From Pseudotabrizicola algicola (lineage in GTDB: Bacteria; Pseudomonadota; Alphaproteobacteria; Rhodobacterales; Rhodobacteraceae), in NCBI RefSeq assembly GCF_010915705.1, contig NZ_JAAIKE010000001.1, positions 992,001-1,056,000 on the forward strand: a DNA stretch of 64,000 nucleotides. Direction: 5' to 3'. The notes under the pieces were generated by a model that did not search any database, was not told where the DNA came from, and saw only the letters and a list, made by a program, of their open reading frames with translations. Both the position numbers and the translations under genes were made by a program. Positions 1-64,000 of this stretch are shown here, piece after piece. Position 1 is the stretch's first letter; each line of letters opens with the position of its first letter.

Positions 1-708
1 GCGCAGCACCATGATGCCCTGATGCGGGCCATAGGTCTTGTAGGCGGAAAAGAGGTAGGCATCGCAGCCGAGCGCCGCCACATCGGGAAAGCCATGCGGG
101 GCGTAGCTGACGCCGTCCACCACCGTGCGCGCGCCTGCCGCGCGGGCCATTGCGCTGATCGCGGCCACATCGTTGATCTCGGCCACCACGTTCGAGCAAT
201 GCGGAAAGGCCACCAGCCGCACCCGCCCGTCGGCCAGCAGCCGCGCAAGGTCTTGCGGGTCAAGGCTGCCGGTCTGCGGGTCGATCTGCCACTCGCGCAC
301 CTCGACACCCTCGTCGGCAAGCCGCCGCCAGACGCCGGAATTCGCCTCGTGGTCCTGATTGGTGACCACGATCGCCGCATCTGCCCCGCGCAGCCAGCCG
401 CGCACCGCCTGAGCCAGCACATAGGTATTGGCGCTGGTCGAGGGGCCGAAAGACAGCTCTCGGGTGGCGACATTCATCATCGCGGCAAGGCGCGTGCGCG
501 CCTCGTCCATCTCGGCCCCCGCGAGTTCCGAGGACGGATAGGGCGCATAGGGCTGCACCTTGCGATGGGTGTAGAACCGCGTCAGCCGGTCCACGACCTG
601 ACGGCAGGGAAAGCTGCCGCCCGCGTTTTCGAAGAACGCATGCGTCGACAGCACCGGGCTGTCAAAGGCCGGAAACTGCGCGCGCACAAAGTTCAGATCA
701 AGCACCAT
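1..708 (-). CDS. Cysteine desulfurase-like class V aminotransferase (3'-truncated by window edge)
   Basis: Reading leftward from an ATG at 708, the frame stays open for 236 codons to the window edge, so the C-terminus is missing. The product is a fold-type I PLP enzyme of the NifS/SufS-like class V group. Visible landmarks are an N-terminal FFENAGGS motif, the cofactor-pocket segment around TNQDHEANSG, an aspartate-containing VVDGVSYAPH strand, and the Schiff-base lysine in SAYKTYGPHQG near the truncation. This lysine context (GPHQG) resembles the 'cysteine desulfurase-like' VC1184 subfamily more than IscS or SufS. It diverges from the riboswitch-gbcAB unit. The substrate is uncertain; the fold assignment is secure. 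Confidence 0.85.
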   Translation of the reverse strand, partial: MVLDLNFVRAQFPAFDSPVLSTHAFFENAGGSFPCRQVVDRLTRFYTHRKVQPYAPYPSSELAGAEMDEARTRLAAMMNVATRELSFGPSTSANTYVLAQAVRGWLRGADAAIVVTNQDHEANSGVWRRLADEGVEVREWQIDPQTGSLDPQDLARLLADGRVRLVAFPHCSNVVAEINDVAAISAMARAAGARTVVDGVSYAPHGFPDVAALGCDAYLFSAYKTYGPHQGIMVLR

Positions 709-907
709 GATACCTCCGCCTCTGGTGCGGCCATGCTTGACGGGGCCTTGGTCCGAACGCAAGGGGGCGCGCGCGCGCGGCACAGCCCGAGGGCGCGCTC
801 GTGGCGCTGGGGGGCCATCCTTCGCGCGACATCGGGGCAGGTCGCAAACAGATGCCGCAGGGTCGCCGCCGCTATGCGGCATGATCGGCCCGCGATTATC
901 TTTGCCG
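709..907. promoter_or_regulatory. Divergent intergenic region between the PLP enzyme and the riboswitch
   Basis: This gap of about 200 bp must hold promoters for both the leftward PLP-enzyme gene and the rightward riboswitch-gbcAB transcript. I see no clean -35/-10 pair. A hairpin-prone stretch (CCGCCGCTATGCGGCATG, 867-884) sits just upstream of the aptamer. Confidence 0.4.
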
Positions 908-1075
908 GGCAAGGTGCCGCTGGCGACAGCGGAGAATTGGGAAGCCGGTGCAAGGCCGGCGCTGCCCCCGCAACGGTAAGGGATGCGTGGCGCGACGATC
1001 ACCACTGAGGCAAGACCTTGGGAAGGTGTCGCGTCCGGGCCGCAAGGCCGGCACCCGAGCCCGGAAACCAGCCCT
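908..1075 (+). promoter_or_regulatory. Cobalamin (adenosylcobalamin-type) riboswitch aptamer
   Basis: All conserved blocks of the B12 riboswitch are present in order: AAGGTGCC near 911; GGGAAGCCGGTGCAAGGCCGG around 940-959; the B12 box GCTGCCCCCGCAACGGTAAG at 961-980; CACTGAGGCAAG; the TTGGGAAGG block; and the closing CCCGAGCCCGGAAACCAGCC ending near 1073. It is on the plus strand about 105 nt before gbcA, with no gene between. Downstream, GGGGCA-GCC-TGCCCC (about 1102-1116) and the ribosome-binding region could form the expression platform; no U-run is seen, so translational control is more likely. By family precedent cobalamin should repress the downstream genes. Confidence 0.93.
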
Positions 1076-1179
1076 GCACGAACGGCCACCGTGGCGCGCG
1101 GTGGGGCAGCCTGCCCCTGTCGCGTTCCGCATACCACTATCACCGTTCCCGTGCGGGGAGGCATGGGACAAGCGAGGTC

Positions 1180-2421
1180 ATGATGCTCAGCCAAGGCGAC
1201 ATCCACACAGAATTCCAGTCGCGCCGATCCGGCTATTCCCTCTCACGCGCGCTTTACGTCGATCCGGACGTCTATCAGGCCGATCTGGAGACGATCTGGT
1301 ACAAGGAATGGCTTTTCGCGGTTCCGGCCTGCGAACTGGCCAAGCCGGGGGCCTATGCCACCATGCAGGTGGGGGCCTATCCGGTGGTGGTGATCCGCGG
1401 CAAGGACATGCGCATCCGCGCCTTCCACAACGTCTGCCGCCACCGCGGGCAGCGGCTGTGTTCCAAGGCGTCGGGCTCCACCACCAACCTTGTCTGCCCC
1501 TATCACCAGTGGACCTATGATCTCGAGGGCAAGCTGATCTTTGCCCGCGAAATGGGCGCGGATTTCAAGCCGCAAGACTTCGGGCTGAAGAAGGTGCATT
1601 GCGTCGATCTGGGCGGGGTCATCTACATCTGTCTTGCCGATGTGCCGCCCCCGATCGCCGATCTGGCGAAAACCGCGATGACCTATCTCGCACCCTCGGG
1701 CCTCGCCGATGCCAAGGTGGCCCATACCTCGACCATCACCGAGAAAGGCAATTGGAAGCTGGTGATCGAGAACAACCGCGAGTGCTACCATTGCGGCGGC
1801 TCGCACCCCTCGCTCTGCCGCACCTTTTCTGACAACCCGAAGATCGGCGCGATGGATGGCCCCCATTCGGCCAGCCCCGAGATTCTGGAGCATTGGGCGC
1901 GCTGCGAGGCGGCGGGCCTGCCCTCTCGCTTCGTGCATCATCCGGCGTTCCAGTGGCGGCTGGCGCGGATTCCGCTGCTGAACAATGCCGAAAGCTATAC
2001 GATGAGCACCAAGGCGGCGGTGGCGCGGCGGATGGGGACGATGCCCTTCAACGATGCGGGCAGCCTGCTGATGTATCACTACCCCAATACGTGGAACCAT
2101 TTCCTCGGCGATCACGCGATCACCTTCCGCGTGCTGCCGGTCAGCCCGACCGAGACGCAGGTGACGACGACATGGCTCGTGCACAAGGATGCGGTAGAGG
2201 GCGTGGATTACGACCTGAAGACCCTGACCGAGGTCTGGATCGCCACCAATGACGAGGACCGTCAGGTGGTCGAGGAAAACCAGAAGGGCATCCTGTCGCC
2301 CGCCTATGAACCCGGCCCCTATTCGCCGATCCAGGAAGAGGGCGTGCTGCAATTCGTCGACTGGTATTGCGATGTGATGGGCCAGCGTCTGGCCCCGCAG
2401 CCGGCACAGGCGGCAGAGTGA
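1180..2421 (+). CDS. gbcA: Glycine betaine monooxygenase, Rieske oxygenase subunit
   Basis: Rieske non-heme iron oxygenase predicted to hydroxylate an N-methyl group of glycine betaine, giving dimethylglycine and formaldehyde. The Rieske cluster ligands are C86-x-H88 and C106-x2-H109 (CRHRGQRLC and CPYHQW). The mononuclear iron site is the ENNRECYHCGGSH segment (H204, H209), with a later acidic ligand in the ATNDEDRQ region. About 413 residues, normal for GbcA. Two adjacent ATGs (1180, 1183) follow the GCGAGG ribosome-binding sequence; the second has the better spacing. The TGA overlaps the gbcB ATG, so the two are translationally coupled. Placement behind a B12 riboswitch is the unusual feature. 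Stachydrine- or carnitine-type demethylases are possible alternatives, but the NRECYHC context favours betaine. Confidence 0.88.
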   Translation: MMLSQGDIHTEFQSRRSGYSLSRALYVDPDVYQADLETIWYKEWLFAVPACELAKPGAYATMQVGAYPVVVIRGKDMRIRAFHNVCRHRGQRLCSKASGSTTNLVCPYHQWTYDLEGKLIFAREMGADFKPQDFGLKKVHCVDLGGVIYICLADVPPPIADLAKTAMTYLAPSGLADAKVAHTSTITEKGNWKLVIENNRECYHCGGSHPSLCRTFSDNPKIGAMDGPHSASPEILEHWARCEAAGLPSRFVHHPAFQWRLARIPLLNNAESYTMSTKAAVARRMGTMPFNDAGSLLMYHYPNTWNHFLGDHAITFRVLPVSPTETQVTTTWLVHKDAVEGVDYDLKTLTEVWIATNDEDRQVVEENQKGILSPAYEPGPYSPIQEEGVLQFVDWYCDVMGQRLAPQPAQAAE

Positions 2422-3509
2422 TGGCGCAGAACATCAACTGGTCGGGCAAGCCGTGGCACGAGTCCGAGCCTCTGGAATGTGCCATGGTGGTGCCGGATGT
2501 CGCTGACACCGCCACCTTCACCTTCCGCGCGCCTTCGGGCGCGTGGTTCGACTATCAGCCGGGGCAGTTCATCACGCTGGACCTGCCGGTTGATCCGGCC
2601 AGGGGCGCGGCCGGCAATGTGCAGCGCACCTATACCATCTCCTCCTCGCCCTCGCGGCCGCTGTCGATCTCGATCACCGTCAAGGCGCAGCCGGGCAGCA
2701 TCGGAACGCGCTGGATGCTCGACCATCTGCGACCGGGGATGCGGCTCAAGGCCTATGGCCCCGGCGGGCTGTTCAGCTTTCACCGCCATCCGGCGCAGAA
2801 ATACCTGTTCATCTCGGCGGGGTCCGGCATCACGCCCATGATGTCGATGACGACATGGGCATGGGATTCGGGGCAGATGCCCGACATCACCTTTGTCCAT
2901 GCCGCGCGCCGCCCGTCCGCGATCATCTTCCGCGAACGGCTGGAGCAATTCGCCAACCGCGTGCCGGGGCTGCGGCTGCGCTTCACGGTCAAGGAGCCCG
3001 ATCCGTTCCGCGCCTGGGCGGGTTATCAGGGGCGGCTGAGCCAGATCATGCTGGGCCTGATGGCCCCCGACTATCTGGAACGCGAGGTGTTCTGCTGCGG
3101 GCCGGAGCCGTTCATGCAGAGCGTGCGCGAGATGCTTGTCTCGCTGGGCTATAACATGGACCGTTACCATCAGGAAAGTTTCGGCGCGCCCGCCCGCACG
3201 GTGGCAGAGATGCCGGTGCATGATGATGTGGTGCCCGATGCCGACAGCAGCGCCTCGATCCTGTTTGCGGCCTCGGGTGTCTCGGCCACCTGTTCGCAGA
3301 CCGATACGGTGCTGGCGGTGGCGAAACAGTCGGGGCTGAACATCCCCTCGGGCTGCACGTTCGGGCTGTGCGGCACCTGCAAGGTGCGCAAGCTGTCGGG
3401 CGATGTGCATATGGTCCACAACGGCGGCATTTCCGAGGACGAGGTGGCCGAGGGCTATATCCTCGCCTGCTGTTCGGTACCGATCGGGCATGTGAGCGTC
3501 GAGGTCTGA
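2421..3509 (+). CDS. gbcB: Glycine betaine monooxygenase, ferredoxin/flavin reductase subunit
   Basis: Electron-transfer partner of GbcA: passes electrons from NAD(P)H through FAD and a plant-type [2Fe-2S] centre to the Rieske subunit. The order is an FAD-binding barrel (RTYTISSSPS near residue 72), an NAD-binding domain (SAGSGITPMMSM, then FCCGPEPFM), and a C-terminal ferredoxin domain with the cysteine pattern SGCTFGLCGTCKV followed by LACCS. 362 residues, typical of GbcB. The ATG at 2421 overlaps the gbcA stop (TGATG). It is the second and probably last gene of the riboswitch-controlled operon; a strong hairpin follows. Confidence 0.88.
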   Translation: MAQNINWSGKPWHESEPLECAMVVPDVADTATFTFRAPSGAWFDYQPGQFITLDLPVDPARGAAGNVQRTYTISSSPSRPLSISITVKAQPGSIGTRWMLDHLRPGMRLKAYGPGGLFSFHRHPAQKYLFISAGSGITPMMSMTTWAWDSGQMPDITFVHAARRPSAIIFRERLEQFANRVPGLRLRFTVKEPDPFRAWAGYQGRLSQIMLGLMAPDYLEREVFCCGPEPFMQSVREMLVSLGYNMDRYHQESFGAPARTVAEMPVHDDVVPDADSSASILFAASGVSATCSQTDTVLAVAKQSGLNIPSGCTFGLCGTCKVRKLSGDVHMVHNGGISEDEVAEGYILACCSVPIGHVSVEV

Positions 3510-3517
3510 AGGAAGCA

Positions 3518-3555
3518 GGCGGGCCTGCGGCCTTCGGGCCACGGGTCCGCCCGCC
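3518..3555 (+). terminator. Terminator-like hairpin after gbcB
   Basis: Nine bases after the gbcB stop, GGCGGGCCTGCGGCC pairs with a complementary arm across a TTCG tetraloop, ending GTCCGCCCGCC. The stem is long but imperfect, and no T-run follows. It probably protects the 3' end or terminates inefficiently. Confidence 0.5.
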
Positions 3556-3688
3556 GTGATGCGGCGCGACAAGGCCTTGGATCACCAAGGGCGCGGGGCC
3601 GTCCCTGCGCTTGCGGCATTTCCCCTTGTCGCCCCTGATCGCGGCATCCGCGGGGCAAAAGGGCCAGCGCACCTCCGGCCCCTCGGGG

Positions 3689-4147
3689 TCAGCCCAAAGG
3701 TCCGGGCCGGCGCTCTTCGGTCAGCAGCACATTCGCCTCTACCGTGCCCACCCCCGGCAAGGTCATGATACGCCGCCGCAAGACCCGTTCGAAATCGGCG
3801 ATGTCGCGCGCGACCACCCGCAGGCGATAGTCGAACAGGCCCAGCACATGCTGCACCACCTGCACCTCGGGGATCGCGGTCACCGCCCGCTCGAAATCCT
3901 CGAGGCTCACCCGCCCCCGCGTTGCCAGTTTCACCCCCAGAAACACCGTCACGCCAAAGCCGAGCGCGGCGCGGTCCACCTCCACCCGCCGCCCCGCCAG
4001 CACCCCCGCCTCTTCCAGCCGCCGCACCCGCCGCCATGCGGCGGGCTGGCTGAGGCCAAAGCGCCGCCCGAGTTCCCCCGCCGACACGCCCGCCTCTTGC
4101 GAGAGCGCACGCAGGAAGGCGCGGTCCAGATCATCGAGATCGGTCAT
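3689..4147 (-). CDS. Lrp/AsnC family transcriptional regulator (second of tandem pair)
   Basis: 152-residue feast/famine regulator: N-terminal winged helix-turn-helix (residues about 5-60, recognition segment GRRFGLSQPAAWRRV) and a C-terminal RAM ligand-binding domain (EVQVVQHVLGLFDYRLRVVARD). Its start overlaps the stop of the upstream paralogue by four bases (ATGA), so both are made from one transcript. The two proteins have identical length but clearly different sequence, suggesting a heteromeric pair rather than a recent duplication. The ligand cannot be read from sequence; the divergent neighbour ilvC suggests branched-chain amino acids. Confidence 0.88.
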   Translation of the reverse strand: MTDLDDLDRAFLRALSQEAGVSAGELGRRFGLSQPAAWRRVRRLEEAGVLAGRRVEVDRAALGFGVTVFLGVKLATRGRVSLEDFERAVTAIPEVQVVQHVLGLFDYRLRVVARDIADFERVLRRRIMTLPGVGTVEANVLLTEERRPGPLG

Positions 4148-4602
4148 ATCGGCAGGCCTTCCTCGTCCTTGATGGTGGCAATCAGCATCAAGGCCTCCAG
4201 TTCCGCGATATGCGGCAGGGTCAGGATGCGGCGACGGTAAATCTCCTGATACTGGCCCATGTCGCGCGCGATCACCGTCAGGCGCACATCGACACGGCCC
4301 AGAAAGGTCTCGATCGTGACCACCTCGGGCACCTCGCGCGCAGCGGCGATGAACTCGTCAAAGGCGCGGGGGTTGGTCTTGTCGAGCGTGAAGCGCAAGG
4401 ACACCTCCACCGTGTAACCCAAGGCGCGCCAGTCGATCACCGCCGCCTCGGCCTTTATCACCCCGCCCGCGCGCAGCCGCTCCAGCCGCCGCCACAGCGT
4501 CGCCGCCGTCACCCCCGCGCGCTCGGCCAGATCGGTGCGGTCCAGCCCCGGTTCGGCCAGATAATGCCGCAAGATCCGCCGGTCCGCCTCATCCAGTTGC
4601 AT
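4144..4602 (-). CDS. Lrp/AsnC family transcriptional regulator (first of tandem pair)
   Basis: 152 residues with helix-turn-helix LAERAGVTAATLWRRLERL and RAM-domain landmarks EVVTIETFLGRVDVRLTVIARD. The leftward ATG at 4602 faces ilvC across 125 bp of comparatively AT-rich DNA that contains two inverted repeats. Arrangement as the promoter-proximal member of a two-gene regulator operon, divergent from ketol-acid reductoisomerase, supports local control of ilvC and autoregulation, but that is inference. Confidence 0.9.
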   Translation of the reverse strand: MQLDEADRRILRHYLAEPGLDRTDLAERAGVTAATLWRRLERLRAGGVIKAEAAVIDWRALGYTVEVSLRFTLDKTNPRAFDEFIAAAREVPEVVTIETFLGRVDVRLTVIARDMGQYQEIYRRRILTLPHIAELEALMLIATIKDEEGLPI

Positions 4603-4606
4603 GAAT

Positions 4607-5750
<1,144 letters not shown>

Positions 5751-5770
5751 TCCGCCAACTGATCCGCCGT

Positions 5771-5798
5771 GTAGGGTGCGTGCTCGCACGCACCCTAC
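5771..5798. repeat. Perfect palindrome GTAGGGTGCGTG-CTCG-CACGCACCCTAC
   Basis: A 12-bp perfect inverted repeat with a CTCG loop, 20 bp after ilvC. Palindromes built on 'TAGGGTGCGTGC' recur in many bacterial genomes as dispersed REP-like sequences. Only one copy is in this window, so repetitiveness here is recalled rather than seen. Confidence 0.55.
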
Positions 5799-5819
5799 GC
5801 GGGACCGCGGACCGATCAC

Positions 5820-5858
5820 AAAAGGCCGGGGTGTTTCCCCGGCCTTTCCGTTTTCCGG
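5820..5858 (+). terminator. Rho-independent terminator of ilvC
   Basis: AAAGGCCGGGG, loop TGTTT, then CCCCGGCCTTT, followed by CCGTTTTCC. A strong 11-bp stem with a short T-stretch. Its mirror orientation can also serve the small convergent gene to the right. Confidence 0.85.
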
Positions 5859-5879
5859 CGGGAAGCCCCGCCGCGCGGG

Positions 5880-6083
5880 TCAGCGCAGGCTGCGAAACCG
5901 CGCGCGCTCGGCCAGCGGCAGCAGGAAGGCCACCCCGCCATATTTGCCATCGCGCGCCAGCGTCGATTTGGGCGCGTTCGGGTCATGGCGGCGCGCCTCG
6001 ACGCGGGCCTTGCTCAGCAGGGCGAAAGTCGCCACCGCGAGGAGGGTGAGCAGGGACAGAAAGGGAACAATGGCTCCGGTCAT
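5880..6083 (-). CDS. Small single-pass membrane protein, unknown function
   Basis: 67 residues. A hydrophobic N-terminal segment (about residues 4-24, IVPFLSLLTLLAVATFALLS) is followed by a basic/polar tail. The ATG at 6083 has an AAAGGA ribosome-binding sequence seven bases upstream, which is the main reason to accept it. I do not recognise the family. It is convergent with ilvC across the terminator. Confidence 0.6.
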   Translation of the reverse strand: MTGAIVPFLSLLTLLAVATFALLSKARVEARRHDPNAPKSTLARDGKYGGVAFLLPLAERARFRSLR

Positions 6084-6623
6084 GGGAATTCCTTTCGGCT
6101 GGGGCCGGGGCGGCGCTCTGGCGCGTCCTCCGGCAGATCACATTCGGGTCCGGCGCTGGCCTTCGCTGGGCCAGCCGCGCCGGTCTGGTTTGGTTCAGTC
6201 CGGGTCTGAAAGTCGGGTCTGGCGGGATAACGCGGGCGGGGGCCTGCCGGTTCCCGCCGCTGGCGCTGCGGATCACAGCGCCCAAGCGGGCCCGCGAAAT
6301 GGCGCACCAGTGAAACAAGCTTTGAAACCATCCGCCCCGCCGCCGCGTTGACCCTGCGTCACCACCTCTGCCGCCCCGTCTGTTCCCCGTGTCCGCTCCC
6401 TGCGGCGACCTCGCCGGGAGCACAGGCTGAACGAAAGCCCCCGCGCGAAAATGCCCAAGGATGCTTGCAATTTGATCATATCTTTGGCATCCAGTCCCCT
6501 CCGCCGGGTGGGCGGCACGATGTCGCCACCCCAAATCGGCCCCATGAGCGGCCGGTCGCCGCGGCGTGCCCCCTTTGTGCCCTTCGGGGCGCGGGGGCTT
6601 GACCGCCCAAGGAAAGGACAGTC
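6084..6623. other. 540-bp region without a supported gene, upstream of the BCCT transporter
   Basis: Open frames here are short, overlap each other on both strands and lack ribosome-binding sequences. The region holds a locally AT-richer block (about 6440-6495) with GGATGC...GCATCC arms that could be a promoter or operator. An AAGGAAAGGACAG ribosome-binding stretch precedes 6624. No known riboswitch motif was recognised. Confidence 0.5.
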
Positions 6624-8327
6624 ATGACCGTCTCGCAGGACGCGCCCCCGCGCGTCGACCTGATCCCGTCTGAACAGCCCGCATCAGCCGGCACCGATAC
6701 CGACCCGCCCGAGGTCGAGGCGCTGCCCGCCCCCGAAGGGGAGACGGAACTGATCGTGACCGAGTATGAAATCGGCCAGCACAACGTGGCGCCGCGCTAT
6801 GTGCTGGAATTCGACTTCCATCAGAAGGTGTTCACCATCTCTGCTCTGGGTGTGATCGGCTTCACCATCCTGACGCTGGCCTTCCAGAACACGGCAGAGC
6901 CGGTGTTTCTGGCCTTGCGCGACTGGCTGACCGGCAGCCTTGGCTGGTTCTTCCTGCTGGCGGGCAACATTTTTGTGCTCTTGTGCCTCGGACTGATCCT
7001 GTCGCCGCTCGGCCGCATCCGCCTTGGCGGGCCGGAGGCGACGCCCGATTACGGCTATCTGGGCTGGTTCGCGATGCTGTTTGCAGCCGGCATGGGCATC
7101 GGGCTGATGTTCTATGGCGTGTCAGAGCCCCTTTCGCATTACAATGCCGCTCTGGGGGGCGTCAGCCTTGATGACAGTGGCGCGCGGACCGACTGGGCGC
7201 CGCTGGGCGGTGCCGAGGGCGACCCCGAGGCCGCGCTGCGACTGGGCATGGCGGCGACCATCTTCCACTGGGGCCTGCACCCTTGGGCGATCTATGCCAT
7301 CGTGGCGCTGTCGCTGGCGCTGTTTGCCTATAACAAGGGCCTGCCGCTCACGCTGCGCTCGGCATTTTACCCGATCTTCGGAGAGAAAATCTGGGGCTGG
7401 CGCGGCGATGTCGTGGATATCCTTGCGATTTTTGCCACCATCTTCGGCCTTGCCACCTCGCTGGGCATCGGCGCGCAACAGGCAGCGGCGGGGCTCGATT
7501 TCCTGTTCGGCTTCGGCCAGTCGCAATCGCGGCTGATCCTCCTGATCATCGTCATCACGGTGGTGGCCATCGTCTCGGTGATCCGCGGGCTGGAAGGGGG
7601 GGTGAAGCGCCTGTCGGAAGTGAACATGGCGCTTGCGGCGGCGCTGCTGATCTTTGTGATCGCGCTTGGCCCCACAGCCAATATCTTCACCGGATTTTTC
7701 GCCAATCTGGGGGCCTATGGCCAGCACCTGCCCGCGCTTGCCAATCCGTTCGGGCGCGAGGATGCCAATTTCACCGCAGGCTGGACCGCGTTCTACTGGG
7801 CGTGGTGGATCAGCTGGTCGCCCTTCGTGGGCATGTTCATCGCGCGTGTGTCGCGCGGGCGCACGGTGCGCGAGTTCCTGATTGCGGTGCTGATCGTCCC
7901 CAGCCTGTTGTCGGTGCTGTGGATGACCGCCCTTGGCGGCACCGCGATTGACCAGGCGGCAAACGGGGTGAGCGGGGTGCAGGAGGCGGCGCTGGAGCTG
8001 CAACTTTTCGAGATGCTGGGGCAGATGCCGATGGCGGCGCTCACCTCTCTGGTCGGTATCCTGCTGGTGGTGATCTTCTTCGTCACCTCGTCGGACTCCG
8101 GCTCTCTGGTGATTGATACCATCGCCGCCGGAGGCAAGACCAATGCGCCCGTGGTGCAGCGCGTGTTCTGGTGCAGCTTCGAAGGGCTGCTGGCAGTCGC
8201 GCTGTTGCTGGGCGGGGGTCTTGGCGCCTTGCAGGCGATGGCGGTGTCGACCGGACTGCCGTTCACCCTTGTGCTGCTGGCGGCCTGCTATGCCATCGTG
8301 CGCGGGCTGATGAACGAACCGCGCTAG
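6624..8327 (+). CDS. BCCT family betaine/choline/carnitine transporter
   Basis: Twelve-helix secondary carrier for trimethylammonium compounds at the inner membrane, 567 residues. A 70-residue acidic, proline-rich cytoplasmic N-terminus precedes the core. Diagnostic motifs are GMGIGLMFYGVSEP in the unwound TM3 region, FHWGLHPWAIYA, and the family signature FYWAWWISWSPFVGMFIARV followed by SRGRTVREF. The GMGIG glycine motif is like sodium-coupled BetP rather than proton-coupled BetT. No long regulatory C-terminal tail is present, so osmosensing of the BetP kind is unlikely. Close to gbcAB, it would supply the substrate glycine betaine; exact specificity is inferred. Confidence 0.92.
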   Translation: MTVSQDAPPRVDLIPSEQPASAGTDTDPPEVEALPAPEGETELIVTEYEIGQHNVAPRYVLEFDFHQKVFTISALGVIGFTILTLAFQNTAEPVFLALRDWLTGSLGWFFLLAGNIFVLLCLGLILSPLGRIRLGGPEATPDYGYLGWFAMLFAAGMGIGLMFYGVSEPLSHYNAALGGVSLDDSGARTDWAPLGGAEGDPEAALRLGMAATIFHWGLHPWAIYAIVALSLALFAYNKGLPLTLRSAFYPIFGEKIWGWRGDVVDILAIFATIFGLATSLGIGAQQAAAGLDFLFGFGQSQSRLILLIIVITVVAIVSVIRGLEGGVKRLSEVNMALAAALLIFVIALGPTANIFTGFFANLGAYGQHLPALANPFGREDANFTAGWTAFYWAWWISWSPFVGMFIARVSRGRTVREFLIAVLIVPSLLSVLWMTALGGTAIDQAANGVSGVQEAALELQLFEMLGQMPMAALTSLVGILLVVIFFVTSSDSGSLVIDTIAAGGKTNAPVVQRVFWCSFEGLLAVALLLGGGLGALQAMAVSTGLPFTLVLLAACYAIVRGLMNEPR

Positions 8328-8336
8328 ACCAAAAGA

Positions 8337-8371
8337 GCGGCCCCGCGCCGGTGCGGGGCCGCCCCTGTTTC
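8337..8371. terminator. Bidirectional terminator between BCCT gene and glmM
   Basis: GCGGCCCCGC and GCGGGGCCGC form a perfect 10-bp stem with a six-base loop, followed by CCCTGTTT on the plus strand and by TCTTTTGG on the minus strand. It serves both convergent genes. Confidence 0.85.
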
Positions 8372-8384
8372 TGATGGGCAAGGG

Positions 8385-9728
8385 TCAGACCGCGGCTTCG
8401 ACCGCGCCGACGATCTCATCGACGACTTCGGTCAGCATCGCCTCGTCCTCGCATTCCGCCATCACGCGGATCAGCGGCTCTGTCCCCGATTTGCGGATCA
8501 GGATGCGGCCCTTGCCTTCGATGCGCGCGGTATTGGCCGCGATCACCGATTGCACGGCAGGATGGTCCAGCGGGGCTTTACCTGCGGCAAAGCGCACATT
8601 CTTCAGAAGCTGCGGCACGGTTTCGAACTGCCGGACAAGCTTGCTGGCAGGCTGGCCGGTGCGCACCATCTCGGCAAGGAACTGCAAGCCCGCGATCAGC
8701 CCGTCGCCGGTCGTGGCGTAATCGGTCATCACGATATGGCCCGATTGCTCGCCCCCCAGATTGAAGCCGCCCGCGCGCATGCGTTCGACCACATAGCGGT
8801 CACCCACGGCGGTGCGTTCCAGCCGCAGGCCCTGCCCCGACAGGAACCGCTCCAACCCGAGGTTCGACATGACGGTGGCCACCAGCGCGCCGCCGCGCAG
8901 CTTGCCATCCATCGCCCAGCGGGCGGCCATCATCGCCATGATCTGGTCGCCATCGGCCACGCGGCCCGCTTCGTCCAGAATCATCACGCGGTCGGCATCG
9001 CCATCAAGGCAGATGCCCACATCTGCCCCATGTGCCACCACCGCCTCGGCGGCGGTCTGGGTATAGGTCGATCCGCAGCGGTCATTGATATTGGTGCCGT
9101 TGGGCGCCACGCCCACAGGCACCACGGTGGCCCCGAGTTCCCACAGCACCTCTGGCGCGGCCTTGTAGGCAGCCCCGTTGGCGCAGTCGATCACCACCTT
9201 CAGCCCGTCCAGACGCACACCGGCCGGAAAGGTGGTCTTGACGAATTCCTGATAGCGCCCGCGTCCGTCCTCGATCCGGCGCGCGCGCCCGATGTTGATG
9301 GCCTGTGCCAGCTGGATCTCTCCGGCGACGATGGATTCGATCTCGGCCTCGGCCTCGTCCGACAGCTTGAACCCGTCGGGGCCAAAGAACTTGATGCCAT
9401 TGTCCTGATGCGGGTTGTGGCTGGCCGAGATCATCACCCCCACATCGGCCCGCATGCTGCGCGTCAGGAACCCCACCGCCGGCGTCGGCACCGGACCCAG
9501 CAGCAGCACGCTCATGCCCGTGCTGGTCAGCCCCGCCGTCAGCGCGTTCTCCAGCATGTAGCCCGAAAGCCGCGTGTCCTTGCCGATCACCACACGGTGC
9601 GCCGAGCCGCCGTCGCGGCGAAAGAAGCGGCCCGCCGCCGCCCCCAGTTTCAGCGCCATTTCGGCGGTCATCGGATAGGTGTTGGCCCGGCCCCGCACCC
9701 CGTCGGTGCCGAAAAGTTTGCGCGTCAT
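8385..9728 (-). CDS. glmM: Phosphoglucosamine mutase
   Basis: Interconverts glucosamine-6-P and glucosamine-1-P for UDP-GlcNAc (peptidoglycan, LPS) synthesis. 447 residues, usual length. Begins [13 protein letters not shown] (N-terminal phosphohexomutase signature). The phosphoserine loop is [13 protein letters not shown] (near residue 100), the metal loop DGDADR, the sugar-binding GEQSGH, and the phosphate-binding [13 protein letters not shown]. The ATG at 9728 overlaps the folP stop (ATGA). The order folP-glmM on one transcript is the common proteobacterial arrangement. Confidence 0.97.
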
Positions 9729-10771
9729 GGGTTTGCCCCCTCTTTTGCGTCTGGTTTTGTCTGTTTTGCACCGGTCTGCGTCACCGCCTGCCACAGCGTC
9801 AGCGCGGCGCGCGTCTCGGCCACGTCATGCACGCGGATCATCTGCACCCCCTGCGCCGCGCCCGCCAAGGCCACGGCAAGGCTGCCCGGCATCCTGCGCG
9901 CGGCCTCTTCCTCGCCGGTCAGCGTGCCGATGAACCGCTTGCGGCTGGCCCCAAGCAGCACCGGCAACCCGAGGCTGTGGAACAGGCTCAGCCGCGCGAG
10001 CAGCGCAAGGTTATGGGCCAGCGTCTTGCCAAAGCCGATGCCGGGGTCCACCGCGATGCGGTCGCGCGGGATGCCCGCCGCCTCGGCCTCGGCCACGCGC
10101 GCGGCCAAGGCGTCGTAGACATCAAGCAGCACGTCGTCATAGTCCGGCGCGTCCTGCATGGTGGCGGGGGTGGCGATGGAATGCATCAGGATCACCGGCA
10201 CACCCGCCGCGGCCACCACGCCTGCCATCGCGGCATCAAACTGCAAGGCGGTGACATCGTTCACGATCCCCGCCCCCGCTGCCAGCGCGGCGCGGGCCAC
10301 TGCGGCCTTGCGCGTGTCGATCGACACCGCGCGGTCGATCCCTGCCGCGCGCATGGCCGCGATCACCGGCGCGGTGCGGGCGGTTTCCTCGTCCACCGCC
10401 ACCTCGACCGCGCCGGGGCGGGTGCTTTCGCCGCCCACGTCCAGAATATCGGCCTGCGCCGCCATCGCGCGGGCTTGCATCATCGCGGCCTCAGGCTTCA
10501 GGAACAGCCCGCCATCGGAAAAGCTGTCGGGCGTCACGTTCAGAATGCCCATCAGGCGCGGGCGGTCCATCGACAGGCCCGCAAAATCCGGGCGCGGGGC
10601 CAGAAGCGGAGAAAGCAGGCTGGGCGGCGCTTCGGCGGCGGGCAGCACCACCGGCGCGCGGCCCCGCTCGAGCACTTCCACATGGGTGAAGCGGCACCAG
10701 CCCCCCGCCAGCACAAGGGCATCGGCAGGGCGGGCGGCATCGGTCAGCGGGATCGGGCGAAGGTATGTCAT
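9725..10771 (-). CDS. folP: Dihydropteroate synthase
   Basis: Condenses 6-hydroxymethyl-dihydropterin pyrophosphate with p-aminobenzoate in folate synthesis. 348 residues from the ATG at 10771; a GTG two codons upstream is possible but weaker. The first 75 residues are an extension not present in short FolP. The core begins at [15 protein letters not shown] (pterin/pyrophosphate loop), followed by [33 protein letters not shown] and GASRKRFIG. Translationally coupled to glmM. Confidence 0.95.
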
Positions 10772-10816
10772 GGGCACGGATTAGGCCCCAAACCCGCGCT
10801 TTGGCAAGCGGCTCGC

Positions 10817-11725
10817 TCAGCCCTGCTCCACCGGAACGCGGCTTCCCGCCGGAAGTGCAACATTGCCGTGAACGATCAGCCCCCGCGCCGCCATTTCCTC
10901 GGCCAGCCACAGCGCCAGCGCCACCGGATCGGCTGTCTTTGGCCCGTCCACCGCATCGAGCACCATCTTCGACGGCGCCCAGACCACCGATTGCCCGCGC
11001 TTCATCGCCCAGTCGATCTCGGTGCGGGTCGCCACCACCACGCAGCGCGGATCGCGCGCGGCCAGCCGCCATGCGTTCTGCTCGATCGCCAGAAGGTCCA
11101 CGCGGCGCTGCGTGGGCTTGTGCCCTGTCTGCGGGCGCGGGGTATCGGGCAGGCCCACCGTCAGGATCAACGGCGCGCCGCGCGCCACCAGCGCATCGAG
11201 CCGCGCCCCCAGCCCCGCATCGGCAATCGCGGCATTGTCCATATAGACCACCAGCGGGTGCACCGCCGCTTCCAGCCCGTCCTGCCCCACCACGCGCAGC
11301 GGCACCTCGGCGCGGCTGCGCACGATCTCCACCCCCAGTTTGTAGGGGCCGATGTCCAGCTTTTCGATCCGCACGAAGGCGCGCATGGCCTGCGGTTCGG
11401 CCAAGATACGCTCGGCCACCCGTTCGGCCAGCGTTTCCAGCAGGTTCAGCCGCTCTGCCGCCAGTTCATGCGCGATGGCCCATGTGATCCGGTCATAGGA
11501 CAGGATGCGGTCCACATCATCATTCAGCGGCGCGGAAACGGGGGCGACTTCGACCACCACATTGAACATCACGCGCTGCTTGTGGCCGCGTTCCTGCTGG
11601 AAGGCGCCGATATCGACCTCGACCACATGGTCGCGCAGCGAGATGCGGTCGCGCGGGTCGGCGCTGGCCGAGGCTTGGCTGCGCTCTTCGGGATGCGCGA
11701 ATGCGAGGCGGATGTCGCTGGTCAT
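10817..11725 (-). CDS. folB: Dihydroneopterin aldolase with long C-terminal extension
   Basis: The N-terminal half (about residues 25-140) is FolB-like: ISLRDHVVEVDIGAFQQER, the LSYDRITWAIAHEL stretch, LLETLAERVAERIL, and a C-terminal VRIEKLDIGPYKLGVEI segment. FolB converts dihydroneopterin to 6-hydroxymethyl-dihydropterin. Bacterial FolB is normally about 120 residues; here about 160 more follow without a frameshift (APLILTVGLPD, VATRTEIDWAMKRGQ, ARGLIVHGNVAL). I do not recognise this second domain. ATG at 11725 preceded by a G-rich GGGGGGCCAG. It sits 45 bp upstream of folP in the same direction, so the two pterin enzymes and glmM may form one operon. Confidence 0.85.
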   Translation of the reverse strand: MTSDIRLAFAHPEERSQASASADPRDRISLRDHVVEVDIGAFQQERGHKQRVMFNVVVEVAPVSAPLNDDVDRILSYDRITWAIAHELAAERLNLLETLAERVAERILAEPQAMRAFVRIEKLDIGPYKLGVEIVRSRAEVPLRVVGQDGLEAAVHPLVVYMDNAAIADAGLGARLDALVARGAPLILTVGLPDTPRPQTGHKPTQRRVDLLAIEQNAWRLAARDPRCVVVATRTEIDWAMKRGQSVVWAPSKMVLDAVDGPKTADPVALALWLAEEMAARGLIVHGNVALPAGSRVPVEQG

Positions 11726-11852
11726 CTGGCCCCCCATCGGCCCAAAAGGGATCAGGGGCAGGTTAACCCCTGCCCCGGCCCCCGATTGCCCGAAGCCGAC
11801 CACGGGTGCAAGCCCTGCGACATGCCCGCAGCTTCGCGCCCGGGGTTGGCGC

Positions 11853-12563
11853 TCAGGGCTGGCGGTAGAACAGATGCGCCCCGATCGCCGCCGTGCGCGG
11901 GAACTGGCGCGCCCAGTTCGGATTGACCGCGCGGGTGTGGAAATGCGTGGCCCCCGCCGTCAGCCCGCGCGGCGCCCCGTTCAGCATGATCCGCGCGATC
12001 CGGCCCGCCGTATCGGCGGCCGCACGGTCGCGCATCACATCGCTGTTGCCATCGCAGACATAGCTGAACTGGCAGCCGTTGCTGCCGCCCTGCCGCACCA
12101 CGCCGCAGACCGAATTGGGGTAATCGCGGCTGTCGACGCGGTTCAGGATCACCTCGGCCACCGCGAATTGCCCGCGCAGGCTTTCGCCCCGCGCCTCGAA
12201 ATACAGCGCCTGTTGCAGGCATTGCCACTGGCCATCCCCCTGCGGCGCGGGCTGCCTGGCCACGAAAGATTCTTCGTAGCGGATCAGCACCGGCACCGCC
12301 GGCTCTGCTTGTTGGGCGTCAGCGGTGGCGCTGGCCTTCTTGGCCGGCGCCTCTGGCGTGACCGGACCCTTGGCGAGTGCGGCCAGCCGCGCCTGCGGCA
12401 CCGCCCCCACCGTTGCATGTTCCGCCCCCATGAGAGAGGCGATCTGTTCCGCCATCCCCATCTCGGGGCTGTTGGACTGGCTCACCGTCACATCGGCGAA
12501 GGCCGCTTCACCCGTGGCCAAGGCTGCCAGTGCAGCCGAAGCCAAGATTTGTCGCAAGCGCAT
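11853..12563 (-). CDS. Secreted cell-wall hydrolase, SleB/Hydrolase_2 type
   Basis: 236 residues. Sec signal peptide (MRLRQILASAALAALATGEAAFA), a variable alanine/proline-rich linker, then a C-terminal Hydrolase_2 domain from about residue 110 (CLQQALYFEARGES, where the E of the EARGE motif is the predicted catalytic acid), with FAVAEVILNRV, YPNSVCGVV, CQFSYVCDG and ATHFHT. The family includes spore-cortex lytic SleB; in alphaproteobacteria it is a periplasmic peptidoglycan hydrolase or transglycosylase. The stand-alone gene ends 128 bp before folB. Confidence 0.9.
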   Translation of the reverse strand: MRLRQILASAALAALATGEAAFADVTVSQSNSPEMGMAEQIASLMGAEHATVGAVPQARLAALAKGPVTPEAPAKKASATADAQQAEPAVPVLIRYEESFVARQPAPQGDGQWQCLQQALYFEARGESLRGQFAVAEVILNRVDSRDYPNSVCGVVRQGGSNGCQFSYVCDGNSDVMRDRAAADTAGRIARIMLNGAPRGLTAGATHFHTRAVNPNWARQFPRTAAIGAHLFYRQP

Positions 12564-12782
12564 TGAGTCGTGTTCCGTTCTGTTGCCTCACGTCACGCAG
12601 CCCCGTCTCGATCACGGGAATGTGTGACAGCCGCCGTGCATAAGGCAGGCAACGGGGGTGAGTCTACATGCGTGGCAAAAATAGCACGCTTTTTGAGCGC
12701 CGATCGGCGGAACTTTGCGCAAATGCTGACAAAATGGTTGAGGAAACGCGCGCAGCTACATGATATTGTGGCGATTTTCCGT

Positions 12783-15347
12783 CTATCCACAACGATCTTG
12801 CAAGGCCAGATGCGCCGCCGCGAGGCGCGCCAAGGGCACCCGATAGGGGGAACAGGACACATAATCGAATCCCGCCTTGCGGCAAAAGGCGATTGATTCG
12901 GGGTTGCCGCCATGCTCGCCGCAGATCGAAACCGTCAGATCGGGCCGCGTCTTGCGCCCCCGCTCGGCCCCGATCAGCAAGAGTTCCCCCACCCCGTCCA
13001 CATCCAGAATGTGGAACGGATCTTCCGGAAACACGCCCTGCTGGACGTAAGTGTTCATGAACCGCCCCGCATCATCGCGCGACAGGCCATAGGTCATCTG
13101 TGTCAGGTCATTGGTGCCGAAGGACAGGAAGGCCGCGTGTTGCGCGATCTCTCCGGCGCGCAGGGCGGCGCGCGGGGTTTCCACCATCACCCCCAGTTTA
13201 TAGGCAAAATCGCGCCCCGCCTTCACACGCACCGCTGCGGCCACGGCATCGACGCGGGTTTTCACCAGTTCCACCTCGCGCCGCGCGCTGACCAGCGGGA
13301 TCATGATTTCCGGCACCACCGCCGCGCCGCGCCGCGCGACCTCGACCGTGGCCTCGAAGATCGCCTGCGCCTGCATGTCGTAGATCTCGGGCAGGACCAC
13401 CCCAAGCCGCACGCCGCGCATACCCAGCATCGGGTTGAACTCGGCCAGCGCCTCGGCGCGGCGGGTGACCTCCGACAAAGGCTTGTCCAGCGCCTCGGCC
13501 AGTTCGCGCAGGCCCTCGCGGCTGTGCGGCAGGAACTCGTGCAAAGGCGGGTCGAACAGGCGGATGCAGACCGGAAGTCCGGCCATGATCTCGAATAGTT
13601 GCACGAAATCGGCCCGTTGCATCGGCAACAGCCGCGCCAGGGCCGCCGCCCTGTCTTGCGAGGTATCGGCAAAGATCATCTCGCGCATGGCGACAAGACG
13701 GTTCTCGTCAAAGAACATATGCTCGGTCCGGCACAGCCCGATGCCCTGCGCCGCGAACTGGCGCGCGGTGGCGGCATCGGCGGGCGTGTCGGCATTGGCG
13801 CGCACGCCGATGTCGCGGAACTCGTCCGCCCAGCCCAGCAGCGTCTGGAAATGGCTGTCGAGCGCGGGCGCCAGCATGTCGACCGCCCCCGCCAGCACCT
13901 GCCCCGTGGTGCCGTCGACGGTGATGACATCGCCCTCGGCAAAGCTGCGCCCCCCGGCATTGATACGTTTGTTGCGCGCGTCCAGCACCAGATCGGCCCC
14001 TACCACGCAAGGCAGGCCCAGACCGCGCGCGATCACCGCCGCATGGCTGGTGACGCCGCCGCGTTCGGTCAGCACCCCGGCCGAGGAATGCATGCCGCGG
14101 ATATCCTCGGGCGCGGTTTCGCGCCGCACCAGAATGCAGGGCTCGCCGCGCGCGGCGCTGGCCTGCGCGGCAGGACTGGAAAACACGATGCGCCCCACGG
14201 CAGCACCGGGGCTGGCGGCGATGCCGCGCGCGATCAGGTCGCGCTTGCCGCGCGGGTCCACCTGCGGGTGCAAGAGTTCCGACAGCGCGCGCGGCTCCAC
14301 CCGCAGCACCGCCTCTTCGCGCGGGATCACGCCATCGGTCGCCAGCGCCACCGCGACCCGCAGCGCGGCGCGGGCGGAGCGCGGCACCTTGACCGCGTCG
14401 ATCACCGCCAAGCGCCCGTCTTCGATGGTGAATTCGATCTGCATCTCCTCGCGCAGGCGCGCGCGGCAGGCGGCGCCATGCCGGATCAGCTCGGCCACCA
14501 GATCGGGCGCGATGTCTTCCAGCGAGGGGCCGCGCGGATCGCGCATCAGGAACATCGCCTGCGGGGCCTTGAGCACATCGCGACCCTGCCCCTGCCCCAG
14601 ATAGCGCCCCGTCACCTGCGGCTCTCCGGTGACGGGGTCGATGAACTGGACGACACCCGAGCCGGACAGCCCCTGCCCCAGCCCCTGCGCCATCGCCTGC
14701 ACCACCAGCCCCAGAGGCGCATCCACCGGCGCGCCCTTGGCCTGACGCAGAAGACGCGCCGTCGTGCCCTCCCAGGCCCGCGCCATGCTGCGCAGCACCC
14801 CCGACAGTTGCTGCGCGGGGTCTTGCGGGAAATCTTCCTCCATCTCACTGGCATAGACCTGCAAGGCGGCGGCAAGCGCCTCGGGCGAGGGGTCTGTCAC
14901 GGCAAACATGTCGGGATCGAGCCGCGCGACATGGGTGGCATAGGATTGCACGAAGCGCAGATAGATCGCATCCGCCGCCTGCTGGCCGTGGCGCTGCGCA
15001 AGTTCCCTGTGCCGCGCCGCGTTCAGCCCGATGTTGAGCACGGTCGCAGGCCCGCCCCAATCGGGGTTTTCCGGGCTGGGACGCACCGAGATCAGCGGGG
15101 CCGGCCCGAATTGCGCGAGGATCGCCGCGCAGTCGATCTGGGTGCCCGCCGCGATGGCCCGCACCGTCAGCGCGGGCAGCGCCACCGTCATCGGCACCGG
15201 CAGATCGAGCCGGACCAGCCGTTGCAGGCACTTCGCACGCCAGCCATGCGCCACGCGGTCGATGCGGGCGGTCGGGGTCACCTGCGTGAAACCGACCAGC
15301 GGGTCGGCATCGAAGGCGGCGGGGGAGGCGGCATCAAGTTTCTGCAC
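12783..15347 (-). CDS. Pyruvate phosphate dikinase-like protein with degenerate nucleotide-binding domain
   Basis: 854 residues aligning along its length with PPDK (about 875). The swivel domain keeps the phosphorylated His (GGVTSHAAVIARG) and the C-terminal PEP/pyruvate barrel keeps RTEHMFF, FGTNDLTQ and the catalytic Cys (SICGEHGGNP). The N-terminal ATP-grasp half is eroded: GGKG is replaced by HGWRAK, the RSGARASMPGMMDT loop reads RPSPENPDWGGPAT, and the metal-ligand stretch FLQTR reads VIDAV. It therefore probably cannot carry out the ATP half-reaction. Start chosen at the ATG at 15347. It is downstream of glyS in the same direction, separated by a repeat element. Confidence 0.85.
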   Translation of the reverse strand: MQKLDAASPAAFDADPLVGFTQVTPTARIDRVAHGWRAKCLQRLVRLDLPVPMTVALPALTVRAIAAGTQIDCAAILAQFGPAPLISVRPSPENPDWGGPATVLNIGLNAARHRELAQRHGQQAADAIYLRFVQSYATHVARLDPDMFAVTDPSPEALAAALQVYASEMEEDFPQDPAQQLSGVLRSMARAWEGTTARLLRQAKGAPVDAPLGLVVQAMAQGLGQGLSGSGVVQFIDPVTGEPQVTGRYLGQGQGRDVLKAPQAMFLMRDPRGPSLEDIAPDLVAELIRHGAACRARLREEMQIEFTIEDGRLAVIDAVKVPRSARAALRVAVALATDGVIPREEAVLRVEPRALSELLHPQVDPRGKRDLIARGIAASPGAAVGRIVFSSPAAQASAARGEPCILVRRETAPEDIRGMHSSAGVLTERGGVTSHAAVIARGLGLPCVVGADLVLDARNKRINAGGRSFAEGDVITVDGTTGQVLAGAVDMLAPALDSHFQTLLGWADEFRDIGVRANADTPADAATARQFAAQGIGLCRTEHMFFDENRLVAMREMIFADTSQDRAAALARLLPMQRADFVQLFEIMAGLPVCIRLFDPPLHEFLPHSREGLRELAEALDKPLSEVTRRAEALAEFNPMLGMRGVRLGVVLPEIYDMQAQAIFEATVEVARRGAAVVPEIMIPLVSARREVELVKTRVDAVAAAVRVKAGRDFAYKLGVMVETPRAALRAGEIAQHAAFLSFGTNDLTQMTYGLSRDDAGRFMNTYVQQGVFPEDPFHILDVDGVGELLLIGAERGRKTRPDLTVSICGEHGGNPESIAFCRKAGFDYVSCSPYRVPLARLAAAHLALQDRCG

Positions 15348-15440
15348 TGCGGCAATCCTTCTTCTGCGCCGACACTACACCGATTCGGCAGGCAGGCAAG
15401 CGCCTGTGGCGGGCTGGCCTTGCGCCTCGGGCAGATGTGG

Positions 15441-15511
15441 CAAGGGGGGGCTCGCCCCCCCCTCGGCGCTGGCGCGCCTCACCCCCCGAGGATATTTTCG
15501 AACAGATGAAA
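15441..15511 (-). repeat. Dispersed 3' element, subfamily A (copy after glyS)
   Basis: On the minus strand, abutting the glyS stop: TTCATCTGTT, four variable bases CGAA, AATATCC, TCGGGGGG, an inner imperfect hairpin (GAGGCGCGCCAGCGCC), and a terminal GGGGGGG-CGAG-CCCCCCC hairpin (15444-15461). It shares every block with copies at 28531, 34545 and 59026. Confidence 0.75.
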
Positions 15512-17611
15512 TCAGCCGTCGAGTTTGCTCAGATCGGCCACCGAAAGGCAGAGGCTGCGGATGCGGTGCAGAAGGTTGAGCCGGTTGCGCCGCACGATCT
15601 GGTTGTCGGTGTTGATCTGGGTGGCGGTGAAGAAGGCGTCGATGGGGCCGCGCAGGGTGGCCATCGCCTGCATGGCGGTGGCGAAATCCTCGGCAGCCAT
15701 CGCGGGGGCAATGGCGGCCTCGGCCTGATCGAGCGCGGTGAAGAGGGCGCGTTCTTCGTCGCCTTCCGCGAACTTGGGGTCGGCGCCGAAAGAATATTCG
15801 ACGCCATCCTTCTGCTCGGCCTGCGACAGGATGTTGCTGGCCCGCTTGTAGCCCGCGACGAGGTTGGCCCCGTCTTCGGTCTGCAGCGTCGCCTGCAGAG
15901 CGGTGGCGCGCTTGACCAGCAGGGTCAGGTCGTCATTGCCCGTCATGGCGAGGCAGGCGTCGATGACGTCATGGCGGATGCCTTGGTCTTTGAGGAAGAC
16001 CTTGAGGCGGTCGTGGAAGAACGCGAGGAGGTCGGCAATTTTTGCGTCTAAATCTAGAGTTCCGCGCTGCGTGGCAAACAGTGTCATTGGAACTGCAAGA
16101 ATGCCTTGGCGGCCCGCGAGGGCGGCCCGCACCCCATTCCCCAGCACCAACCGGATCACCCCCAGCGCGGCCCTACGCAGGGCAAACGGGTCTTTGCTTC
16201 CTGTCGGCTTCTCGTCAATCGCCCAGAAGCCGGTCAGCGTGTCGATCTTGTCGGCCAGCGCCACGGCGACCGGGACCGGCTCGGTGGGCACCGCGTCTGA
16301 GGGGCCGAGCGGCGCGTAGTGGTCGCGGGCGGCATTGGCGACGGCCTCGGGCTCGCCTGCCGCTTGCGCGTAATACATGCCCATCAGGCCCTGGAGTTCC
16401 GGGAATTCGCCGACCATCGCGGAGCGCAGGTCGAGTTTGGCCAGACGCGCCGCGCGTTCGGCCAGATCGGGATCGGCCCCGACCATCGGCGCGATCTCGC
16501 GCGCCAGCGCCGCGATGCGGGCGATGCGGTCGGACTGGCTGCCAAGCTTGTTGTGGAAGGTCACGGATTTCAAGCCCTCGGCCCAGTCGTCCATGCCGGC
16601 GCGTGCCACCCGCAAATCATTTTCCCAGAAGAACTTGGCATCCGACAGCCGCGCGGCCAGAACCTTCTGGTTGCCCTTCAGGATCGTCTCGCCCTGATCG
16701 GCCGTCAGCGTGTTGGCGACGGTCACGAAACCCTCGATCCGGCCCGTCTTCGGGTTGCGGACAGAGAAGAACTTCTGATGCTCTTTCATCGAGGTCTGCA
16801 GCACCTCGGGCGGCAGGCCGAGGAAATCCTCGGCGATGCGGCCCATCAGCGGCACCGGCCATTCGACAAGCCCCGCCACTTCGGTCAGCAGCGCGCGGTC
16901 CTCGACCAGTTCCATCCCGGCGGCAAAGGCGAGCGTCTGAGCCTCGGCAAGGATCGCCCCTTCGCGCTCGGCACTGTCGAGGATCACATGGGCGCGCTTG
17001 AGCTTTGCCGCGTAATCCTCGAAATTGTTTACGCAAAACGCATCCGGCGACAGGAAGCGGTGACCGCGCGTGCTGTTGCCTGCGGTGATGCCATCCACCG
17101 TCAGCGGAACCACATCGGTGCCCCCCTCATCGGAGAGGATGCACAGGATGGAATGCAAAGGGCGCACCCAGCGCAGGGAGCCCGCGCCCCAGCGCATCGA
17201 CTTGGGCCAGGGGAAATTGCGGATGGTGCTGTCCAGCACCTCGGCGATGATCTCGGGCGCGCGGCGGCCCGGGCGTTCGATCACCGCGAAATAGACCTCG
17301 CCCTTCTTGTCGGCGCGCTTTTCAAGCTGCTCCAGTGTCAGCCCGGTCGAGCGCAGGAAGCCTTCGACCGCCTGCGCGGGGGCCGAAACGCTTGGCCCCT
17401 TGCGTTCCTCGCGCACCGCGCGGCTTTCCGTCGACAGCCCCTCGATGGCCAGCGTCAGGCGGCGCGGGGTGGAAAAGGCCGCCGCATGGGCATAGGTCAG
17501 ACCAGCCTCGACCAGACCATCGGTCACCAGCTTTTGCAGGTCGGCGCGGGCGCGGGCCTGCATGCGGGCCGGAATCTCCTCGGAGAAAAGTTCGATCAGC
17601 AGATCGGGCAT
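15512..17611 (-). CDS. glyS: Glycyl-tRNA synthetase, beta subunit
   Basis: 699 residues, normal for the bacterial alpha2beta2 GlyRS beta chain. Begins MPDLLIELFSEEIPARMQ, the invariant beta-subunit N-terminus; includes STRGHRFL, EHQKFFSVRN and FWENDL in the tRNA-binding B3/B4-like and HD-like regions, and an anticodon-binding DALR-like C-terminus. It pairs with glyQ two genes upstream. One base separates it from the preceding DUF6446 gene. Confidence 0.97.
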   Translation of the reverse strand: MPDLLIELFSEEIPARMQARARADLQKLVTDGLVEAGLTYAHAAAFSTPRRLTLAIEGLSTESRAVREERKGPSVSAPAQAVEGFLRSTGLTLEQLEKRADKKGEVYFAVIERPGRRAPEIIAEVLDSTIRNFPWPKSMRWGAGSLRWVRPLHSILCILSDEGGTDVVPLTVDGITAGNSTRGHRFLSPDAFCVNNFEDYAAKLKRAHVILDSAEREGAILAEAQTLAFAAGMELVEDRALLTEVAGLVEWPVPLMGRIAEDFLGLPPEVLQTSMKEHQKFFSVRNPKTGRIEGFVTVANTLTADQGETILKGNQKVLAARLSDAKFFWENDLRVARAGMDDWAEGLKSVTFHNKLGSQSDRIARIAALAREIAPMVGADPDLAERAARLAKLDLRSAMVGEFPELQGLMGMYYAQAAGEPEAVANAARDHYAPLGPSDAVPTEPVPVAVALADKIDTLTGFWAIDEKPTGSKDPFALRRAALGVIRLVLGNGVRAALAGRQGILAVPMTLFATQRGTLDLDAKIADLLAFFHDRLKVFLKDQGIRHDVIDACLAMTGNDDLTLLVKRATALQATLQTEDGANLVAGYKRASNILSQAEQKDGVEYSFGADPKFAEGDEERALFTALDQAEAAIAPAMAAEDFATAMQAMATLRGPIDAFFTATQINTDNQIVRRNRLNLLHRIRSLCLSVADLSKLDG

Positions 17612-17612
17612 G

Positions 17613-18089
17613 TCACTTGTCCTTGGCGGCGGGGTTCAGCTGGTGCCAGGCAAAGGCCCGGCCATCGGGAAAGACCGCGACGACGCGGTCCACATCGGTA
17701 TGCACCTCGGCTTGCGACAGAAAGGCCAGCGCCTCGCCGCGTTCGAGCGCGGTGCCGATTTCCACCGCGTCAAAGCAGTCGAACCAGCCGGGGGCCACCA
17801 ATGGCTCGGCGCCCTGATAGCTGACATAGGTTTCCGACAGCATGGCTTGGGTCAACGGCGTGGTGAAGCAGGCGCGGAACCGCAGGGGGCTGCTGTCTGC
17901 GTCGATGCCGGTGATGTCTTCGGCCAGAATCGGCTCGGGCTGGCCGGATTCGATGGTGGTCAGGGTGATTTCCTGCCCCGGCGTGAAGGTGACGGGTTCG
18001 TAAAACGCATGGACCTGAAGATACCAGATCGCCACCCCTGCAACTGCTGCTGAAATCACGATGGCCCCCGCTGCGATCTTGCCGTTCAT
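17613..18089 (-). CDS. DUF6446-type membrane-anchored protein between glyQ and glyS
   Basis: 158 residues: one N-terminal membrane anchor (about residues 5-24, [20 protein letters not shown]) and a periplasmic domain with two cysteines (FRACFTTP and WFDCFDAVE) and a C-terminal [14 protein letters not shown]. The ATG at 18089 overlaps the glyQ stop (ATGA), and glyS starts one base after its own stop, so all three are translationally coupled. I associate the sequence with DUF6446, a Rhodobacterales protein without known function. Its persistence inside the GlyRS operon is unexplained. Confidence 0.8.
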
Positions 18090-19063
18090 GTCGCCGCCCC
18101 GGCCTCTGCCGCGGCATCGGCCCCGGCCTCTGTCTGGCGGAAGGCATCGGCGCATTTCTTGGCCAGCGCGCGCACCCGCCCGATATAGGCCTGCCGCTCG
18201 GTGACCGAGATCACGCCCCGCGCGTCGAGCAGGTTGAACAGGTGGCTGGCCTTGATGCACTGGTCATAGGCCGGATGCGCCATGATGATGCGCTTGCCCG
18301 ATTTCTCGTCCTGCGGATCGAAGCCCAGAAGGCGGTCACATTCCGCCTCGGCCTCGGCGAAGTTGCGCAACAGCTTGTCGGTATCGGCCCCGTCGAAGTT
18401 GTGGCGGCTGTATTCTTCCTCGGTCTGGCGGAAGATATCGCCATAGGTCAGCGCGATGGGCGCGTCGGGGTCGTTGAAGGGCATGGTCATCACATGGTCG
18501 ATGCCCAGCACATACATGGCCAGCCGCTCCAGCCCATAGGTCAGCTCGCCCGAGACGGGGCGGCAGTCATGGCCGCCGACCTGCTGGAAATAGGTGAACT
18601 GGCTGACCTCCATCCCGTCACACCAGACCTCCCAGCCCAGACCCCATGCGCCGAGCGTGGGCGATTCCCAGTCATCCTCGACAAAGCGGATGTCATGCAG
18701 CGCCGGGTCCAGCCCGATGGCGCGCAGCGAGCCGAGATACAGCTCCTGCAGGTCCGGCGGCGAAGGTTTGATGATGACCTGATACTGGTAGTAATGCTGC
18801 AAGCGGTTGGGGTTCTCGCCATAGCGCCCGTCGGTCGGGCGGCGCGAGGGCTGCACATAGGCGGCGGCCCAGGGCTTGGTGCCAAGGCTGCGCAGGGTGG
18901 TCGCGGGGTGGAAGGTGCCCGCCCCCACTTCCATGTCATAGGGTTGCAAGATCGCGCAGCCCTTGGAGGCCCAATAGGCCTGCAAACGCAGGATGATTTC
19001 CTGAAAGGACCGTGGCGCGCTGATCGCCGCCGGTTCCGCGCGTGCCGGCTGACTGTCTGACAT
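18086..19063 (-). CDS. glyQ: Glycyl-tRNA synthetase, alpha subunit
   Basis: Class II aminoacyl-tRNA synthetase catalytic chain, 325 residues. Signature [20 protein letters not shown] near the start, motif 2-like [20 protein letters not shown], then [29 protein letters not shown] and [21 protein letters not shown] chose the ATG at 19063 ([10 protein letters not shown]) because of the preceding GGGGGCAACACC and because the longer frame lacks homology. First gene of glyQ-DUF6446-glyS. Confidence 0.96.
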
Positions 19064-19264
19064 GGTGTTGCCCCCTTTTGCCACGCAAAACCCTTGAAAT
19101 GCCCGGCTGTCATAGGCAAGAGGCACGGCAGGGTCAATGCGCCGCCGCGCGTGCGGCGGGGCGCGGCGGCTCTCGATGCTGTGAACGGCGGGGGGCGATC
19201 TGCTCTCGCCTTTGTCAAGGGTGCGCCACTAGGGTGGCGAAGGGTTGAAAGCGGAAGGAACGGA

Positions 19265-21091
19265 ATGCGGCGCGCAGGCTTTGGGCTTTGGATGATGGCG
19301 GTGATGCTCTGGGCCGGACTGGCCGCCGCGCAAGAACAATCCTGGGTGCAGGTCGAAGCCCAGCCCACGCTGGCAGAGGCGCAGGAGCGCGCCCGCGCCT
19401 ATGCGGCGGCCTTCCCCGATGTGGTGGGCTACCGGCTGGGGTCGCGCTGGTATGGCATCGCGCTTGGCCCCTATGCTGCGGCGCAGGCAGCCGAGCGGCT
19501 GGCAGAGCTGCGCCGCGAGAACCTGATCCCGCGCGACAGCTATGTGACAGACGGCACCAATTTCCGCGAACAGTTCTGGCCCGAGGATGCGCAAGAAAGC
19601 CCCGCGCCGGCAGAAACCGCAGCCGGAGCGCCTGCCGAGCCGGAAGCGGCCCCGCTGGCCCCCGATGCGCCGGTCGAGGTCACCACGCTGGCCCCCGTGG
19701 CAGAGGCGGAGACCGATCTTGGCACGGGGACCGCAGCAGAAGCGCCCGCCGCCATCATCCCCGATGAAACCCCCGCCGAGGCGCGCCGCAGCGAAGCCGC
19801 CCTCAGCCCCGAAGAGCGGGCGGACCTCCAGCGCGCGCTGCAATGGGAAGGGTTCTACAACGCGGCCATCGACGGCGCTTTCGGCCCCGGCACCCGCAGC
19901 GCGATGGCGGCCTATCAGACCGCTCTGGGGCGGGAGCCGACGGGCGTCCTGACGCAGCGCGAACGCGCGGTGCTGGTGGAAAACTGGCGCGCGGATGTGG
20001 CCGAATACGGGTTCGAAACCGTGACAGAGGCAGAGGCGGGCATCGAGATCACCCTGCCCCTTGGCCTTGTGCAGTTTGACCATTACGAGCCGCCCTTCGT
20101 GCATTTCGCGCCCAAAGAGGCGGGCGGGATGAAGGTGATCCTGATCTCGCAACCGGGCGACAAGGCGGCGCTCTACGGGCTCTATGACATCCTGCAAACG
20201 CTGACGATCATTCCCACCACGGGCGAACGCAGCCGCAGCGAGCGGTCATTCGAGATCAACGCGCAATCTTCCACGCTGCAAAGCCATGCCTTTGCCGAAA
20301 CCCGCGCGGGGCTGGTCAAGGGCTATATCCTCGTCTGGTCGCCCGAACAGGCCGAGCGCGCGGGCCGTGTGCTGGGGCTGATGCAGTCCAGCTTCCGCCC
20401 CGTTGGCAACCGTGCGCTGGACCCCGGCATGGTGCCGATGACCGATGCCGCCCGCCGTGGCCTGCTCGCCGGGCTGGACGTGCGCCGCCCGCTCCTGTCA
20501 CGCTCGGGCTTTTACGTCGATGCCAGCGGCCATGTGCTGACCACCGCCGAGGCGGTGGCAGGCTGCGGGCGCATCACGCTCGATCAGGTGACCGAGGCCA
20601 GCGTGGCCCATGTCGATGCCGAAACGGGAATTGCGCTGCTCGGCCCCAAGACCCCCCTCGCCCCGCCCGCCATTGCCGGATTCCAGACCGAAAGCGACCG
20701 GATCGGCACCGAAGTGGCGGTCGCGGGCTATGCCTATGAAGACGCCCTGCCCGCCCCCGTCATCACCTTCGGCCGGCTCGAGGATGTGCAGGGGCTAAAC
20801 GGCGAGACGGGGATCAAGCGTCTGGCCATCGAGACGCTGCCCGGCGACGCGGGCGGCCCCGTGCTCGACGGCACCGGCGCGGTGCTCGGGATGCTGCTGC
20901 CCCGCGCGCCGGATGCGGCACGGTTGCTGCCGCAGGGGGTGGAGTTTGCCGCCTCGGGCACGGTGCTGCGCGAGGTGCTGGAAGGGCGCGGCATCACACC
21001 CGCCGCCCCCACCGCGGCAGGCGCGCTGGCCCCCGAGGACCTGAGCCGCAAGGCGCTGGGGATGACGGTGCTGGTGAGCTGCTGGGAGTAA
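19265..21091 (+). CDS. Secreted SPOR/peptidoglycan-binding protein with catalytically dead trypsin-like domain
   Basis: 608 residues. Signal peptide (MRRAGFGLWMMAVMLWAGLAAA), SPOR-like repeat (residues about 25-90, WVQVEAQPTLAEAQERARAY...YGIALGPY), an acidic proline/alanine linker, a peptidoglycan-binding helix bundle (DLQRALQWEGFYNAAIDGAF, FGPGTRSAMAAYQ), a central domain, and a C-terminal trypsin-like barrel from about residue 415. In that barrel all three triad positions are replaced: TNAHVV reads TTAEAV (H to E), the DLALL-type segment reads GIALL (D to G), and GNSGGP reads GDAGGP (S to A). It is likely an envelope scaffold or sensor, not a protease. ATG preceded by GGAACGG; divergent from glyQ. 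Confidence 0.82.
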   Translation: MRRAGFGLWMMAVMLWAGLAAAQEQSWVQVEAQPTLAEAQERARAYAAAFPDVVGYRLGSRWYGIALGPYAAAQAAERLAELRRENLIPRDSYVTDGTNFREQFWPEDAQESPAPAETAAGAPAEPEAAPLAPDAPVEVTTLAPVAEAETDLGTGTAAEAPAAIIPDETPAEARRSEAALSPEERADLQRALQWEGFYNAAIDGAFGPGTRSAMAAYQTALGREPTGVLTQRERAVLVENWRADVAEYGFETVTEAEAGIEITLPLGLVQFDHYEPPFVHFAPKEAGGMKVILISQPGDKAALYGLYDILQTLTIIPTTGERSRSERSFEINAQSSTLQSHAFAETRAGLVKGYILVWSPEQAERAGRVLGLMQSSFRPVGNRALDPGMVPMTDAARRGLLAGLDVRRPLLSRSGFYVDASGHVLTTAEAVAGCGRITLDQVTEASVAHVDAETGIALLGPKTPLAPPAIAGFQTESDRIGTEVAVAGYAYEDALPAPVITFGRLEDVQGLNGETGIKRLAIETLPGDAGGPVLDGTGAVLGMLLPRAPDAARLLPQGVEFAASGTVLREVLEGRGITPAAPTAAGALAPEDLSRKALGMTVLVSCWE

Positions 21092-21145
21092 CGCCTGGGC
21101 GCATGCGGATGGCAGAGGGCGCAGGGCTGCGGAAGGCGCGCGGAA

Positions 21146-22594
21146 TCAGTCCTGCCAGAAGCGCCGCATGAACAGCACATAGACCGACAGCAGTTCCAGC
21201 CGCCCCACCAGCATGCCCGCCATCATCAGCCATTTTGCGGAGTCGGGGAAGGCAACCACGGCGCCGGTGGCCCCCACCTCGCGCCCGAAGACCGGGCCGA
21301 CATTGGCGATGCTGGTCCAGGCGGCGGTGACGCTGGTGCGGAACTCCAGCCCGGTGAGTGACAGCGCGACCGCCAGCAGGCCGAAAGTCAGGATGAACAG
21401 CGTGAAGAACACGATCACCGAGTCAAGAACGTCTTGCCCGACGCTGCGCCCGTCATAGCGCAGCGGGTTGACCGAGGACGGGTTGTGCAGCCGCTTGATC
21501 TGGGCCTTGATCGCCTCGAACAGGATGAGATAGCGGAACACCTTGACCGAGCAGCCGGTCGAGGAGGTGCAGCCCCCGATCAGCCCCACGATGATGAGGA
21601 TGACAAAGGGAAACGGCCCCCATCCCGACAGATCGACCGACGAGAATCCGGTGCCGGAGAAGGTGGAGACGATGTTGAACGTCGTCTCGCGCAGCGCGAC
21701 CGACACCGCCATGTCATGCCGGAGCACCTCGTAGAGCAGCACCAGCACGATCGCGTAAAGGTTCCAGCGCAGATAGGCGCGCACCTGCGGGTCGCGCCAG
21801 AGCGGCCCGAACACCCCCTGTGCCATCTGCACGAAACGGATGAAGGGCAGGCTGCCCAGCAGCATGAACACAACCGCCGCATATTCCAGCGGCCCCTGAA
21901 AGGTGCCGAAGGATGCGTCATAACTGCTCATCCCGCCGGTCGACACCGTGGTCAGCGCATGCATGACGGCGTCGAACCCGCCCATCCCGAGCGCGAAATA
22001 GGTAACCGCGCAGGCCACCGTCAGCCACAGGTAAATCTGGATCAGCGCCGAGGAAATGTCCAAGGCGCGCGGCAGCACCTTGCCCAGCGTGTCGAACCCC
22101 TCCGAGCGGAAGAACTGCATCCCGCCGACCTTCATCACCGGCAGGAACAACAGCGCCACGATGACGATGCCCAGACCGCCCAGCCATTGCAGGATGCCGC
22201 GCCACAGGTTCGCCCCCATCGGCAGCGCGTCGATGCCGACAATCACCGTGGTGCCGGTGGTGGTCATGCCCGAGACCGATTCGAACATCGCATCGGTCAG
22301 CGACAGCCCCGGCGCGCCCAGCATCAGCGGCAAGGCCCCGAAGGCGGGCATGGCCACCCAGACCCCCGTGGTCAGCAGGAAAATCTGTTGCAGGCTCATC
22401 GCGGCCCCCGCGCCATTGGCCGAAGCCAGCGCCGTGCCGCCCCCCGCCACCACGCACAGGATCGCCGCTTGCAGGAAAGCCTGCCAGTTCGGATCGCCCG
22501 CCGCGCGGTCAAGCGCCAGCGGGAACAGCATGAAGACCCCCATGGTTGCCACCAGAAGGCCGATCACATAGGTCACGGGGCGCAGGTCGATCAT
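21146..22594 (-). CDS. trkH: TrkH family potassium uptake protein (copy 1)
   Basis: 482-residue integral membrane ion-conducting subunit of a Trk system. Four M1-P-M2 repeats are recognisable by their filter loops: MTTTGTTV, VSTGGMSS, FSGTGFSS and ANVGPVFG, and by the LGGLGIVIVALLFLPVMKVGG stretch. It needs a TrkA-type NAD-binding regulator, which is not in this window. It lies 51 bp downstream of a second, diverged trkH in the same orientation. Confidence 0.93.
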   Translation of the reverse strand: MIDLRPVTYVIGLLVATMGVFMLFPLALDRAAGDPNWQAFLQAAILCVVAGGGTALASANGAGAAMSLQQIFLLTTGVWVAMPAFGALPLMLGAPGLSLTDAMFESVSGMTTTGTTVIVGIDALPMGANLWRGILQWLGGLGIVIVALLFLPVMKVGGMQFFRSEGFDTLGKVLPRALDISSALIQIYLWLTVACAVTYFALGMGGFDAVMHALTTVSTGGMSSYDASFGTFQGPLEYAAVVFMLLGSLPFIRFVQMAQGVFGPLWRDPQVRAYLRWNLYAIVLVLLYEVLRHDMAVSVALRETTFNIVSTFSGTGFSSVDLSGWGPFPFVILIIVGLIGGCTSSTGCSVKVFRYLILFEAIKAQIKRLHNPSSVNPLRYDGRSVGQDVLDSVIVFFTLFILTFGLLAVALSLTGLEFRTSVTAAWTSIANVGPVFGREVGATGAVVAFPDSAKWLMMAGMLVGRLELLSVYVLFMRRFWQD

Positions 22595-22645
22595 GCCCCC
22601 GAGCCTTGGCGAAGCCCTGCGCCCAAGTCAATCAGCCGCGGCGCA

Positions 22646-24094
22646 TTAGGCCCGCCAGAAGGACGGCAAAGCCACAACCAGCACCGCCAGCAGCCCGAGC
22701 CGCCCCAGAAGCATCGCCAGCGTCATCAACCATTTGGCGGCATCGGGGAAATCGCGGAAGGTGCCTGTATCGCCCAGCATGGGGCCATAGCCATAGCCGA
22801 TGTTGCCCAAAGCCATCCAGATGCCGAACAGCGCCGAGATCATGTCGACCCCCACCAGCGACATCGCCACCGTGAACACTCCGAGGATCAGGATATAGCC
22901 GGTGACATAGAGCATCAGGGCATTGATGACCTCGTCCTCCACCCGTCGCCCGGCATAGCGCACGGGCGCGATCCGCTCGGGAGAATGGATGCGCGCGATC
23001 TGCGCCTGAACCGCCGCCCAGGCCACCTGCACGCGGAACACCGACAGCGCCCCCGAGGATGACCCCGAACAGCCGCCGATCAGCCCCACAATCAGCGCGA
23101 CCGCCATCGAATAACCGCCCCAGCCCGCGAAAGAGCCGGTAAAGAACCCGGTTCCGGTGATGATCGACACCAGATTGAACAGCGTCTCGCGAAACACCTG
23201 CTCCGTCCCCATGTCCGAGGTCAGCACGCGCCACAGCGTCACGCTGCCCACCGCATAGGCGGTCCAGCGCAAGAGCGCCCAGATCTGCGCATCCCACAGC
23301 ACCGCGCCGCTCTGCCCCGCCGCCACCCGCGCGTAAAGGATGTAGGGAAAACTGCCGAGCAGCATGAACAGCGCCCCCGCATATTCCGCCGCCCCCGGAT
23401 ATTTGCCAAAAGACGCATCCGAAGGCGAAAATCCCCCCGTCGCAATCGTGGCCGCGCCATTCACCACCGCGTCCAGCCCGCTCATCCCGAGGCTCTGGTA
23501 GACCATGACGCACAACAGCGTCAGACCGACATAGACCGCCAGCAGCGCCCGCGCGATATCGGTCGCGCGGGGCAAGGCCTTGCCCAGCGTGTCAAAGCCT
23601 TCGGTGCGGAAAAACTGCATCCCCCCCACCCGCATCACCGGCAGAAAGATCATCGCGACAAATGCGATGCCCAGCCCGCCGATCCAGTTCAGCATCCCCC
23701 GCCACAGGTTCATGCCCGGCGGCAGATGATCGAGGCCGACAATCACCGTGGCCCCCGTGGTGGTCAGCCCCGAGGCCGCCTCGAAATAGGCATCGGTAAA
23801 GCCGAGCCCCGGCGCGCCCAGCGCAAAGGGCAGGCAGGCAAACAGCGGCAGGCCCGCCCAGACCATCACCGTCAGCAGATAGGCCTGACGGGTGTCCAGC
23901 CGCGAGAGGTCGGAATTGGCAGTGGCAACCCGCATGGCAAGACCGATGCCACCCGTTATCAGCGCCGATTCCAGAAAGTCGCGGGAATTGCTCAGGCCAG
24001 CGCGAAAATCGACCAGCGCCGGAGCCAGCATCATGCAGGCCAGAAAGATCAGCAGCGCGCCGATCACATGCGCAAGGGGCCGGATGTCGACCAT
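22646..24094 (-). CDS. TrkH family potassium uptake protein (copy 2)
   Basis: 482 residues from the ATG at 24094 (MVDIRPLAHVIG, parallel to MIDLRPVTYVIG in copy 1); the longer frame starting at 24133 adds a basic stretch without similarity. Filter loops are LTTTGATV, IATGGFSP, ITGTGFFT and GNIGYGYG. Same length and topology as copy 1 but substantially diverged, with a GGCSGSSSGALSVFR loop in place of GGCTSSTGCSVKVFR. TrkH homologues can associate as homodimers; the pair may form alternative or mixed channels. Confidence 0.92.
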   Translation of the reverse strand: MVDIRPLAHVIGALLIFLACMMLAPALVDFRAGLSNSRDFLESALITGGIGLAMRVATANSDLSRLDTRQAYLLTVMVWAGLPLFACLPFALGAPGLGFTDAYFEAASGLTTTGATVIVGLDHLPPGMNLWRGMLNWIGGLGIAFVAMIFLPVMRVGGMQFFRTEGFDTLGKALPRATDIARALLAVYVGLTLLCVMVYQSLGMSGLDAVVNGAATIATGGFSPSDASFGKYPGAAEYAGALFMLLGSFPYILYARVAAGQSGAVLWDAQIWALLRWTAYAVGSVTLWRVLTSDMGTEQVFRETLFNLVSIITGTGFFTGSFAGWGGYSMAVALIVGLIGGCSGSSSGALSVFRVQVAWAAVQAQIARIHSPERIAPVRYAGRRVEDEVINALMLYVTGYILILGVFTVAMSLVGVDMISALFGIWMALGNIGYGYGPMLGDTGTFRDFPDAAKWLMTLAMLLGRLGLLAVLVVALPSFWRA

Positions 24095-24201
24095 GATGCG
24101 CGAAGACTTACGCCTGCCGCGACGAGTGGTCAATCCGGCGCGGCAGGTCCGAAATCAGGATCGGGAAGGCGGCTGCGAACCATGCCGGCCGCGATGCCGC
24201 T

Positions 24202-25290
<1,089 letters not shown>

Positions 25291-25483
25291 GAGGTCTGTC
25301 CTTCCGGTTCAGGCCGGGCGCGCGCCCATGCCGTCAATGTCAACAGGTATACGCAAGGCATCCGCGATCGGATCAGTTGCAGGCGACGGGCAGGGCCGGA
25401 AATCCGTCCTGCCCGCGCCCTTTGCAGATGTAATCACCCGAAGGCTGTCCAACAAGCCTCAGGCCCGCCCCGGCGCAGCCATC

Positions 25484-25530
25484 AGGCCTGCGCAAGCGCA
25501 GCCGTCAGGCCTGCGCAAGCGCAGCCTGTA
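25484..25530. repeat. Tandem duplication at the 3' end of metZ
   Basis: The segment TCAGGCCTGCGCAAGCGCAG occurs twice, 21-22 bp apart. The right copy encodes the last codons (…ALAQA) and stop of metZ; the left copy repeats those codons and stop beyond the gene. It looks like a short in-place duplication, possibly favoured by the internal TGCGCAAGCGCA near-palindrome. Confidence 0.7.
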
Positions 25531-26686
25531 GATCAGCGATCAGGTCGTCCGCATCTTCCAGCCCCACCGACAGCCGGATCAGCCCCGGCGTGATGCCAAG
25601 AGCGTCCTTCTGGTCCTGCGGCAGGCGCTGGTGGGTGGTGGTGGCCGGATGGGTGGCAATCGTCTTGGCATCGCCCAGATTGTTGGAAATCTTGGCGATC
25701 TCCAAGGCGTTCATGAAGCGGAAGGCCGCCTCCTTGCCCGCCGCGATGTCAAAGGTCACCAAGGTGCCGCCCGACCCCATCTGCGCCATCGCCAGCCCGT
25801 GCTGCGGATGGCTTGCCAGCCCCGGATAGATCACCCGCGAAAGCTTGGGATGACCCTCGAGCGCGGATGCGATCTTCAGGGCGCTGTCGGCCATCGCGCG
25901 GCAGCGCAGGTCCAGCGTCGCCATGCCGTTCAGATGCATCCATGCGGTAAAGGGCGACATGCTGCCGCCGGTATGCTTCATGTAGGGCTCCAGCACCTTG
26001 CGGATGAACTGGCTGGTGCCGCAGACCACGCCGCCCAGCGCGCGCCCCTGCCCGTCGATGTGCTTGGTGGTGGAATAGACGATCACATCGGCGCGTTGCT
26101 CCACCGCGCGCGAAAAGATCGGGGTGGCAAAGACATTGTCCACCACCACAAGCGCGCCCACCGCATGGGCAATCTCGGCCACCGCCGCGATGTCCACCAG
26201 CTCCAGCGTCGGGTTCGACATCGATTCGAAGAACACCGCCTTGGTGCCGGGCGTCACCGCCGCGCGCCACTGGTCCAGATCGGCCCCGTCGACAAAGGTC
26301 ACCTTCACGCCATAGCGCGTCAGCACCTCCTCGAGGATATAGAGGCACGACCCGAACAGCGCGCGGCTCGACACCACATGGTCGCCCGCCCGCAGCATCG
26401 CCGTCAGCGCGCCCGACACCGCCGCCATGCCGCTCGCGGTGGCAAAGGCATCCTCGGTGCCCTCCAGCGCCGCGATGCGCTCTTCGAACATGCGTGTGGT
26501 CGGGTTGCCATAGCGGGCATAGATGAATTCATCTGCCCCCGCCTGCACGAAACGCTGCTCCGCCGCCTCGGCGGTCGGATAGACAAAGCCCTGCGTCAGG
26601 AAGATCGCCTCGGCCATCTCGCCATACTGGCTGCGCCGCGTGCCCTCATGCACCAGTTTCGTGCGCGTGTTCCAAGTCTCAGACAT
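25505..26686 (-). CDS. metZ: O-succinylhomoserine sulfhydrylase
   Basis: PLP-dependent direct sulfhydrylation of an activated homoserine to homocysteine for methionine synthesis. 393 residues from the ATG at 26686 (MSETWNTRTKLVHEGTRRSQ). Cys/Met metabolism landmarks: FIYARYGNPTTRMFEERIAALEG, SGMAAV, FESMSNPTLELVDI, VVVDNVFATPI, and the Schiff-base lysine in VIYSTTKHIDGQGRALGG-type sequence (YSTTKHIDGQGR). Thr and Gly around HQRLPQDQ fit MetZ rather than MetB or MetY. A SAM-II riboswitch and a terminator precede it, so expression should fall when SAM is plentiful. Confidence 0.92.
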   Translation of the reverse strand: MSETWNTRTKLVHEGTRRSQYGEMAEAIFLTQGFVYPTAEAAEQRFVQAGADEFIYARYGNPTTRMFEERIAALEGTEDAFATASGMAAVSGALTAMLRAGDHVVSSRALFGSCLYILEEVLTRYGVKVTFVDGADLDQWRAAVTPGTKAVFFESMSNPTLELVDIAAVAEIAHAVGALVVVDNVFATPIFSRAVEQRADVIVYSTTKHIDGQGRALGGVVCGTSQFIRKVLEPYMKHTGGSMSPFTAWMHLNGMATLDLRCRAMADSALKIASALEGHPKLSRVIYPGLASHPQHGLAMAQMGSGGTLVTFDIAAGKEAAFRFMNALEIAKISNNLGDAKTIATHPATTTHQRLPQDQKDALGITPGLIRLSVGLEDADDLIADLQAALAQA

Positions 26687-26700
26687 GCCGTCACCTTTCG

Positions 26701-26738
26701 GCAAAAAGAAAACCCCGAAACCGGCAAAGGTTTCGGGG
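26701..26738 (-). terminator. Intrinsic terminator in the metZ leader
   Basis: On the minus strand CCCCGAAACC, loop TTTGCC, then GGTTTCGGGG followed by TTTTCTTTTT. A perfect 10-bp stem with a long T-run, placed between the SAM-II aptamer and the metZ ribosome-binding site. This is a textbook transcription-attenuation platform. Confidence 0.92.
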
Positions 26739-26751
26739 CCCATCCCCAAGA

Positions 26752-26806
26752 CCTTTTAGCGGAATGTTTAACGTGGCCCGCAATCCGGTAACAAAGCACC
26801 ACAAGG
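26752..26806 (-). promoter_or_regulatory. SAM-II riboswitch aptamer
   Basis: The minus strand carries the conserved SAM-II blocks in order: GTGGTGCTTTGTTACCGG, ATTGC, then CCACGTTAAAC and CGCTAAAAGG. The P1 stem GTGG/CCAC and the pseudoknot-forming ATTGC and GCTAAAA segments match the alphaproteobacterial metA/metZ motif. SAM binding is expected to promote the downstream terminator and lower metZ expression. Confidence 0.87.
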
Positions 26807-26892
26807 CGCCCCATACGCCTTTGCCCGCACGCGGTCAACGCCTTTGGCCGCAGGCGGTCAACACCACCCCGTGCCCGGTGCCCGCCCCTGCG

Positions 26893-26930
26893 CATTGCTG
26901 CTTTCCAAATACTCCCGCGCGGAGCGCTCC
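26893..26930. repeat. Dispersed 3' element, subfamily B (copy after ispZ)
   Basis: ATTGCTGCTT, four variable bases TCCA, AATACTCC, then CGCGCGGAGCG. Nearly identical to the right half of the pair at 31431-31531. It lies 39 bp past the ispZ stop. Confidence 0.7.
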
Positions 26931-26968
26931 TGCCCTCGGCCCCGCGCGCGGCGGCGCAGACAAGCGCG

Positions 26969-27586
26969 CTACTCCCCCGTTTTGCCAGCATCCTCGGGAT
27001 CGATCAGGAAGCGTTGCAGCGCAAAGATCTGCCACCACAGGAACAGCATCAGCGCAGCGGGCATCCCGAAGGTTTCCAGCTTGACCCAGGTATCGGTCGA
27101 CATCGTGCGCCAGATGATCTCGTTGGCGATGGCAAGGCCGAGGAACATCGCGCAGAGGCGGCGGGTCAGGATCATCCAGCCCTCGCGCTGCATCGGCAGG
27201 ACCTCGGCCATCACATATTCCAGCCAGCTCTGCCCGCGCAAAAGCCCGATCCCCAGAAGCGCGGCCAGACAGCCGTAGACGATGCTCGTCTTCATCTTGA
27301 AGAACCGCTCGTCGTTGAACCATGCGGTCAGCCCACCGAAGAAGATCACCATGAAGGCAGTGAAGACCTGCATCCGGCTGATCTTGCCGGTCAGCGCCCA
27401 GAGGATGCCCATCGCGAGCAGCAGGATCGGGATGAACACCAGCGCCGCGATGATGAAGCCCGAATATTCGGTGCCGCCAAGGGTGAATGTGTCATCCTTG
27501 ATCCGCAGATAGATCAGGAAAAAGATGATCGTCGGCCCCAGTTCGAGAACCTGCTTCACCACACCGCTGATCTTGCGCTCTGCCAT
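26969..27586 (-). CDS. yciB: Inner-membrane septation protein A family (YciB/IspZ)
   Basis: 205 residues with about five to six membrane spans. Family landmarks: LELGPTIIFFLIYLRI near the start, FGGLTAWFNDERFFKMKTSIVYG in the middle, IANEIIWRTMSTDTWVKLETFG near the C-terminus. Members of this family affect cell division and envelope stability, but the mechanism is unknown. ATG at 27586 follows GAGAAGGACAGGA. It starts 20 bp after the EamA stop, in the common ftsY-EamA-ispZ gene order. Confidence 0.92.
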   Translation of the reverse strand: MAERKISGVVKQVLELGPTIIFFLIYLRIKDDTFTLGGTEYSGFIIAALVFIPILLLAMGILWALTGKISRMQVFTAFMVIFFGGLTAWFNDERFFKMKTSIVYGCLAALLGIGLLRGQSWLEYVMAEVLPMQREGWMILTRRLCAMFLGLAIANEIIWRTMSTDTWVKLETFGMPAALMLFLWWQIFALQRFLIDPEDAGKTGE

Positions 27587-27606
27587 CCGTTCCTGTCCTT
27601 CTCCCG

Positions 27607-28512
27607 TTACCCAGCCTGCACCATGATCGCGCCCCCCGCGACACCCGCCATCAGCAGCGCGCGCCACAGGCCGACCTTCTCGCCCAGGACCGCCCAGCCG
27701 ATCACGGCGGCAAAGACGGTCGAGGTCTCGCGCAGCGCCGCAACCTCGCCCACCTTGCCCAGCCGCGTGGCCAGCATGACCCCGCCAAAGCTGACAAAGG
27801 CCACCAGCGCCCCGATCATGCCGCGCATCATCAGCGGCCCCGCCGCAGGCAAGGGCGCGCCAATTCCGCGCCATTGGCGGTAAGCGACCAGAAGCGGAAA
27901 GTCGATGGCGGTGATGAGGAAAAACCATGCCAAGAACGTGAACGGGTCCGGCGTGAGGCGGATGCCCCAGGCGTCATAGGTGGTGTAGACCGCCACCAGC
28001 AGCCCGCCCGCAAAGGCCCAGGCCAGACCCGCCCGCAAGGCCGCCCGCGCGACCACCCCGCCGCGCAGGTTCAGCGCCGCCAGCGCGAGGATCGAGGCCG
28101 AGAGGATCGCCACCCCCAGCCATTGCAGCGCACCATATCCCTCGCCAAGGAAAATCGCGGCAAAGGCCAGCGTCGCCAGCGGCCCCGTGCCGCGCACGAC
28201 AGGATAGACCACGGTGAACGCCGCCCGCTCATAGGCCAGCGCCATGGTGAGTTTATAGGCAAAATGGATGCCCAGCGCACCGAGCAGCACCAGCCATTCG
28301 AACCCCTGCGGCCAGGGCACCGCAAACAGCGCCACAGGGGCCGAGAAGATCACGATCCAGAGGTCGATCGAGCCGCGCGTGACCCAGGGATCATGCCGCC
28401 CCTTCTGCAGCGCGCCAAAGACGGCATGGGCAAAGGCAGAGGTGAGCGCAAGCATCAGCGCGAGGCGCAGCCCTTCGGGCGTGCCTTCGAGAGAGATCAG
28501 CCAATCGGTCAT
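27607..28512 (-). CDS. EamA/DMT superfamily transporter
   Basis: 301 residues, ten predicted helices in two repeated EamA halves (TVVYPVVRGTGPLATLAFAA ends half one; TSTVFAAVIGWAVLGEKVGL ends half two, the usual 'xxEP/GEK' position). Drug/metabolite exporters of this fold carry amino acids, nucleobases or metabolites; the substrate is not readable here. It sits between ftsY and ispZ on the minus strand. Confidence 0.9.
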   Translation of the reverse strand: MTDWLISLEGTPEGLRLALMLALTSAFAHAVFGALQKGRHDPWVTRGSIDLWIVIFSAPVALFAVPWPQGFEWLVLLGALGIHFAYKLTMALAYERAAFTVVYPVVRGTGPLATLAFAAIFLGEGYGALQWLGVAILSASILALAALNLRGGVVARAALRAGLAWAFAGGLLVAVYTTYDAWGIRLTPDPFTFLAWFFLITAIDFPLLVAYRQWRGIGAPLPAAGPLMMRGMIGALVAFVSFGGVMLATRLGKVGEVAALRETSTVFAAVIGWAVLGEKVGLWRALLMAGVAGGAIMVQAG

Positions 28513-28530
28513 GAAAAACGTCGTCCTTGC

Positions 28531-28585
28531 TGGACCCCCGGGGGCTTTGCCCCCGGACCCCCAGGATATTTATGAACAGATGAAT
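28531..28585 (-). repeat. Dispersed 3' element, subfamily A (copy after ftsY)
   Basis: Minus strand, four bases after the ftsY stop region: TTCATCTGTT, CATA, AATATCC, then a GGGGGTCC-flanked hairpin GGGGGC-AAA-GCCCCC and another GGGGGTCC. Same architecture as the glyS copy, with a different inner loop. Confidence 0.72.
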
Positions 28586-28589
28586 GGGG

Positions 28590-29651
28590 TCAGGCGTCCA
28601 GCCCCACCAGCGCGCGGGCGAAATCCTCGGGGTCGAAGGGGGCGAGGTCGTCGATCTGTTCGCCCACGCCGATGGCATGGATCGGCAGGCCGAACTTGTC
28701 GGCGAGGCTGACCAGCACGCCGCCCTTGGCGGTGCCGTCGAGCTTGGTCATCACGAGGCCCGAGACATCGGCGATCTTGCGGAAGATCTCGACCTGCGCG
28801 ACGGCGTTCTGGCCGGTGGTGGCATCGAGCACCAGAAGCGTGTTGTGCGGCGCGGTCGGGTCGATCTTGCGCAGGGTGCGCACGATCTTGGCCAGTTCCT
28901 CCATCAGGTCGGCACGGTTCTGCAGGCGGCCTGCCGTGTCGATCATCAGAAGGTCCGCGCCCTCGGCCCGCGCGCGGGTGAAGGCATCGAAGGCGAGGCT
29001 GGCCGGGTCGGAGCCTTCGGGCGCGGTCAGCACCGGAACCCCGGCGCGGCTGCCCCAGACCTGCAACTGTTCGACCGCTGCCGCGCGGAAAGTGTCGCCC
29101 GCCGCGATGACCACCGATTTTCCGGCCGCCTTGAACTGGCTGGCCAGCTTGCCGATGGTCGTGGTCTTGCCCGAGCCGTTGACGCCCACCACCAGCACCA
29201 CCTGCGGCTTGCTGGGATACAGCGGCAGGGGGCGGGCCACCGGCGTCATGATGCGCGTGACCTCCCCCGCAAGGGCGCGGCGCAACTCGGGCGCCGAGAT
29301 CTTCTTGCCGAAGCGGCCCTCGGCGATATTGGCGCTGACCCGCAGCGCGGTATCGACGCCCATGTCGGCCTGGATCAGCACATCCTCGAGGCTTTCGAGC
29401 ATGGCATCATCCATCTCGCGGCGCGGGGCATCGGCCTCGGTGCCGGCGAACAGGCGGCCGAGCAGCCCCGGTCTTGCGGCAGGCTCCGGCGCGGCACCGG
29501 CGGGCGGCACGGAGGCCGCAGGCTGCACCGCCTGCGGAGCGTCGGCCTGCGCTTCCGGCGCGGTCCCCTCGGCGACCAGCGCCTCCAGCCCTTCGCCGAT
29601 CTTGTCCGACGAGCGGAACATCTTGTCGCGCAGCTTTTTGAAGAATGACAT
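28590..29651 (-). CDS. ftsY: Signal recognition particle receptor FtsY
   Basis: SRP-type GTPase that docks ribosome-SRP complexes at the inner membrane. 353 residues. The short N-terminal A domain starts [19 protein letters not shown] (amphipathic, membrane-binding), is alanine/proline-rich to about residue 70, then the NG domain: G1 [17 protein letters not shown] (with Ser rather than Thr in GSGKTTT), G2 [15 protein letters not shown]3 DTAGR, G4 [10 protein letters not shown], and closing [15 protein letters not shown] at 29651 with GGGGCCTTCCG upstream. Confidence 0.97.
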
Positions 29652-29839
29652 CGGAAGGCCCCGGTCCTGTGACGACGCTTTCCCCTCCCCTAAGCCCAAA
29701 TGCCGCCTGAGGGAAGGCGCTGCGGCGCTTTTGCGGCGGGAAAGCCGCCTCGGGCGCGAAAAGCGGCCATCGGAGAGGCTGCGACGCGCGGCCCGCCTGC
29801 CCCTCTGGAAACGCCGCCAAAGGCTGCTAGACTTGGGCC

Positions 29840-30922
29840 ATGAGCGCCCGTGCCCTTCCCATGCCAGTCTTTGCCCTTGCCGCGCTGATGCCGGCGGGGC
29901 TGATCGCCACGGGCGCGCTGGCGGGGGGCGGCTGGCTCTGGGCGGGGTTCCTGTCGATGGCCGTGCTGGTGGTGCTGCTCGACCAGATGGTGCCCTATGT
30001 TGCGGGCAATGCGCCCGAGGGGGCCGAGTTTCCCGCCGCCGATGCGGTTCTGGTCGCGGTGGGGCTGGCGGTGGTCGCGCTGATGCCGCTTGCCGTGCTG
30101 GGGCTGACCTCGGAGACGCTGGGGCGCGGCGAGAAGGTGCTGCTGTTTCTGGCGGCAGGGTCCTTTTTGGGGCAGGTCGGCCATCCGGCCGCGCACGAGC
30201 TGATCCACAGGGCGCAGCGCGGGCTCTACCGGCTCGGGGTGCTGGTCTATGCGATGATGCTGCTTGGCCACCATGCCTCGGCGCACCGGCTGGTACACCA
30301 TGTGGCGGTGGCCACCCCCGGCGATCCGAATTCCGCGCGGGCGGGCGAGAGCTTCTGGCGCTTTGCCCCCCGCGCCTGGCTGGGCGGATTCAGGGCCGGC
30401 AAGGCGGCGGAAGATGCCTTGCGCGCGCGGCGCGGGGGGCGGTCGGGGCTGCACCCCTACCTGTGGTATCTGGGCATCGGCGCGCTCTGCCTTGCGGCAG
30501 CGGGCTGGATCGGCGGCGCGGCGGGCGTGCTGGTCTGGCTGGGACTGGCCGCCCATGCGCAGCTGCAGCAACTTCTTGGCGATTATGTGCAGCACTACGG
30601 ACTGACCCGCGCGCGCCTGCCTGACGGGCGGTATGAGCCGGTGGGGCCGCGCCATTCGTGGAACACGCCGCACTGGGCCTCCTCGGCCCTGATGCTGAAC
30701 GCGCCGCGCCATTCCGACCATCACGCCCACCCTTCACGCCCCTATCCCGCCCTGCGGCTGGGCGAGGATACGCCCGTGCTGCCCTGGCCGTTGCCTGTCG
30801 CCTGCGCGATGGCGATGGTGCCGCGCCTGTGGCACCGCCGCATGCGCCCTCATCTCAAGCGCTGGCAAAATGTGCAGCCCCCCGCGCCAGAGGTCCCGCA
30901 CGGGCAAGAACCCGCGCATTAG
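29840..30922 (+). CDS. AlkB-type integral-membrane di-iron alkane 1-monooxygenase family
   Basis: 360 residues, about six membrane helices with eight-plus histidines in the AlkB pattern: HELIHRAQRG (box 1), AHRLVHHVAVATPGDPNSAR (box 2), DYVQHYGLTR, and NAPRHSDHHAHP (box 3). In classical AlkB box 2 is EHxRGHH; here the glutamate is alanine and the glycine is valine, while the histidines stay. Substrate could be alkanes or other hydrocarbon chains. No rubredoxin gene is adjacent. Divergent from ftsY. Confidence 0.85.
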   Translation: MSARALPMPVFALAALMPAGLIATGALAGGGWLWAGFLSMAVLVVLLDQMVPYVAGNAPEGAEFPAADAVLVAVGLAVVALMPLAVLGLTSETLGRGEKVLLFLAAGSFLGQVGHPAAHELIHRAQRGLYRLGVLVYAMMLLGHHASAHRLVHHVAVATPGDPNSARAGESFWRFAPRAWLGGFRAGKAAEDALRARRGGRSGLHPYLWYLGIGALCLAAAGWIGGAAGVLVWLGLAAHAQLQQLLGDYVQHYGLTRARLPDGRYEPVGPRHSWNTPHWASSALMLNAPRHSDHHAHPSRPYPALRLGEDTPVLPWPLPVACAMAMVPRLWHRRMRPHLKRWQNVQPPAPEVPHGQEPAH

Positions 30923-30993
30923 CCGCACAGGTCACTGGCGCGGCAGCCTCTGCCATGCCACGCTCGGTATATCCGTGAACGGAGAGCCCGCGC

Positions 30994-31395
30994 ATGCGCC
31001 ACCTTGCCCTCTGCCTGATGCTGCTGCCCTTGCCGCTCGGCGCGGCCGAGCCGCCGGTCCCGATGACCGGTGCCGAGTTCGAGGCCTATACCACCGGCAA
31101 GACCCTGACCTTCAGCCAGCGCGGCGCGATCTACGGGGCCGAGCAATACCTGCCGGGGCGCAAGGTGCGCTGGGCCTTCAAGGGCGATATCTGCCGCGAT
31201 GGAAGCTGGTATGAAGAGGCCGGCCTGATCTGCTTCACCTATACCTATGACCCGACGCCGCAATGCTGGTCCTTCTGGCGCGACGAGGGGCGGCTGACCG
31301 GCCTGTTCATCGGCGACGGCGCAGGATCGGAACTGTCGGAAGTCGCGCAATCGCCCGACCCGCTGGCTTGTGCCGGGCCGGATGTCGGCGTCTAG
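30994..31395 (+). CDS. Small secreted protein, unknown function
   Basis: 133 residues with a Sec signal peptide (MRHLALCLMLLPLPLGAAEPP). The mature part has YTTGKTLTFSQRGAIYGAEQY, WAFKGDICRDGSWYEE and four cysteines that could pair. It resembles the small DUF995-type periplasmic proteins of Rhodobacterales in pattern (GKTL.F......YG.E.Y..G....W), a tentative match. GGAGAG ribosome-binding sequence; 71 bp after the AlkB-like gene. Confidence 0.75.
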   Translation: MRHLALCLMLLPLPLGAAEPPVPMTGAEFEAYTTGKTLTFSQRGAIYGAEQYLPGRKVRWAFKGDICRDGSWYEEAGLICFTYTYDPTPQCWSFWRDEGRLTGLFIGDGAGSELSEVAQSPDPLACAGPDVGV

Positions 31396-31430
31396 CACAG
31401 GCTTGATCCGCCAGACAGGCTGACAGGACA

Positions 31431-31531
31431 GGACGCCTCCGGCGGGAGTATTTTGCAAGCAGCAATCCGAGGCGAGCGCCTCTTCCGCATTGCTGCTTAA
31501 GAAATACTCCCCGCGGAGCGTCCGCGCGGAG
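31431..31531. repeat. Head-to-head pair of dispersed elements, subfamily B
   Basis: Left half (read on minus): ATTGCTGCTT, GCAA, AATACTCC, CGCCGGAGGCG. Right half (plus): ATTGCTGCTT, AAGA, AATACTCC, CCGCGGAGCG. The two 10-mers face each other across about 22 bp that itself contains GGCGAGCGCC. Located between the stops of the secreted-protein gene and xseA, which are convergent. Confidence 0.75.
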
Positions 31532-31609
31532 TGACCCGGTGCTCGGGATGCAAAATCTGCGGCATTCCCCGCGCGAGGGAGGGAACGGCGCTGAAAGACC
31601 GGCCGGCTG

Positions 31610-33184
31610 TCAGAACAAGGACCCCTGTTCCGGCGGCTTGCTGCCGCCACCCTTTCGCCCACCGCTGCGGGCCGCAGGCGCGCCCAGCGTCAGGCGGCCA
31701 TCGTGGAACTGCACCTCCAGTGCGCTGGCCTTTTCGGCCGCCGCGCGGGTCGTCACCACCTCGCCGTCGCCGCGCACCACCGCATAGCCGCGCCGCAGGG
31801 TCTGGTCATAGCCCAGCGTCTGCCGCGTGCGGTCCAGCGCCCCGAGCCGCCGCGCAAGTTCGGCCAGACGCTGGGCCGGAGCCGCGTCCAGCCGCGCGGA
31901 AAACCCTTGCAGCGCGCGGCGTTGCTCGGTGATCTTCATCCCCGCCTGCGCGATCAGCCGCGCGAGCGAGGGGGCCAGCCGCGAGGCCCATTTGTCATGG
32001 CGGCTGTGCCAGAGGTCGCGCCGCCGCGCCAGCCGCGCCTCCAGCGCCTCGGCGCGCCGCGCCAGCGCCTCGCGCCGCCGCACCACCAGCCCCGCCAGCG
32101 CCACCGGAGACAGCCGCCCCGCCTGACGTTCATAGCTTCCGCGCTTGCGGCTGACCGCCAGCGACAGCCCGCCCGACAGCCGCCCTGCCGCCGTGTCCAG
32201 CCGCTGCGCCGGACCGGCCAGCAGCGTGTCGGGACGCGGCAGCGCACGGGCCAGATCACGCAGCCGCTGGCCGCGCTGTGACACGCCTTGGGCCAAGGCC
32301 CGGCTCAGCCGCGCGCCCAGTGCGTCGACAGCCGCCACAAGGTCCAGCCGCACCGGCACCGCCATTTCCGCCGCCGCAGTGGGCGTGGGCGCGCGCCGGT
32401 CGGCGGCAAGGTCGATCAGCGTGGTGTCCGTCTCGTGCCCCACCGCCGAGATCAGCGGAATCCGCGACGCCGCCGCCGCCCGTACCACGATTTCCTCGTT
32501 GAAGCCCCAGAGGTCTTCGAGCGAGCCGCCGCCGCGCGCCACGATCAGCACATCGGGGCGCGGCACAGGGCCGCCGGGCGCAATCGCGTTGAAGCCGCGG
32601 ATCGCCGCCGCCACCTGTGCCGCGCAGTCCTGCCCCTGCACCGCGACCGGCCAGATCAGCACATGGCGCGGAAAGCGGTCGCGCAGGCGGTGCAGGATGT
32701 CGCGGATCACCGCGCCCGACGGCGAGGTCACCACCCCGATCACCTGCGGAAGATAGGGCAGCGGCTGCTTGCGCGCGGCATCGAACAGCCCTTCCCCGGC
32801 CAGCGCGACCCGGCGCTTTTCCAGCATCGCCATCAGCGCGCCCGCACCCGCAGGCGCCACATCCTCGACGATCAGTTGGTATTTCGACTGGCCCGGAAAG
32901 GTGGTCATCCGCCCGGTGGCGATCACCTCCATCCCCTCCTCGGGGCGCACCTGCATCCGCGCCACCTGCCCTTTCCACGAAATGGCGGCGATCACCGAGC
33001 GGTCATCCTTGAGGTCGAAGTAGAGATGCCCCGAGGCCGGGCGTGACACCCGCCCCACCTCGCCCCGCACGCGCACAAGGCCGAACTCGCCCTCGATCAC
33101 CCGTTTCACCGCGCCGGAAAGCTCCGATACGGTGTATTCGGGGCTGTTGCCCGCCGGGGCCGGGGTGTCTTCGAACAGGTCCAT
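31610..33184 (-). CDS. xseA: Exodeoxyribonuclease VII large subunit
   Basis: 524 residues. N-terminal OB-fold ([24 protein letters not shown], then HLYFDLKDDRSVIAAISWKG), catalytic core with the family-conserved GVVTSPSGAVIRDILHRLRDRFP, RGGGSLEDLWGFNEE and SAVGHETDTTLIDLAADRRAPTPTAAAE segments, a long arginine-rich coiled-coil, and a C-terminal GYAVVR. Makes oligonucleotides from single-stranded DNA with XseB (not here). Divergent from purD with a 65-bp gap. Confidence 0.96.
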   Translation of the reverse strand: MDLFEDTPAPAGNSPEYTVSELSGAVKRVIEGEFGLVRVRGEVGRVSRPASGHLYFDLKDDRSVIAAISWKGQVARMQVRPEEGMEVIATGRMTTFPGQSKYQLIVEDVAPAGAGALMAMLEKRRVALAGEGLFDAARKQPLPYLPQVIGVVTSPSGAVIRDILHRLRDRFPRHVLIWPVAVQGQDCAAQVAAAIRGFNAIAPGGPVPRPDVLIVARGGGSLEDLWGFNEEIVVRAAAASRIPLISAVGHETDTTLIDLAADRRAPTPTAAAEMAVPVRLDLVAAVDALGARLSRALAQGVSQRGQRLRDLARALPRPDTLLAGPAQRLDTAAGRLSGGLSLAVSRKRGSYERQAGRLSPVALAGLVVRRREALARRAEALEARLARRRDLWHSRHDKWASRLAPSLARLIAQAGMKITEQRRALQGFSARLDAAPAQRLAELARRLGALDRTRQTLGYDQTLRRGYAVVRGDGEVVTTRAAAEKASALEVQFHDGRLTLGAPAARSGGRKGGGSKPPEQGSLF

Positions 33185-33249
33185 GGCGCTTGCCTCCCAA
33201 TGCGGCTGACCTTATGACGCCTCCAACCGAAGGCCAAGGGGGCGCGCCC

Positions 33250-34512
33250 ATGAACATCCTGATCCTCGGCTCCGGCGGGCGCGAACATGCGCTGGCCTGG
33301 GCGGTCAAGCAGAACCCGAAAACCGACCGGCTGATCGTCGCGCCGGGCAATGCGGGCATCGCCGCACTGGCCGACTGCGCCGATATCGACATTCTGGACG
33401 GGGCCGCCGTGGTGGCCTTCTGCGCCGAGAACGCGGTGGATTTCGTCATCATCGGCCCCGAAGCACCGCTCGCCGCCGGCGTGGCCGATGCGACCCGCGC
33501 CGCAGGGCTGCTGACCTTCGGCCCCAGCGCTGCCGCCGCACGGCTGGAGGCGTCCAAGGCCTTCACCAAGGAACTCTGCGACGCCTGCGGCGCCCCAACC
33601 GCAGCCTACGCCCGCTTCACCGATGCCGCCGCCGCCCGCGCCTATGTGCAGGCGCAGGGCGCGCCCATCGTGGTCAAGGCCGATGGCCTTGCCGCCGGCA
33701 AGGGCGTGATCGTGGCGATGACCGTCGAATCGGCGCTGGCCGCCATCGACGACATGTTCGGCGGCGAGTTTGGCGCCGCAGGGGCCGAGGTGGTGATCGA
33801 AGAGTTCATGACCGGCGAGGAAGCCAGCTTCTTCGTGCTCACCGACGGGGTGAACGCCCTGCCCGTCGGCACCGCGCAAGACCACAAACGCGTGGGCGCG
33901 GGCGACACCGGCCCCAACACCGGCGGCATGGGCGCCTATTCCCCCGCCCCGGTGCTGACCTGCTCGCTGCAACAGCAGGCGATGGAGCAGATCGTGCTGC
34001 CCTCGATCCGCGAGATGGCGCGCCGGGGCACCCCTTATCAGGGCGTGCTCTACGCCGGCCTGATGATCGAGAACGGCCAGTGCCGCCTTGTCGAATACAA
34101 CGCCCGCTTCGGCGACCCCGAAACCCAGGTGCTGATGATGCGCCTTGGCGCGCAGGCGCTCGACCTCCTGCTCGCCTGCGCCGAAGGCCGCCTCGACACC
34201 GCCCGCGTCAACTGGGCCGACGACCATGCCATGACGGTGGTGATGGCGGCACAAGGCTACCCCGGCCCCTACGCCAAGGGCAGCGTCATCGGCGGTCTCG
34301 ACGGCCTGCCGGAAACCTCGTCGCAAATGGTGTTCCACGCCGGCACCGCCGCACGCGATGGCCAGATCGTGGCCAATGGCGGCCGGGTGCTCAACGCCAC
34401 CGCGCGCGGCGCCACCCTCGCCGAGGCGCAGGCCCGGGCCTATGCCCTGGTCGATGCCATCGACTGGCCGCAAGGTTTCTGCCGCCGCGACATCGGCTGG
34501 CGGGCGCTTTAA
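33250..34512 (+). CDS. purD: Phosphoribosylamine-glycine ligase
   Basis: Second step of purine synthesis (GAR synthetase), ATP-grasp family. 420 residues. NILILGSGGREHALAWA at the N-terminus, GPEAPLAAGVADA, VVKADGLAAGKGVIVA (ATP-grasp lysine), QDHKRVGAGDTGPNTGGMGAYSP, and the metal-binding EYNARFGDPETQ. I chose the ATG at 33250 to give the canonical MNILILG start; the preceding frame overlaps the xseA promoter. Followed by a head-to-head dispersed repeat. Confidence 0.97.
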   Translation: MNILILGSGGREHALAWAVKQNPKTDRLIVAPGNAGIAALADCADIDILDGAAVVAFCAENAVDFVIIGPEAPLAAGVADATRAAGLLTFGPSAAAARLEASKAFTKELCDACGAPTAAYARFTDAAAARAYVQAQGAPIVVKADGLAAGKGVIVAMTVESALAAIDDMFGGEFGAAGAEVVIEEFMTGEEASFFVLTDGVNALPVGTAQDHKRVGAGDTGPNTGGMGAYSPAPVLTCSLQQQAMEQIVLPSIREMARRGTPYQGVLYAGLMIENGQCRLVEYNARFGDPETQVLMMRLGAQALDLLLACAEGRLDTARVNWADDHAMTVVMAAQGYPGPYAKGSVIGGLDGLPETSSQMVFHAGTAARDGQIVANGGRVLNATARGATLAEAQARAYALVDAIDWPQGFCRRDIGWRAL

Positions 34513-34544
34513 CCTGCCAGCGCCGCGCATGGCCCCCATTCGGG

Positions 34545-34665
34545 AGCCTCCGGCGGGGATATTTAAGAACAGATGAAAAACAAGAGCGCGCGGCATTTTC
34601 ATCTGTTTCCAAATATCCTCGGGGGGAGCGGGCCGCAGGCCCGCCGGGGGGCAGACAGCCCCCCG
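34545..34665. repeat. Head-to-head pair of dispersed elements, subfamily A
   Basis: Left half (minus): TTCATCTGTT, CTTA, AATATCC, CCGCCGGAGGC. Right half (plus): TTCATCTGTT, TCCA, AATATCC, TCGGGGGG, inner hairpin AGCGGGCCGCAGGCCCGC, then terminal CGGGGGG-CAGACAG-CCCCCCG. The spacer between halves is about 16 bp. Lies 33 bp after purD; the right half shares its 'GCAGACAGCCCCC' tail with the copy at 59110-59180. Confidence 0.8.
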
Positions 34666-34787
34666 TGCAACTGCGGCCAGAGGGCGCGCAGTTTGCAGGA
34701 AAACTGCATCCGGCAGGGCTTGCGCAACCCCCCGCCCCCGCATATGACACGCCCGACTGTTTTGGGGGCCCGTGGGAGGACCGATCC

Positions 34788-36044
34788 ATGCCGCTTCTGG
34801 TGATGAAATTTGGCGGGACCTCCGTCGCTGACCTCTCGCGCATCGAGAATGCCGCGAAGAAGGTGCAGGCCGAGGTGGCGCGCGGCTATGACGTGATCGT
34901 CATCGTCTCGGCAATGTCGGGCGAGACGAACCGTCTGGTCGGCTATGTCGAGGGCACGTCCAAGCTCTATGACGCGCGCGAATATGATGCGGTGGTCGCC
35001 AGCGGCGAGAATGTCACCGCCGGGCTGATGGCGCTGCGCCTGCAGGAAATGGGCATCCCCGCCCGGTCCTGGCAGGGCTGGCAGGTGCCGATCAACACCA
35101 CCTCGGCGCATGGCTCGGCCCGTTTTGTCGACATTCCGCGCGCCAACATCGATGCGAAATTCGCCGAAGGCTTCAAGGTCGCCGTGGTCGCGGGCTTTCA
35201 GGGCCTCTCGGCCGAGGGCCGCATCACCACCCTTGGCCGGGGCGGATCGGACACCACCGCCGTGGCCTTCGCCGCCGCCTTCGGGGCCGAGCGCTGCGAC
35301 ATCTACACCGATGTCGACGGCGTCTACACCACCGATCCGCGCATCGCGTCAAAGGCCCGCAAGCTCGACAAGATCGCCTTCGAGGAAATGCTCGAACTCG
35401 CCTCGCTGGGGGCGAAGGTGCTGCAAACCCGCTCGGTCGAACTGGCCATGCGCTACAAGGTGCGGCTGCGTGTCCTGTCCTCCTTCGAGGATACGGATGA
35501 AAACTCTGGAACCCTGGTCTGCGACGAGGATGAAATCATGGAATCGAAAGTCGTCTCTGGCGTGGCCTATAGCCGCGATGAAGCGAAAATGACCCTCGTC
35601 ACCGTCGAGGACCGTCCCGGCGTGGCGTCGGCCATCTTCGGCCCCCTCGCCGATGCCGGTGTGAACGTGGACATGATCGTCCAGAACATCAGCGAGAAGA
35701 ACTACGGCAACCACACCGGTGCCGTGACCGACATGACCTTCTCGGTGCCGACCAACCAGGTCGCCCGCGCACAGAAGGCGATGGAAGAGGCCCGCGCCGC
35801 CGGCATCATCAAGTATGACGAGCTGATCGCCGATACCGATGTTGCCAAGGTCTCTGTCGTCGGCATCGGCATGCGCAGCCAGGTCGGCGTCGCCGCCAAA
35901 ATGTTTGCAGCCCTCGCCGCCGAGAACATCAACATCAAGGTCATCGCCACCTCCGAGATCAAGATCTCTGTGCTGATCGACCGCAAATACATGGAACTGG
36001 CCGTGCAGGCGCTGCACGACTGCTTCGAACTCGACAAGGCTTGA
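34788..36044 (+). CDS. lysC: Aspartate kinase
   Basis: First committed step of the aspartate family (lysine, threonine, methionine). 418 residues: amino-acid-kinase domain beginning [15 protein letters not shown], with [31 protein letters not shown] and [15 protein letters not shown]; then two ACT domains ([23 protein letters not shown] and [23 protein letters not shown]) expected to bind Lys/Thr. ATG at 34788 with GGGAGGA upstream. Next to ptsP, as is usual in Rhodobacterales. Confidence 0.97.
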
Positions 36045-36125
36045 CCATCGGGCGTGACGGGCCGGACCGGCCCGCGCATGCCGGAGCGCGTGTCACCATC
36101 GCCACCGCAGATCGAACCTCCCCGC

Positions 36126-36159
36126 CGCCGGAAAGCCCCGCTTTCCGGCGTTTGGCTTT
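36126..36159 (+). terminator. Terminator between lysC and ptsP
   Basis: CGCCGGAAAG, loop CCCCG, CTTTCCGGCG, then TTTGGCTTT. A perfect 10-bp stem and short T-rich tail, 80 bp after the lysC stop; suggests that ptsP is transcribed mainly from its own promoter. Confidence 0.8.
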
Positions 36160-36287
36160 GGCGCAAGTGCCAGCTTTTCGGGCAGTCTGCCGCCTCTTGC
36201 GGCCGATGCCGCAACGCGGCGAGTTTCTCCCCTCCCCTTTCGCGAGGGCCTCGCCTATAGAGAGGGCAAGTCAAAGGATGCCCCGCA

Positions 36288-38531
36288 ATGCCCGAACGGT
36301 CGGAAAGTGACAGCCGCAAACTCCTGCGCCGCCTGCGCGATGTGCTGGGCGCGCAGGCGCGCGGGCAGGAACGGCTCGACCAGATCACCCATCTGATCGC
36401 CGATTCGATGCGCACCGAGGTCTGCTCGATCTACCTCTTCCGCGATCCCGAAACGCTCGAACTCTGCGCCACCGAAGGGCTCAAGAAGGAATCGGTCCAC
36501 CAGACGCGGATGAAACTCGGCGAAGGTCTGGTCGGGCGCGTCGCGCGCACCAATACCCCGGTCAACACAGCCGATGCCCCCGCCGAAAAGGGCTTCCGCT
36601 ACATGCCCGAAACCGGCGAGGAGATCTACTCCAGCTTCCTCGGCGTGCCGATCCAGCGCGTGGGCGAGAAACTCGGCGTGCTGGTGGTGCAGTCGAAAAC
36701 CGCGCGGCAGTTCTCGGATGACGAGATCTATGCGCTCGAAGTCGTGGCGATGGTGCTGGCCGAGATGACCGAACTCGGCGCCTTCACCAGCGACGAGGAC
36801 GGCATGCGCGCGCTGCACCGCCAGCCGGTGATGCTGCGTGGCTCCACCGGACAGGAAGGCGCCGCCGAGGGCCATGTCTGGCTGCACGAGCCGCGCGTGG
36901 TGGTGACCAATCCGGTGGCGGATGATCCGGTCGCCGAGATCGAGCGCATCCGCGCGGCGGTCGGCCAGTTGCGCGTCTCGGTCGACGATCTGCTCTCGGC
37001 CGAAAGCCTCGACAAGGACCAGCGGCAGGTGCTCGAAGCCTACCGCATGTTTGCCCATTCGCGCGGCTGGCTGCGCCGGATGGAGGCAGACATCCAGAAC
37101 GGCCTCTCCGCCGAGGCCGCGGTCGAAAAGGAACAATCCGCCGCCCGCGCAAGACTCGAACAGGTGCCGGACGCCTATCTGCGCGAAAGGCTGAACGATC
37201 TGGACGACCTGTCGAACCGCCTGCTGCGCATCCTCACCGGCCAGGGCGCGGATACCGGCGCGGAAATGCCGGAAAACCCGGTGCTGGTGGCGCGCAACAT
37301 CGGCCCGGCGGAACTCTTGGAATACGGCCGCAAGCTGCGCGGCGTGGTGCTTGAGGAAGGCTCGGTCGGCAGCCATGCCGCCATTGTCGCCCGCGCGCTG
37401 GCCATCCCCCTCGTGATCCACGCCCGCCGCATCACCGCCGAAGCGCTGAACGGCGACCATATCCTTGTCGACGGCGATCAGGGCATCGCCCATCTGCGCC
37501 CAGAGGAAACCGTCGCCCGCGCCTTCCGCGACAAGATCGCCATGCAGACCGAGGCGCAGGCCCGTTACGCATCGCTGCGCGATCTGCCCGCGCTGACGAA
37601 ATGCGGCACCACGATCTCGCTGCACATGAACGCGGGCCTGATGGCCGACCTGCCCAGCCTGTCGGGCTCGGGTGCCGACGGTGTGGGCCTCTTCCGCACC
37701 GAACTCCAGTTCCTCGTGCGCAACAAGATGCCGCGCCGCGCCGAACTCGCCGGCCTCTACGCCCGCGTGATGGATGCCGCCAAGGGCAAGCGGGTCGCCT
37801 TCCGCACGCTCGACATCGGCTCCGACAAGGTGCTGCCCTACATGAAACCGAATGACGAGCCGAACCCCGCGATGGGCTGGCGCGCCATCCGCGTCGGGCT
37901 CGACAAACCGGGGGTGCTGCGCATGCAGATCCAGGCCCTCCTGCGCGCCGCCAATGGCCGCCCGCTCACCCTGATGTTCCCCTTCATCACCGAGTTTTCC
38001 GAATTCCAGCAGGCCCGCTCCCATGTCCTGCGCGAGGTGCATCGCGAACGCTCGCTCGGCCATGTCATGCCCGCATCGCTCGAAATCGGTGCCATGCTGG
38101 AAACCCCCAGCCTCGCCTTCGCGCCGAAAGCCTTCTTCGAGCTTACCGATTTCGTCTCCATCGGCGGCAATGACCTCAAGCAGTTCTTCTTCGCCGCCGA
38201 CCGCGAGAATGAACGCGTCCGCCGCCGCTATGACGTGCTCAACCTCTCCTTCCTCGACTTCATCGGACAGATCGTCGCCCGCTGCGCCGAAACCGGCACG
38301 CCGCTCTCCTTCTGCGGCGAAGACGCGGGCCGCCCTGTCGAGGCGCTGGCACTCGCCGCCCTCGGCCTGCGCAGCCTCTCGATGCGCCCCGCCTCCATCG
38401 GCCCGGTCAAGGCGCTCCTGCGCCGTGTCGATCTGGGGCAGGTGCGCGCCGTCATCGACGCCGCCCGCGCGCGCGGCGACGCCAGCCTGCGCCCCGCCCT
38501 GATGGACTGGCTCGCCACCCAGACTGACTGA
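36288..38531 (+). CDS. ptsP: PTS enzyme I-Ntr (GAF-domain phosphoenolpyruvate-protein phosphotransferase)
   Basis: 747 residues. N-terminal GAF domain (about 25-160, RTEVCSIYLFRDPETLELCATEG), a linker with EI N-terminal elements, the phosphorylated histidine in EEGSVGSHAAIVARALAIPLV, and a C-terminal PEP-binding barrel (DGVGLFRTELQFL, FRTLDIGSDKVLPY, FSIGGNDL-type VSIGGNDLKQF, SFCGEDAG). It starts the nitrogen-related phosphorelay through NPr to EIIA-Ntr, which influences potassium transport, nitrogen and envelope functions. The GAF domain is expected to sense glutamine or 2-oxoglutarate, by precedent. Confidence 0.95.
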   Translation: MPERSESDSRKLLRRLRDVLGAQARGQERLDQITHLIADSMRTEVCSIYLFRDPETLELCATEGLKKESVHQTRMKLGEGLVGRVARTNTPVNTADAPAEKGFRYMPETGEEIYSSFLGVPIQRVGEKLGVLVVQSKTARQFSDDEIYALEVVAMVLAEMTELGAFTSDEDGMRALHRQPVMLRGSTGQEGAAEGHVWLHEPRVVVTNPVADDPVAEIERIRAAVGQLRVSVDDLLSAESLDKDQRQVLEAYRMFAHSRGWLRRMEADIQNGLSAEAAVEKEQSAARARLEQVPDAYLRERLNDLDDLSNRLLRILTGQGADTGAEMPENPVLVARNIGPAELLEYGRKLRGVVLEEGSVGSHAAIVARALAIPLVIHARRITAEALNGDHILVDGDQGIAHLRPEETVARAFRDKIAMQTEAQARYASLRDLPALTKCGTTISLHMNAGLMADLPSLSGSGADGVGLFRTELQFLVRNKMPRRAELAGLYARVMDAAKGKRVAFRTLDIGSDKVLPYMKPNDEPNPAMGWRAIRVGLDKPGVLRMQIQALLRAANGRPLTLMFPFITEFSEFQQARSHVLREVHRERSLGHVMPASLEIGAMLETPSLAFAPKAFFELTDFVSIGGNDLKQFFFAADRENERVRRRYDVLNLSFLDFIGQIVARCAETGTPLSFCGEDAGRPVEALALAALGLRSLSMRPASIGPVKALLRRVDLGQVRAVIDAARARGDASLRPALMDWLATQTD

Positions 38532-38655
38532 GCCCTGCCGCCAAGAGGCGCCGCGCCTATTCTCCGTCCCGAATCATCCCCGCCGGAGGCAGGCCGCGGG
38601 CGGGTTGGCCGCAGGCCAGACGCCCGCTCGGAAACAGCGCGGCGCAGCCGCTCCT

Positions 38656-39432
38656 TCAGGTCCCCGCCCGCAGCCGCGGAGCCTCCACCGCCGTGCGGAA
38701 CTCGGCCAGCACCTGCTCGGCCCCGTGGATCTGCGACAGCCGCAGCAGCGAAAAGCGCACCCGCGCCACCTCGGTGTAATAGGTCAGGAAGGCCGCATTC
38801 AGCGCCGCGCCGGTCACCGCGCCGATGACCGGAACCGCCTGCGCCGCCAGCTTTTGCCCCAGCGCGCCCGCCAGCTTGGGCGCCACGCTCGCAATCACCT
38901 TGTGAACCGCAGGCCCGGTCAGCGTCAGCCGCGCCGAAAAGAAACTGGTGTTGATCCCGTCATCCTCGTCCAGCGGACTGCCCGCGCCAAAAACGCGGAT
39001 GCATTCGGCCCGGATCGCCGGATCGTCGGGGTCGAACCCCTCGGCCCGTGCCGCCTGCCGGATCGCATGCAGGATCACCGTCACCGTAACGGGCAGTTCC
39101 GCAAGCGCCGTCGGCACCCCGCCCGCGCCGCCCGCCGCCCCCGCCGCCATCGCCGCAAACAGCGGCCCGCGCGGCCCGCTGTCGGGCAGCCGTTCCGCCT
39201 GCCCCGCCACCGCCATCGCCGCCGACAGGGCCTGCGCCACCACGCGCTCGATCTGGGCGCGGTAAACCTCGGGCATCAGCGCAAGCTGCTTTTCCAGCCG
39301 CCCGCCCAGACGGTTGACAAGACTGATCACCGGCCCGTTCGCACGCCGGTGCCGCGCGGCCAGATCGCGGATTTCCGGCAAGGCATCGCCGGGGGGCACA
39401 ACAAGCGGGTGATCGGGCGATATCGGGTCCAT
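38656..39432 (-). CDS. EcsC family protein
   Basis: 258 residues. Helical protein with a glycine/alanine-rich central section (AAMAAGAAGGAGGVPTALAELPVTVTVILHAIRQAA) and C-terminal IGAVTGAALNAAFLTYYTEVARVRFSLLRL, the pattern of the EcsC domain first described in the Bacillus Ecs ABC transporter operon. The biochemical role of stand-alone EcsC proteins is unknown. Separate transcription unit, convergent with ptsP. Confidence 0.85.
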   Translation of the reverse strand: MDPISPDHPLVVPPGDALPEIRDLAARHRRANGPVISLVNRLGGRLEKQLALMPEVYRAQIERVVAQALSAAMAVAGQAERLPDSGPRGPLFAAMAAGAAGGAGGVPTALAELPVTVTVILHAIRQAARAEGFDPDDPAIRAECIRVFGAGSPLDEDDGINTSFFSARLTLTGPAVHKVIASVAPKLAGALGQKLAAQAVPVIGAVTGAALNAAFLTYYTEVARVRFSLLRLSQIHGAEQVLAEFRTAVEAPRLRAGT

Positions 39433-39543
39433 GTCCCATGATATGGGGGGCTTTTGCGGGGGCGCAATGGTCCTTCCTCTGCGCCCCGCACATCCGGCGC
39501 AAATGGGCCGGTCCGGGCGCAGGGCGGCGCGCGCGCGCCGGGC

Positions 39544-40032
39544 TCAGGTGGCCTTCGTCACCGCGCCCGTCACCTTGTCCCAGGCCCCCGCCTTCAGCGC
39601 CAGACCCAGCACACGGTCGGGGTTGGTGGGCGGCGGCATCACCACCCCTTCCAGTTTGCGAAAACCGAAGCGCCCGTAATAGGGCGCATCGCCCACCAGC
39701 AGCACCCGCTCCCAGCCCAGACGCCGCGCCTCGGCCAGACTTTCGTTGATAAGCAGCCCGCCAAGCCCCTCGCCCTGCCGCGTCGGATGCACCGCGACCG
39801 GCCCCAAGAGCAGCACATCCTGCCCGCCCACCAGCGCAGGCCAGTAGCGGATCACGGCGGCCAGCGCGCCGCTCTCGTCCCGCAGGGTCAGGCACAGCGC
39901 CGCCACCGTCGGCACCCCTTCGCGCAGGCGGTAGGAAGAAAGCGCCGTGCGGCCCGGCGCAAAGCACAGGTCATACAGCGCCTCGACCTCCCACCAGTCG
40001 TCCTCGGTCTCTTCCTCCAGCCTGTATACCAC
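39544..40032 (-). CDS. GNAT family N-acetyltransferase
   Basis: 162 residues from a GTG at 40032 that has AGGAGG five bases upstream; the longer frame adds residues without similarity. The acetyl-CoA motif is LGPVAVHPTRQGEGLGGLLI, followed by GWERVLLVGDAPYYGRFGF, the pattern of predicted N-acetyltransferases of the YhbS type. The substrate is unknown. Confidence 0.85.
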   Translation of the reverse strand: MVYRLEEETEDDWWEVEALYDLCFAPGRTALSSYRLREGVPTVAALCLTLRDESGALAAVIRYWPALVGGQDVLLLGPVAVHPTRQGEGLGGLLINESLAEARRLGWERVLLVGDAPYYGRFGFRKLEGVVMPPPTNPDRVLGLALKAGAWDKVTGAVTKAT

Positions 40033-40175
40033 GACCGCCTCCTGCCCTCTTGCCGCGCACCTCACCCTCGCAGGCAGCGGCGATTCCGCGCACTTCCCTG
40101 TGGCATGCGCCCGTAACATGCGATTATGTCAGGTTCAAATCCCCATTCCCCTTCCTGACAGACAGAGCCGCCCCC

Positions 40176-40763
40176 ATGTTCTACCGCCCCCGAGACGGCC
40201 ACGGCCTGCCCCACAACCCCTTCAACGCCATCGTCACCCCGCGCCCGATCGGCTGGATTTCCACCACCGGACCCTTGGGCGACAATCTGGCCCCCTATTC
40301 CTTCTTCAACGCGGTGGCCTATGTGCCGCCGCAGGTGATGTTCGCCTCGACGGGGGCCAAGGACAGCCTTGCCAACCTGCAAGACACAGGGGTATTTGCC
40401 GTCAACATTGTCGCCGCCGCGCAGCTTGACCGGATGAGCCAGACCTCCGCCGCCCTGCCGCGCGGCACCGATGAATTCACCGCCGCCGGGGTCGGCAAAG
40501 CGCCCTGCCTCAGCATCGACTGCCCCCGCGTCGCCGATGCCCCCGCCACCCTCGAATGCAAGGTGACCCAGATCGTCACCCTCGAAGGCCGCGACAATTT
40601 CCTGATCCTTGGCGAGGTGACGGGCATCCACCTGCGCGACGACTGTCTGGTGAATGGCCGTTTCGATCCTGCCCGCTACCACCCCCTCGCCCGAATGGGC
40701 TATCGCGACTACGCCGTGGTGCGCGAGGTGTTCGAACACCTGCGCCCCGACGACCGGCCCTGA
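40176..40763 (+). CDS. Flavin reductase-like/FMN-binding split-barrel protein
   Basis: 195 residues. Landmarks of the flavin_reductase-like family: NPFNAIVTPRPIGWISTTGP, NLAPYSFFNAVAYVPPQVMF, DTGVFAVNIV, and LECKVTQIVTLEGRDNFLILGEV. Members bind FMN and either reduce free flavin or act as FMN-dependent oxidoreductases. ATG at 40176 (MFYRPRDGHGLP); ribosome-binding sequence poor. Divergent from the GNAT gene. Confidence 0.88.
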   Translation: MFYRPRDGHGLPHNPFNAIVTPRPIGWISTTGPLGDNLAPYSFFNAVAYVPPQVMFASTGAKDSLANLQDTGVFAVNIVAAAQLDRMSQTSAALPRGTDEFTAAGVGKAPCLSIDCPRVADAPATLECKVTQIVTLEGRDNFLILGEVTGIHLRDDCLVNGRFDPARYHPLARMGYRDYAVVREVFEHLRPDDRP

Positions 40764-41228
40764 CAGGGGGCGGGCCGACCCCGCCCTCTGGCTGCGCCTT
40801 GTGGTGTGGTGGGGCGCGGGGCCAGCGAGGCGCACCGCCCCGCGCTAGACCAGGGCAAGACCGGCCCCCGCCCGACCATGCCCCCTCGCGGGGCGGTGCG
40901 GGCGCGGCGCGCAAAGCCAGACAACGCGGGCGCGCGCAGGGGGCGACGGGCGCGGGGGCTGGCTGGGCGACGGGCCGGGCGACGGGCGGGGCCGCCCGCC
41001 TGCCTAAAACCTCGGGCCAATCCGGCAGGCCCTGCAGGGCCAAACCGCCTCCCCCGCGTGCCAGAGCCGCACCCTCTCCGCGCACAAAGATAAACAAACC
41101 GTTAATCACGCAGGTCTAAGCCATTGCTATGAAACAGATTTGCAATCTGTAACACGCTGGAACACGCCCTCTTCCCCCGCCCGCCCGACCGTCCTAAGAT
41201 CGGCCCGACCCCAGGCACGAGGCCCCCA
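40764..41228. other. 465-bp GC-extreme intergenic region before mtnP, with palindrome ACAGATT-TGC-AATCTGT
   Basis: The left 320 bp is extremely GC-rich with runs such as GGGCGACGGGCCGGGCGACGG. It has open frames on both strands but no ribosome-binding sequences or family similarity, so I call no gene. The right 140 bp is AT-richer and contains the 17-bp palindrome (41134-41150), the best candidate promoter/operator for the mtnP operon. Confidence 0.55.
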
Positions 41229-42095
41229 ATGGACAGGATGATCGGCATTATCGGCGGCTCCGGCCTCTACCAGATCGACGGGCTGGAAGGCGCCTCCTGG
41301 GTCAAGGTCAAGACCCCCTGGGGCAAGCCCTCGGACGAGGTTCTGGTGGGCCGACTCGCCGGCGTCGCCATGGCCTTCCTGCCCCGCCACGGGCGCGGCC
41401 ATGTCCATTCCCCCTCCAGCGTGAACCACCGCGCCAATATCGACGCCCTCAAGCGCCTCGGCTGCACCGATCTGGTGGCCCTCTCGGCGGTGGGGTCCCT
41501 GCGGGAAGACTACGAACCGGGCCACTTCGTGCTGGTCGAGCAGTATATCGACCGCACCTTCGCCCGCGAAACCTCCTTCTTCGGCACGGGCTGCGTGGCC
41601 CATGTCGGCTTTTCCCACCCCACCTGCGCGCCCCTGTCGGCGCAGGTCGCCGCCGCCGCCCGCGCCGCAGGGGCGCGGCTGCATGAAGGGGCGACCTATC
41701 TCGCGATGGAGGGGCCGCAATTCTCGACCCTCGCCGAAAGCAGGCTCTACCGGCAATGGGGGGCCGACCTGATCGGCATGACCGGCCTGCCCGAGGCCAA
41801 ACTCGCTCGCGAGGCCGAGCTTTGCTACGCCAGCCTTGCCATGGTCACCGATTTCGACTGCTGGCACCCCTCGCACGGGGCGGTGGACGTGGCGCAGGTG
41901 GTGGCGACCATGGGGCGCAACGCGGGGCTGGCACGCGATATCGTGGCCCGCCTGCCCGCGCTGCTCGGCCCCACCAACCCCCCCTGCCCGCAAGGCTGCG
42001 ACCGGGCGCTCGACCACGCCATCATGACCGCCCCCGCCCTGCGCGACCCCGACCTGTTGGCCAAGCTGGACGCGGTGGCAGGACGGGTTCTGTGA
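41229..42095 (+). CDS. mtnP: S-methyl-5'-thioadenosine phosphorylase
   Basis: Cleaves MTA, a by-product of polyamine and homoserine-lactone synthesis, to adenine and methylthioribose-1-phosphate. 288 residues, PNP family: MIGIIGGSGLYQIDGLE at the N-terminus, FLPRHGRGHVHSPSSVNHRANI (phosphate/ribose site), LSAVGSLRE, TYLAMEGPQFSTLAESRLYR, and GMTGLPEAKLAREAELCYAS. ATG at 41229 is preceded by CGAGG; a second in-frame ATG lies nine bases later. Operon with the next two genes; Apt converts the adenine to AMP. Confidence 0.95.
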   Translation: MDRMIGIIGGSGLYQIDGLEGASWVKVKTPWGKPSDEVLVGRLAGVAMAFLPRHGRGHVHSPSSVNHRANIDALKRLGCTDLVALSAVGSLREDYEPGHFVLVEQYIDRTFARETSFFGTGCVAHVGFSHPTCAPLSAQVAAAARAAGARLHEGATYLAMEGPQFSTLAESRLYRQWGADLIGMTGLPEAKLAREAELCYASLAMVTDFDCWHPSHGAVDVAQVVATMGRNAGLARDIVARLPALLGPTNPPCPQGCDRALDHAIMTAPALRDPDLLAKLDAVAGRVL

Positions 42096-42757
42096 CCCGT
42101 CACCGGTGGCTGGCGGCCTGCCTGAGCCTGATGGCCGCGCCGTCGCTGGCCTCGGACGGCGTGAAGGTTGACGGGCTGTTGCCGGATGCCGATTTCTTCC
42201 GCGCCGCCACCTGTGGCGCCGCCCCCGGCGAACCCTGCCGGCAAGAGCCGTTACTTTGGCCCAAGACCGCGCTGACCCTCGCCGTCCTCCCCTCTGACGT
42301 GGAAACCGGCCGCTTCATCCCGCTTCTGCTGTCGGTCAGCGTGGATTATGCCCTGCTCCAGATGAACCGCGCCGGATCGGGTCTGACGATCACGCGGGTC
42401 GACGGACCAGAGGCCGACATCCGCCTGCGCCTGACCGATGCCGCCGAAGGGAGCCTTATGCCCGACGTGCCGGGGTTCAGCGCTCCGGGGGAAATGGGGG
42501 TCGGATACGCCACGGTCTGGTCCACGCCCGACAACCGCATCACCGAGGCGTCGATCCTGATCTCGGCGCAGATTTCTCCCGCCGACATTGTCTCGGTGGT
42601 GCTGGAGGAAATCTACCAGTCGACCGGACCCCTGTTTGACATCGACAGCCCCGCCTATGAGGGCGTATCCATCTTGTCACAAAACGCCAATTCCACCGTG
42701 ACCATCGCGGGACAAGACGCCGCCCTGCTGCGGCATCTCTATCCGCCTGAACCCTGA
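42092..42757 (+). CDS. Secreted protein between mtnP and apt, unknown function
   Basis: 221 residues starting with a GTG that overlaps the mtnP stop (GTGA). Signal peptide ([21 protein letters not shown]), then a domain with two cysteines ([13 protein letters not shown]), [32 protein letters not shown], and a C-terminal [12 protein letters not shown]...[13 protein letters not shown]. The C-terminal arrangement recalls DUF2927 proteins (EEITQ..G, DRLLLR.LYDP), but this is a weak, remembered resemblance. A periplasmic protein coupled translationally to a cytosolic salvage enzyme is odd. Confidence 0.75.
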
Positions 42758-42768
42758 AAGCCCGCCGC

Positions 42769-43308
42769 ATGAGCCCTGCCAAGACCGTCAAGGATTACAT
42801 CCGCACCATCGTCGACTTCCCGCACGAGGGCATCCTGTTCCGCGATGTGACCACGCTGTTTGCCGATCCGCGCGGGTTCCGGATGTGCGTCGACCAGCTG
42901 CTCGCGCCCTATGTCGGGGTGCGGATCGACAAGGTGGTGGGGCTGGAGGCGCGCGGCTTCATCCTTGGCGGCGCGGTGGCGCACCAACTGTCCACCGGCT
43001 TTGTGCCGATCCGCAAGAAGGGCAAGCTCCCCGGCCAGACCATCAGCCAGGCCTATACGCTGGAATACGGCGAGGCGGTGGTCGAGGTGCATGAAGACTC
43101 GATGCAACCCGGAGAGACGGTGCTGCTGGTCGATGATCTTCTGGCCACCGGCGGCACCGCCGAAGCCGGGATCAAGCTGATCGAGCGGCTGGGCGCGCGG
43201 GTGGCGGGTTGCGCCTTTGTCGTCGATCTGCCCGATCTCGGCGGACGCAAACGGCTGGAGACGATGGGGATGGATGTTCATGCCCTCTGCGCGTTCGAGG
43301 GGCTTTAG
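42769..43308 (+). CDS. apt: Adenine phosphoribosyltransferase
   Basis: Adenine plus PRPP to AMP. 179 residues, standard length. [19 protein letters not shown] at the N-terminus, [42 protein letters not shown], and the PRPP loop [17 protein letters not shown]. It begins 11 bp after the secreted-protein gene and completes the MTA-to-AMP salvage route of this operon. Confidence 0.97.
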
Positions 43309-43455
43309 GCGCAGTGGCCTGTGACATGGGCGTTAACCGCGTTTTAGCGAATCGCCCTTAGACAAAACCGGCGAGGTCACACACCGCGCTGTTGCTTGCA
43401 CCGGGCGAATAGCCCCACTGGCGTGCTGCTTGCAATCACACGTCACACGACAACC

Positions 43456-43484
43456 GCCCCGCCGGGCCTTGAATCCGGCGGGGC
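43456..43484. terminator. Strong hairpin between apt and chrA
   Basis: GCCCCGCCGG, loop GCCTTGAAT, CCGGCGGGGC: a perfect 10-bp stem followed by TACTGTCTT. It lies 147 bp after apt and 42 bp before chrA, so it could be the apt terminator, the 3' end of a small leader RNA, or part of the chrA leader. The preceding 90 bp carry two related copies of a GCTGYTTGCA motif. Confidence 0.5.
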
Positions 43485-43526
43485 TACTGTCTTGCGAATG
43501 TGATCCGGTGCGCCTAGCCTGCGGCC

Positions 43527-44768
43527 ATGACAGTGACCCGCTCCGAGCTGACCCGCACCTTTGCCCGCATCGGGCTTTTGTCCTTTGGCGGGCCTGCGGC
43601 GCAGATTGCCCTGATGCACCGCATCCTGGTGACCGAACGCAAATGGCTGACCGAAAAGGATTATCTTTCAGCCCTGTCTTTCTGCATGCTGCTGCCCGGT
43701 CCGGAAGCGATGCAGCTTGCCACATGGGCGGGCTGGCGGCTGCACGGCACATGGGGCGGGCTGATCGCGGGGGGGCTGTTCGTGCTGCCGGGCGCGGTGG
43801 TGGTGCTGGCGCTGACAATGGCCTATGCGGCTTGGGGTGATCTGCCTGTCATGCAGGCGCTGTTTCTGGGCGTGCAGGCGGCGGTGATCGCCATTGTCAT
43901 CGAGGCGCTGATGCGCGTGGCAAAGCGCGCCCTGCGGGGCGTATCGGCCTATGCGATTGCGACACTGGCTTTTCTTGGCCTGTTCTTCCTGAACCTGCCT
44001 TTTCCCGTCATCATTCTGGCGGCGGGGCTTTGGGGGCTGCTGACCGCGCGGGGCAATCCGGCGGCGCTGCCCGAGGTCACGGCACCGCGCACGCTGCCCA
44101 CCCTTCTGCTATGGCTTGCGGTCTGGCTGGTCCCGCTGGGTCTTTTGTGGCTTTATGGCGGAATCCTGTTCGACATCGGCTGGTTCTTTTCCAAGCTGGC
44201 GGTGCTGACCTTCGGCGGGGCCTATGCGGTGCTTGCGTGGATGACCCAGGAGGTGGTGACCGTGCAGGGCTGGCTGACCACATCGCAGATGATGGCCGGC
44301 CTCGGGCTTGCAGAAACCACCCCCGGCCCGCTGATCCTTGTGAACGAATTCGTCGGCTTCATGGCCGGCTATGGCGCGTCCGGCTGGGCCTTGGGCATCG
44401 CGGGCGCGGTGGTGACACTATGGATGACCTTCGTTCCCTGCTTCTTGTGGATTTTCGTGGCTGCTCCTTACCTTTCGCGCATCACCGCCGATCCGCGCCT
44501 TGCCGGTGCGCTGAGCGCGATCATGGCGGCGGTGGTCGGCGTCATCGCGAATCTGTCGCTGTGGTTCGCGTTGCACCTGCTGTTCGGCACGATCACGCCG
44601 CTGCGTCTGGGGCCGCTGCATCTGATCCTGCCCGATCCGGCCAGCCTGAACCTTGCGGCCCTCGGCCTGTCGGCAGTTTCGGCCCTGATGCTGCTGTGGC
44701 TCCATCGCCCCTTGTGGCAGGTGCTGGCCGTCTCGGCAGCGCTTGCGGTCGCAATCAGTGCCGCCTGA
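43527..44768 (+). CDS. chrA: Chromate transporter, long-chain CHR family
   Basis: 413 residues, two homologous membrane halves. Half one: RIGLLSFGGPAAQIALMHR, FCMLLPGPEAMQLATWAGW; half two: KLAVLTFGGAYAVLAWMTQE, GLAETTPGPLILVNEFVGFMAGY. The FGG...PGP signatures of the chromate ion transporter family occur in each half, as in the bidomain (LCHR) type, which exports chromate; some members have no role in chromate resistance. No chrB-like regulator is adjacent. Confidence 0.92.
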   Translation: MTVTRSELTRTFARIGLLSFGGPAAQIALMHRILVTERKWLTEKDYLSALSFCMLLPGPEAMQLATWAGWRLHGTWGGLIAGGLFVLPGAVVVLALTMAYAAWGDLPVMQALFLGVQAAVIAIVIEALMRVAKRALRGVSAYAIATLAFLGLFFLNLPFPVIILAAGLWGLLTARGNPAALPEVTAPRTLPTLLLWLAVWLVPLGLLWLYGGILFDIGWFFSKLAVLTFGGAYAVLAWMTQEVVTVQGWLTTSQMMAGLGLAETTPGPLILVNEFVGFMAGYGASGWALGIAGAVVTLWMTFVPCFLWIFVAAPYLSRITADPRLAGALSAIMAAVVGVIANLSLWFALHLLFGTITPLRLGPLHLILPDPASLNLAALGLSAVSALMLLWLHRPLWQVLAVSAALAVAISAA

Positions 44769-44827
44769 CCCCTTTTCATCGGGGGCAAATCCCCTATGCT
44801 GACCAGAAGAAGAACTGAGGATGTAGC

Positions 44828-45286
44828 ATGGCGCGGTCTATCGATTACGGAAATCTGATGCATCGCGCGATGCGTAACCTGATCCAGTCGGTGCTTGAGG
44901 ATGTAAGCCGGAACGGCCTGCCGGGGGCGCACCATTTTTTCATCACCTTTGACACCACCCATCCCGATGTGGAGATGGCAGAGTGGCTCAAGGCCCGGTA
45001 TCCGGCGGAAATGACCATCGTCATCCAACATTGGTTTGAAAATCTGGTCGTCACCGATGACGGTTTCACCATCACGCTCAATTTCGGCAACCAGCCTGAG
45101 CCGATGGTGATTCCCTTTGACGCGGTGCGCACCTTCGTGGACCCGTCGGTGGAATTCGGCCTGCGGTTCGAAAGCCATGCCGAAGAAGAGGATGAGGACG
45201 AGGAGGATGAGGAGGACGACGACGATGATCCGCCGCCCCATCACGATGCGCAGGTCGTCAGCCTCGACAAGTTCCGCAAACAATAG
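44828..45286 (+). CDS. sspB: SspB-type ClpXP adaptor
   Basis: 152 residues. N-terminal SspB fold (IDYGNLMHRAMRNLIQSVL, HHFFITFDTTHPDVEMAEWL, MTIVIQHWFENLVV, FGNQPEPMVIPFDAVRTFVDPSVEFGLRFE), then a flexible tail with an unbroken acidic stretch (about residues 119-133), a PPPHHD step, and a conserved C-terminal VVSLDKFRKQ that corresponds to the ClpX-binding tail of SspB adaptors. Delivers ssrA-tagged and other substrates to ClpXP. It precedes fumC as in other Rhodobacterales. Confidence 0.92.
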   Translation: MARSIDYGNLMHRAMRNLIQSVLEDVSRNGLPGAHHFFITFDTTHPDVEMAEWLKARYPAEMTIVIQHWFENLVVTDDGFTITLNFGNQPEPMVIPFDAVRTFVDPSVEFGLRFESHAEEEDEDEEDEEDDDDDPPPHHDAQVVSLDKFRKQ

Positions 45287-45342
45287 GCTTGCCGCCGGAA
45301 GCACCCGTTTTTGCTGCGGTATGCGACGGTATGCCAATTGAT

Positions 45343-45379
45343 TTTTGCTGCCCCGCACCGTAAGGACGGGGCAGCAAAA
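45343..45379. other. Perfect 13-bp hairpin immediately upstream of fumC
   Basis: TTTTGCTGCCCCG, an 11-base loop, CGGGGCAGCAAAA. The right arm ends one base before the fumC ribosome-binding sequence CAGGAGG. There is no T-run after the stem, so it is more likely a 5'-UTR structure or dyad operator than a terminator. A partial echo, TTTTTGCTGCGG, occurs 35 bp upstream. Confidence 0.65.
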
Positions 45380-45394
45380 TCAGGAGGCTTGCCG

Positions 45395-46789
45395 ATGTCC
45401 GCCACCCGTACCGAAACCGACAGCTTTGGCCCGCTCGAGGTTCCCGCCGACAAATACTGGGGCGCGCAGACGCAGCGCTCGATCATCAACTTCCCGATTG
45501 GCTGGGAAAAGCAGCCCGTTGCGATCATCCGCGCGCTGGGGGTGATCAAGAAGGCCTGCGCCTTGGTGAACGTCGATCAGGGCGACATCAGCCCCGAACT
45601 GGGCAATGCGATTGCGGCGGCGGCAACCGAGGTGATCGAGGGCAAGTTCGACGACAACTTCCCGCTGGTGGTCTGGCAGACCGGCTCTGGCACCCAGTCG
45701 AACATGAACGCGAACGAGGTGATCTCGAACCGCGCGATCGAGATGCTGGGCGGGGTGATGGGCAGCAAGAAGCCTGTGCATCCGAATGACCATGTGAACA
45801 TGGGCCAATCGTCAAATGACACCTTCCCCACCGCGATGCACGTCGCCACGGGGATGATGGCGCGCGATGTGCTGCTGCCGGGGCTGGAAAAGCTGCACGC
45901 GGCGCTGGTGGCGAAATCCGAAGAATTCAAGGATATCATCAAGATCGGCCGCACCCACACGCAGGATGCAACGCCGCTGACGCTAGGGCAGGAGTTTGGC
46001 GGCTATGCCAAGCAGGTCGAAAAGGGCATCGCCCGCGTCAAGATGTGCCTTCCCGACATTTTTGAACTGGCGCAGGGCGGCACCGCCGTCGGCACCGGCC
46101 TGAACACCCGTGTGGGCTGGGATACCCGCGTCGCCGCCCGCATCGCCGAGATCACCGGCCTGCCTTTCGTGACCGCACCCAACAAGTTCGAAGCCTTGGC
46201 GGCACATGATGCGATGGTGATGTTCTCGGGCGCGCTTAAAACCGTGGCGGCGGCTCTGTTCAAGATCGCCAATGACCTGCGGCTTCTGGGTTCCGGCCCT
46301 CGCTCGGGCTTGGGCGAGTTGATCTTGCCGGAAAATGAACCGGGCTCCTCGATCATGCCGGGCAAGGTGAACCCGACGCAGGCCGAGGCACTGACCATGG
46401 TCTGTGCCCATGTGATGGGCAATGACGCGGCCATCGGCTTTGCCGGATCGCAAGGGCATTTCGAGTTGAACGTCTATAACCCGATGATGTCGTATAACCT
46501 GCTGCAATCCATGCAGCTTCTGGGCGATGCGGCAGGGTCTTTCACCGACAACATGGTGGTGGGAACGCAGGCCAATGTGGCGCGCATCGACAAGCTGATG
46601 AAGGAATCGCTGATGCTTGTCACCGCTTTGGCCCCCACCATCGGCTATGACAACGCGACCAAAGTGGCCAAGACCGCCCACAAGAACGGCACCACCCTGA
46701 AGGAAGAGGCGATTGCCTTGGGCTTTGTCGATGCCGAAACCTTCGACCGCGTGGTGCGGCCCGAAGACATGATCGGCCCGAAAGGCTGA
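45395..46789 (+). CDS. fumC: Fumarate hydratase, class II
   Basis: 464 residues, iron-independent homotetrameric fumarase of the TCA cycle. [23 protein letters not shown] at the N-terminus, [40 protein letters not shown] (catalytic His), [17 protein letters not shown], and the fumarase signature [23 protein letters not shown] precedes the ATG at 45395. Its stop overlaps the start of the DUF4169 gene. Confidence 0.97.
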
Positions 46790-46965
46790 TGGCCGAGATC
46801 GTCAACCTTCGCACCGTGAAAAAGCAGGCCGCCCGCAAGGCGGCCCGCGCGAAGGCTGATGAAAACGCCGCAAAGTTCGGACTGACCCGCGCAGAGCGGG
46901 ACAGGCAGAAGGCCGAGGCCGAAAAGGCCGCCCGCGATCTGGCGGCCCACAAGCGCGAACCCTAG
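46789..46965 (+). CDS. DUF4169 family small basic protein
   Basis: 58 codons starting with an ATG that overlaps the fumC TGA. The protein ([20 protein letters not shown] at the N-terminus, then FGLTRAERDRQKAEAEKAAR) is almost entirely lysine, arginine, alanine and glutamate and should be a single charged helix. Matches DUF4169, which sits next to fumC in many Rhodobacterales; the function is unknown. A GGGCGGGG-TTTA-CCCCGCCC hairpin overlaps its stop. Confidence 0.88.
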   Translation: MAEIVNLRTVKKQAARKAARAKADENAAKFGLTRAERDRQKAEAEKAARDLAAHKREP

Positions 46966-46984
46966 GGCGGGGTTTACCCCGCCC
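46965..46984 (+). terminator. Hairpin after fumC-DUF4169
   Basis: GGGCGGGG, loop TTTA, CCCCGCCC directly at the DUF4169 stop codon. A perfect 8-bp stem but no T-run; probable 3' end of the sspB/fumC unit. Confidence 0.6.
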
Positions 46985-47054
46985 GCCGCCGCCAGTGGGC
47001 GGGTGACACCGCCCTGCCCTTGCGACAGCGGCGCCGGCCTGCTAGGGCAGACCG

Positions 47055-47834
47055 ATGCTGTCATATCAACATCTCTATCATGCCGGAAATCTGGCCGATG
47101 TTCAGAAACACGCGCTTCTGGCGTGGACGCTGGACTATCTGACGCGCAAGGACAAGCCGCTCACCTATCTGGAAACCCATGCGGGGCGGGGTCTTTATGA
47201 TCTGACCGCCGCCGAAGCGGTCAAGACCGGAGAGGCGGCAAAGGGCATTGCGCTGGCGCAAGACTGGTTTGGCACCGGCCATCCCTATGCACGCGCGCTT
47301 GCCGCCACCCGCGCCGAGCGCGGGCCGAATGCCTATCCGGGCAGTCCGCTGGTGGCGGGGCATCTCTTGCGCGAGAGCGACAGCATGCATCTGTGCGAAC
47401 TGCACCCGCAGGAACATGCCGCGCTGGATTATGCCGTGGCCCCGTTCGGCGCGAAGGTCTACCGCGAGGATGGACTGGCCAAGGCGCTTTCGATCTGCCC
47501 GCCGACCCCGCGTCGCGGGATGGCGTTGATCGACCCGTCCTACGAGGTGAAAACGGATTACGAGACGATCCCGCGCGTTCTGGCGCAGTTGCACCGGAAA
47601 TGGAACGTCGGGGTGCTCTATCTGTGGTATCCGGTCCTGCGCGACGGGCTGCACAAACCGATGCTGGCAGAGATCAGCGCGACAATTCCGGGGGCGATGA
47701 TCCACGAGGTGCGCTTTGCCCCGGTGCGGGACGGGCATCGTATGGAAGGTTCGGGCATGGTGATGATCAACCCGCCCTTTGGCATCGAGGAAGAGACGCG
47801 GCGGCTGAGCCAACGGTTCAAGACGCTGCGCTGA
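47055..47834 (+). CDS. rlmJ: 23S rRNA (adenine-2030-N6)-methyltransferase
   Basis: 259 residues. N-terminal MLSYQHLYHAGNLADVQKHALLAWTLDYL is the RlmJ signature, followed by the SAM-binding YLETHAGRGLYDL and the MTase motif IV as ALIDPSYEVKTDY (DPSYE is the characteristic variant of DPPY). C-terminal SGMVMINPPFGIEEE. Modifies A2030 in the peptidyl-transferase region on naked 23S rRNA. Confidence 0.95.
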   Translation: MLSYQHLYHAGNLADVQKHALLAWTLDYLTRKDKPLTYLETHAGRGLYDLTAAEAVKTGEAAKGIALAQDWFGTGHPYARALAATRAERGPNAYPGSPLVAGHLLRESDSMHLCELHPQEHAALDYAVAPFGAKVYREDGLAKALSICPPTPRRGMALIDPSYEVKTDYETIPRVLAQLHRKWNVGVLYLWYPVLRDGLHKPMLAEISATIPGAMIHEVRFAPVRDGHRMEGSGMVMINPPFGIEEETRRLSQRFKTLR

Positions 47835-47903
47835 CATGGCTCAGGGCGATGCACTTGCGGTGCGCGCCGGATTTACCGCGAAAACTTGGCCTCGGGCCGG
47901 CGA

Positions 47904-50471
47904 TCAGTCCGGCTCGCCCAGCATGCGGCCAGCCATTTCGCGCATATCGCGGCTCAAGCCCTCGGTTGCCAGTATCCGCTCCAGCACCGCGCGCACCATG
48001 CCCTGACGGTCGGCATCATAGCGCGGCCATGTCTCGAAGGCAGTCGACATGCGGGCCGCCGTTTGCGGGTTGAGCGGATCGAGACGCAGGAGCCAGTCGG
48101 CAACCAGCGCATAGCTTGCGCCTTCCCCGTGGTGAAAGCCGGCATGGTTCCCGGCCAGCGCCCCGATGACCGAGCGGAAGCGGTTGGGGTTCTTCCAGTC
48201 AAAATCGGGATGTGCGGTCAGGGCGCGGGTGACATCCGCGGCACGTTCGGGCGCGGCATAGGCGATCTGGAGTGCGAACCACTTGTCCATCACGTTGCGG
48301 TCGGCGCGCCAACGCGCCTCAAACCGCGCCAGTTCAGCCTGCCCTTCGCCGATGTCGAGCAGGCAAGACAGCGCGCCAACCTCTTCGGTCATGTTGTCCG
48401 CGCCGGCAAAGGCGGCACGGGCGGCCGCGCCGCCATCAACCCGCGAGAGCAGCGCCAGTGCCGCAAGGCGCAGCGCCCTGCGTCCCGCCGCGCGCGCATC
48501 GGGCGTGAAAGGGCCGGGTTCTGCCAGAGACGCGATCAGCCCCGGTAGCCCCGCCGCCAACCGCTGCGCCAAGGCCGCGCCCATGCGCCGCCGCGCGGCG
48601 TAAATGGCGGCCGGATCAGGCACATGACCCGAGGCATGCAGCGTTTGCGCCATGTCATCATCGGACGGAAGGCGCAGGCACAGCGCCCGGAAGGCCGGAT
48701 CAAGGCTATCGTCCAGCGTCACCCGTTCCAGCGCATCCAGCCAATCGGGGCCGGGCTGCGCCCCCGTGACGACCATACGCGCCAGAAGGTCCTTGGCCAG
48801 CGCACGCCCTGCCTCCCATTTGTTGAACGGATCGGTGTCATGCGCGAGCAGAAAGGCGCGGTCTTCGGGGCGCAAGTCACGGATGAGCACGACCGGCGCG
48901 GAAAATCCGCGCAGGACAGAGGCCAAGGGCCGCGCCGGCAGCCCGTCAAAGCGGAAGGACTGGCGGGGTTCCGTCATTTCCAGAACGGTGGTCGGCACCA
49001 CCTCGTCGCCATTGGGGCCAAGCAGGCCGACCGCAATCGGCAGCACCTTGGCACCCTTGACGGGCTGACCGGGCGTGGCGGGATTTTCCTGTTCAAAGTG
49101 AAGGGTATAACTGCCGTCCTTGAAGTCGTCTGTCATGCGCAGGCGGGGTGTGCCCGCTTCGGTATACCACCGTTTGAACTGGGCAAGATCGCGGCCCGTC
49201 GTTTCCTCGAACACCGCCAGCCAATCTTCGATGGTGGCGGCCTCTCCGTCATGGCGGTCAAAGTAAAGGTCAAGCGCACGGGCGTAGGCGTCATCGCCCA
49301 CCAGTCGGCGCAGCATCCCGATCACCTCGGCGCCCTTTTCATAGATGGTCGCGGTATAGAAGTTGTTGATCTCGACATAGGATTCGGGCCGCACGGCATG
49401 GGCCAGCGGGCCCTGATCCTCGCGGAACTGGCGGGCGCGCAGCATCAGCACATCCTCGATCCGTTTGACCGCATGGCTGCGCATGTCGCCGGAAAACTGC
49501 TGGTCGCGGTAAACGGTCAGCCCTTCCTTGAGGCAGAGCTGGAACCAGTCGCGGCAGGTGATCCGGTTGCCGGTCCAGTTGTGGAAGTATTCATGCGCGA
49601 TGATCGCCTCGATGCGGGCGAAATCGTCGTCGGTCGCGGTTTCGGGACTGGCCAGAACAAACTTGGAGTTGAAGATGTTCAGCCCCTTGTTCTCCATCGC
49701 GCCCATGTTGAAATCGTCCACGGCCACGATGTTGAACACATCTAGATCATATTCCCGTCCATAGACCTGCTCGTCCCAGAGCATCGAACGGATCAAACTG
49801 TCCATCGCATAGGCGCAGCGCCCTTCATCGCCCGGGCGCACCCAGATGTTGAGCGCGACATCGCGCCCCGATTTGGTGCGGAACGGCGCGGAATGGGCGC
49901 GCAGGTTGCCCGCGACGAGCGCGAACAGATAGGCGGGCTTGGGCCAGGGATCATCCCATTCGGCCCAGCCCGGCCCCTGCGCCACCGGGTTGCCGTTCGA
50001 CAGCAGCACCGGCAAGTCTCCCTCGACCCGCACGCGGAAGCGCGCCATGACATCGGGACGGTCGGGATAGAAGGTGATCTTGCGAAAGCCTTCCGCCTCG
50101 CACTGGGTGCAATACATGCCGTTCGACATATACAGCCCCTCCAGCGCGGTGTTGCCTTCGGGCGCGATTTCCACCTCGGTTTCCAGAACGAACGGCCCAT
50201 CGGGCAGGTCCGCGGCGGAAATGGTCAGGCCGGTGGCGTCGGAGCGAGCCGCCAAGGCGCGGCCGTCGACCGCAAGAGCCAGCAGACGAAGCCCCTCTCC
50301 ATCCAGCCGGAGATCATGCCCGCCGCCCCCGCGCGCCGGATTGGGCCGCAGGTCGAGACGCGCCTTTACCCGTGTGGCGGTAGGCGCCAGACGGAAGGTC
50401 AGCGAAACCTGATCGACCAGATGCGTGTAGGGCTGATAATCGGCAAGGCGGATGGCAAGGGCTTCGGTCAT
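47904..50471 (-). CDS. pepN: Aminopeptidase N (M1 zinc metallopeptidase)
   Basis: 855 residues from the ATG at 50471 (MTEALAIRLADYQP). N-terminal beta domain with MYCTQCEAEGFRKITFYPDRPDVM, the exopeptidase signature GAMENKGLN, and the zinc site HEYFHNWTGN followed by LKEGLTV (HExxH-x18-E). C-terminal alpha-solenoid domain typical of the E. coli-like PepN class. A broad-specificity cytosolic aminopeptidase. Divergent from the photolyase gene. Confidence 0.97.
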   Translation of the reverse strand: MTEALAIRLADYQPYTHLVDQVSLTFRLAPTATRVKARLDLRPNPARGGGGHDLRLDGEGLRLLALAVDGRALAARSDATGLTISAADLPDGPFVLETEVEIAPEGNTALEGLYMSNGMYCTQCEAEGFRKITFYPDRPDVMARFRVRVEGDLPVLLSNGNPVAQGPGWAEWDDPWPKPAYLFALVAGNLRAHSAPFRTKSGRDVALNIWVRPGDEGRCAYAMDSLIRSMLWDEQVYGREYDLDVFNIVAVDDFNMGAMENKGLNIFNSKFVLASPETATDDDFARIEAIIAHEYFHNWTGNRITCRDWFQLCLKEGLTVYRDQQFSGDMRSHAVKRIEDVLMLRARQFREDQGPLAHAVRPESYVEINNFYTATIYEKGAEVIGMLRRLVGDDAYARALDLYFDRHDGEAATIEDWLAVFEETTGRDLAQFKRWYTEAGTPRLRMTDDFKDGSYTLHFEQENPATPGQPVKGAKVLPIAVGLLGPNGDEVVPTTVLEMTEPRQSFRFDGLPARPLASVLRGFSAPVVLIRDLRPEDRAFLLAHDTDPFNKWEAGRALAKDLLARMVVTGAQPGPDWLDALERVTLDDSLDPAFRALCLRLPSDDDMAQTLHASGHVPDPAAIYAARRRMGAALAQRLAAGLPGLIASLAEPGPFTPDARAAGRRALRLAALALLSRVDGGAAARAAFAGADNMTEEVGALSCLLDIGEGQAELARFEARWRADRNVMDKWFALQIAYAAPERAADVTRALTAHPDFDWKNPNRFRSVIGALAGNHAGFHHGEGASYALVADWLLRLDPLNPQTAARMSTAFETWPRYDADRQGMVRAVLERILATEGLSRDMREMAGRMLGEPD

Positions 50472-50599
50472 GGGCAAATCTCCTGCCTGCCCAAGCTAGG
50501 CGCTTGCCCGCCACGCGCAAGCCCCAACGCATTGCAAGAGGCGGAAAATCCGCGCGTCAGGCCTTTACGAATCTGCGCCAGTCGCTATCTCTTTGTTCC

Positions 50600-52111
50600 A
50601 TGAATGTTCTCGTCTGGTTCAAACGCGATCTTCGCATCAGCGACCATCCGGCACTTGGCCTTGCTGCGGGGCTTGGTCCGGTGTTGCCGCTTTACGTCGT
50701 CGAGCCGGAGTATTGGGCCTTGCCCGATACGTCGGCGCGGCAATGGGAGTTTACGGCAGAATGTCTGGCCGACCTGCGGCAGGCTTTGGCGGCCGTGGGC
50801 GCGCCCTTGGTGGTGCGCGTGGGCGATGCGGTGGCGGTGGTGGAGCGTTTGTGCCGCCAGCACAGGATCGGCCGCATCGTCAGCCATGAAGAGACCGGCA
50901 ATCTGTGGACCTATGATCGTGACCGACGCATGGCGGCCTGGGCGCGGCAGGCTGGGATAGACTGGACGGAACTGCCGCAATCGGGCGTCGTGCGGCGGCT
51001 TGGCGGGCGCGATGGCTGGGCGCGGCGGCGTGACAGCTTTACCGCGCAGCCCGTCATCGACGCGCCTGCCGCACTGGCCCCGGTGCCAGGGGTAGAGCCG
51101 GGGGCAATTCCCGGCGCGCGCGCCTTGCGGATCGCGGAAGACGGCTGCGCCCATCGGCAGGCGGGCGGGCGGCAGCATGGTTTGCTGGCGCTGGAGAGTT
51201 TTCTGACCTCACGCGGGGAACCTTACCGCGCCGCCATGTCCTCGCCCATCGGGGGGGAGCGGGCCTGCTCGCGGCTTTCGCCCTATCTGGCGCTCGGTGC
51301 GCTGTCGGGGCGAGAGGTGGCGCAGGCGGCCAGCGCGCGGTTGGCAGAACGCCCAGGCGGACGCTGGCCGGGGGCGCTGAGCAGCTTTCAAAGCCGCCTG
51401 GCATGGCGGGATCACTTCATGCAGAAACTGGAGGACGAGCCGCAGATCGAGGCACGCTGCCTGCACAGCGCCGCCGAAACCCTGCGCCCGCGCGACCCCG
51501 ATTCCACTCGGCTGGCGGCATGGCAGGCCGGAGAGACCGGACTGCCTTTTGTCGATGCCTGCATGCGGTATCTGGCGGCAACGGGCTGGCTGAACTTCCG
51601 GATGCGCGCGATGGTGACATCGGTGGCCTCTTATCATCTGTGGCTGGACTGGCGGGCAACCGGCCCCGTGCTGGCACGGCTTTTCACGGATTACGAGCCG
51701 GGCATCCACTGGCCGCAGGTGCAGATGCAGTCGGGGACCACAGGCATAAACACACCGCGCATCTACAACCCCGTCAAGCAAGGGGTGGACCAAGACCCGA
51801 CCGGAGCTTTCACCCGCCGCTGGGTGCCGGAACTGGCCAGCGTGCCGGACGCATTACTGCAAACCCCTTGGCGGTGGGAAGGCGCGCGCGGTCTGCTGGG
51901 GCGGCGCTATCCCGAACCGGTGGTCGATGTGGCGGCGGCGCAGCGTGCGGCCCGCGATGCCATCTTCAGCCTGCGCAAGACCGCACCGCGCGCCGAGATT
52001 GTCGAGATCATCGAACGCCATGCCAGCCGTGCCGATGCGCGTTTCGTCAATGACCGCGCGCCGCGCCGCAGGCCATCCGTGCCATCGGCACAGTTAAGCC
52101 TCGGGCTGTAA
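50600..52111 (+). CDS. Cryptochrome/photolyase family FAD protein
   Basis: 503 residues. N-terminal antenna-binding domain (MNVLVWFKRDLRISDHPALG, HEETGNLWTYDRDR), C-terminal FAD-binding helical domain with SRLSPYLALGALSGREV, WRDHFMQKLEDEP, LPFVDACMRYLAATGWLNFRMRAM and HWPQVQMQSGTTGINTPRIYNPVKQ. This last block (GIHWPQVQMQSG) differs from classical CPD photolyases (NNGGWQW...) and fits a separate bacterial clade often annotated simply as FAD-binding photolyase. Repair versus signalling cannot be decided. The neighbouring DUF2256 gene is the usual partner. Confidence 0.9.
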   Translation: MNVLVWFKRDLRISDHPALGLAAGLGPVLPLYVVEPEYWALPDTSARQWEFTAECLADLRQALAAVGAPLVVRVGDAVAVVERLCRQHRIGRIVSHEETGNLWTYDRDRRMAAWARQAGIDWTELPQSGVVRRLGGRDGWARRRDSFTAQPVIDAPAALAPVPGVEPGAIPGARALRIAEDGCAHRQAGGRQHGLLALESFLTSRGEPYRAAMSSPIGGERACSRLSPYLALGALSGREVAQAASARLAERPGGRWPGALSSFQSRLAWRDHFMQKLEDEPQIEARCLHSAAETLRPRDPDSTRLAAWQAGETGLPFVDACMRYLAATGWLNFRMRAMVTSVASYHLWLDWRATGPVLARLFTDYEPGIHWPQVQMQSGTTGINTPRIYNPVKQGVDQDPTGAFTRRWVPELASVPDALLQTPWRWEGARGLLGRRYPEPVVDVAAAQRAARDAIFSLRKTAPRAEIVEIIERHASRADARFVNDRAPRRRPSVPSAQLSLGL

Positions 52112-52123
52112 CCCTTGGCAAAG

Positions 52124-52270
52124 ATGGTGAAAAAGGGCGATTTGCCCAGCAAGCCCTGCGCCCGGTGCGGCCGCCCTTTTGCGTGGCGAAAAAAGTGGGA
52201 AAAGGTCTGGCACGAAGTGCGCTTTTGTTCCGACCGCTGCCGGAGCGAGGCCAAGCGCAAGGCGCCCTAA
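52124..52270 (+). CDS. DUF2256 zinc-ribbon protein
   Basis: 48 residues: [20 protein letters not shown] at the N-terminus, a WRKKWEKVW stretch and then [15 protein letters not shown]. The CxxC...CxxxC cysteines (ARC, FCSDRC) make one zinc ribbon. Starts 12 bp after the photolyase stop; DUF2256 proteins are repeatedly linked to cryptochrome/photolyase genes. Its TAA overlaps by three bases the TAG of the convergent SRPBCC gene. Confidence 0.88.
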
Positions 52271-52710
52271 AGCGCCTCGGCCGTTGCCGCCAGCTTGGCC
52301 AGGGTCTGGTGCCCGAGTTCCACCGCGCCAAAGCCCACCGCCATCGTCCGCGCCGCAGGGCTTGGAAAGGTCATCTCATAGCGGATGCGCGTCGCCGTGC
52401 CTTCGGCTGACAAGATCATCACCACACGGCTTGCGGCCTCATCTTCGGCCCCGGCATCGAGCAGGAATTCCAGCAAGGTCGGCGGCTCCATCCGCAGATA
52501 GCGGTGGCGATTGGGCCAGACCTTACCATCCGGCCCGGTCATGTCGAACAGCCATTGCCCCCCTTCGCGCAGGTCAATCTCGTGGGTATGGCACACATAG
52601 CCCTGCGGCCCGAACCAGCGCGGGAGCAGCGCAGGATCGGTCCAGCAGCGCCAGACCTTGGCCACAGGGGCGGCGATGAGCCGCGAGAGGGTAAGGCTGC
52701 GCCCGCTCAC
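52267..52710 (-). CDS. SRPBCC/AHSA1-type protein (third gene of ArsR operon)
   Basis: 147 residues, START-like hydrophobic-pocket fold: [28 protein letters not shown] at the N-terminus, [16 protein letters not shown], and C-terminal [20 protein letters not shown]. It starts with a GTG that overlaps the stop of the upstream SRPBCC gene. Pairs of AHSA1-like proteins behind an ArsR regulator are common; the ligand is unknown. Confidence 0.88.
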
Positions 52711-53174
52711 AATGCTGCTGCCACATCGTCAAGCTGCGCTGCCGCCGTGCCCCAGCCATCGTGAAAGCCCATATCCTCATGCGACTTGCGCTGGTCGGGG
52801 GTGCGGTGCATCGCGATGGCGCGGTAAAGCGTGCCGCTGCCTTCGGGTTCCAGCAGGATACAGGCGGTGAAACCAAAGGCATCGCCAACCGGGCGATAGC
52901 CGGGGCCGAGGAGATCGGTCCAGACCAGCCGCCGCTCCGGCACCACCTCGAGGATGCAGCCGTCACCGGTCTGGGTGCCCATTTCGGGAATATCCATCGT
53001 GGTCGAGAAAATGCCGCCGGGGCGCAGGTCGATCTTGGCATCGCGGGTCACAACGGGCTTTGGCGCAAACCATTGCTCCAGCAGCGCCGGTTCGGTCCAG
53101 CAGCGCCACACCTTGGAGGGCGCGGCCCTCAGATGGCGCACCAGTTCCAGATCAGTCTCGGGGTTCAGGATCAT
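52707..53174 (-). CDS. SRPBCC/AHSA1-type protein (second gene of ArsR operon)
   Basis: 155 residues: LVRHLRAAPSKVWRCWTEPALLEQWFAPKP at the N-terminus, IDLRPGGIFSTTMDIPEMG, and [19 protein letters not shown] at the C-terminus. ATG at 53174 lies inside the 3' end of the ArsR gene (23-bp overlap), and its stop overlaps the start of the next gene, so all three genes are translationally coupled. Similar to but diverged from its downstream paralogue. Confidence 0.88.
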   Translation of the reverse strand: MILNPETDLELVRHLRAAPSKVWRCWTEPALLEQWFAPKPVVTRDAKIDLRPGGIFSTTMDIPEMGTQTGDGCILEVVPERRLVWTDLLGPGYRPVGDAFGFTACILLEPEGSGTLYRAIAMHRTPDQRKSHEDMGFHDGWGTAAAQLDDVAAAL

Positions 53175-53505
53175 GCTCGTCCTCCAGCGTTTCAAGAAAG
53201 GCTTCCAAACGATCGGTCCGGGCTTCCCATTCCGACCGGACCGCCGCCAGCCAGTCTGCCGCCCCGTGCAGGGCGACAGGCACCGCACGGCACATCCGGC
53301 TGCGCCCGCGCTTTTCGGTGCGGATCAGCCCCGCCTGTTCCAGCACCTCCAGATGGCGCAGGACGGTCGGCAGCGCAAAACCCGTGGGGGCCGCCAGAAC
53401 CGACACCGGCAAAGGCCCCTGCCCCAGCCGCATCAGAAGCGCCCGCCGGGTCGGATCCCCCAGCGCATGAAAGACGCGCGACAGATGTGAATCATGCTGA
53501 GCCAT
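53152..53505 (-). CDS. ArsR-family winged-helix repressor
   Basis: 117 residues from the ATG at 53505 (MAQHDSHLSRVFHALGDPTR). Helix-turn-helix segment PVSVLAAPTGFALPTVLRHLEVLEQAGLI, wing EKRGRSRMCRAV, then a C-terminal helix. No metal-binding CxC motif; the pattern fits the SdpR-like ArsR subgroup that regulates SRPBCC neighbours. An in-frame ATG five codons upstream would place the start inside the operator dyad, so I prefer the shorter form. Confidence 0.88.
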   Translation of the reverse strand: MAQHDSHLSRVFHALGDPTRRALLMRLGQGPLPVSVLAAPTGFALPTVLRHLEVLEQAGLIRTEKRGRSRMCRAVPVALHGAADWLAAVRSEWEARTDRLEAFLETLEDEHDPEPRD

Positions 53506-53563
53506 ACGGCTAAGTATCATGCGCAGCGCCCGGACGCGAGCAAAAACTTAGCCAGACGACTAA
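53500..53563. promoter_or_regulatory. Operator dyads upstream of the ArsR operon
   Basis: Three related inverted repeats: AGCC-ATAC-GGCT (53500-53511), GGCTAAGT (53508-53515) matched by ACTTAGCC (53546-53553), and TTAG-N8-CTAA (53548-53563). Repeated AGCC/GGCT half-sites at the start of an ArsR gene suggest autorepression. Confidence 0.55.
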
Positions 53564-53612
53564 TTGTTCCACTCTCTGCCAAACGCGAAAGCTGTGATCG
53601 AAATTCTGGTAA

Positions 53613-53683
53613 AATAAAATGACCGCTTTTATTGCCTAGGCCCGGTTTTTTCAGTATTCATCCGTCACCGCATACCACGGTAT
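53613..53683. promoter_or_regulatory. Inverted repeats upstream of glcB
   Basis: AATAAAA-TGACCGC-TTTTATT (53613-53633) and ATACC-AC-GGTAT (53672-53683). This is the most AT-rich stretch of the neighbourhood and the likely glcB promoter/operator region. The binding protein is unknown; no glcC-like regulator is in the window. Confidence 0.45.
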
Positions 53684-53718
53684 TCCACCGGACACCGCCA
53701 GCAGAGACGAGGATACAC

Positions 53719-55881
53719 ATGACCAACCGCATCGCCATCACCGGACTGAAGGTTGACGCCCGGCTTGTGGATTTCGTCGAACATGAGGCCCTGCCCGGCA
53801 CAGGCGTTGACTCGGGCAGCTTCTGGCAAGGTTTCGCCAGCGCTGTTGCGGACCTGATGCCGAAGAACCGTGCGCTTTTGGCCCGGCGGGAGGCGCTGCA
53901 GGCGCAGATCGACTCTTGGCACAAGGCCCACCGCGGCGAGGCGTTTGATGCCGCAAGCTATCACGCTTTCCTGACCGAGATCGGCTATCTGGTGCCGGAG
54001 GGTTCGGATTTCACGATCACCACGACCAACACCGACCCGGAAATCGCCCATGTCCCCGGCCCCCAGCTCGTGGTGCCGGTGATGAACGCCCGCTATGCGC
54101 TGAACGCGGCGAATGCACGTTGGGGCAGCCTCTATGACGCGCTTTACGGCACCGATGCCTTGGGTGATCTGCCTGCGGGCAAGGGATACGACCCCGCCCG
54201 CGGCGCGCGGGTGGTGGCGTGGGGACGCGCATTTCTGGATGATGCTGTCCCGCTGCAGAGCGGGTCATGGTCAGAGGCGCGCGGCTTTCGCATCGCCGAT
54301 GGCGCGCTCTGGGTGACCGGTGCCGAAGATGCGGTCGGCCTTGCCGATGCCGCGCGCTTTGTCGGCTATCAGGGCGAGGCGACGGCACCCACCGCGATCA
54401 TCCTCAAGAACAACGGCCTTCACATCATGGTCCAGATCGACCCCTCGACGCCGACCGGGCGCGATGATCTGGCGCATGTGTCAGACATCCGGCTGGAATC
54501 GGCGATGTCGGCGATCATGGATTGCGAAGACTCGGTCGCCGCCGTCGACGCAGCTGACAAGGTGCTGGCCTATGGCAACTGGCTGGGTCTGATGAAGGGC
54601 GATCTGGCCGAGGTGATCGTCAAGAATGGCAAGGAATCGGTGCGCCGCCTGCATGCCGACCTGACCGCCACCGCGCCCGACGGCTCTGCGCTCGCGCTCA
54701 AATCCCGCGCTCTGCTTCTGGTGCGCAATGTCGGGCATCTCATGACGAACCCCGCCATCCTGACCGAAGATGGCCGCGAGATCGGCGAAGGCATCATGGA
54801 TGCTTTCCTGACAACCCTCTGCGCGATGCACGATCTGAAGAAATCCGCAGGCAACCGCAATTCCGTCATGGGCTCGGTCTATGTGGTGAAACCCAAGATG
54901 CACGGCCCCGAGGAAGTGGCTTTTGCCTGCGAGATCTTCGACCGTGTCGAAGAGGTGCTGGGCCTGCCGCGCCACACCGTCAAGCTGGGCATCATGGACG
55001 AGGAACGGCGCACCAGTGCGAACCTCAAGGAATGCATCCGCGCTGCCAAGGACCGCGTGGCCTTCATCAACACCGGCTTCCTCGACCGCACCGGCGACGA
55101 GATCCACACCAGCATGGAAGCCGGCCCGATGGTGCGCAAAGGGGACATGAAGGCTGCCGCATGGATCAAGTCCTACGAGGACCGCAATGTCGATATCGGT
55201 CTGGCCTGCGGTCTGCGCGGGCGCGCGCAGATCGGCAAGGGCATGTGGGCAGCGCCTGACCTGATGGGCGATATGCTGGCGCAGAAGATCGGCCATCCGA
55301 TGGCGGGCGCGAATTGCGCATGGGTGCCGTCTCCGACCGCAGCCACGCTGCATGCCACCCATTATCACCGCGTCGACGTGCTGGCACGTCAGGCCGAAAT
55401 CGCCGCTGGCGGCCCGCGCGGCACGCTCGAGGCGCTGCTGACCATTCCGCTGGCACATGGGGCCAACTGGTCGGAGGAAGACATCCGCCAGGAGGTCGAG
55501 AACAATGCGCAAGGCATTCTGGGCTATGTCGTGCGCTGGATCGATCAGGGCGTCGGCTGCTCCAAGGTGCCGGACATTCATGATGTCGGCCTGATGGAGG
55601 ACCGCGCGACCTGCCGCATCTCGTCGCAGGCGCTGGCGAACTGGCTGCATCACGGGGTCATCGACGCCGATCAGGTGATGGCGGCCCTGCGCAAGATGGC
55701 AGCCGTGGTCGACCGGCAGAATGCGGGCGATCCGGCCTATCAACCGATGGCCCCGGGCTTTGACGGGGTGGCCTTCCGCGCCGCCTGTGATCTGGTTCTC
55801 AAAGGGCGCGAGCAGCCCTCGGGCTACACCGAACCTGTGCTGCACGCGCGCCGGTTGGAAAAGAAGGCAGAGGCCGCATGA
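53719..55881 (+). CDS. glcB: Malate synthase G
   Basis: Condenses glyoxylate with acetyl-CoA to malate. 720 residues, the large monomeric G isoform. Landmarks: [17 protein letters not shown] (magnesium/glyoxylate site), [68 protein letters not shown], and the C-terminal [25 protein letters not shown] at 53719 with GACGAGGA upstream. Its stop overlaps the start of a GlcG-like gene, supporting a glycolate/glyoxylate role. Confidence 0.97.
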
Positions 55882-56303
55882 CCATCAGCATCGAAACCGC
55901 CCGCAAGATCATCGCCGCGGCCCTCGCCAAGGGCCGCGCGGCGGGGATGAAACCGCTCTCAGTCGTCGTGGTGGACGCAGGCGGCCACACGATTGCTTTC
56001 GAGCGCGAAGATGGCGCCTCGCCGGGCCGCTATGCGATTGCCCATGGCAAGGCGCATGGCTGCATCATGCTGGGCCTGCCCGGCAGTGCCATTCAGGCGC
56101 GCGCCGACAGCCAGGCCTATTTCGTGCAGGCGATGAACGGGCTGTTTGACGGCGATTTCGTTCCGGTCAAGGGCGGGGTGCTGGTGCGCGACGGTGCCGG
56201 CACCGTGATCGGCGCCGTCGGCATCACGGGCGACACGTCAGACAATGACGCGCTGGCAGCCTCGGCCGGGATCGAAGCGGCGGGATTGGTCGCCGAAAGC
56301 TGA
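55878..56303 (+). CDS. GlcG/HbpS family protein
   Basis: 141 residues: [20 protein letters not shown] at the N-terminus, [56 protein letters not shown]. The family includes GlcG of the glycolate operon and the heme-binding HbpS. The ATG overlaps the glcB stop (ATGA). Cytosolic, no signal peptide. Function within glyoxylate metabolism is not established. Confidence 0.9.
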
Positions 56304-56316
56304 GCGGCGCGGCCAC

Positions 56317-56568
56317 TCAGCCAAGATCCAGCGCGATGGCATGAACGCGGGTGTTCAGATCGCCTAGCGCGGCATGCACCGCGCGGTGGCGCGCAACCCG
56401 GCTGAGCGGCGCGAGCCGGTCAGACCGGATCAGCACGCGAAAATGGCTCTCGCCCGATCCATCATCGCCCGAATGGCCTGCGTGCTTGTGGCTTTCGTTC
56501 ACGATTTCAATCTGTTGCGGCGCGAATGCTGCAATAAGCCGAGCCTGCATCTCATCCTTCACGGTCAT
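56317..56568 (-). CDS. bolA: BolA family protein
   Basis: 83 residues. IEIVNESHKHAGHSGDDGSGESHFRVLI carries the conserved BolA SHxHxGH-type and F-x-V-x-I strand; C-terminal RHRAVHAALGDLNTRVHAIALD. BolA proteins partner with monothiol glutaredoxins in iron-sulfur and iron regulation. ATG at 56568 (MTVKDEMQARL) with AAAATGACCG context. Divergent from the J-domain gene, with which it is commonly linked in this order. Confidence 0.93.
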   Translation of the reverse strand: MTVKDEMQARLIAAFAPQQIEIVNESHKHAGHSGDDGSGESHFRVLIRSDRLAPLSRVARHRAVHAALGDLNTRVHAIALDLG

Positions 56569-56657
56569 TTTTTCGCACTCCCCCTTCAATCTGCCGCCCA
56601 AACCCCTAAACTGTGTCGCCCGAGTCGGAAAGACGCGGGAGGCAGGAAAGGCAGACC

Positions 56658-57293
56658 ATGGTCACGAAACCCCCTTTTGAATTCGACATTCGCGTCTCTG
56701 CGGACAAGAAGCGCAAGAAGACCACGAGGCGGGGGATGTCGGGGGCGTTCGAGACATCGAACAAGCCTTGCGATTATCCGGGGTGCAGCGAAAGCGGGGC
56801 CTACCGCGCCCCCAAAAGCCCCGATCTGCTGGACGAGTTCTTCTGGTTCTGCAAGGAACACATCCGCGAATACAATTTGAAATGGAATTTTTTCCAAGGC
56901 ACGTCGGACGACGATTTCCAGAAGTTTCTCGACAAGGACAGGGTCTGGGAGCGGGAGACAAAGCCTTTCAGCCGCAAGGATGACGGACGGGCCTGGGCGC
57001 GTTTGGGCGTGGATGACCCGATGGCACTTCTGGGCGAGAAGGCCACGCAGAATCCGGGCCGCCCTGCCAGCACCGCAACGCGCAAGCTGCCGCCGACCGA
57101 ACGCAAGGCCATCGAGATCCTCGATGCCCGCGACAGCTGGAGCAAGGCCGAGATCCGCAAGCAATACAAATCACTGGTCAAGGACCTGCACCCCGACATG
57201 AACGGCGGCGACAGATCGGACGAAGAGCGCCTGCAAGAGGTTGTCTGGGCTTGGGACCAGATCAAGGACAGCCGCTACTTCCGCGAGTCCTGA
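56658..57293 (+). CDS. J-domain (DnaJ-type) protein with C-terminal J domain
   Basis: 211 residues from the ATG at 56658 (MVTKPPFEFDIRVSADKKRK). The N-terminal half has CDYPGCSESGAYRAPKSPD and FWFCKEHIREYNLKWNFFQG, a cysteine/histidine pattern that could hold zinc (CxxxxC...CxxH). The C-terminal J domain (about 150-208) includes the HPD tripeptide in KDLHPDMNGGDRSDEERLQEV. It should stimulate Hsp70. The reversed order (J domain last) is characteristic of this Rhodobacterales protein found upstream of cobS. Confidence 0.9.
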   Translation: MVTKPPFEFDIRVSADKKRKKTTRRGMSGAFETSNKPCDYPGCSESGAYRAPKSPDLLDEFFWFCKEHIREYNLKWNFFQGTSDDDFQKFLDKDRVWERETKPFSRKDDGRAWARLGVDDPMALLGEKATQNPGRPASTATRKLPPTERKAIEILDARDSWSKAEIRKQYKSLVKDLHPDMNGGDRSDEERLQEVVWAWDQIKDSRYFRES

Positions 57294-57389
57294 ACGAAGC
57301 GGCCTTCCGGCGAAGGATCAGCGCAGCGGGCAATCGCCCGCTGTCCTTGTCTGTGGGCCAGTGCAGGCGGACCGGCACAGGCCTGCGGA

Positions 57390-57854
57390 TTACGCCATGC
57401 GGAAGGTCAGCGCCGCCCCGTTCATGCAGTATCGCTTGCCCGTGGGCTGCGGCCCGTCGCCGAAAACATGGCCGAAATGCCCGCCGCAACGGCGGCAATG
57501 CACCTCGGTCCGGCTGCCGAACAGGCTCCGGTCTTCCTTGGTGCGGATGGCATCGGGCAACGGCTGCCAGAAGCTGGGCCAGCCCGTGCCGCTGTCATAC
57601 TTGTGCTGCGAGGAAAACACCGGCAGATCGCAGCCCGCGCAATGATAGGTGCCTGCCCGCGTCTCCTTGTCCAGCGGACTGGTAAAGGCCCGCTCCGTCG
57701 CCTCTTCGCGCAGCACGCGGTAGGCCAGATCGCTCAACCTCGCGCGCCATTCGGCCTCGGTCAGCTGAAATTCAAAGGAGCCTTCGGCAGCCCAGGCCGA
57801 CCGTCCCAGCACCGTCAGGGCGATGCCTCCCATCATGACCGCACGTCTGTTCAT
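57390..57854 (-). CDS. msrB: Exported peptide-methionine (R)-S-oxide reductase
   Basis: 154 residues with an N-terminal export signal ([22 protein letters not shown], twin-arginine-poor, Sec or Tat). The mature enzyme has [23 protein letters not shown] and [13 protein letters not shown] (two CxxC zinc pairs), SGTGWPSFW, and the catalytic [11 protein letters not shown] (Cys, with NGA instead of the usual NSA/NSL). Reduces methionine-R-sulfoxide in the periplasm. It lies in reverse orientation between the J-domain gene and cobS. Confidence 0.95.
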
Positions 57855-58041
57855 CACCGTCTCCCTTTGCACAAAGCCTATGCCGCTTTTACGCGAAGCG
57901 CGCGCAAAAGGTTTCAGCCTCACGCAAACGCGATCCGCTGCCACATTGGCACCGATTGCCGCCCTTCCCCTTGAACCCTGCCGTGTTATGTTCCACAACT
58001 TCACCGGAATGGGCCAAAGGGCCGGGACAGGACTGAGCAGG

Positions 58042-59016
58042 ATGCTGGATCACGCGATGAAACCGACTGAAGAAATCTCTGTGCGTGAGGTGTTCGGCAT
58101 CGACACCGACATGAAGGTGAAGGGCTTTGCCGAGCCGACGGACCGCGTCCCCGCGATCGACCCGACCTACAAGTTCGATCCCGACACCACATTGGCGATT
58201 CTGGCCGGCTTTGCCTATAACCGGCGCGTCATGATCCAGGGCTATCACGGCACCGGAAAATCGACGCATATCGAACAGGTGGCCGCCCGCCTGAACTGGC
58301 CCGCCGTGCGCGTCAACCTTGACAGCCACATCAGCCGGATCGACCTGATCGGCAAGGATGCGATCAAGCTGCGCGACGGCAAGCAGGTGACCGAATTCCA
58401 CGAAGGCATCCTGCCTTGGGCGCTGCGCAACCCTGTGGCGATCGTGTTCGACGAATATGACGCAGGCCGCGCCGATGTGATGTTCGTGATCCAGCGCGTG
58501 CTGGAAACCGACGGCAAGCTGACGCTGCTGGACCAGAACGAGATCATCACGCCCCACCCGTCCTTCCGGTTGTTTGCCACCGCAAATACCGTGGGTCTGG
58601 GCGATACGACGGGCCTCTATCACGGCACCCAGCAGATCAACCAGGCGCAGATGGACCGCTGGAGCCTTGTCGCCACGCTGAACTACCTCAGCCATGATGC
58701 CGAAGCCGCAATCGTTCTGGCCAAGAGCCCGCATTACAACACCGAGGCGGGGCGCAAGAAGATCGGCCAGATGGTGACCGTGGCGGAACTGACGCGCACG
58801 GCCTTCATGAATGGCGATCTGTCCACCGTGATGAGCCCGCGCACCGTGCTCAACTGGGCGCAGAATGCCGAGATTTTCCGCAATGTCGGCTATGCCTTCC
58901 GGCTGACCTTCCTGAACAAGTGCGACGAACTGGAACGGCAGACGGTCGCCGAATTCTACCAGCGCTGTTTTGCCGAGGAATTGCCCGAAAGCGCCGCCTC
59001 TATGGCAATGAAGTAA
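58042..59016 (+). CDS. cobS: Aerobic cobaltochelatase, CobS subunit
   Basis: AAA+ ATPase subunit of the CobNST cobaltochelatase that inserts cobalt into hydrogenobyrinate diamide in aerobic B12 synthesis. 324 residues from the ATG at 58042; the ATG at 58057 is an alternative. [19 protein letters not shown], Walker [29 protein letters not shown] (Walker B), [12 protein letters not shown] (sensor 1), and [11 protein letters not shown]. No B12 riboswitch is visible upstream. cobT follows after a repeat-bearing gap of 200 bp. Confidence 0.95.
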
Positions 59017-59025
59017 GACCGTCGC

Positions 59026-59180
59026 AGGGGGGCGCTCGCGCCCCCCTCGGCGCTTTGCGCCTCGGCCCCGAGGATAGTGTGACCGGATAAGATACTGCGC
59101 GCGTTCGTATTTCATCTGTTCAAGAATGTTCCAAGGGGGGCGCTTACCGCAGGCAAGCGGAGAGGACAGATAGCCCCCTT
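59026..59180. repeat. Diverged head-to-head pair of dispersed elements between cobS and cobT
   Basis: Left half (minus): TATCCTCGGGG, inner hairpin GAGGCGCAAAGCGCC, terminal GGGGGGCGC-GAG-CGCCCCCC. Right half (plus): TTCATCTGTT, CAAG, AATGTTCC, AAGGGGGG, inner GCTTACCGCAGGCAAGCGG, then AGGACAGATAGCCCCC. The left half matches the glyS copy; the right half matches the purD-lysC copy. The left 10-mer is degraded. Confidence 0.7.
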
Positions 59181-59216
59181 TCGCAGGCAGGCCCACAGAC
59201 CAGAGCCCTCGGTGAT

Positions 59217-61088
59217 ATGACAAAACCAAGCGACAACCCCGCCGATCCGTTCAAGAAGGCCCTTGCCGAGGCCACCAAGGTGCTTGCCGACGATCCGGAG
59301 ATGACCGTCAGCTATTCGGTCGATCCGCCCGGCATGAACCGCGACGGGGTGCGCCTGCCGCAGGTCAGCCGCCGGATGACGCGGGACGAGGTCTTGCTGG
59401 CGCGCGGCACGGCAGATGCCTTTGCCTTGCGGCGCAAATATCACGACGAGGCGGTTTCCTCGCGCTATGCCCCCACAGGGCAGCTCGCCCGTGACATTTA
59501 CGATGCAATGGAAACTGCGCGCTGCGAGGCGGTGGGGGCGCGGGCCATGCCCGGCACGGCGGGCAATATCGACGCCAAGATCGGGCATGAGGCCGACCGC
59601 AAGGGCTATGGCCAGATCACCAGCACGCAGGACGCGCCCTTGTCGGTTGCGGCGGGCTATCTGGTGCGGCATCTGGCAACAGGGCGGAGCCTGCCACCGG
59701 GGGCCGCCAATGTGATGAACCTGTGGCGCGGCTTCATTGAAGAGCAGGCCAGCGGCACCTTGGAGAACATCGACCATGTGCTGGCCGATCAGGCGGCCTT
59801 TGCCCGTCTGGCGCGCAAGGTGATTTCCGACCTCGGCTATGGCGACCAGCTTGGCGATGATCCGGACGCGCCCGACGACGATCAGGCCGACGACGAGGCC
59901 CAGCAGGATGAAGACAGCCCCGAAAGCGAAGGGGATGAACAATCCGAGCAGGACGAATCCGAAGCCAGCCCCGAGCGGTCGCAGGAAGAACAGCAGGACC
60001 AGTCGCAGGCGCAGGTGTCGATGGAAGACAGCGCCGATATGGAACAGGGCGACGAGACGGAACTGCCCGAGGGCGAGGCCCCGCTGGAGCCGCCGCCCCC
60101 TGCCCCGCATTCCTCGGCCGATCCGAATTACGTTGTCTACACCACGGATTTCGATGAGGAAATCCGCGCCGAAGACCTTGCCGAACCCGCCGAACTGGAA
60201 CGGCTGCGCGCCTATCTGGACCAGCAGCTGGAGCCGCTCAAGGGCGCGGTCAGCCGGCTGGCCAACAAGCTGCAACGCCGTCTGCAGGCGCAGCAGAACC
60301 GCTCATGGGACTTCGATCTGGAAGAAGGCACGCTGGATGCGGGCCGTCTGGCGCGGGTGGTGGCAAACCCGACCACGCCGCTCAGCTTCAAGCAGGAGAA
60401 GGACACCGAGTTCCGCGACACCTGCGTGACGCTCTTGCTCGACAATTCCGGCTCCATGCGGGGACGCCCGATTTCGATTGCCGCGATCTGCGCCGATGTG
60501 CTGGCCCGCACGCTGGAGCGGTGCTCGGTCAAGGTGGAGATCCTTGGCTTCACCACCCGCGCGTGGAAAGGCGGGCAGAGCCGCGAGCGGTGGCTGGCCC
60601 AAGGGCGCGCACAGCAGCCCGGGCGGCTGAACGATCTGCGCCACATCATCTACAAGGGGGCAGATGCCCCGTGGCGGCGCGCGCGGCCCAATCTGGGCCT
60701 GATGATGAAAGAGGGCCTGCTCAAGGAAAACATCGACGGCGAGGCGCTGGAATGGGCGCACCGCCGCGCGGCGGCCCGCCCCGAGGCGCGCAAGATCCTG
60801 ATGGTTATTTCCGACGGCGCGCCGGTGGATGACAGCACCCTGTCGGTCAATCCGGCGAATTTTCTGGAAAAGCACCTACGCGATGTCATTGCGATGGTCG
60901 AGCGCAAGCGGGCGGTGGAGCTGATCGCCATCGGCATCGGCCATGATGTGACGCGCTACTACCAGCGTGCGGTGACGATCACCGATGTCGAGCAACTGGC
61001 GGGCGCGATGACCGAGCAGCTTGCCGGATTGTTCGACACCGATCCGCGCAAGCGGGCGCGGGCCTTGGGAATGCGCAAGGTCGGCTGA
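59217..61088 (+). CDS. cobT: Aerobic cobaltochelatase, CobT subunit
   Basis: 623 residues. N-terminal CobT domain ([39 protein letters not shown]), a long acidic linker (about 215-285, rich in D/E/Q/S), and a C-terminal VWA domain with a MIDAS motif in [18 protein letters not shown], with [14 protein letters not shown]. Forms the chaperone-like ring with CobS that drives cobalt insertion by CobN (not in the window). No clear ribosome-binding sequence. Supports aerobic cobalamin synthesis in this organism. Confidence 0.95.
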
Positions 61089-61116
61089 GGGCGCACGGGG
61101 CAAGGCGCGGAAAGTT

Positions 61117-61170
61117 GGGGGCTCTGCCCCCCGGCTTCGGCTCCCCCGAAGTATTTCAGAAAGGTGCAAT
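61117..61170 (-). repeat. Dispersed 3' element, subfamily B-like (copy after cobT)
   Basis: Minus strand: ATTGCACCTT, TCTG, AAATACTTC, GGGGGAGCC, terminal GGGGG-CAGAG-CCCCC. The element abuts the pepP-like gene so closely that its AAAGGTGCAAT end supplies the ribosome-binding sequence for the ATG at 61173. Confidence 0.65.
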
Positions 61171-61172
61171 CC

Positions 61173-62966
61173 ATGTTCCAGAGCTTTGACAGCCCCGCCA
61201 CCCCGGAACAGGGTCCGCCCCGTCTGGCCGCTTTGCGTCAGGTGATGCAGCGGGCGGGTGTGGACGCCTTTATCGTGCCGCGCGCCGACGCCCATCAGGG
61301 GGAATATGTGGCCGCCCGCGACGAGCGGCTGCAATGGCTGACGGGCTTTACCGGATCGGCGGGATTTGCCGTGGTCTTGCCCGATGCTGCGGGGGTGTTC
61401 ATCGACGGGCGCTACCGCGTGCAGGTCAAGGCGCAGGTGGACCTGTCGCACTTTTCCCCCGTGCCCTGGCCCGAGGTGAAGGCGGGGGCATGGATAGCGG
61501 AGCATCTGGCGGCAGGCGTCGTGGGTTTCGACCCCTGGCTGCACACGGCGGATGAGATCGCGGCCTTGCGCGCGGTGCTGGACCCTGCGGGCCTGACCTT
61601 GCGCGGGCTGGGAAATCTGGTGGATGCGATCTGGCCCGACCAGCCACCACCACCCTGTGGACGGGCCTTTGTGCATCCGGACCATCTGGCCGGAAAGAGC
61701 AGCGCGGACAAGCGCGCGCGGCTGGCAGAGGGGCTGCGCAAGGCAGGCCAGCGGGCGGCGGTGATCACGCTGCCCGACTCGATCTGCTGGCTTTTAAACA
61801 TCCGGGGCGCGGATGTGCCCAAGAACCCCGTGCTGCAGGGCTTTGCCATCCTGCATGACGATGGACGGGTGGCGCTTTACACCGATCCGGCCAAGCTGCC
61901 CGCCGAGGTTCTGGCCCATCTGGGGCCAGATGTGGCCCCCTGCCCGCCCGAGGCTTTCGTGCCTGCCCTGCGCGGCCTTGCGGGGCCGGTGAGGGTTGAC
62001 CGGGCCACGGCGCCCTTGGCCGTTTCCGAGGTGCTGGCCGAGGCCGGAGTGGCGCTGGTCTGGGGCGACGACCCCTGCCGTCTGCCAAAGGCCCGCAAGA
62101 ATGCCGCCGAGATCGAGGGCATGCGCGAGGCGCATCTGCGCGACGGGGCGGCGGTGGTGACGTTCCTCGCGTGGCTGGACCGGCAGAAGCCCGGCAGCCT
62201 GACCGAGATCGACGTCGTCACCGCGCTGGAAGGATTCCGCCGCGCCACCAATGCCTTGCATGACATCAGCTTTGACACGATCTGCGGCGCGGGGCCGAAC
62301 GGGGCCATCATGCATTACCGCGTCACGCGCGAGACGAACCGCGCGGTGCGTGACAATGAGCTGCTTCTCGTCGACTCGGGCGGGCAGTATCATGACGGCA
62401 CCACCGACATCACCCGCACGATGGCCGTAGGCGATCCGGGTGACGAGCCGCGGATCTGCTACACACGCGTGCTGCAAGGCATGATCGCCATTTCCCGCGC
62501 GCGCTTTCCCAAAGGGCTCGCGGGCCGCGATCTCGACCCGCTGGCGCGGTTCGCGCTCTGGGTGGCGGGGCAGGATTTCGACCACGGCACCGGACATGGG
62601 GTCGGAGCCTTCCTCAGCGTTCACGAAGGCCCGCAGCGCATCAGCCGCCTGTCAGAGGTGCCGCTGGAGCCCGGCATGATCCTGTCGAACGAGCCGGGCT
62701 ATTACCGCGAGGGGGCGTTCGGCATCCGGCTGGAGAACCTGATCGTGGTGCAGGAGGCCCCTGCCTTGGGCGACGGGCGCGCACAATACAGTTTCGAGAC
62801 GCTGACCTTCGTGCCGCTGGACCGACGGCTTGTTGTCACATCCATGTTGTCGCCGGACGAGCGGGCATGGCTGGACAGCTATCACGCCGAGGTGTTGACC
62901 AAGATCGGCCCGCGCGTTGCGCCAGAGGTGCGCGACTGGCTGACAGCCTCCTGCGCGCCGCTGTAG
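61173..62966 (+). CDS. M24B Xaa-Pro aminopeptidase
   Basis: 597 residues: two N-terminal creatinase-like domains and a C-terminal pita-bread M24 domain. The dinuclear metal ligands are in LLVDSGGQYHDGTTDITRT (two Asp), DHGTGHGVGAF (His), SNEPGYYREG (Glu) and RLENLI (Glu). Same three-domain layout as eukaryotic-type XPNPEP1 and its bacterial relatives. ATG at 61173; an in-frame GTG three codons upstream is possible. Confidence 0.93.
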   Translation: MFQSFDSPATPEQGPPRLAALRQVMQRAGVDAFIVPRADAHQGEYVAARDERLQWLTGFTGSAGFAVVLPDAAGVFIDGRYRVQVKAQVDLSHFSPVPWPEVKAGAWIAEHLAAGVVGFDPWLHTADEIAALRAVLDPAGLTLRGLGNLVDAIWPDQPPPPCGRAFVHPDHLAGKSSADKRARLAEGLRKAGQRAAVITLPDSICWLLNIRGADVPKNPVLQGFAILHDDGRVALYTDPAKLPAEVLAHLGPDVAPCPPEAFVPALRGLAGPVRVDRATAPLAVSEVLAEAGVALVWGDDPCRLPKARKNAAEIEGMREAHLRDGAAVVTFLAWLDRQKPGSLTEIDVVTALEGFRRATNALHDISFDTICGAGPNGAIMHYRVTRETNRAVRDNELLLVDSGGQYHDGTTDITRTMAVGDPGDEPRICYTRVLQGMIAISRARFPKGLAGRDLDPLARFALWVAGQDFDHGTGHGVGAFLSVHEGPQRISRLSEVPLEPGMILSNEPGYYREGAFGIRLENLIVVQEAPALGDGRAQYSFETLTFVPLDRRLVVTSMLSPDERAWLDSYHAEVLTKIGPRVAPEVRDWLTASCAPL

Positions 62967-62975
62967 CCCGCAGGG

Positions 62976-63383
62976 TCAGGCCGCGGCGGCGACCGCGCGA
63001 ATGCGCTCGACCATCGCGCGCACCCCGTTGGAGCGCTGCGCCGACAGATGGTCGTTCAGCCCCAGCCGACCCAGTTCGGCGGGCGCGTCCACGGCGGCGA
63101 CCTGATCGACCGGCACCCCGGAGTAAAGCGCGTGCAGAATGGCGATCAGCCCGCGCACGATCATGGCATCGCTGTCGCCCTGAAAGTCGAAACGGCCATC
63201 GGCAATCACCGGCCGCAGCCAGACCTGACTGGCGCAGCCGTCTACCTTGAGGGCGGGCACCTTGAACTCGTCGGCCAAGGGCGGCATCGCCTTGCCCAGT
63301 TCGATCACATGGCGATAGCGGTCTTCCCAATCATCGAGAAAGTCGAAGGTGTCTGCTATGTCTTCAAAAGCGGTGGTGGCCAT
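62976..63383 (-). CDS. sufE: SufE family sulfur-transfer protein
   Basis: 135 residues from the ATG at 63383 (MATTAFEDIADTFDFLDDWE). RYRHVIELGKAMPPL, then the sulfur-accepting cysteine in KVDGCASQVWL, FQGDSDAMIVRGLIAIL, and C-terminal LNDHLSAQRSNGVRAMVERIR. Accepts persulfide from a SufS-type desulfurase for Fe-S assembly. The rest of the suf operon is not here. Confidence 0.95.
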   Translation of the reverse strand: MATTAFEDIADTFDFLDDWEDRYRHVIELGKAMPPLADEFKVPALKVDGCASQVWLRPVIADGRFDFQGDSDAMIVRGLIAILHALYSGVPVDQVAAVDAPAELGRLGLNDHLSAQRSNGVRAMVERIRAVAAAA

Positions 63384-63518
63384 GAACGGGGCTCCTTTGC
63401 TGCTGAGGTAATGCCCGGTCCAGCCAAGGTCCAGCCCCTTTGCCGCCATTTCAACAGCCGCCCTTTTCAAAAGCCGATCCATCGGCTACCCAAGGGCAAA
63501 GCCAAGATGGATGGACCG

Positions 63519-63974
63519 ATGAAACGCCCCGTGACAGCCGCCCTCGTTGCCGTTCTGGTGCTGACCTCTTGCGGCGCTGCACGCGAGTCCCGGTTGAACC
63601 CGTTCAATTGGTTTTCCCGCTCGGAACCGGTGGAAACGCTGACCCCGCTGCGCGCCAAGGTCGATCCGCGGCTTCTGGTGTCCGACGTGACCTTGCTGAG
63701 CGTCGAACCCTACAGTGGCGGGGCCATCGTGCGGGCGACAGGGGTGATGGAAAGCCAGGGATGGTGGGACGCCGAACTGGTCGAAGTGCCGAATGACGAC
63801 CCGTCGCATCTGGTGCTCGAATTCCGGATGCTGCCGCCGGTCACCGATACGGCCATCAGCACGCCGCGCAGCCGCGAGGTGACGGCGGCCACCACATTGA
63901 CGCCGCGGCGGCTGGAAGATATCGCGCGGATCACCGTTCAGGGCGAGCGGTCGGCGCGCACCACGCGCCGCTGA
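63519..63974 (+). CDS. Predicted lipoprotein, unknown function
   Basis: 151 residues. Signal MKRPVTAALVAVLVLTSCGAAR with lipobox LTSC. The mature domain has LNPFNWFSRSEPVE, a beta-rich GGAIVRATGVMESQGWWDAELV, and C-terminal LVLEFRMLPPVTDTAI...ARITVQG. I do not recognise a named family. I chose the ATG at 63519 over 63507 because it gives a clean signal peptide. Divergent from sufE. Confidence 0.75.
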   Translation: MKRPVTAALVAVLVLTSCGAARESRLNPFNWFSRSEPVETLTPLRAKVDPRLLVSDVTLLSVEPYSGGAIVRATGVMESQGWWDAELVEVPNDDPSHLVLEFRMLPPVTDTAISTPRSREVTAATTLTPRRLEDIARITVQGERSARTTRR

Positions 63975-64000
63975 CGCTCAGAGACGGATAACCCGCACCT

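Follow-up and report, generated by a model that had tools for sequence, protein, structure and literature searches.

The question raised by this locus is why a B12-sensing RNA should precede genes for an oxygenase of quaternary ammonium catabolism. The window, i.e., the whole stretch of 64,000 nucleotides from Pseudotabrizicola algicola that was analyzed, contains near its start the following features:

895-1090, plus strand: cobalamin riboswitch aptamer (RF00174), Rfam model positions 1-189 of 189
1147-1168, plus strand: putative expression-platform hairpin, 8-bp stem with loop GGGGAG (1155-1160), between the aptamer and GAGG
1174-1177, plus strand: likely Shine-Dalgarno sequence GAGG, read in the sequence, 5 nt ahead of the start at 1183
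1183-2421, plus strand: Rieske oxygenase subunit, Stc2/GbcA type, 412 aa, Pfam Rieske and Ring_hydroxyl_A
2421-3509, plus strand: reductase subunit, GbcB-like, 362 aa, Pfam NAD_binding_1 and Fer2

The first-pass annotation had described a complete B12 riboswitch on the plus strand, starting at position 908, and had proposed a search with the Cobalamin covariance model. This search returned a full-length match to RF00174 with 108.2 bits (E 3.8e-26), far above the gathering score of 31.5. The riboswitch itself was thus borne out, whereas its start had to be moved, as the aptamer begins 13 bases earlier, at position 895. A promoter or terminator separating the aptamer from the oxygenase gene, which would have spoken against direct control, was not seen in a consensus scan of positions 700-1250; the scan gave neither terminator-like sites (mean of 0.3 in shuffles) nor sigma-70-like sites (mean of 0.0), and is weak negative evidence since few matches are expected in shuffles.

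Downstream of the aptamer, the hairpin at 1147-1168 carries a run of guanines in its loop, which by sequence complementarity could pair with a run of cytosines in the L5 region of the aptamer. A loop-loop contact with L5 near the start codon is the usual switch of cobalamin riboswitches. The stem is present in the predicted fold, although the folding of this stretch is not better than that of its shuffles (z -0.26). A G-loop hairpin of this kind was found in 17 of 32 riboswitch leaders, compared with 3 of 49 other leaders and 119 of 1600 shuffles. The hairpin is a probable expression platform.

The most likely start of the oxygenase gene is position 1183, with a second in-frame ATG at 1180, and its stop codon (2419-2421) is overlapped by the start of the reductase gene. 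No gene lies between the riboswitch and the oxygenase gene, so the order given by the first-pass annotation was confirmed, but its names gbcA and gbcB were not: read from 1180, the oxygenase scores 494.4 bits on the NCBI GbcA model NF058607 (curated cut-off 670) and the reductase 363.1 bits on the GbcB model NF058606 (cut-off 500). The window pair shares family and two-component architecture with the GbcAB monooxygenase, from which it differs in missing both cut-offs and in having an RNA element as its probable control where GbcAB has a known betaine regulator. The closest solved relatives of the oxygenase are 3n0q and the stachydrine demethylase Stc2 of S. meliloti pSymA (3vca, 4qup), to which it shows a near-full-length match of 573 bits; it is about 58% identical to Stc2-type proteins. 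On the GbcA model Stc2 reaches practically the same score (497.8 bits) and eight other relatives reach 466-543 bits, none of them coming up to 670. The name GbcA was therefore not accepted as proven, and since the cut-off is missed just as by Stc2, glycine betaine as the substrate is unproven. With its Rieske and catalytic domains, a full-length match to a characterized type and a partner reductase, the oxygenase is by family a betaine-type quaternary-ammonium demethylase, whose predicted substrate is most likely glycine betaine or proline betaine.

The first-pass annotation had suggested comparing the regions upstream of gbcA in the family, and the riboswitch proved to be conserved there. Among the best 80 relatives of the oxygenase in the public genome collection, it was found directly upstream and on the same strand at 31 loci by a purpose-built covariance model, which was trained on 19 leaders, 15 of them from the 80 loci. 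Rfam confirmed all 19 riboswitch loci that were submitted, two of them barely (31.8 and 32.0 bits); the 12 loci outside this check all belong to the training leaders of the model. No cobalamin riboswitch was found by Rfam at 13 loci without a covariance-model match. In a family-wide sample, relatives of the oxygenase occur in 88 of 394 genomes at 92 places. At 90 of these (G273:C215, 43% identical, and G006:C45, 40% identical, were left out), the riboswitch is present at 34 loci at the Rfam threshold, window included, and at 36 by the purpose-built model. The two additional leaders, in G238 and G311, score 50 and 36 bits by the purpose-built model and lie below the Rfam threshold; they were counted as lacking the riboswitch in the comparison of 34 and 46 genomes described below and as having it in the independent-pairs test. 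The riboswitch is absent from most relatives, even though MttB is found in many of these genomes, and it was not seen before the homologues in Pseudotabrizicola formosa of the same genus and in Paracoccus. The members of the Stc2 clade in the tree are likewise without it, except for a marginal leader in Primorskyibacter (L084).

The remaining genes of the genome show what the riboswitch may be part of. Four RF00174 matches were identified, the one at 895-1090 included. The other three are located ahead of a TonB receptor with periplasmic-binding and FecCD genes (btu-like), ahead of cbtA, and ahead of class I ribonucleotide reductase (nrd) genes. As NrdJ-type matches over the cut-off occur in the same genome, the nrd riboswitch fits the pattern of B12-independent isoenzymes. 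A split metH lies directly upstream of this riboswitch, and the MetE catalytic domain (PF01717) has no match in the genome.

Four MttB-family genes, divergent from one another, are present in the genome. One is preceded by two genes with DAO, FAO_M and GCV_T domains, which is the make-up of dimethylglycine/sarcosine dehydrogenases, and demethylation of glycine betaine is therefore expected in this organism. The best match of a free-standing corrinoid protein is the MtgC model, with 203.5 bits and thus below the cut-off of 370. Ruegeria pomeroyi cannot demethylate glycine betaine without mtgC and mtgD, and its levels of two pfam06253 proteins increase on betaine, as stated in the available portion of PMC12478193, which gives gbcAB as a route of other bacteria and has its sole riboswitch mention in a reference on glycine riboswitches. 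The oxygenase, which stands under a B12 riboswitch and has no corrinoid domain in Pfam, is found together with a putative B12-dependent counterpart, consisting of the four MttB proteins and the MtgC-like protein.

Co-occurrence of these genes was counted in 80 of the 88 genomes with an oxygenase relative, ignoring kinship. The genomes left out are G006, G042, G083, G318, G329, G341, G381 and G338, and no riboswitch was found in the seven of these eight that were examined. Genomes with the riboswitch-oxygenase pair have a median of 4 MttB genes, those without it 1.5. At least two MttB genes are present in 31 of 34 genomes with the pair and in 23 of 46 without (31/34 vs 25/54 when the left-out genomes are added, with their MttB counted up to three). 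MttB and MtgC together were found in assemblies at least 90% complete in 31 of 31 genomes with the pair and 39 of 46 without it (p 0.04). Plain presence of MttB gives a weak contrast (34/34 vs 41/46, p 0.07), because nearly every genome of the family has MttB (374 of 394, with the top three candidates scored per genome). Presence of MtgC alone does not differ significantly (32/34 vs 40/46, p 0.46), and of the two riboswitch genomes that lack it, one assembly is 84% complete and the other 73%. A kinship-aware independent-pairs test points in the right direction but is underpowered, with 7 usable pairs of which too few differ.

The oxygenase and reductase genes are the only ones shared widely among the surroundings of the 80 loci, but some neighborhoods are informative. 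In Roseibium aquae (L062) and R. hamelinense (L070), mtgC, a DUF1638 gene, mtgD and ramA are located head-to-head with the riboswitch-gbcAB unit. Both mtgC genes are 80-81% identical to the MtgC-like gene of the window genome, mtgD belongs to the methyltetrahydrofolate:corrinoid methyltransferase family and ramA encodes RACo domains; these calls are based on domain scans for L062 and, for ramA, L070, and otherwise on similarity. A second oxygenase copy in R. aquae (L058) lacks the riboswitch and lies beside a flavin-oxidoreductase gene. A divergent MttB gene was found at a Ruegeria locus (L059). In Hoeflea alexandrii (L049), mesX as well as MesD-like and flavin-reductase-like genes lie just upstream of the riboswitch-gbcAB unit, with nrdA further on; MesD and MesX serve B12-free, oxygen-requiring production of methionine, according to the available portion of PMC7857596. 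Rhizobiales bacterium Y (L093) carries a separate cobalamin riboswitch on each of metE, nrdA and gbcAB. An additional cobalamin riboswitch was identified at 6 of the 31 riboswitch loci and at none of the 49 others. Corrinoid-system genes (MttB, MtgC, MtgD, RamA, MetH) lie nearby at 5 of 31 and 4 of 49 loci (p 0.30) and nrd genes at 6 of 31 and 6 of 49 (p 0.52), neither difference being significant. At six Paracoccus loci without a cobalamin riboswitch, class Ib nrd genes are located divergently from the oxygenase, and no regulator was found there. A 2013 PNAS paper reportedly dealt with N2O and B12 in Paracoccus.

Two readings that would give the arrangement no role as a B12 backup were considered. 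That the leader is a relic or a chance neighbor without any regulation of gbcAB might be suggested by the turnover of the riboswitch, whose state changes at least seven times on one tree and at least eight times on another (in which a row with a broken frame, L029, sits on an absurdly long branch), as well as by the degenerate leaders L084, L032, L145 and L155. However, the full-length, high-scoring aptamers show changes on both sides in 31 of 51 pairs, the G-loop hairpin before the start codon is recurrent, and the riboswitch is retained while other neighbors change. Chance adjacency was rejected, given the pair at 31 of 80 and 34 of 90 loci, and this reading as a whole is very improbable. 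No more credible is the first model of the first-pass annotation, in which betaine demethylation belongs to the B12 regulon because it would supply B12 synthesis with methyl groups and with glycine as a precursor of aminolevulinate. That annotation had pointed to cobS and cobT and to a betaine-type carrier in the same window, where the following features were identified:

6624-8327: BCCT carrier, passing the general BCCT cut-off (449.6 vs 407.55 bits)
57823-59016: CobS
59217-61088: CobT

The carrier is thus a BCCT family member but misses the glycine-betaine BCCT cut-off (489.8 vs 650 bits). The presence of cobS and cobT, as well as of cobI in 25 of the 34 genomes with the riboswitch-oxygenase pair, agrees with a supply of the corrin ring. 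But cobI (TIGR01467, E 1e-20) has no match in the P. algicola genome, which is listed as 100% complete, and the genome contains only three TP_methylase genes, so that despite cobS and cobT it is very probably unable to make the corrin ring. Of the 34 genomes with the pair, 9 lack cobI, compared with 10 of 46 without the pair, and oxidative demethylation releases formaldehyde and not an activated methyl group, as described in the available part of PMC12478193. The model is contradicted by the lack of cobI and the small number of TP_methylase genes and was rejected.

The second model of the first-pass annotation, in which GbcAB replaces a corrinoid-dependent demethylase at low B12, is supported by the co-occurring MttB and MtgC-like genes and by the neighborhoods in some relatives. 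We consider it likely that the gbcAB-type oxygenase is a riboswitch-controlled, B12-independent stand-in for the corrinoid (MttB/MtgC) demethylation of betaine. Because the B12-sensing RNA lies directly before the oxygenase genes, production of this B12-free enzyme is probably confined largely to times when the B12 supply cannot sustain the B12-dependent demethylation. The cobalamin riboswitch would act on translation of the two genes, which together encode an oxygen-using Rieske demethylase. With ample B12, the aptamer would bind its ligand, the hairpin before the ribosome-binding site would be held and the genes would be off, while demethylation would proceed via the MttB-type methyltransferases and the MtgC-like protein, passing the methyl groups to folate. 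With scarce B12, the leader would open and the oxygenase would be made, the methyl groups being lost as formaldehyde without use of B12. The oxygenase would then be a B12-independent isoenzyme within the B12 regulon, like metE or the class I nrd genes.

The same backup logic would apply if the oxygenase acted on the compound of another MttB paralogue, e.g., proline betaine, carnitine or butyrobetaine. The resemblance to Stc2 in identity and in GbcA-model score, together with the four divergent MttB genes, makes this a serious possibility, even if a somewhat doubtful one, as the MttB gene with its dimethylglycine-dehydrogenase-like genes leads one to expect glycine betaine demethylation, and proline-betaine genes are missing next to the riboswitch loci, which have no flavin-oxidoreductase gene (0/31 vs 15/49 others).

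The stand-in for corrinoid demethylation proposed here resembles the metE and class I nrd riboswitches in that a B12-sensing leader precedes a substitute for a B12-dependent enzyme. Those serve the synthesis of methionine or deoxynucleotides, whereas the present target, a Rieske oxygenase, belongs to the catabolism of quaternary ammonium compounds. The MtgBCD system has the same presumed task, and its genes co-occur with the riboswitch-oxygenase unit and adjoin it in the two Roseibium species; it transfers methyl groups via a corrinoid to folate, whereas oxygenases of the window type release formaldehyde in an oxygen-dependent reaction (PMC12478193, available portion). The MesD/MesX methionine synthase, adjoining the unit in H. 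alexandrii, is also an aerobic B12-free substitute, but makes methionine with proteins unrelated to the window oxygenase (PMC7857596, available portion). A literature search turned up no description of a cobalamin riboswitch ahead of gbcAB or of a Rieske demethylase, and the main text of PMC3766115, supplements apart, as far as available, contains neither "betaine" nor "Rieske" nor "gbc". B12 riboswitches ahead of B12-independent isoenzymes are thus of a known kind; the catabolic Rieske demethylase as their target is new as far as this search goes.

If this is true, gbcAB would form a third class of riboswitch-controlled, B12-independent isoenzymes, next to methionine synthase and ribonucleotide reductase, and the turnover of an osmolyte would be tied to B12 supply. 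In one marine model member of the Rhodobacteraceae, the dependence of betaine demethylation on the cobalamin-binding MtgC is a recent finding (PMC12478193, available portion), and the pairing described here offers a testable answer to how betaine is handled once B12 is exhausted. It seems somewhat probable that Alphaproteobacteria switch by B12 between a corrinoid route, in which the methyl group is kept on folate, and an oxygenase route, in which it is lost as formaldehyde. A cobalamin riboswitch followed by these oxygenase genes would then be a genomic sign of bacteria able to decouple betaine turnover from B12 supply.

Further cobalamin riboswitches accompany the riboswitch-gbcAB arrangement in four genomes (L104, L133, L142, and L143), where a second or third one lies within about 3 kb. 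The window itself also contains the following:

Window 26812-26736, minus strand: SAM_alpha riboswitch (RF00521), 54.9 bits
Window 57823-61088, plus strand: cobS and cobT

The SAM_alpha riboswitch precedes a minus-strand gene (25505-26749), a putative metZ. The genes cobS and cobT are retained, although the genome has no cobI match and only three tetrapyrrole-methylase genes.

In six Paracoccus loci (L034, L037, L040, L042, L043, and L047; approximately 1700-6000), class Ib nrd genes are oriented divergently from the oxygenase genes, and no cobalamin riboswitch was found in these loci. This raises the question whether both gene groups are under some other common control. Two further Paracoccus loci carry a selenocysteine element about 2 kb 3′ of the oxygenase gene:

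L023 9071-9129, plus strand: SECIS_3 element
L033 9062-9120, plus strand: SECIS_3 element

Three consecutive genes were identified in Hoeflea alexandrii:

L049 2812-5474, plus strand: mesX, a MesD-like gene, and a flavin-reductase-like gene

The last of these would agree with the use of a flavin by MesX, which has been put forward as a guess (PMC7857596).

In two genomes, an MttB gene lies approximately 1-2 kb downstream of an oxygenase gene that lacks the riboswitch, and the two are co-oriented:

G283:C7:145949-149811: oxygenase gene, then MttB gene
G320:C16:317130-321757: oxygenase gene, then MttB gene

Finally, two loci show a degenerate leader or a broken oxygenase frame:

L029 6001-7235, plus strand: oxygenase reading frame of Rubellimicrobium thermophilum, broken as deposited
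L155 699-876, plus strand: degenerate riboswitch leader in genome G311, 35.5 bits with our own covariance model, under Rfam's threshold

The riboswitch of R. thermophilum looks intact despite the broken frame, which reflects either decay or a sequencing error. Genome G311 has neither an MttB nor an MtgC match, as if the corrinoid system, the proposed B12-dependent counterpart of the oxygenase, had been lost and the switch had then decayed.
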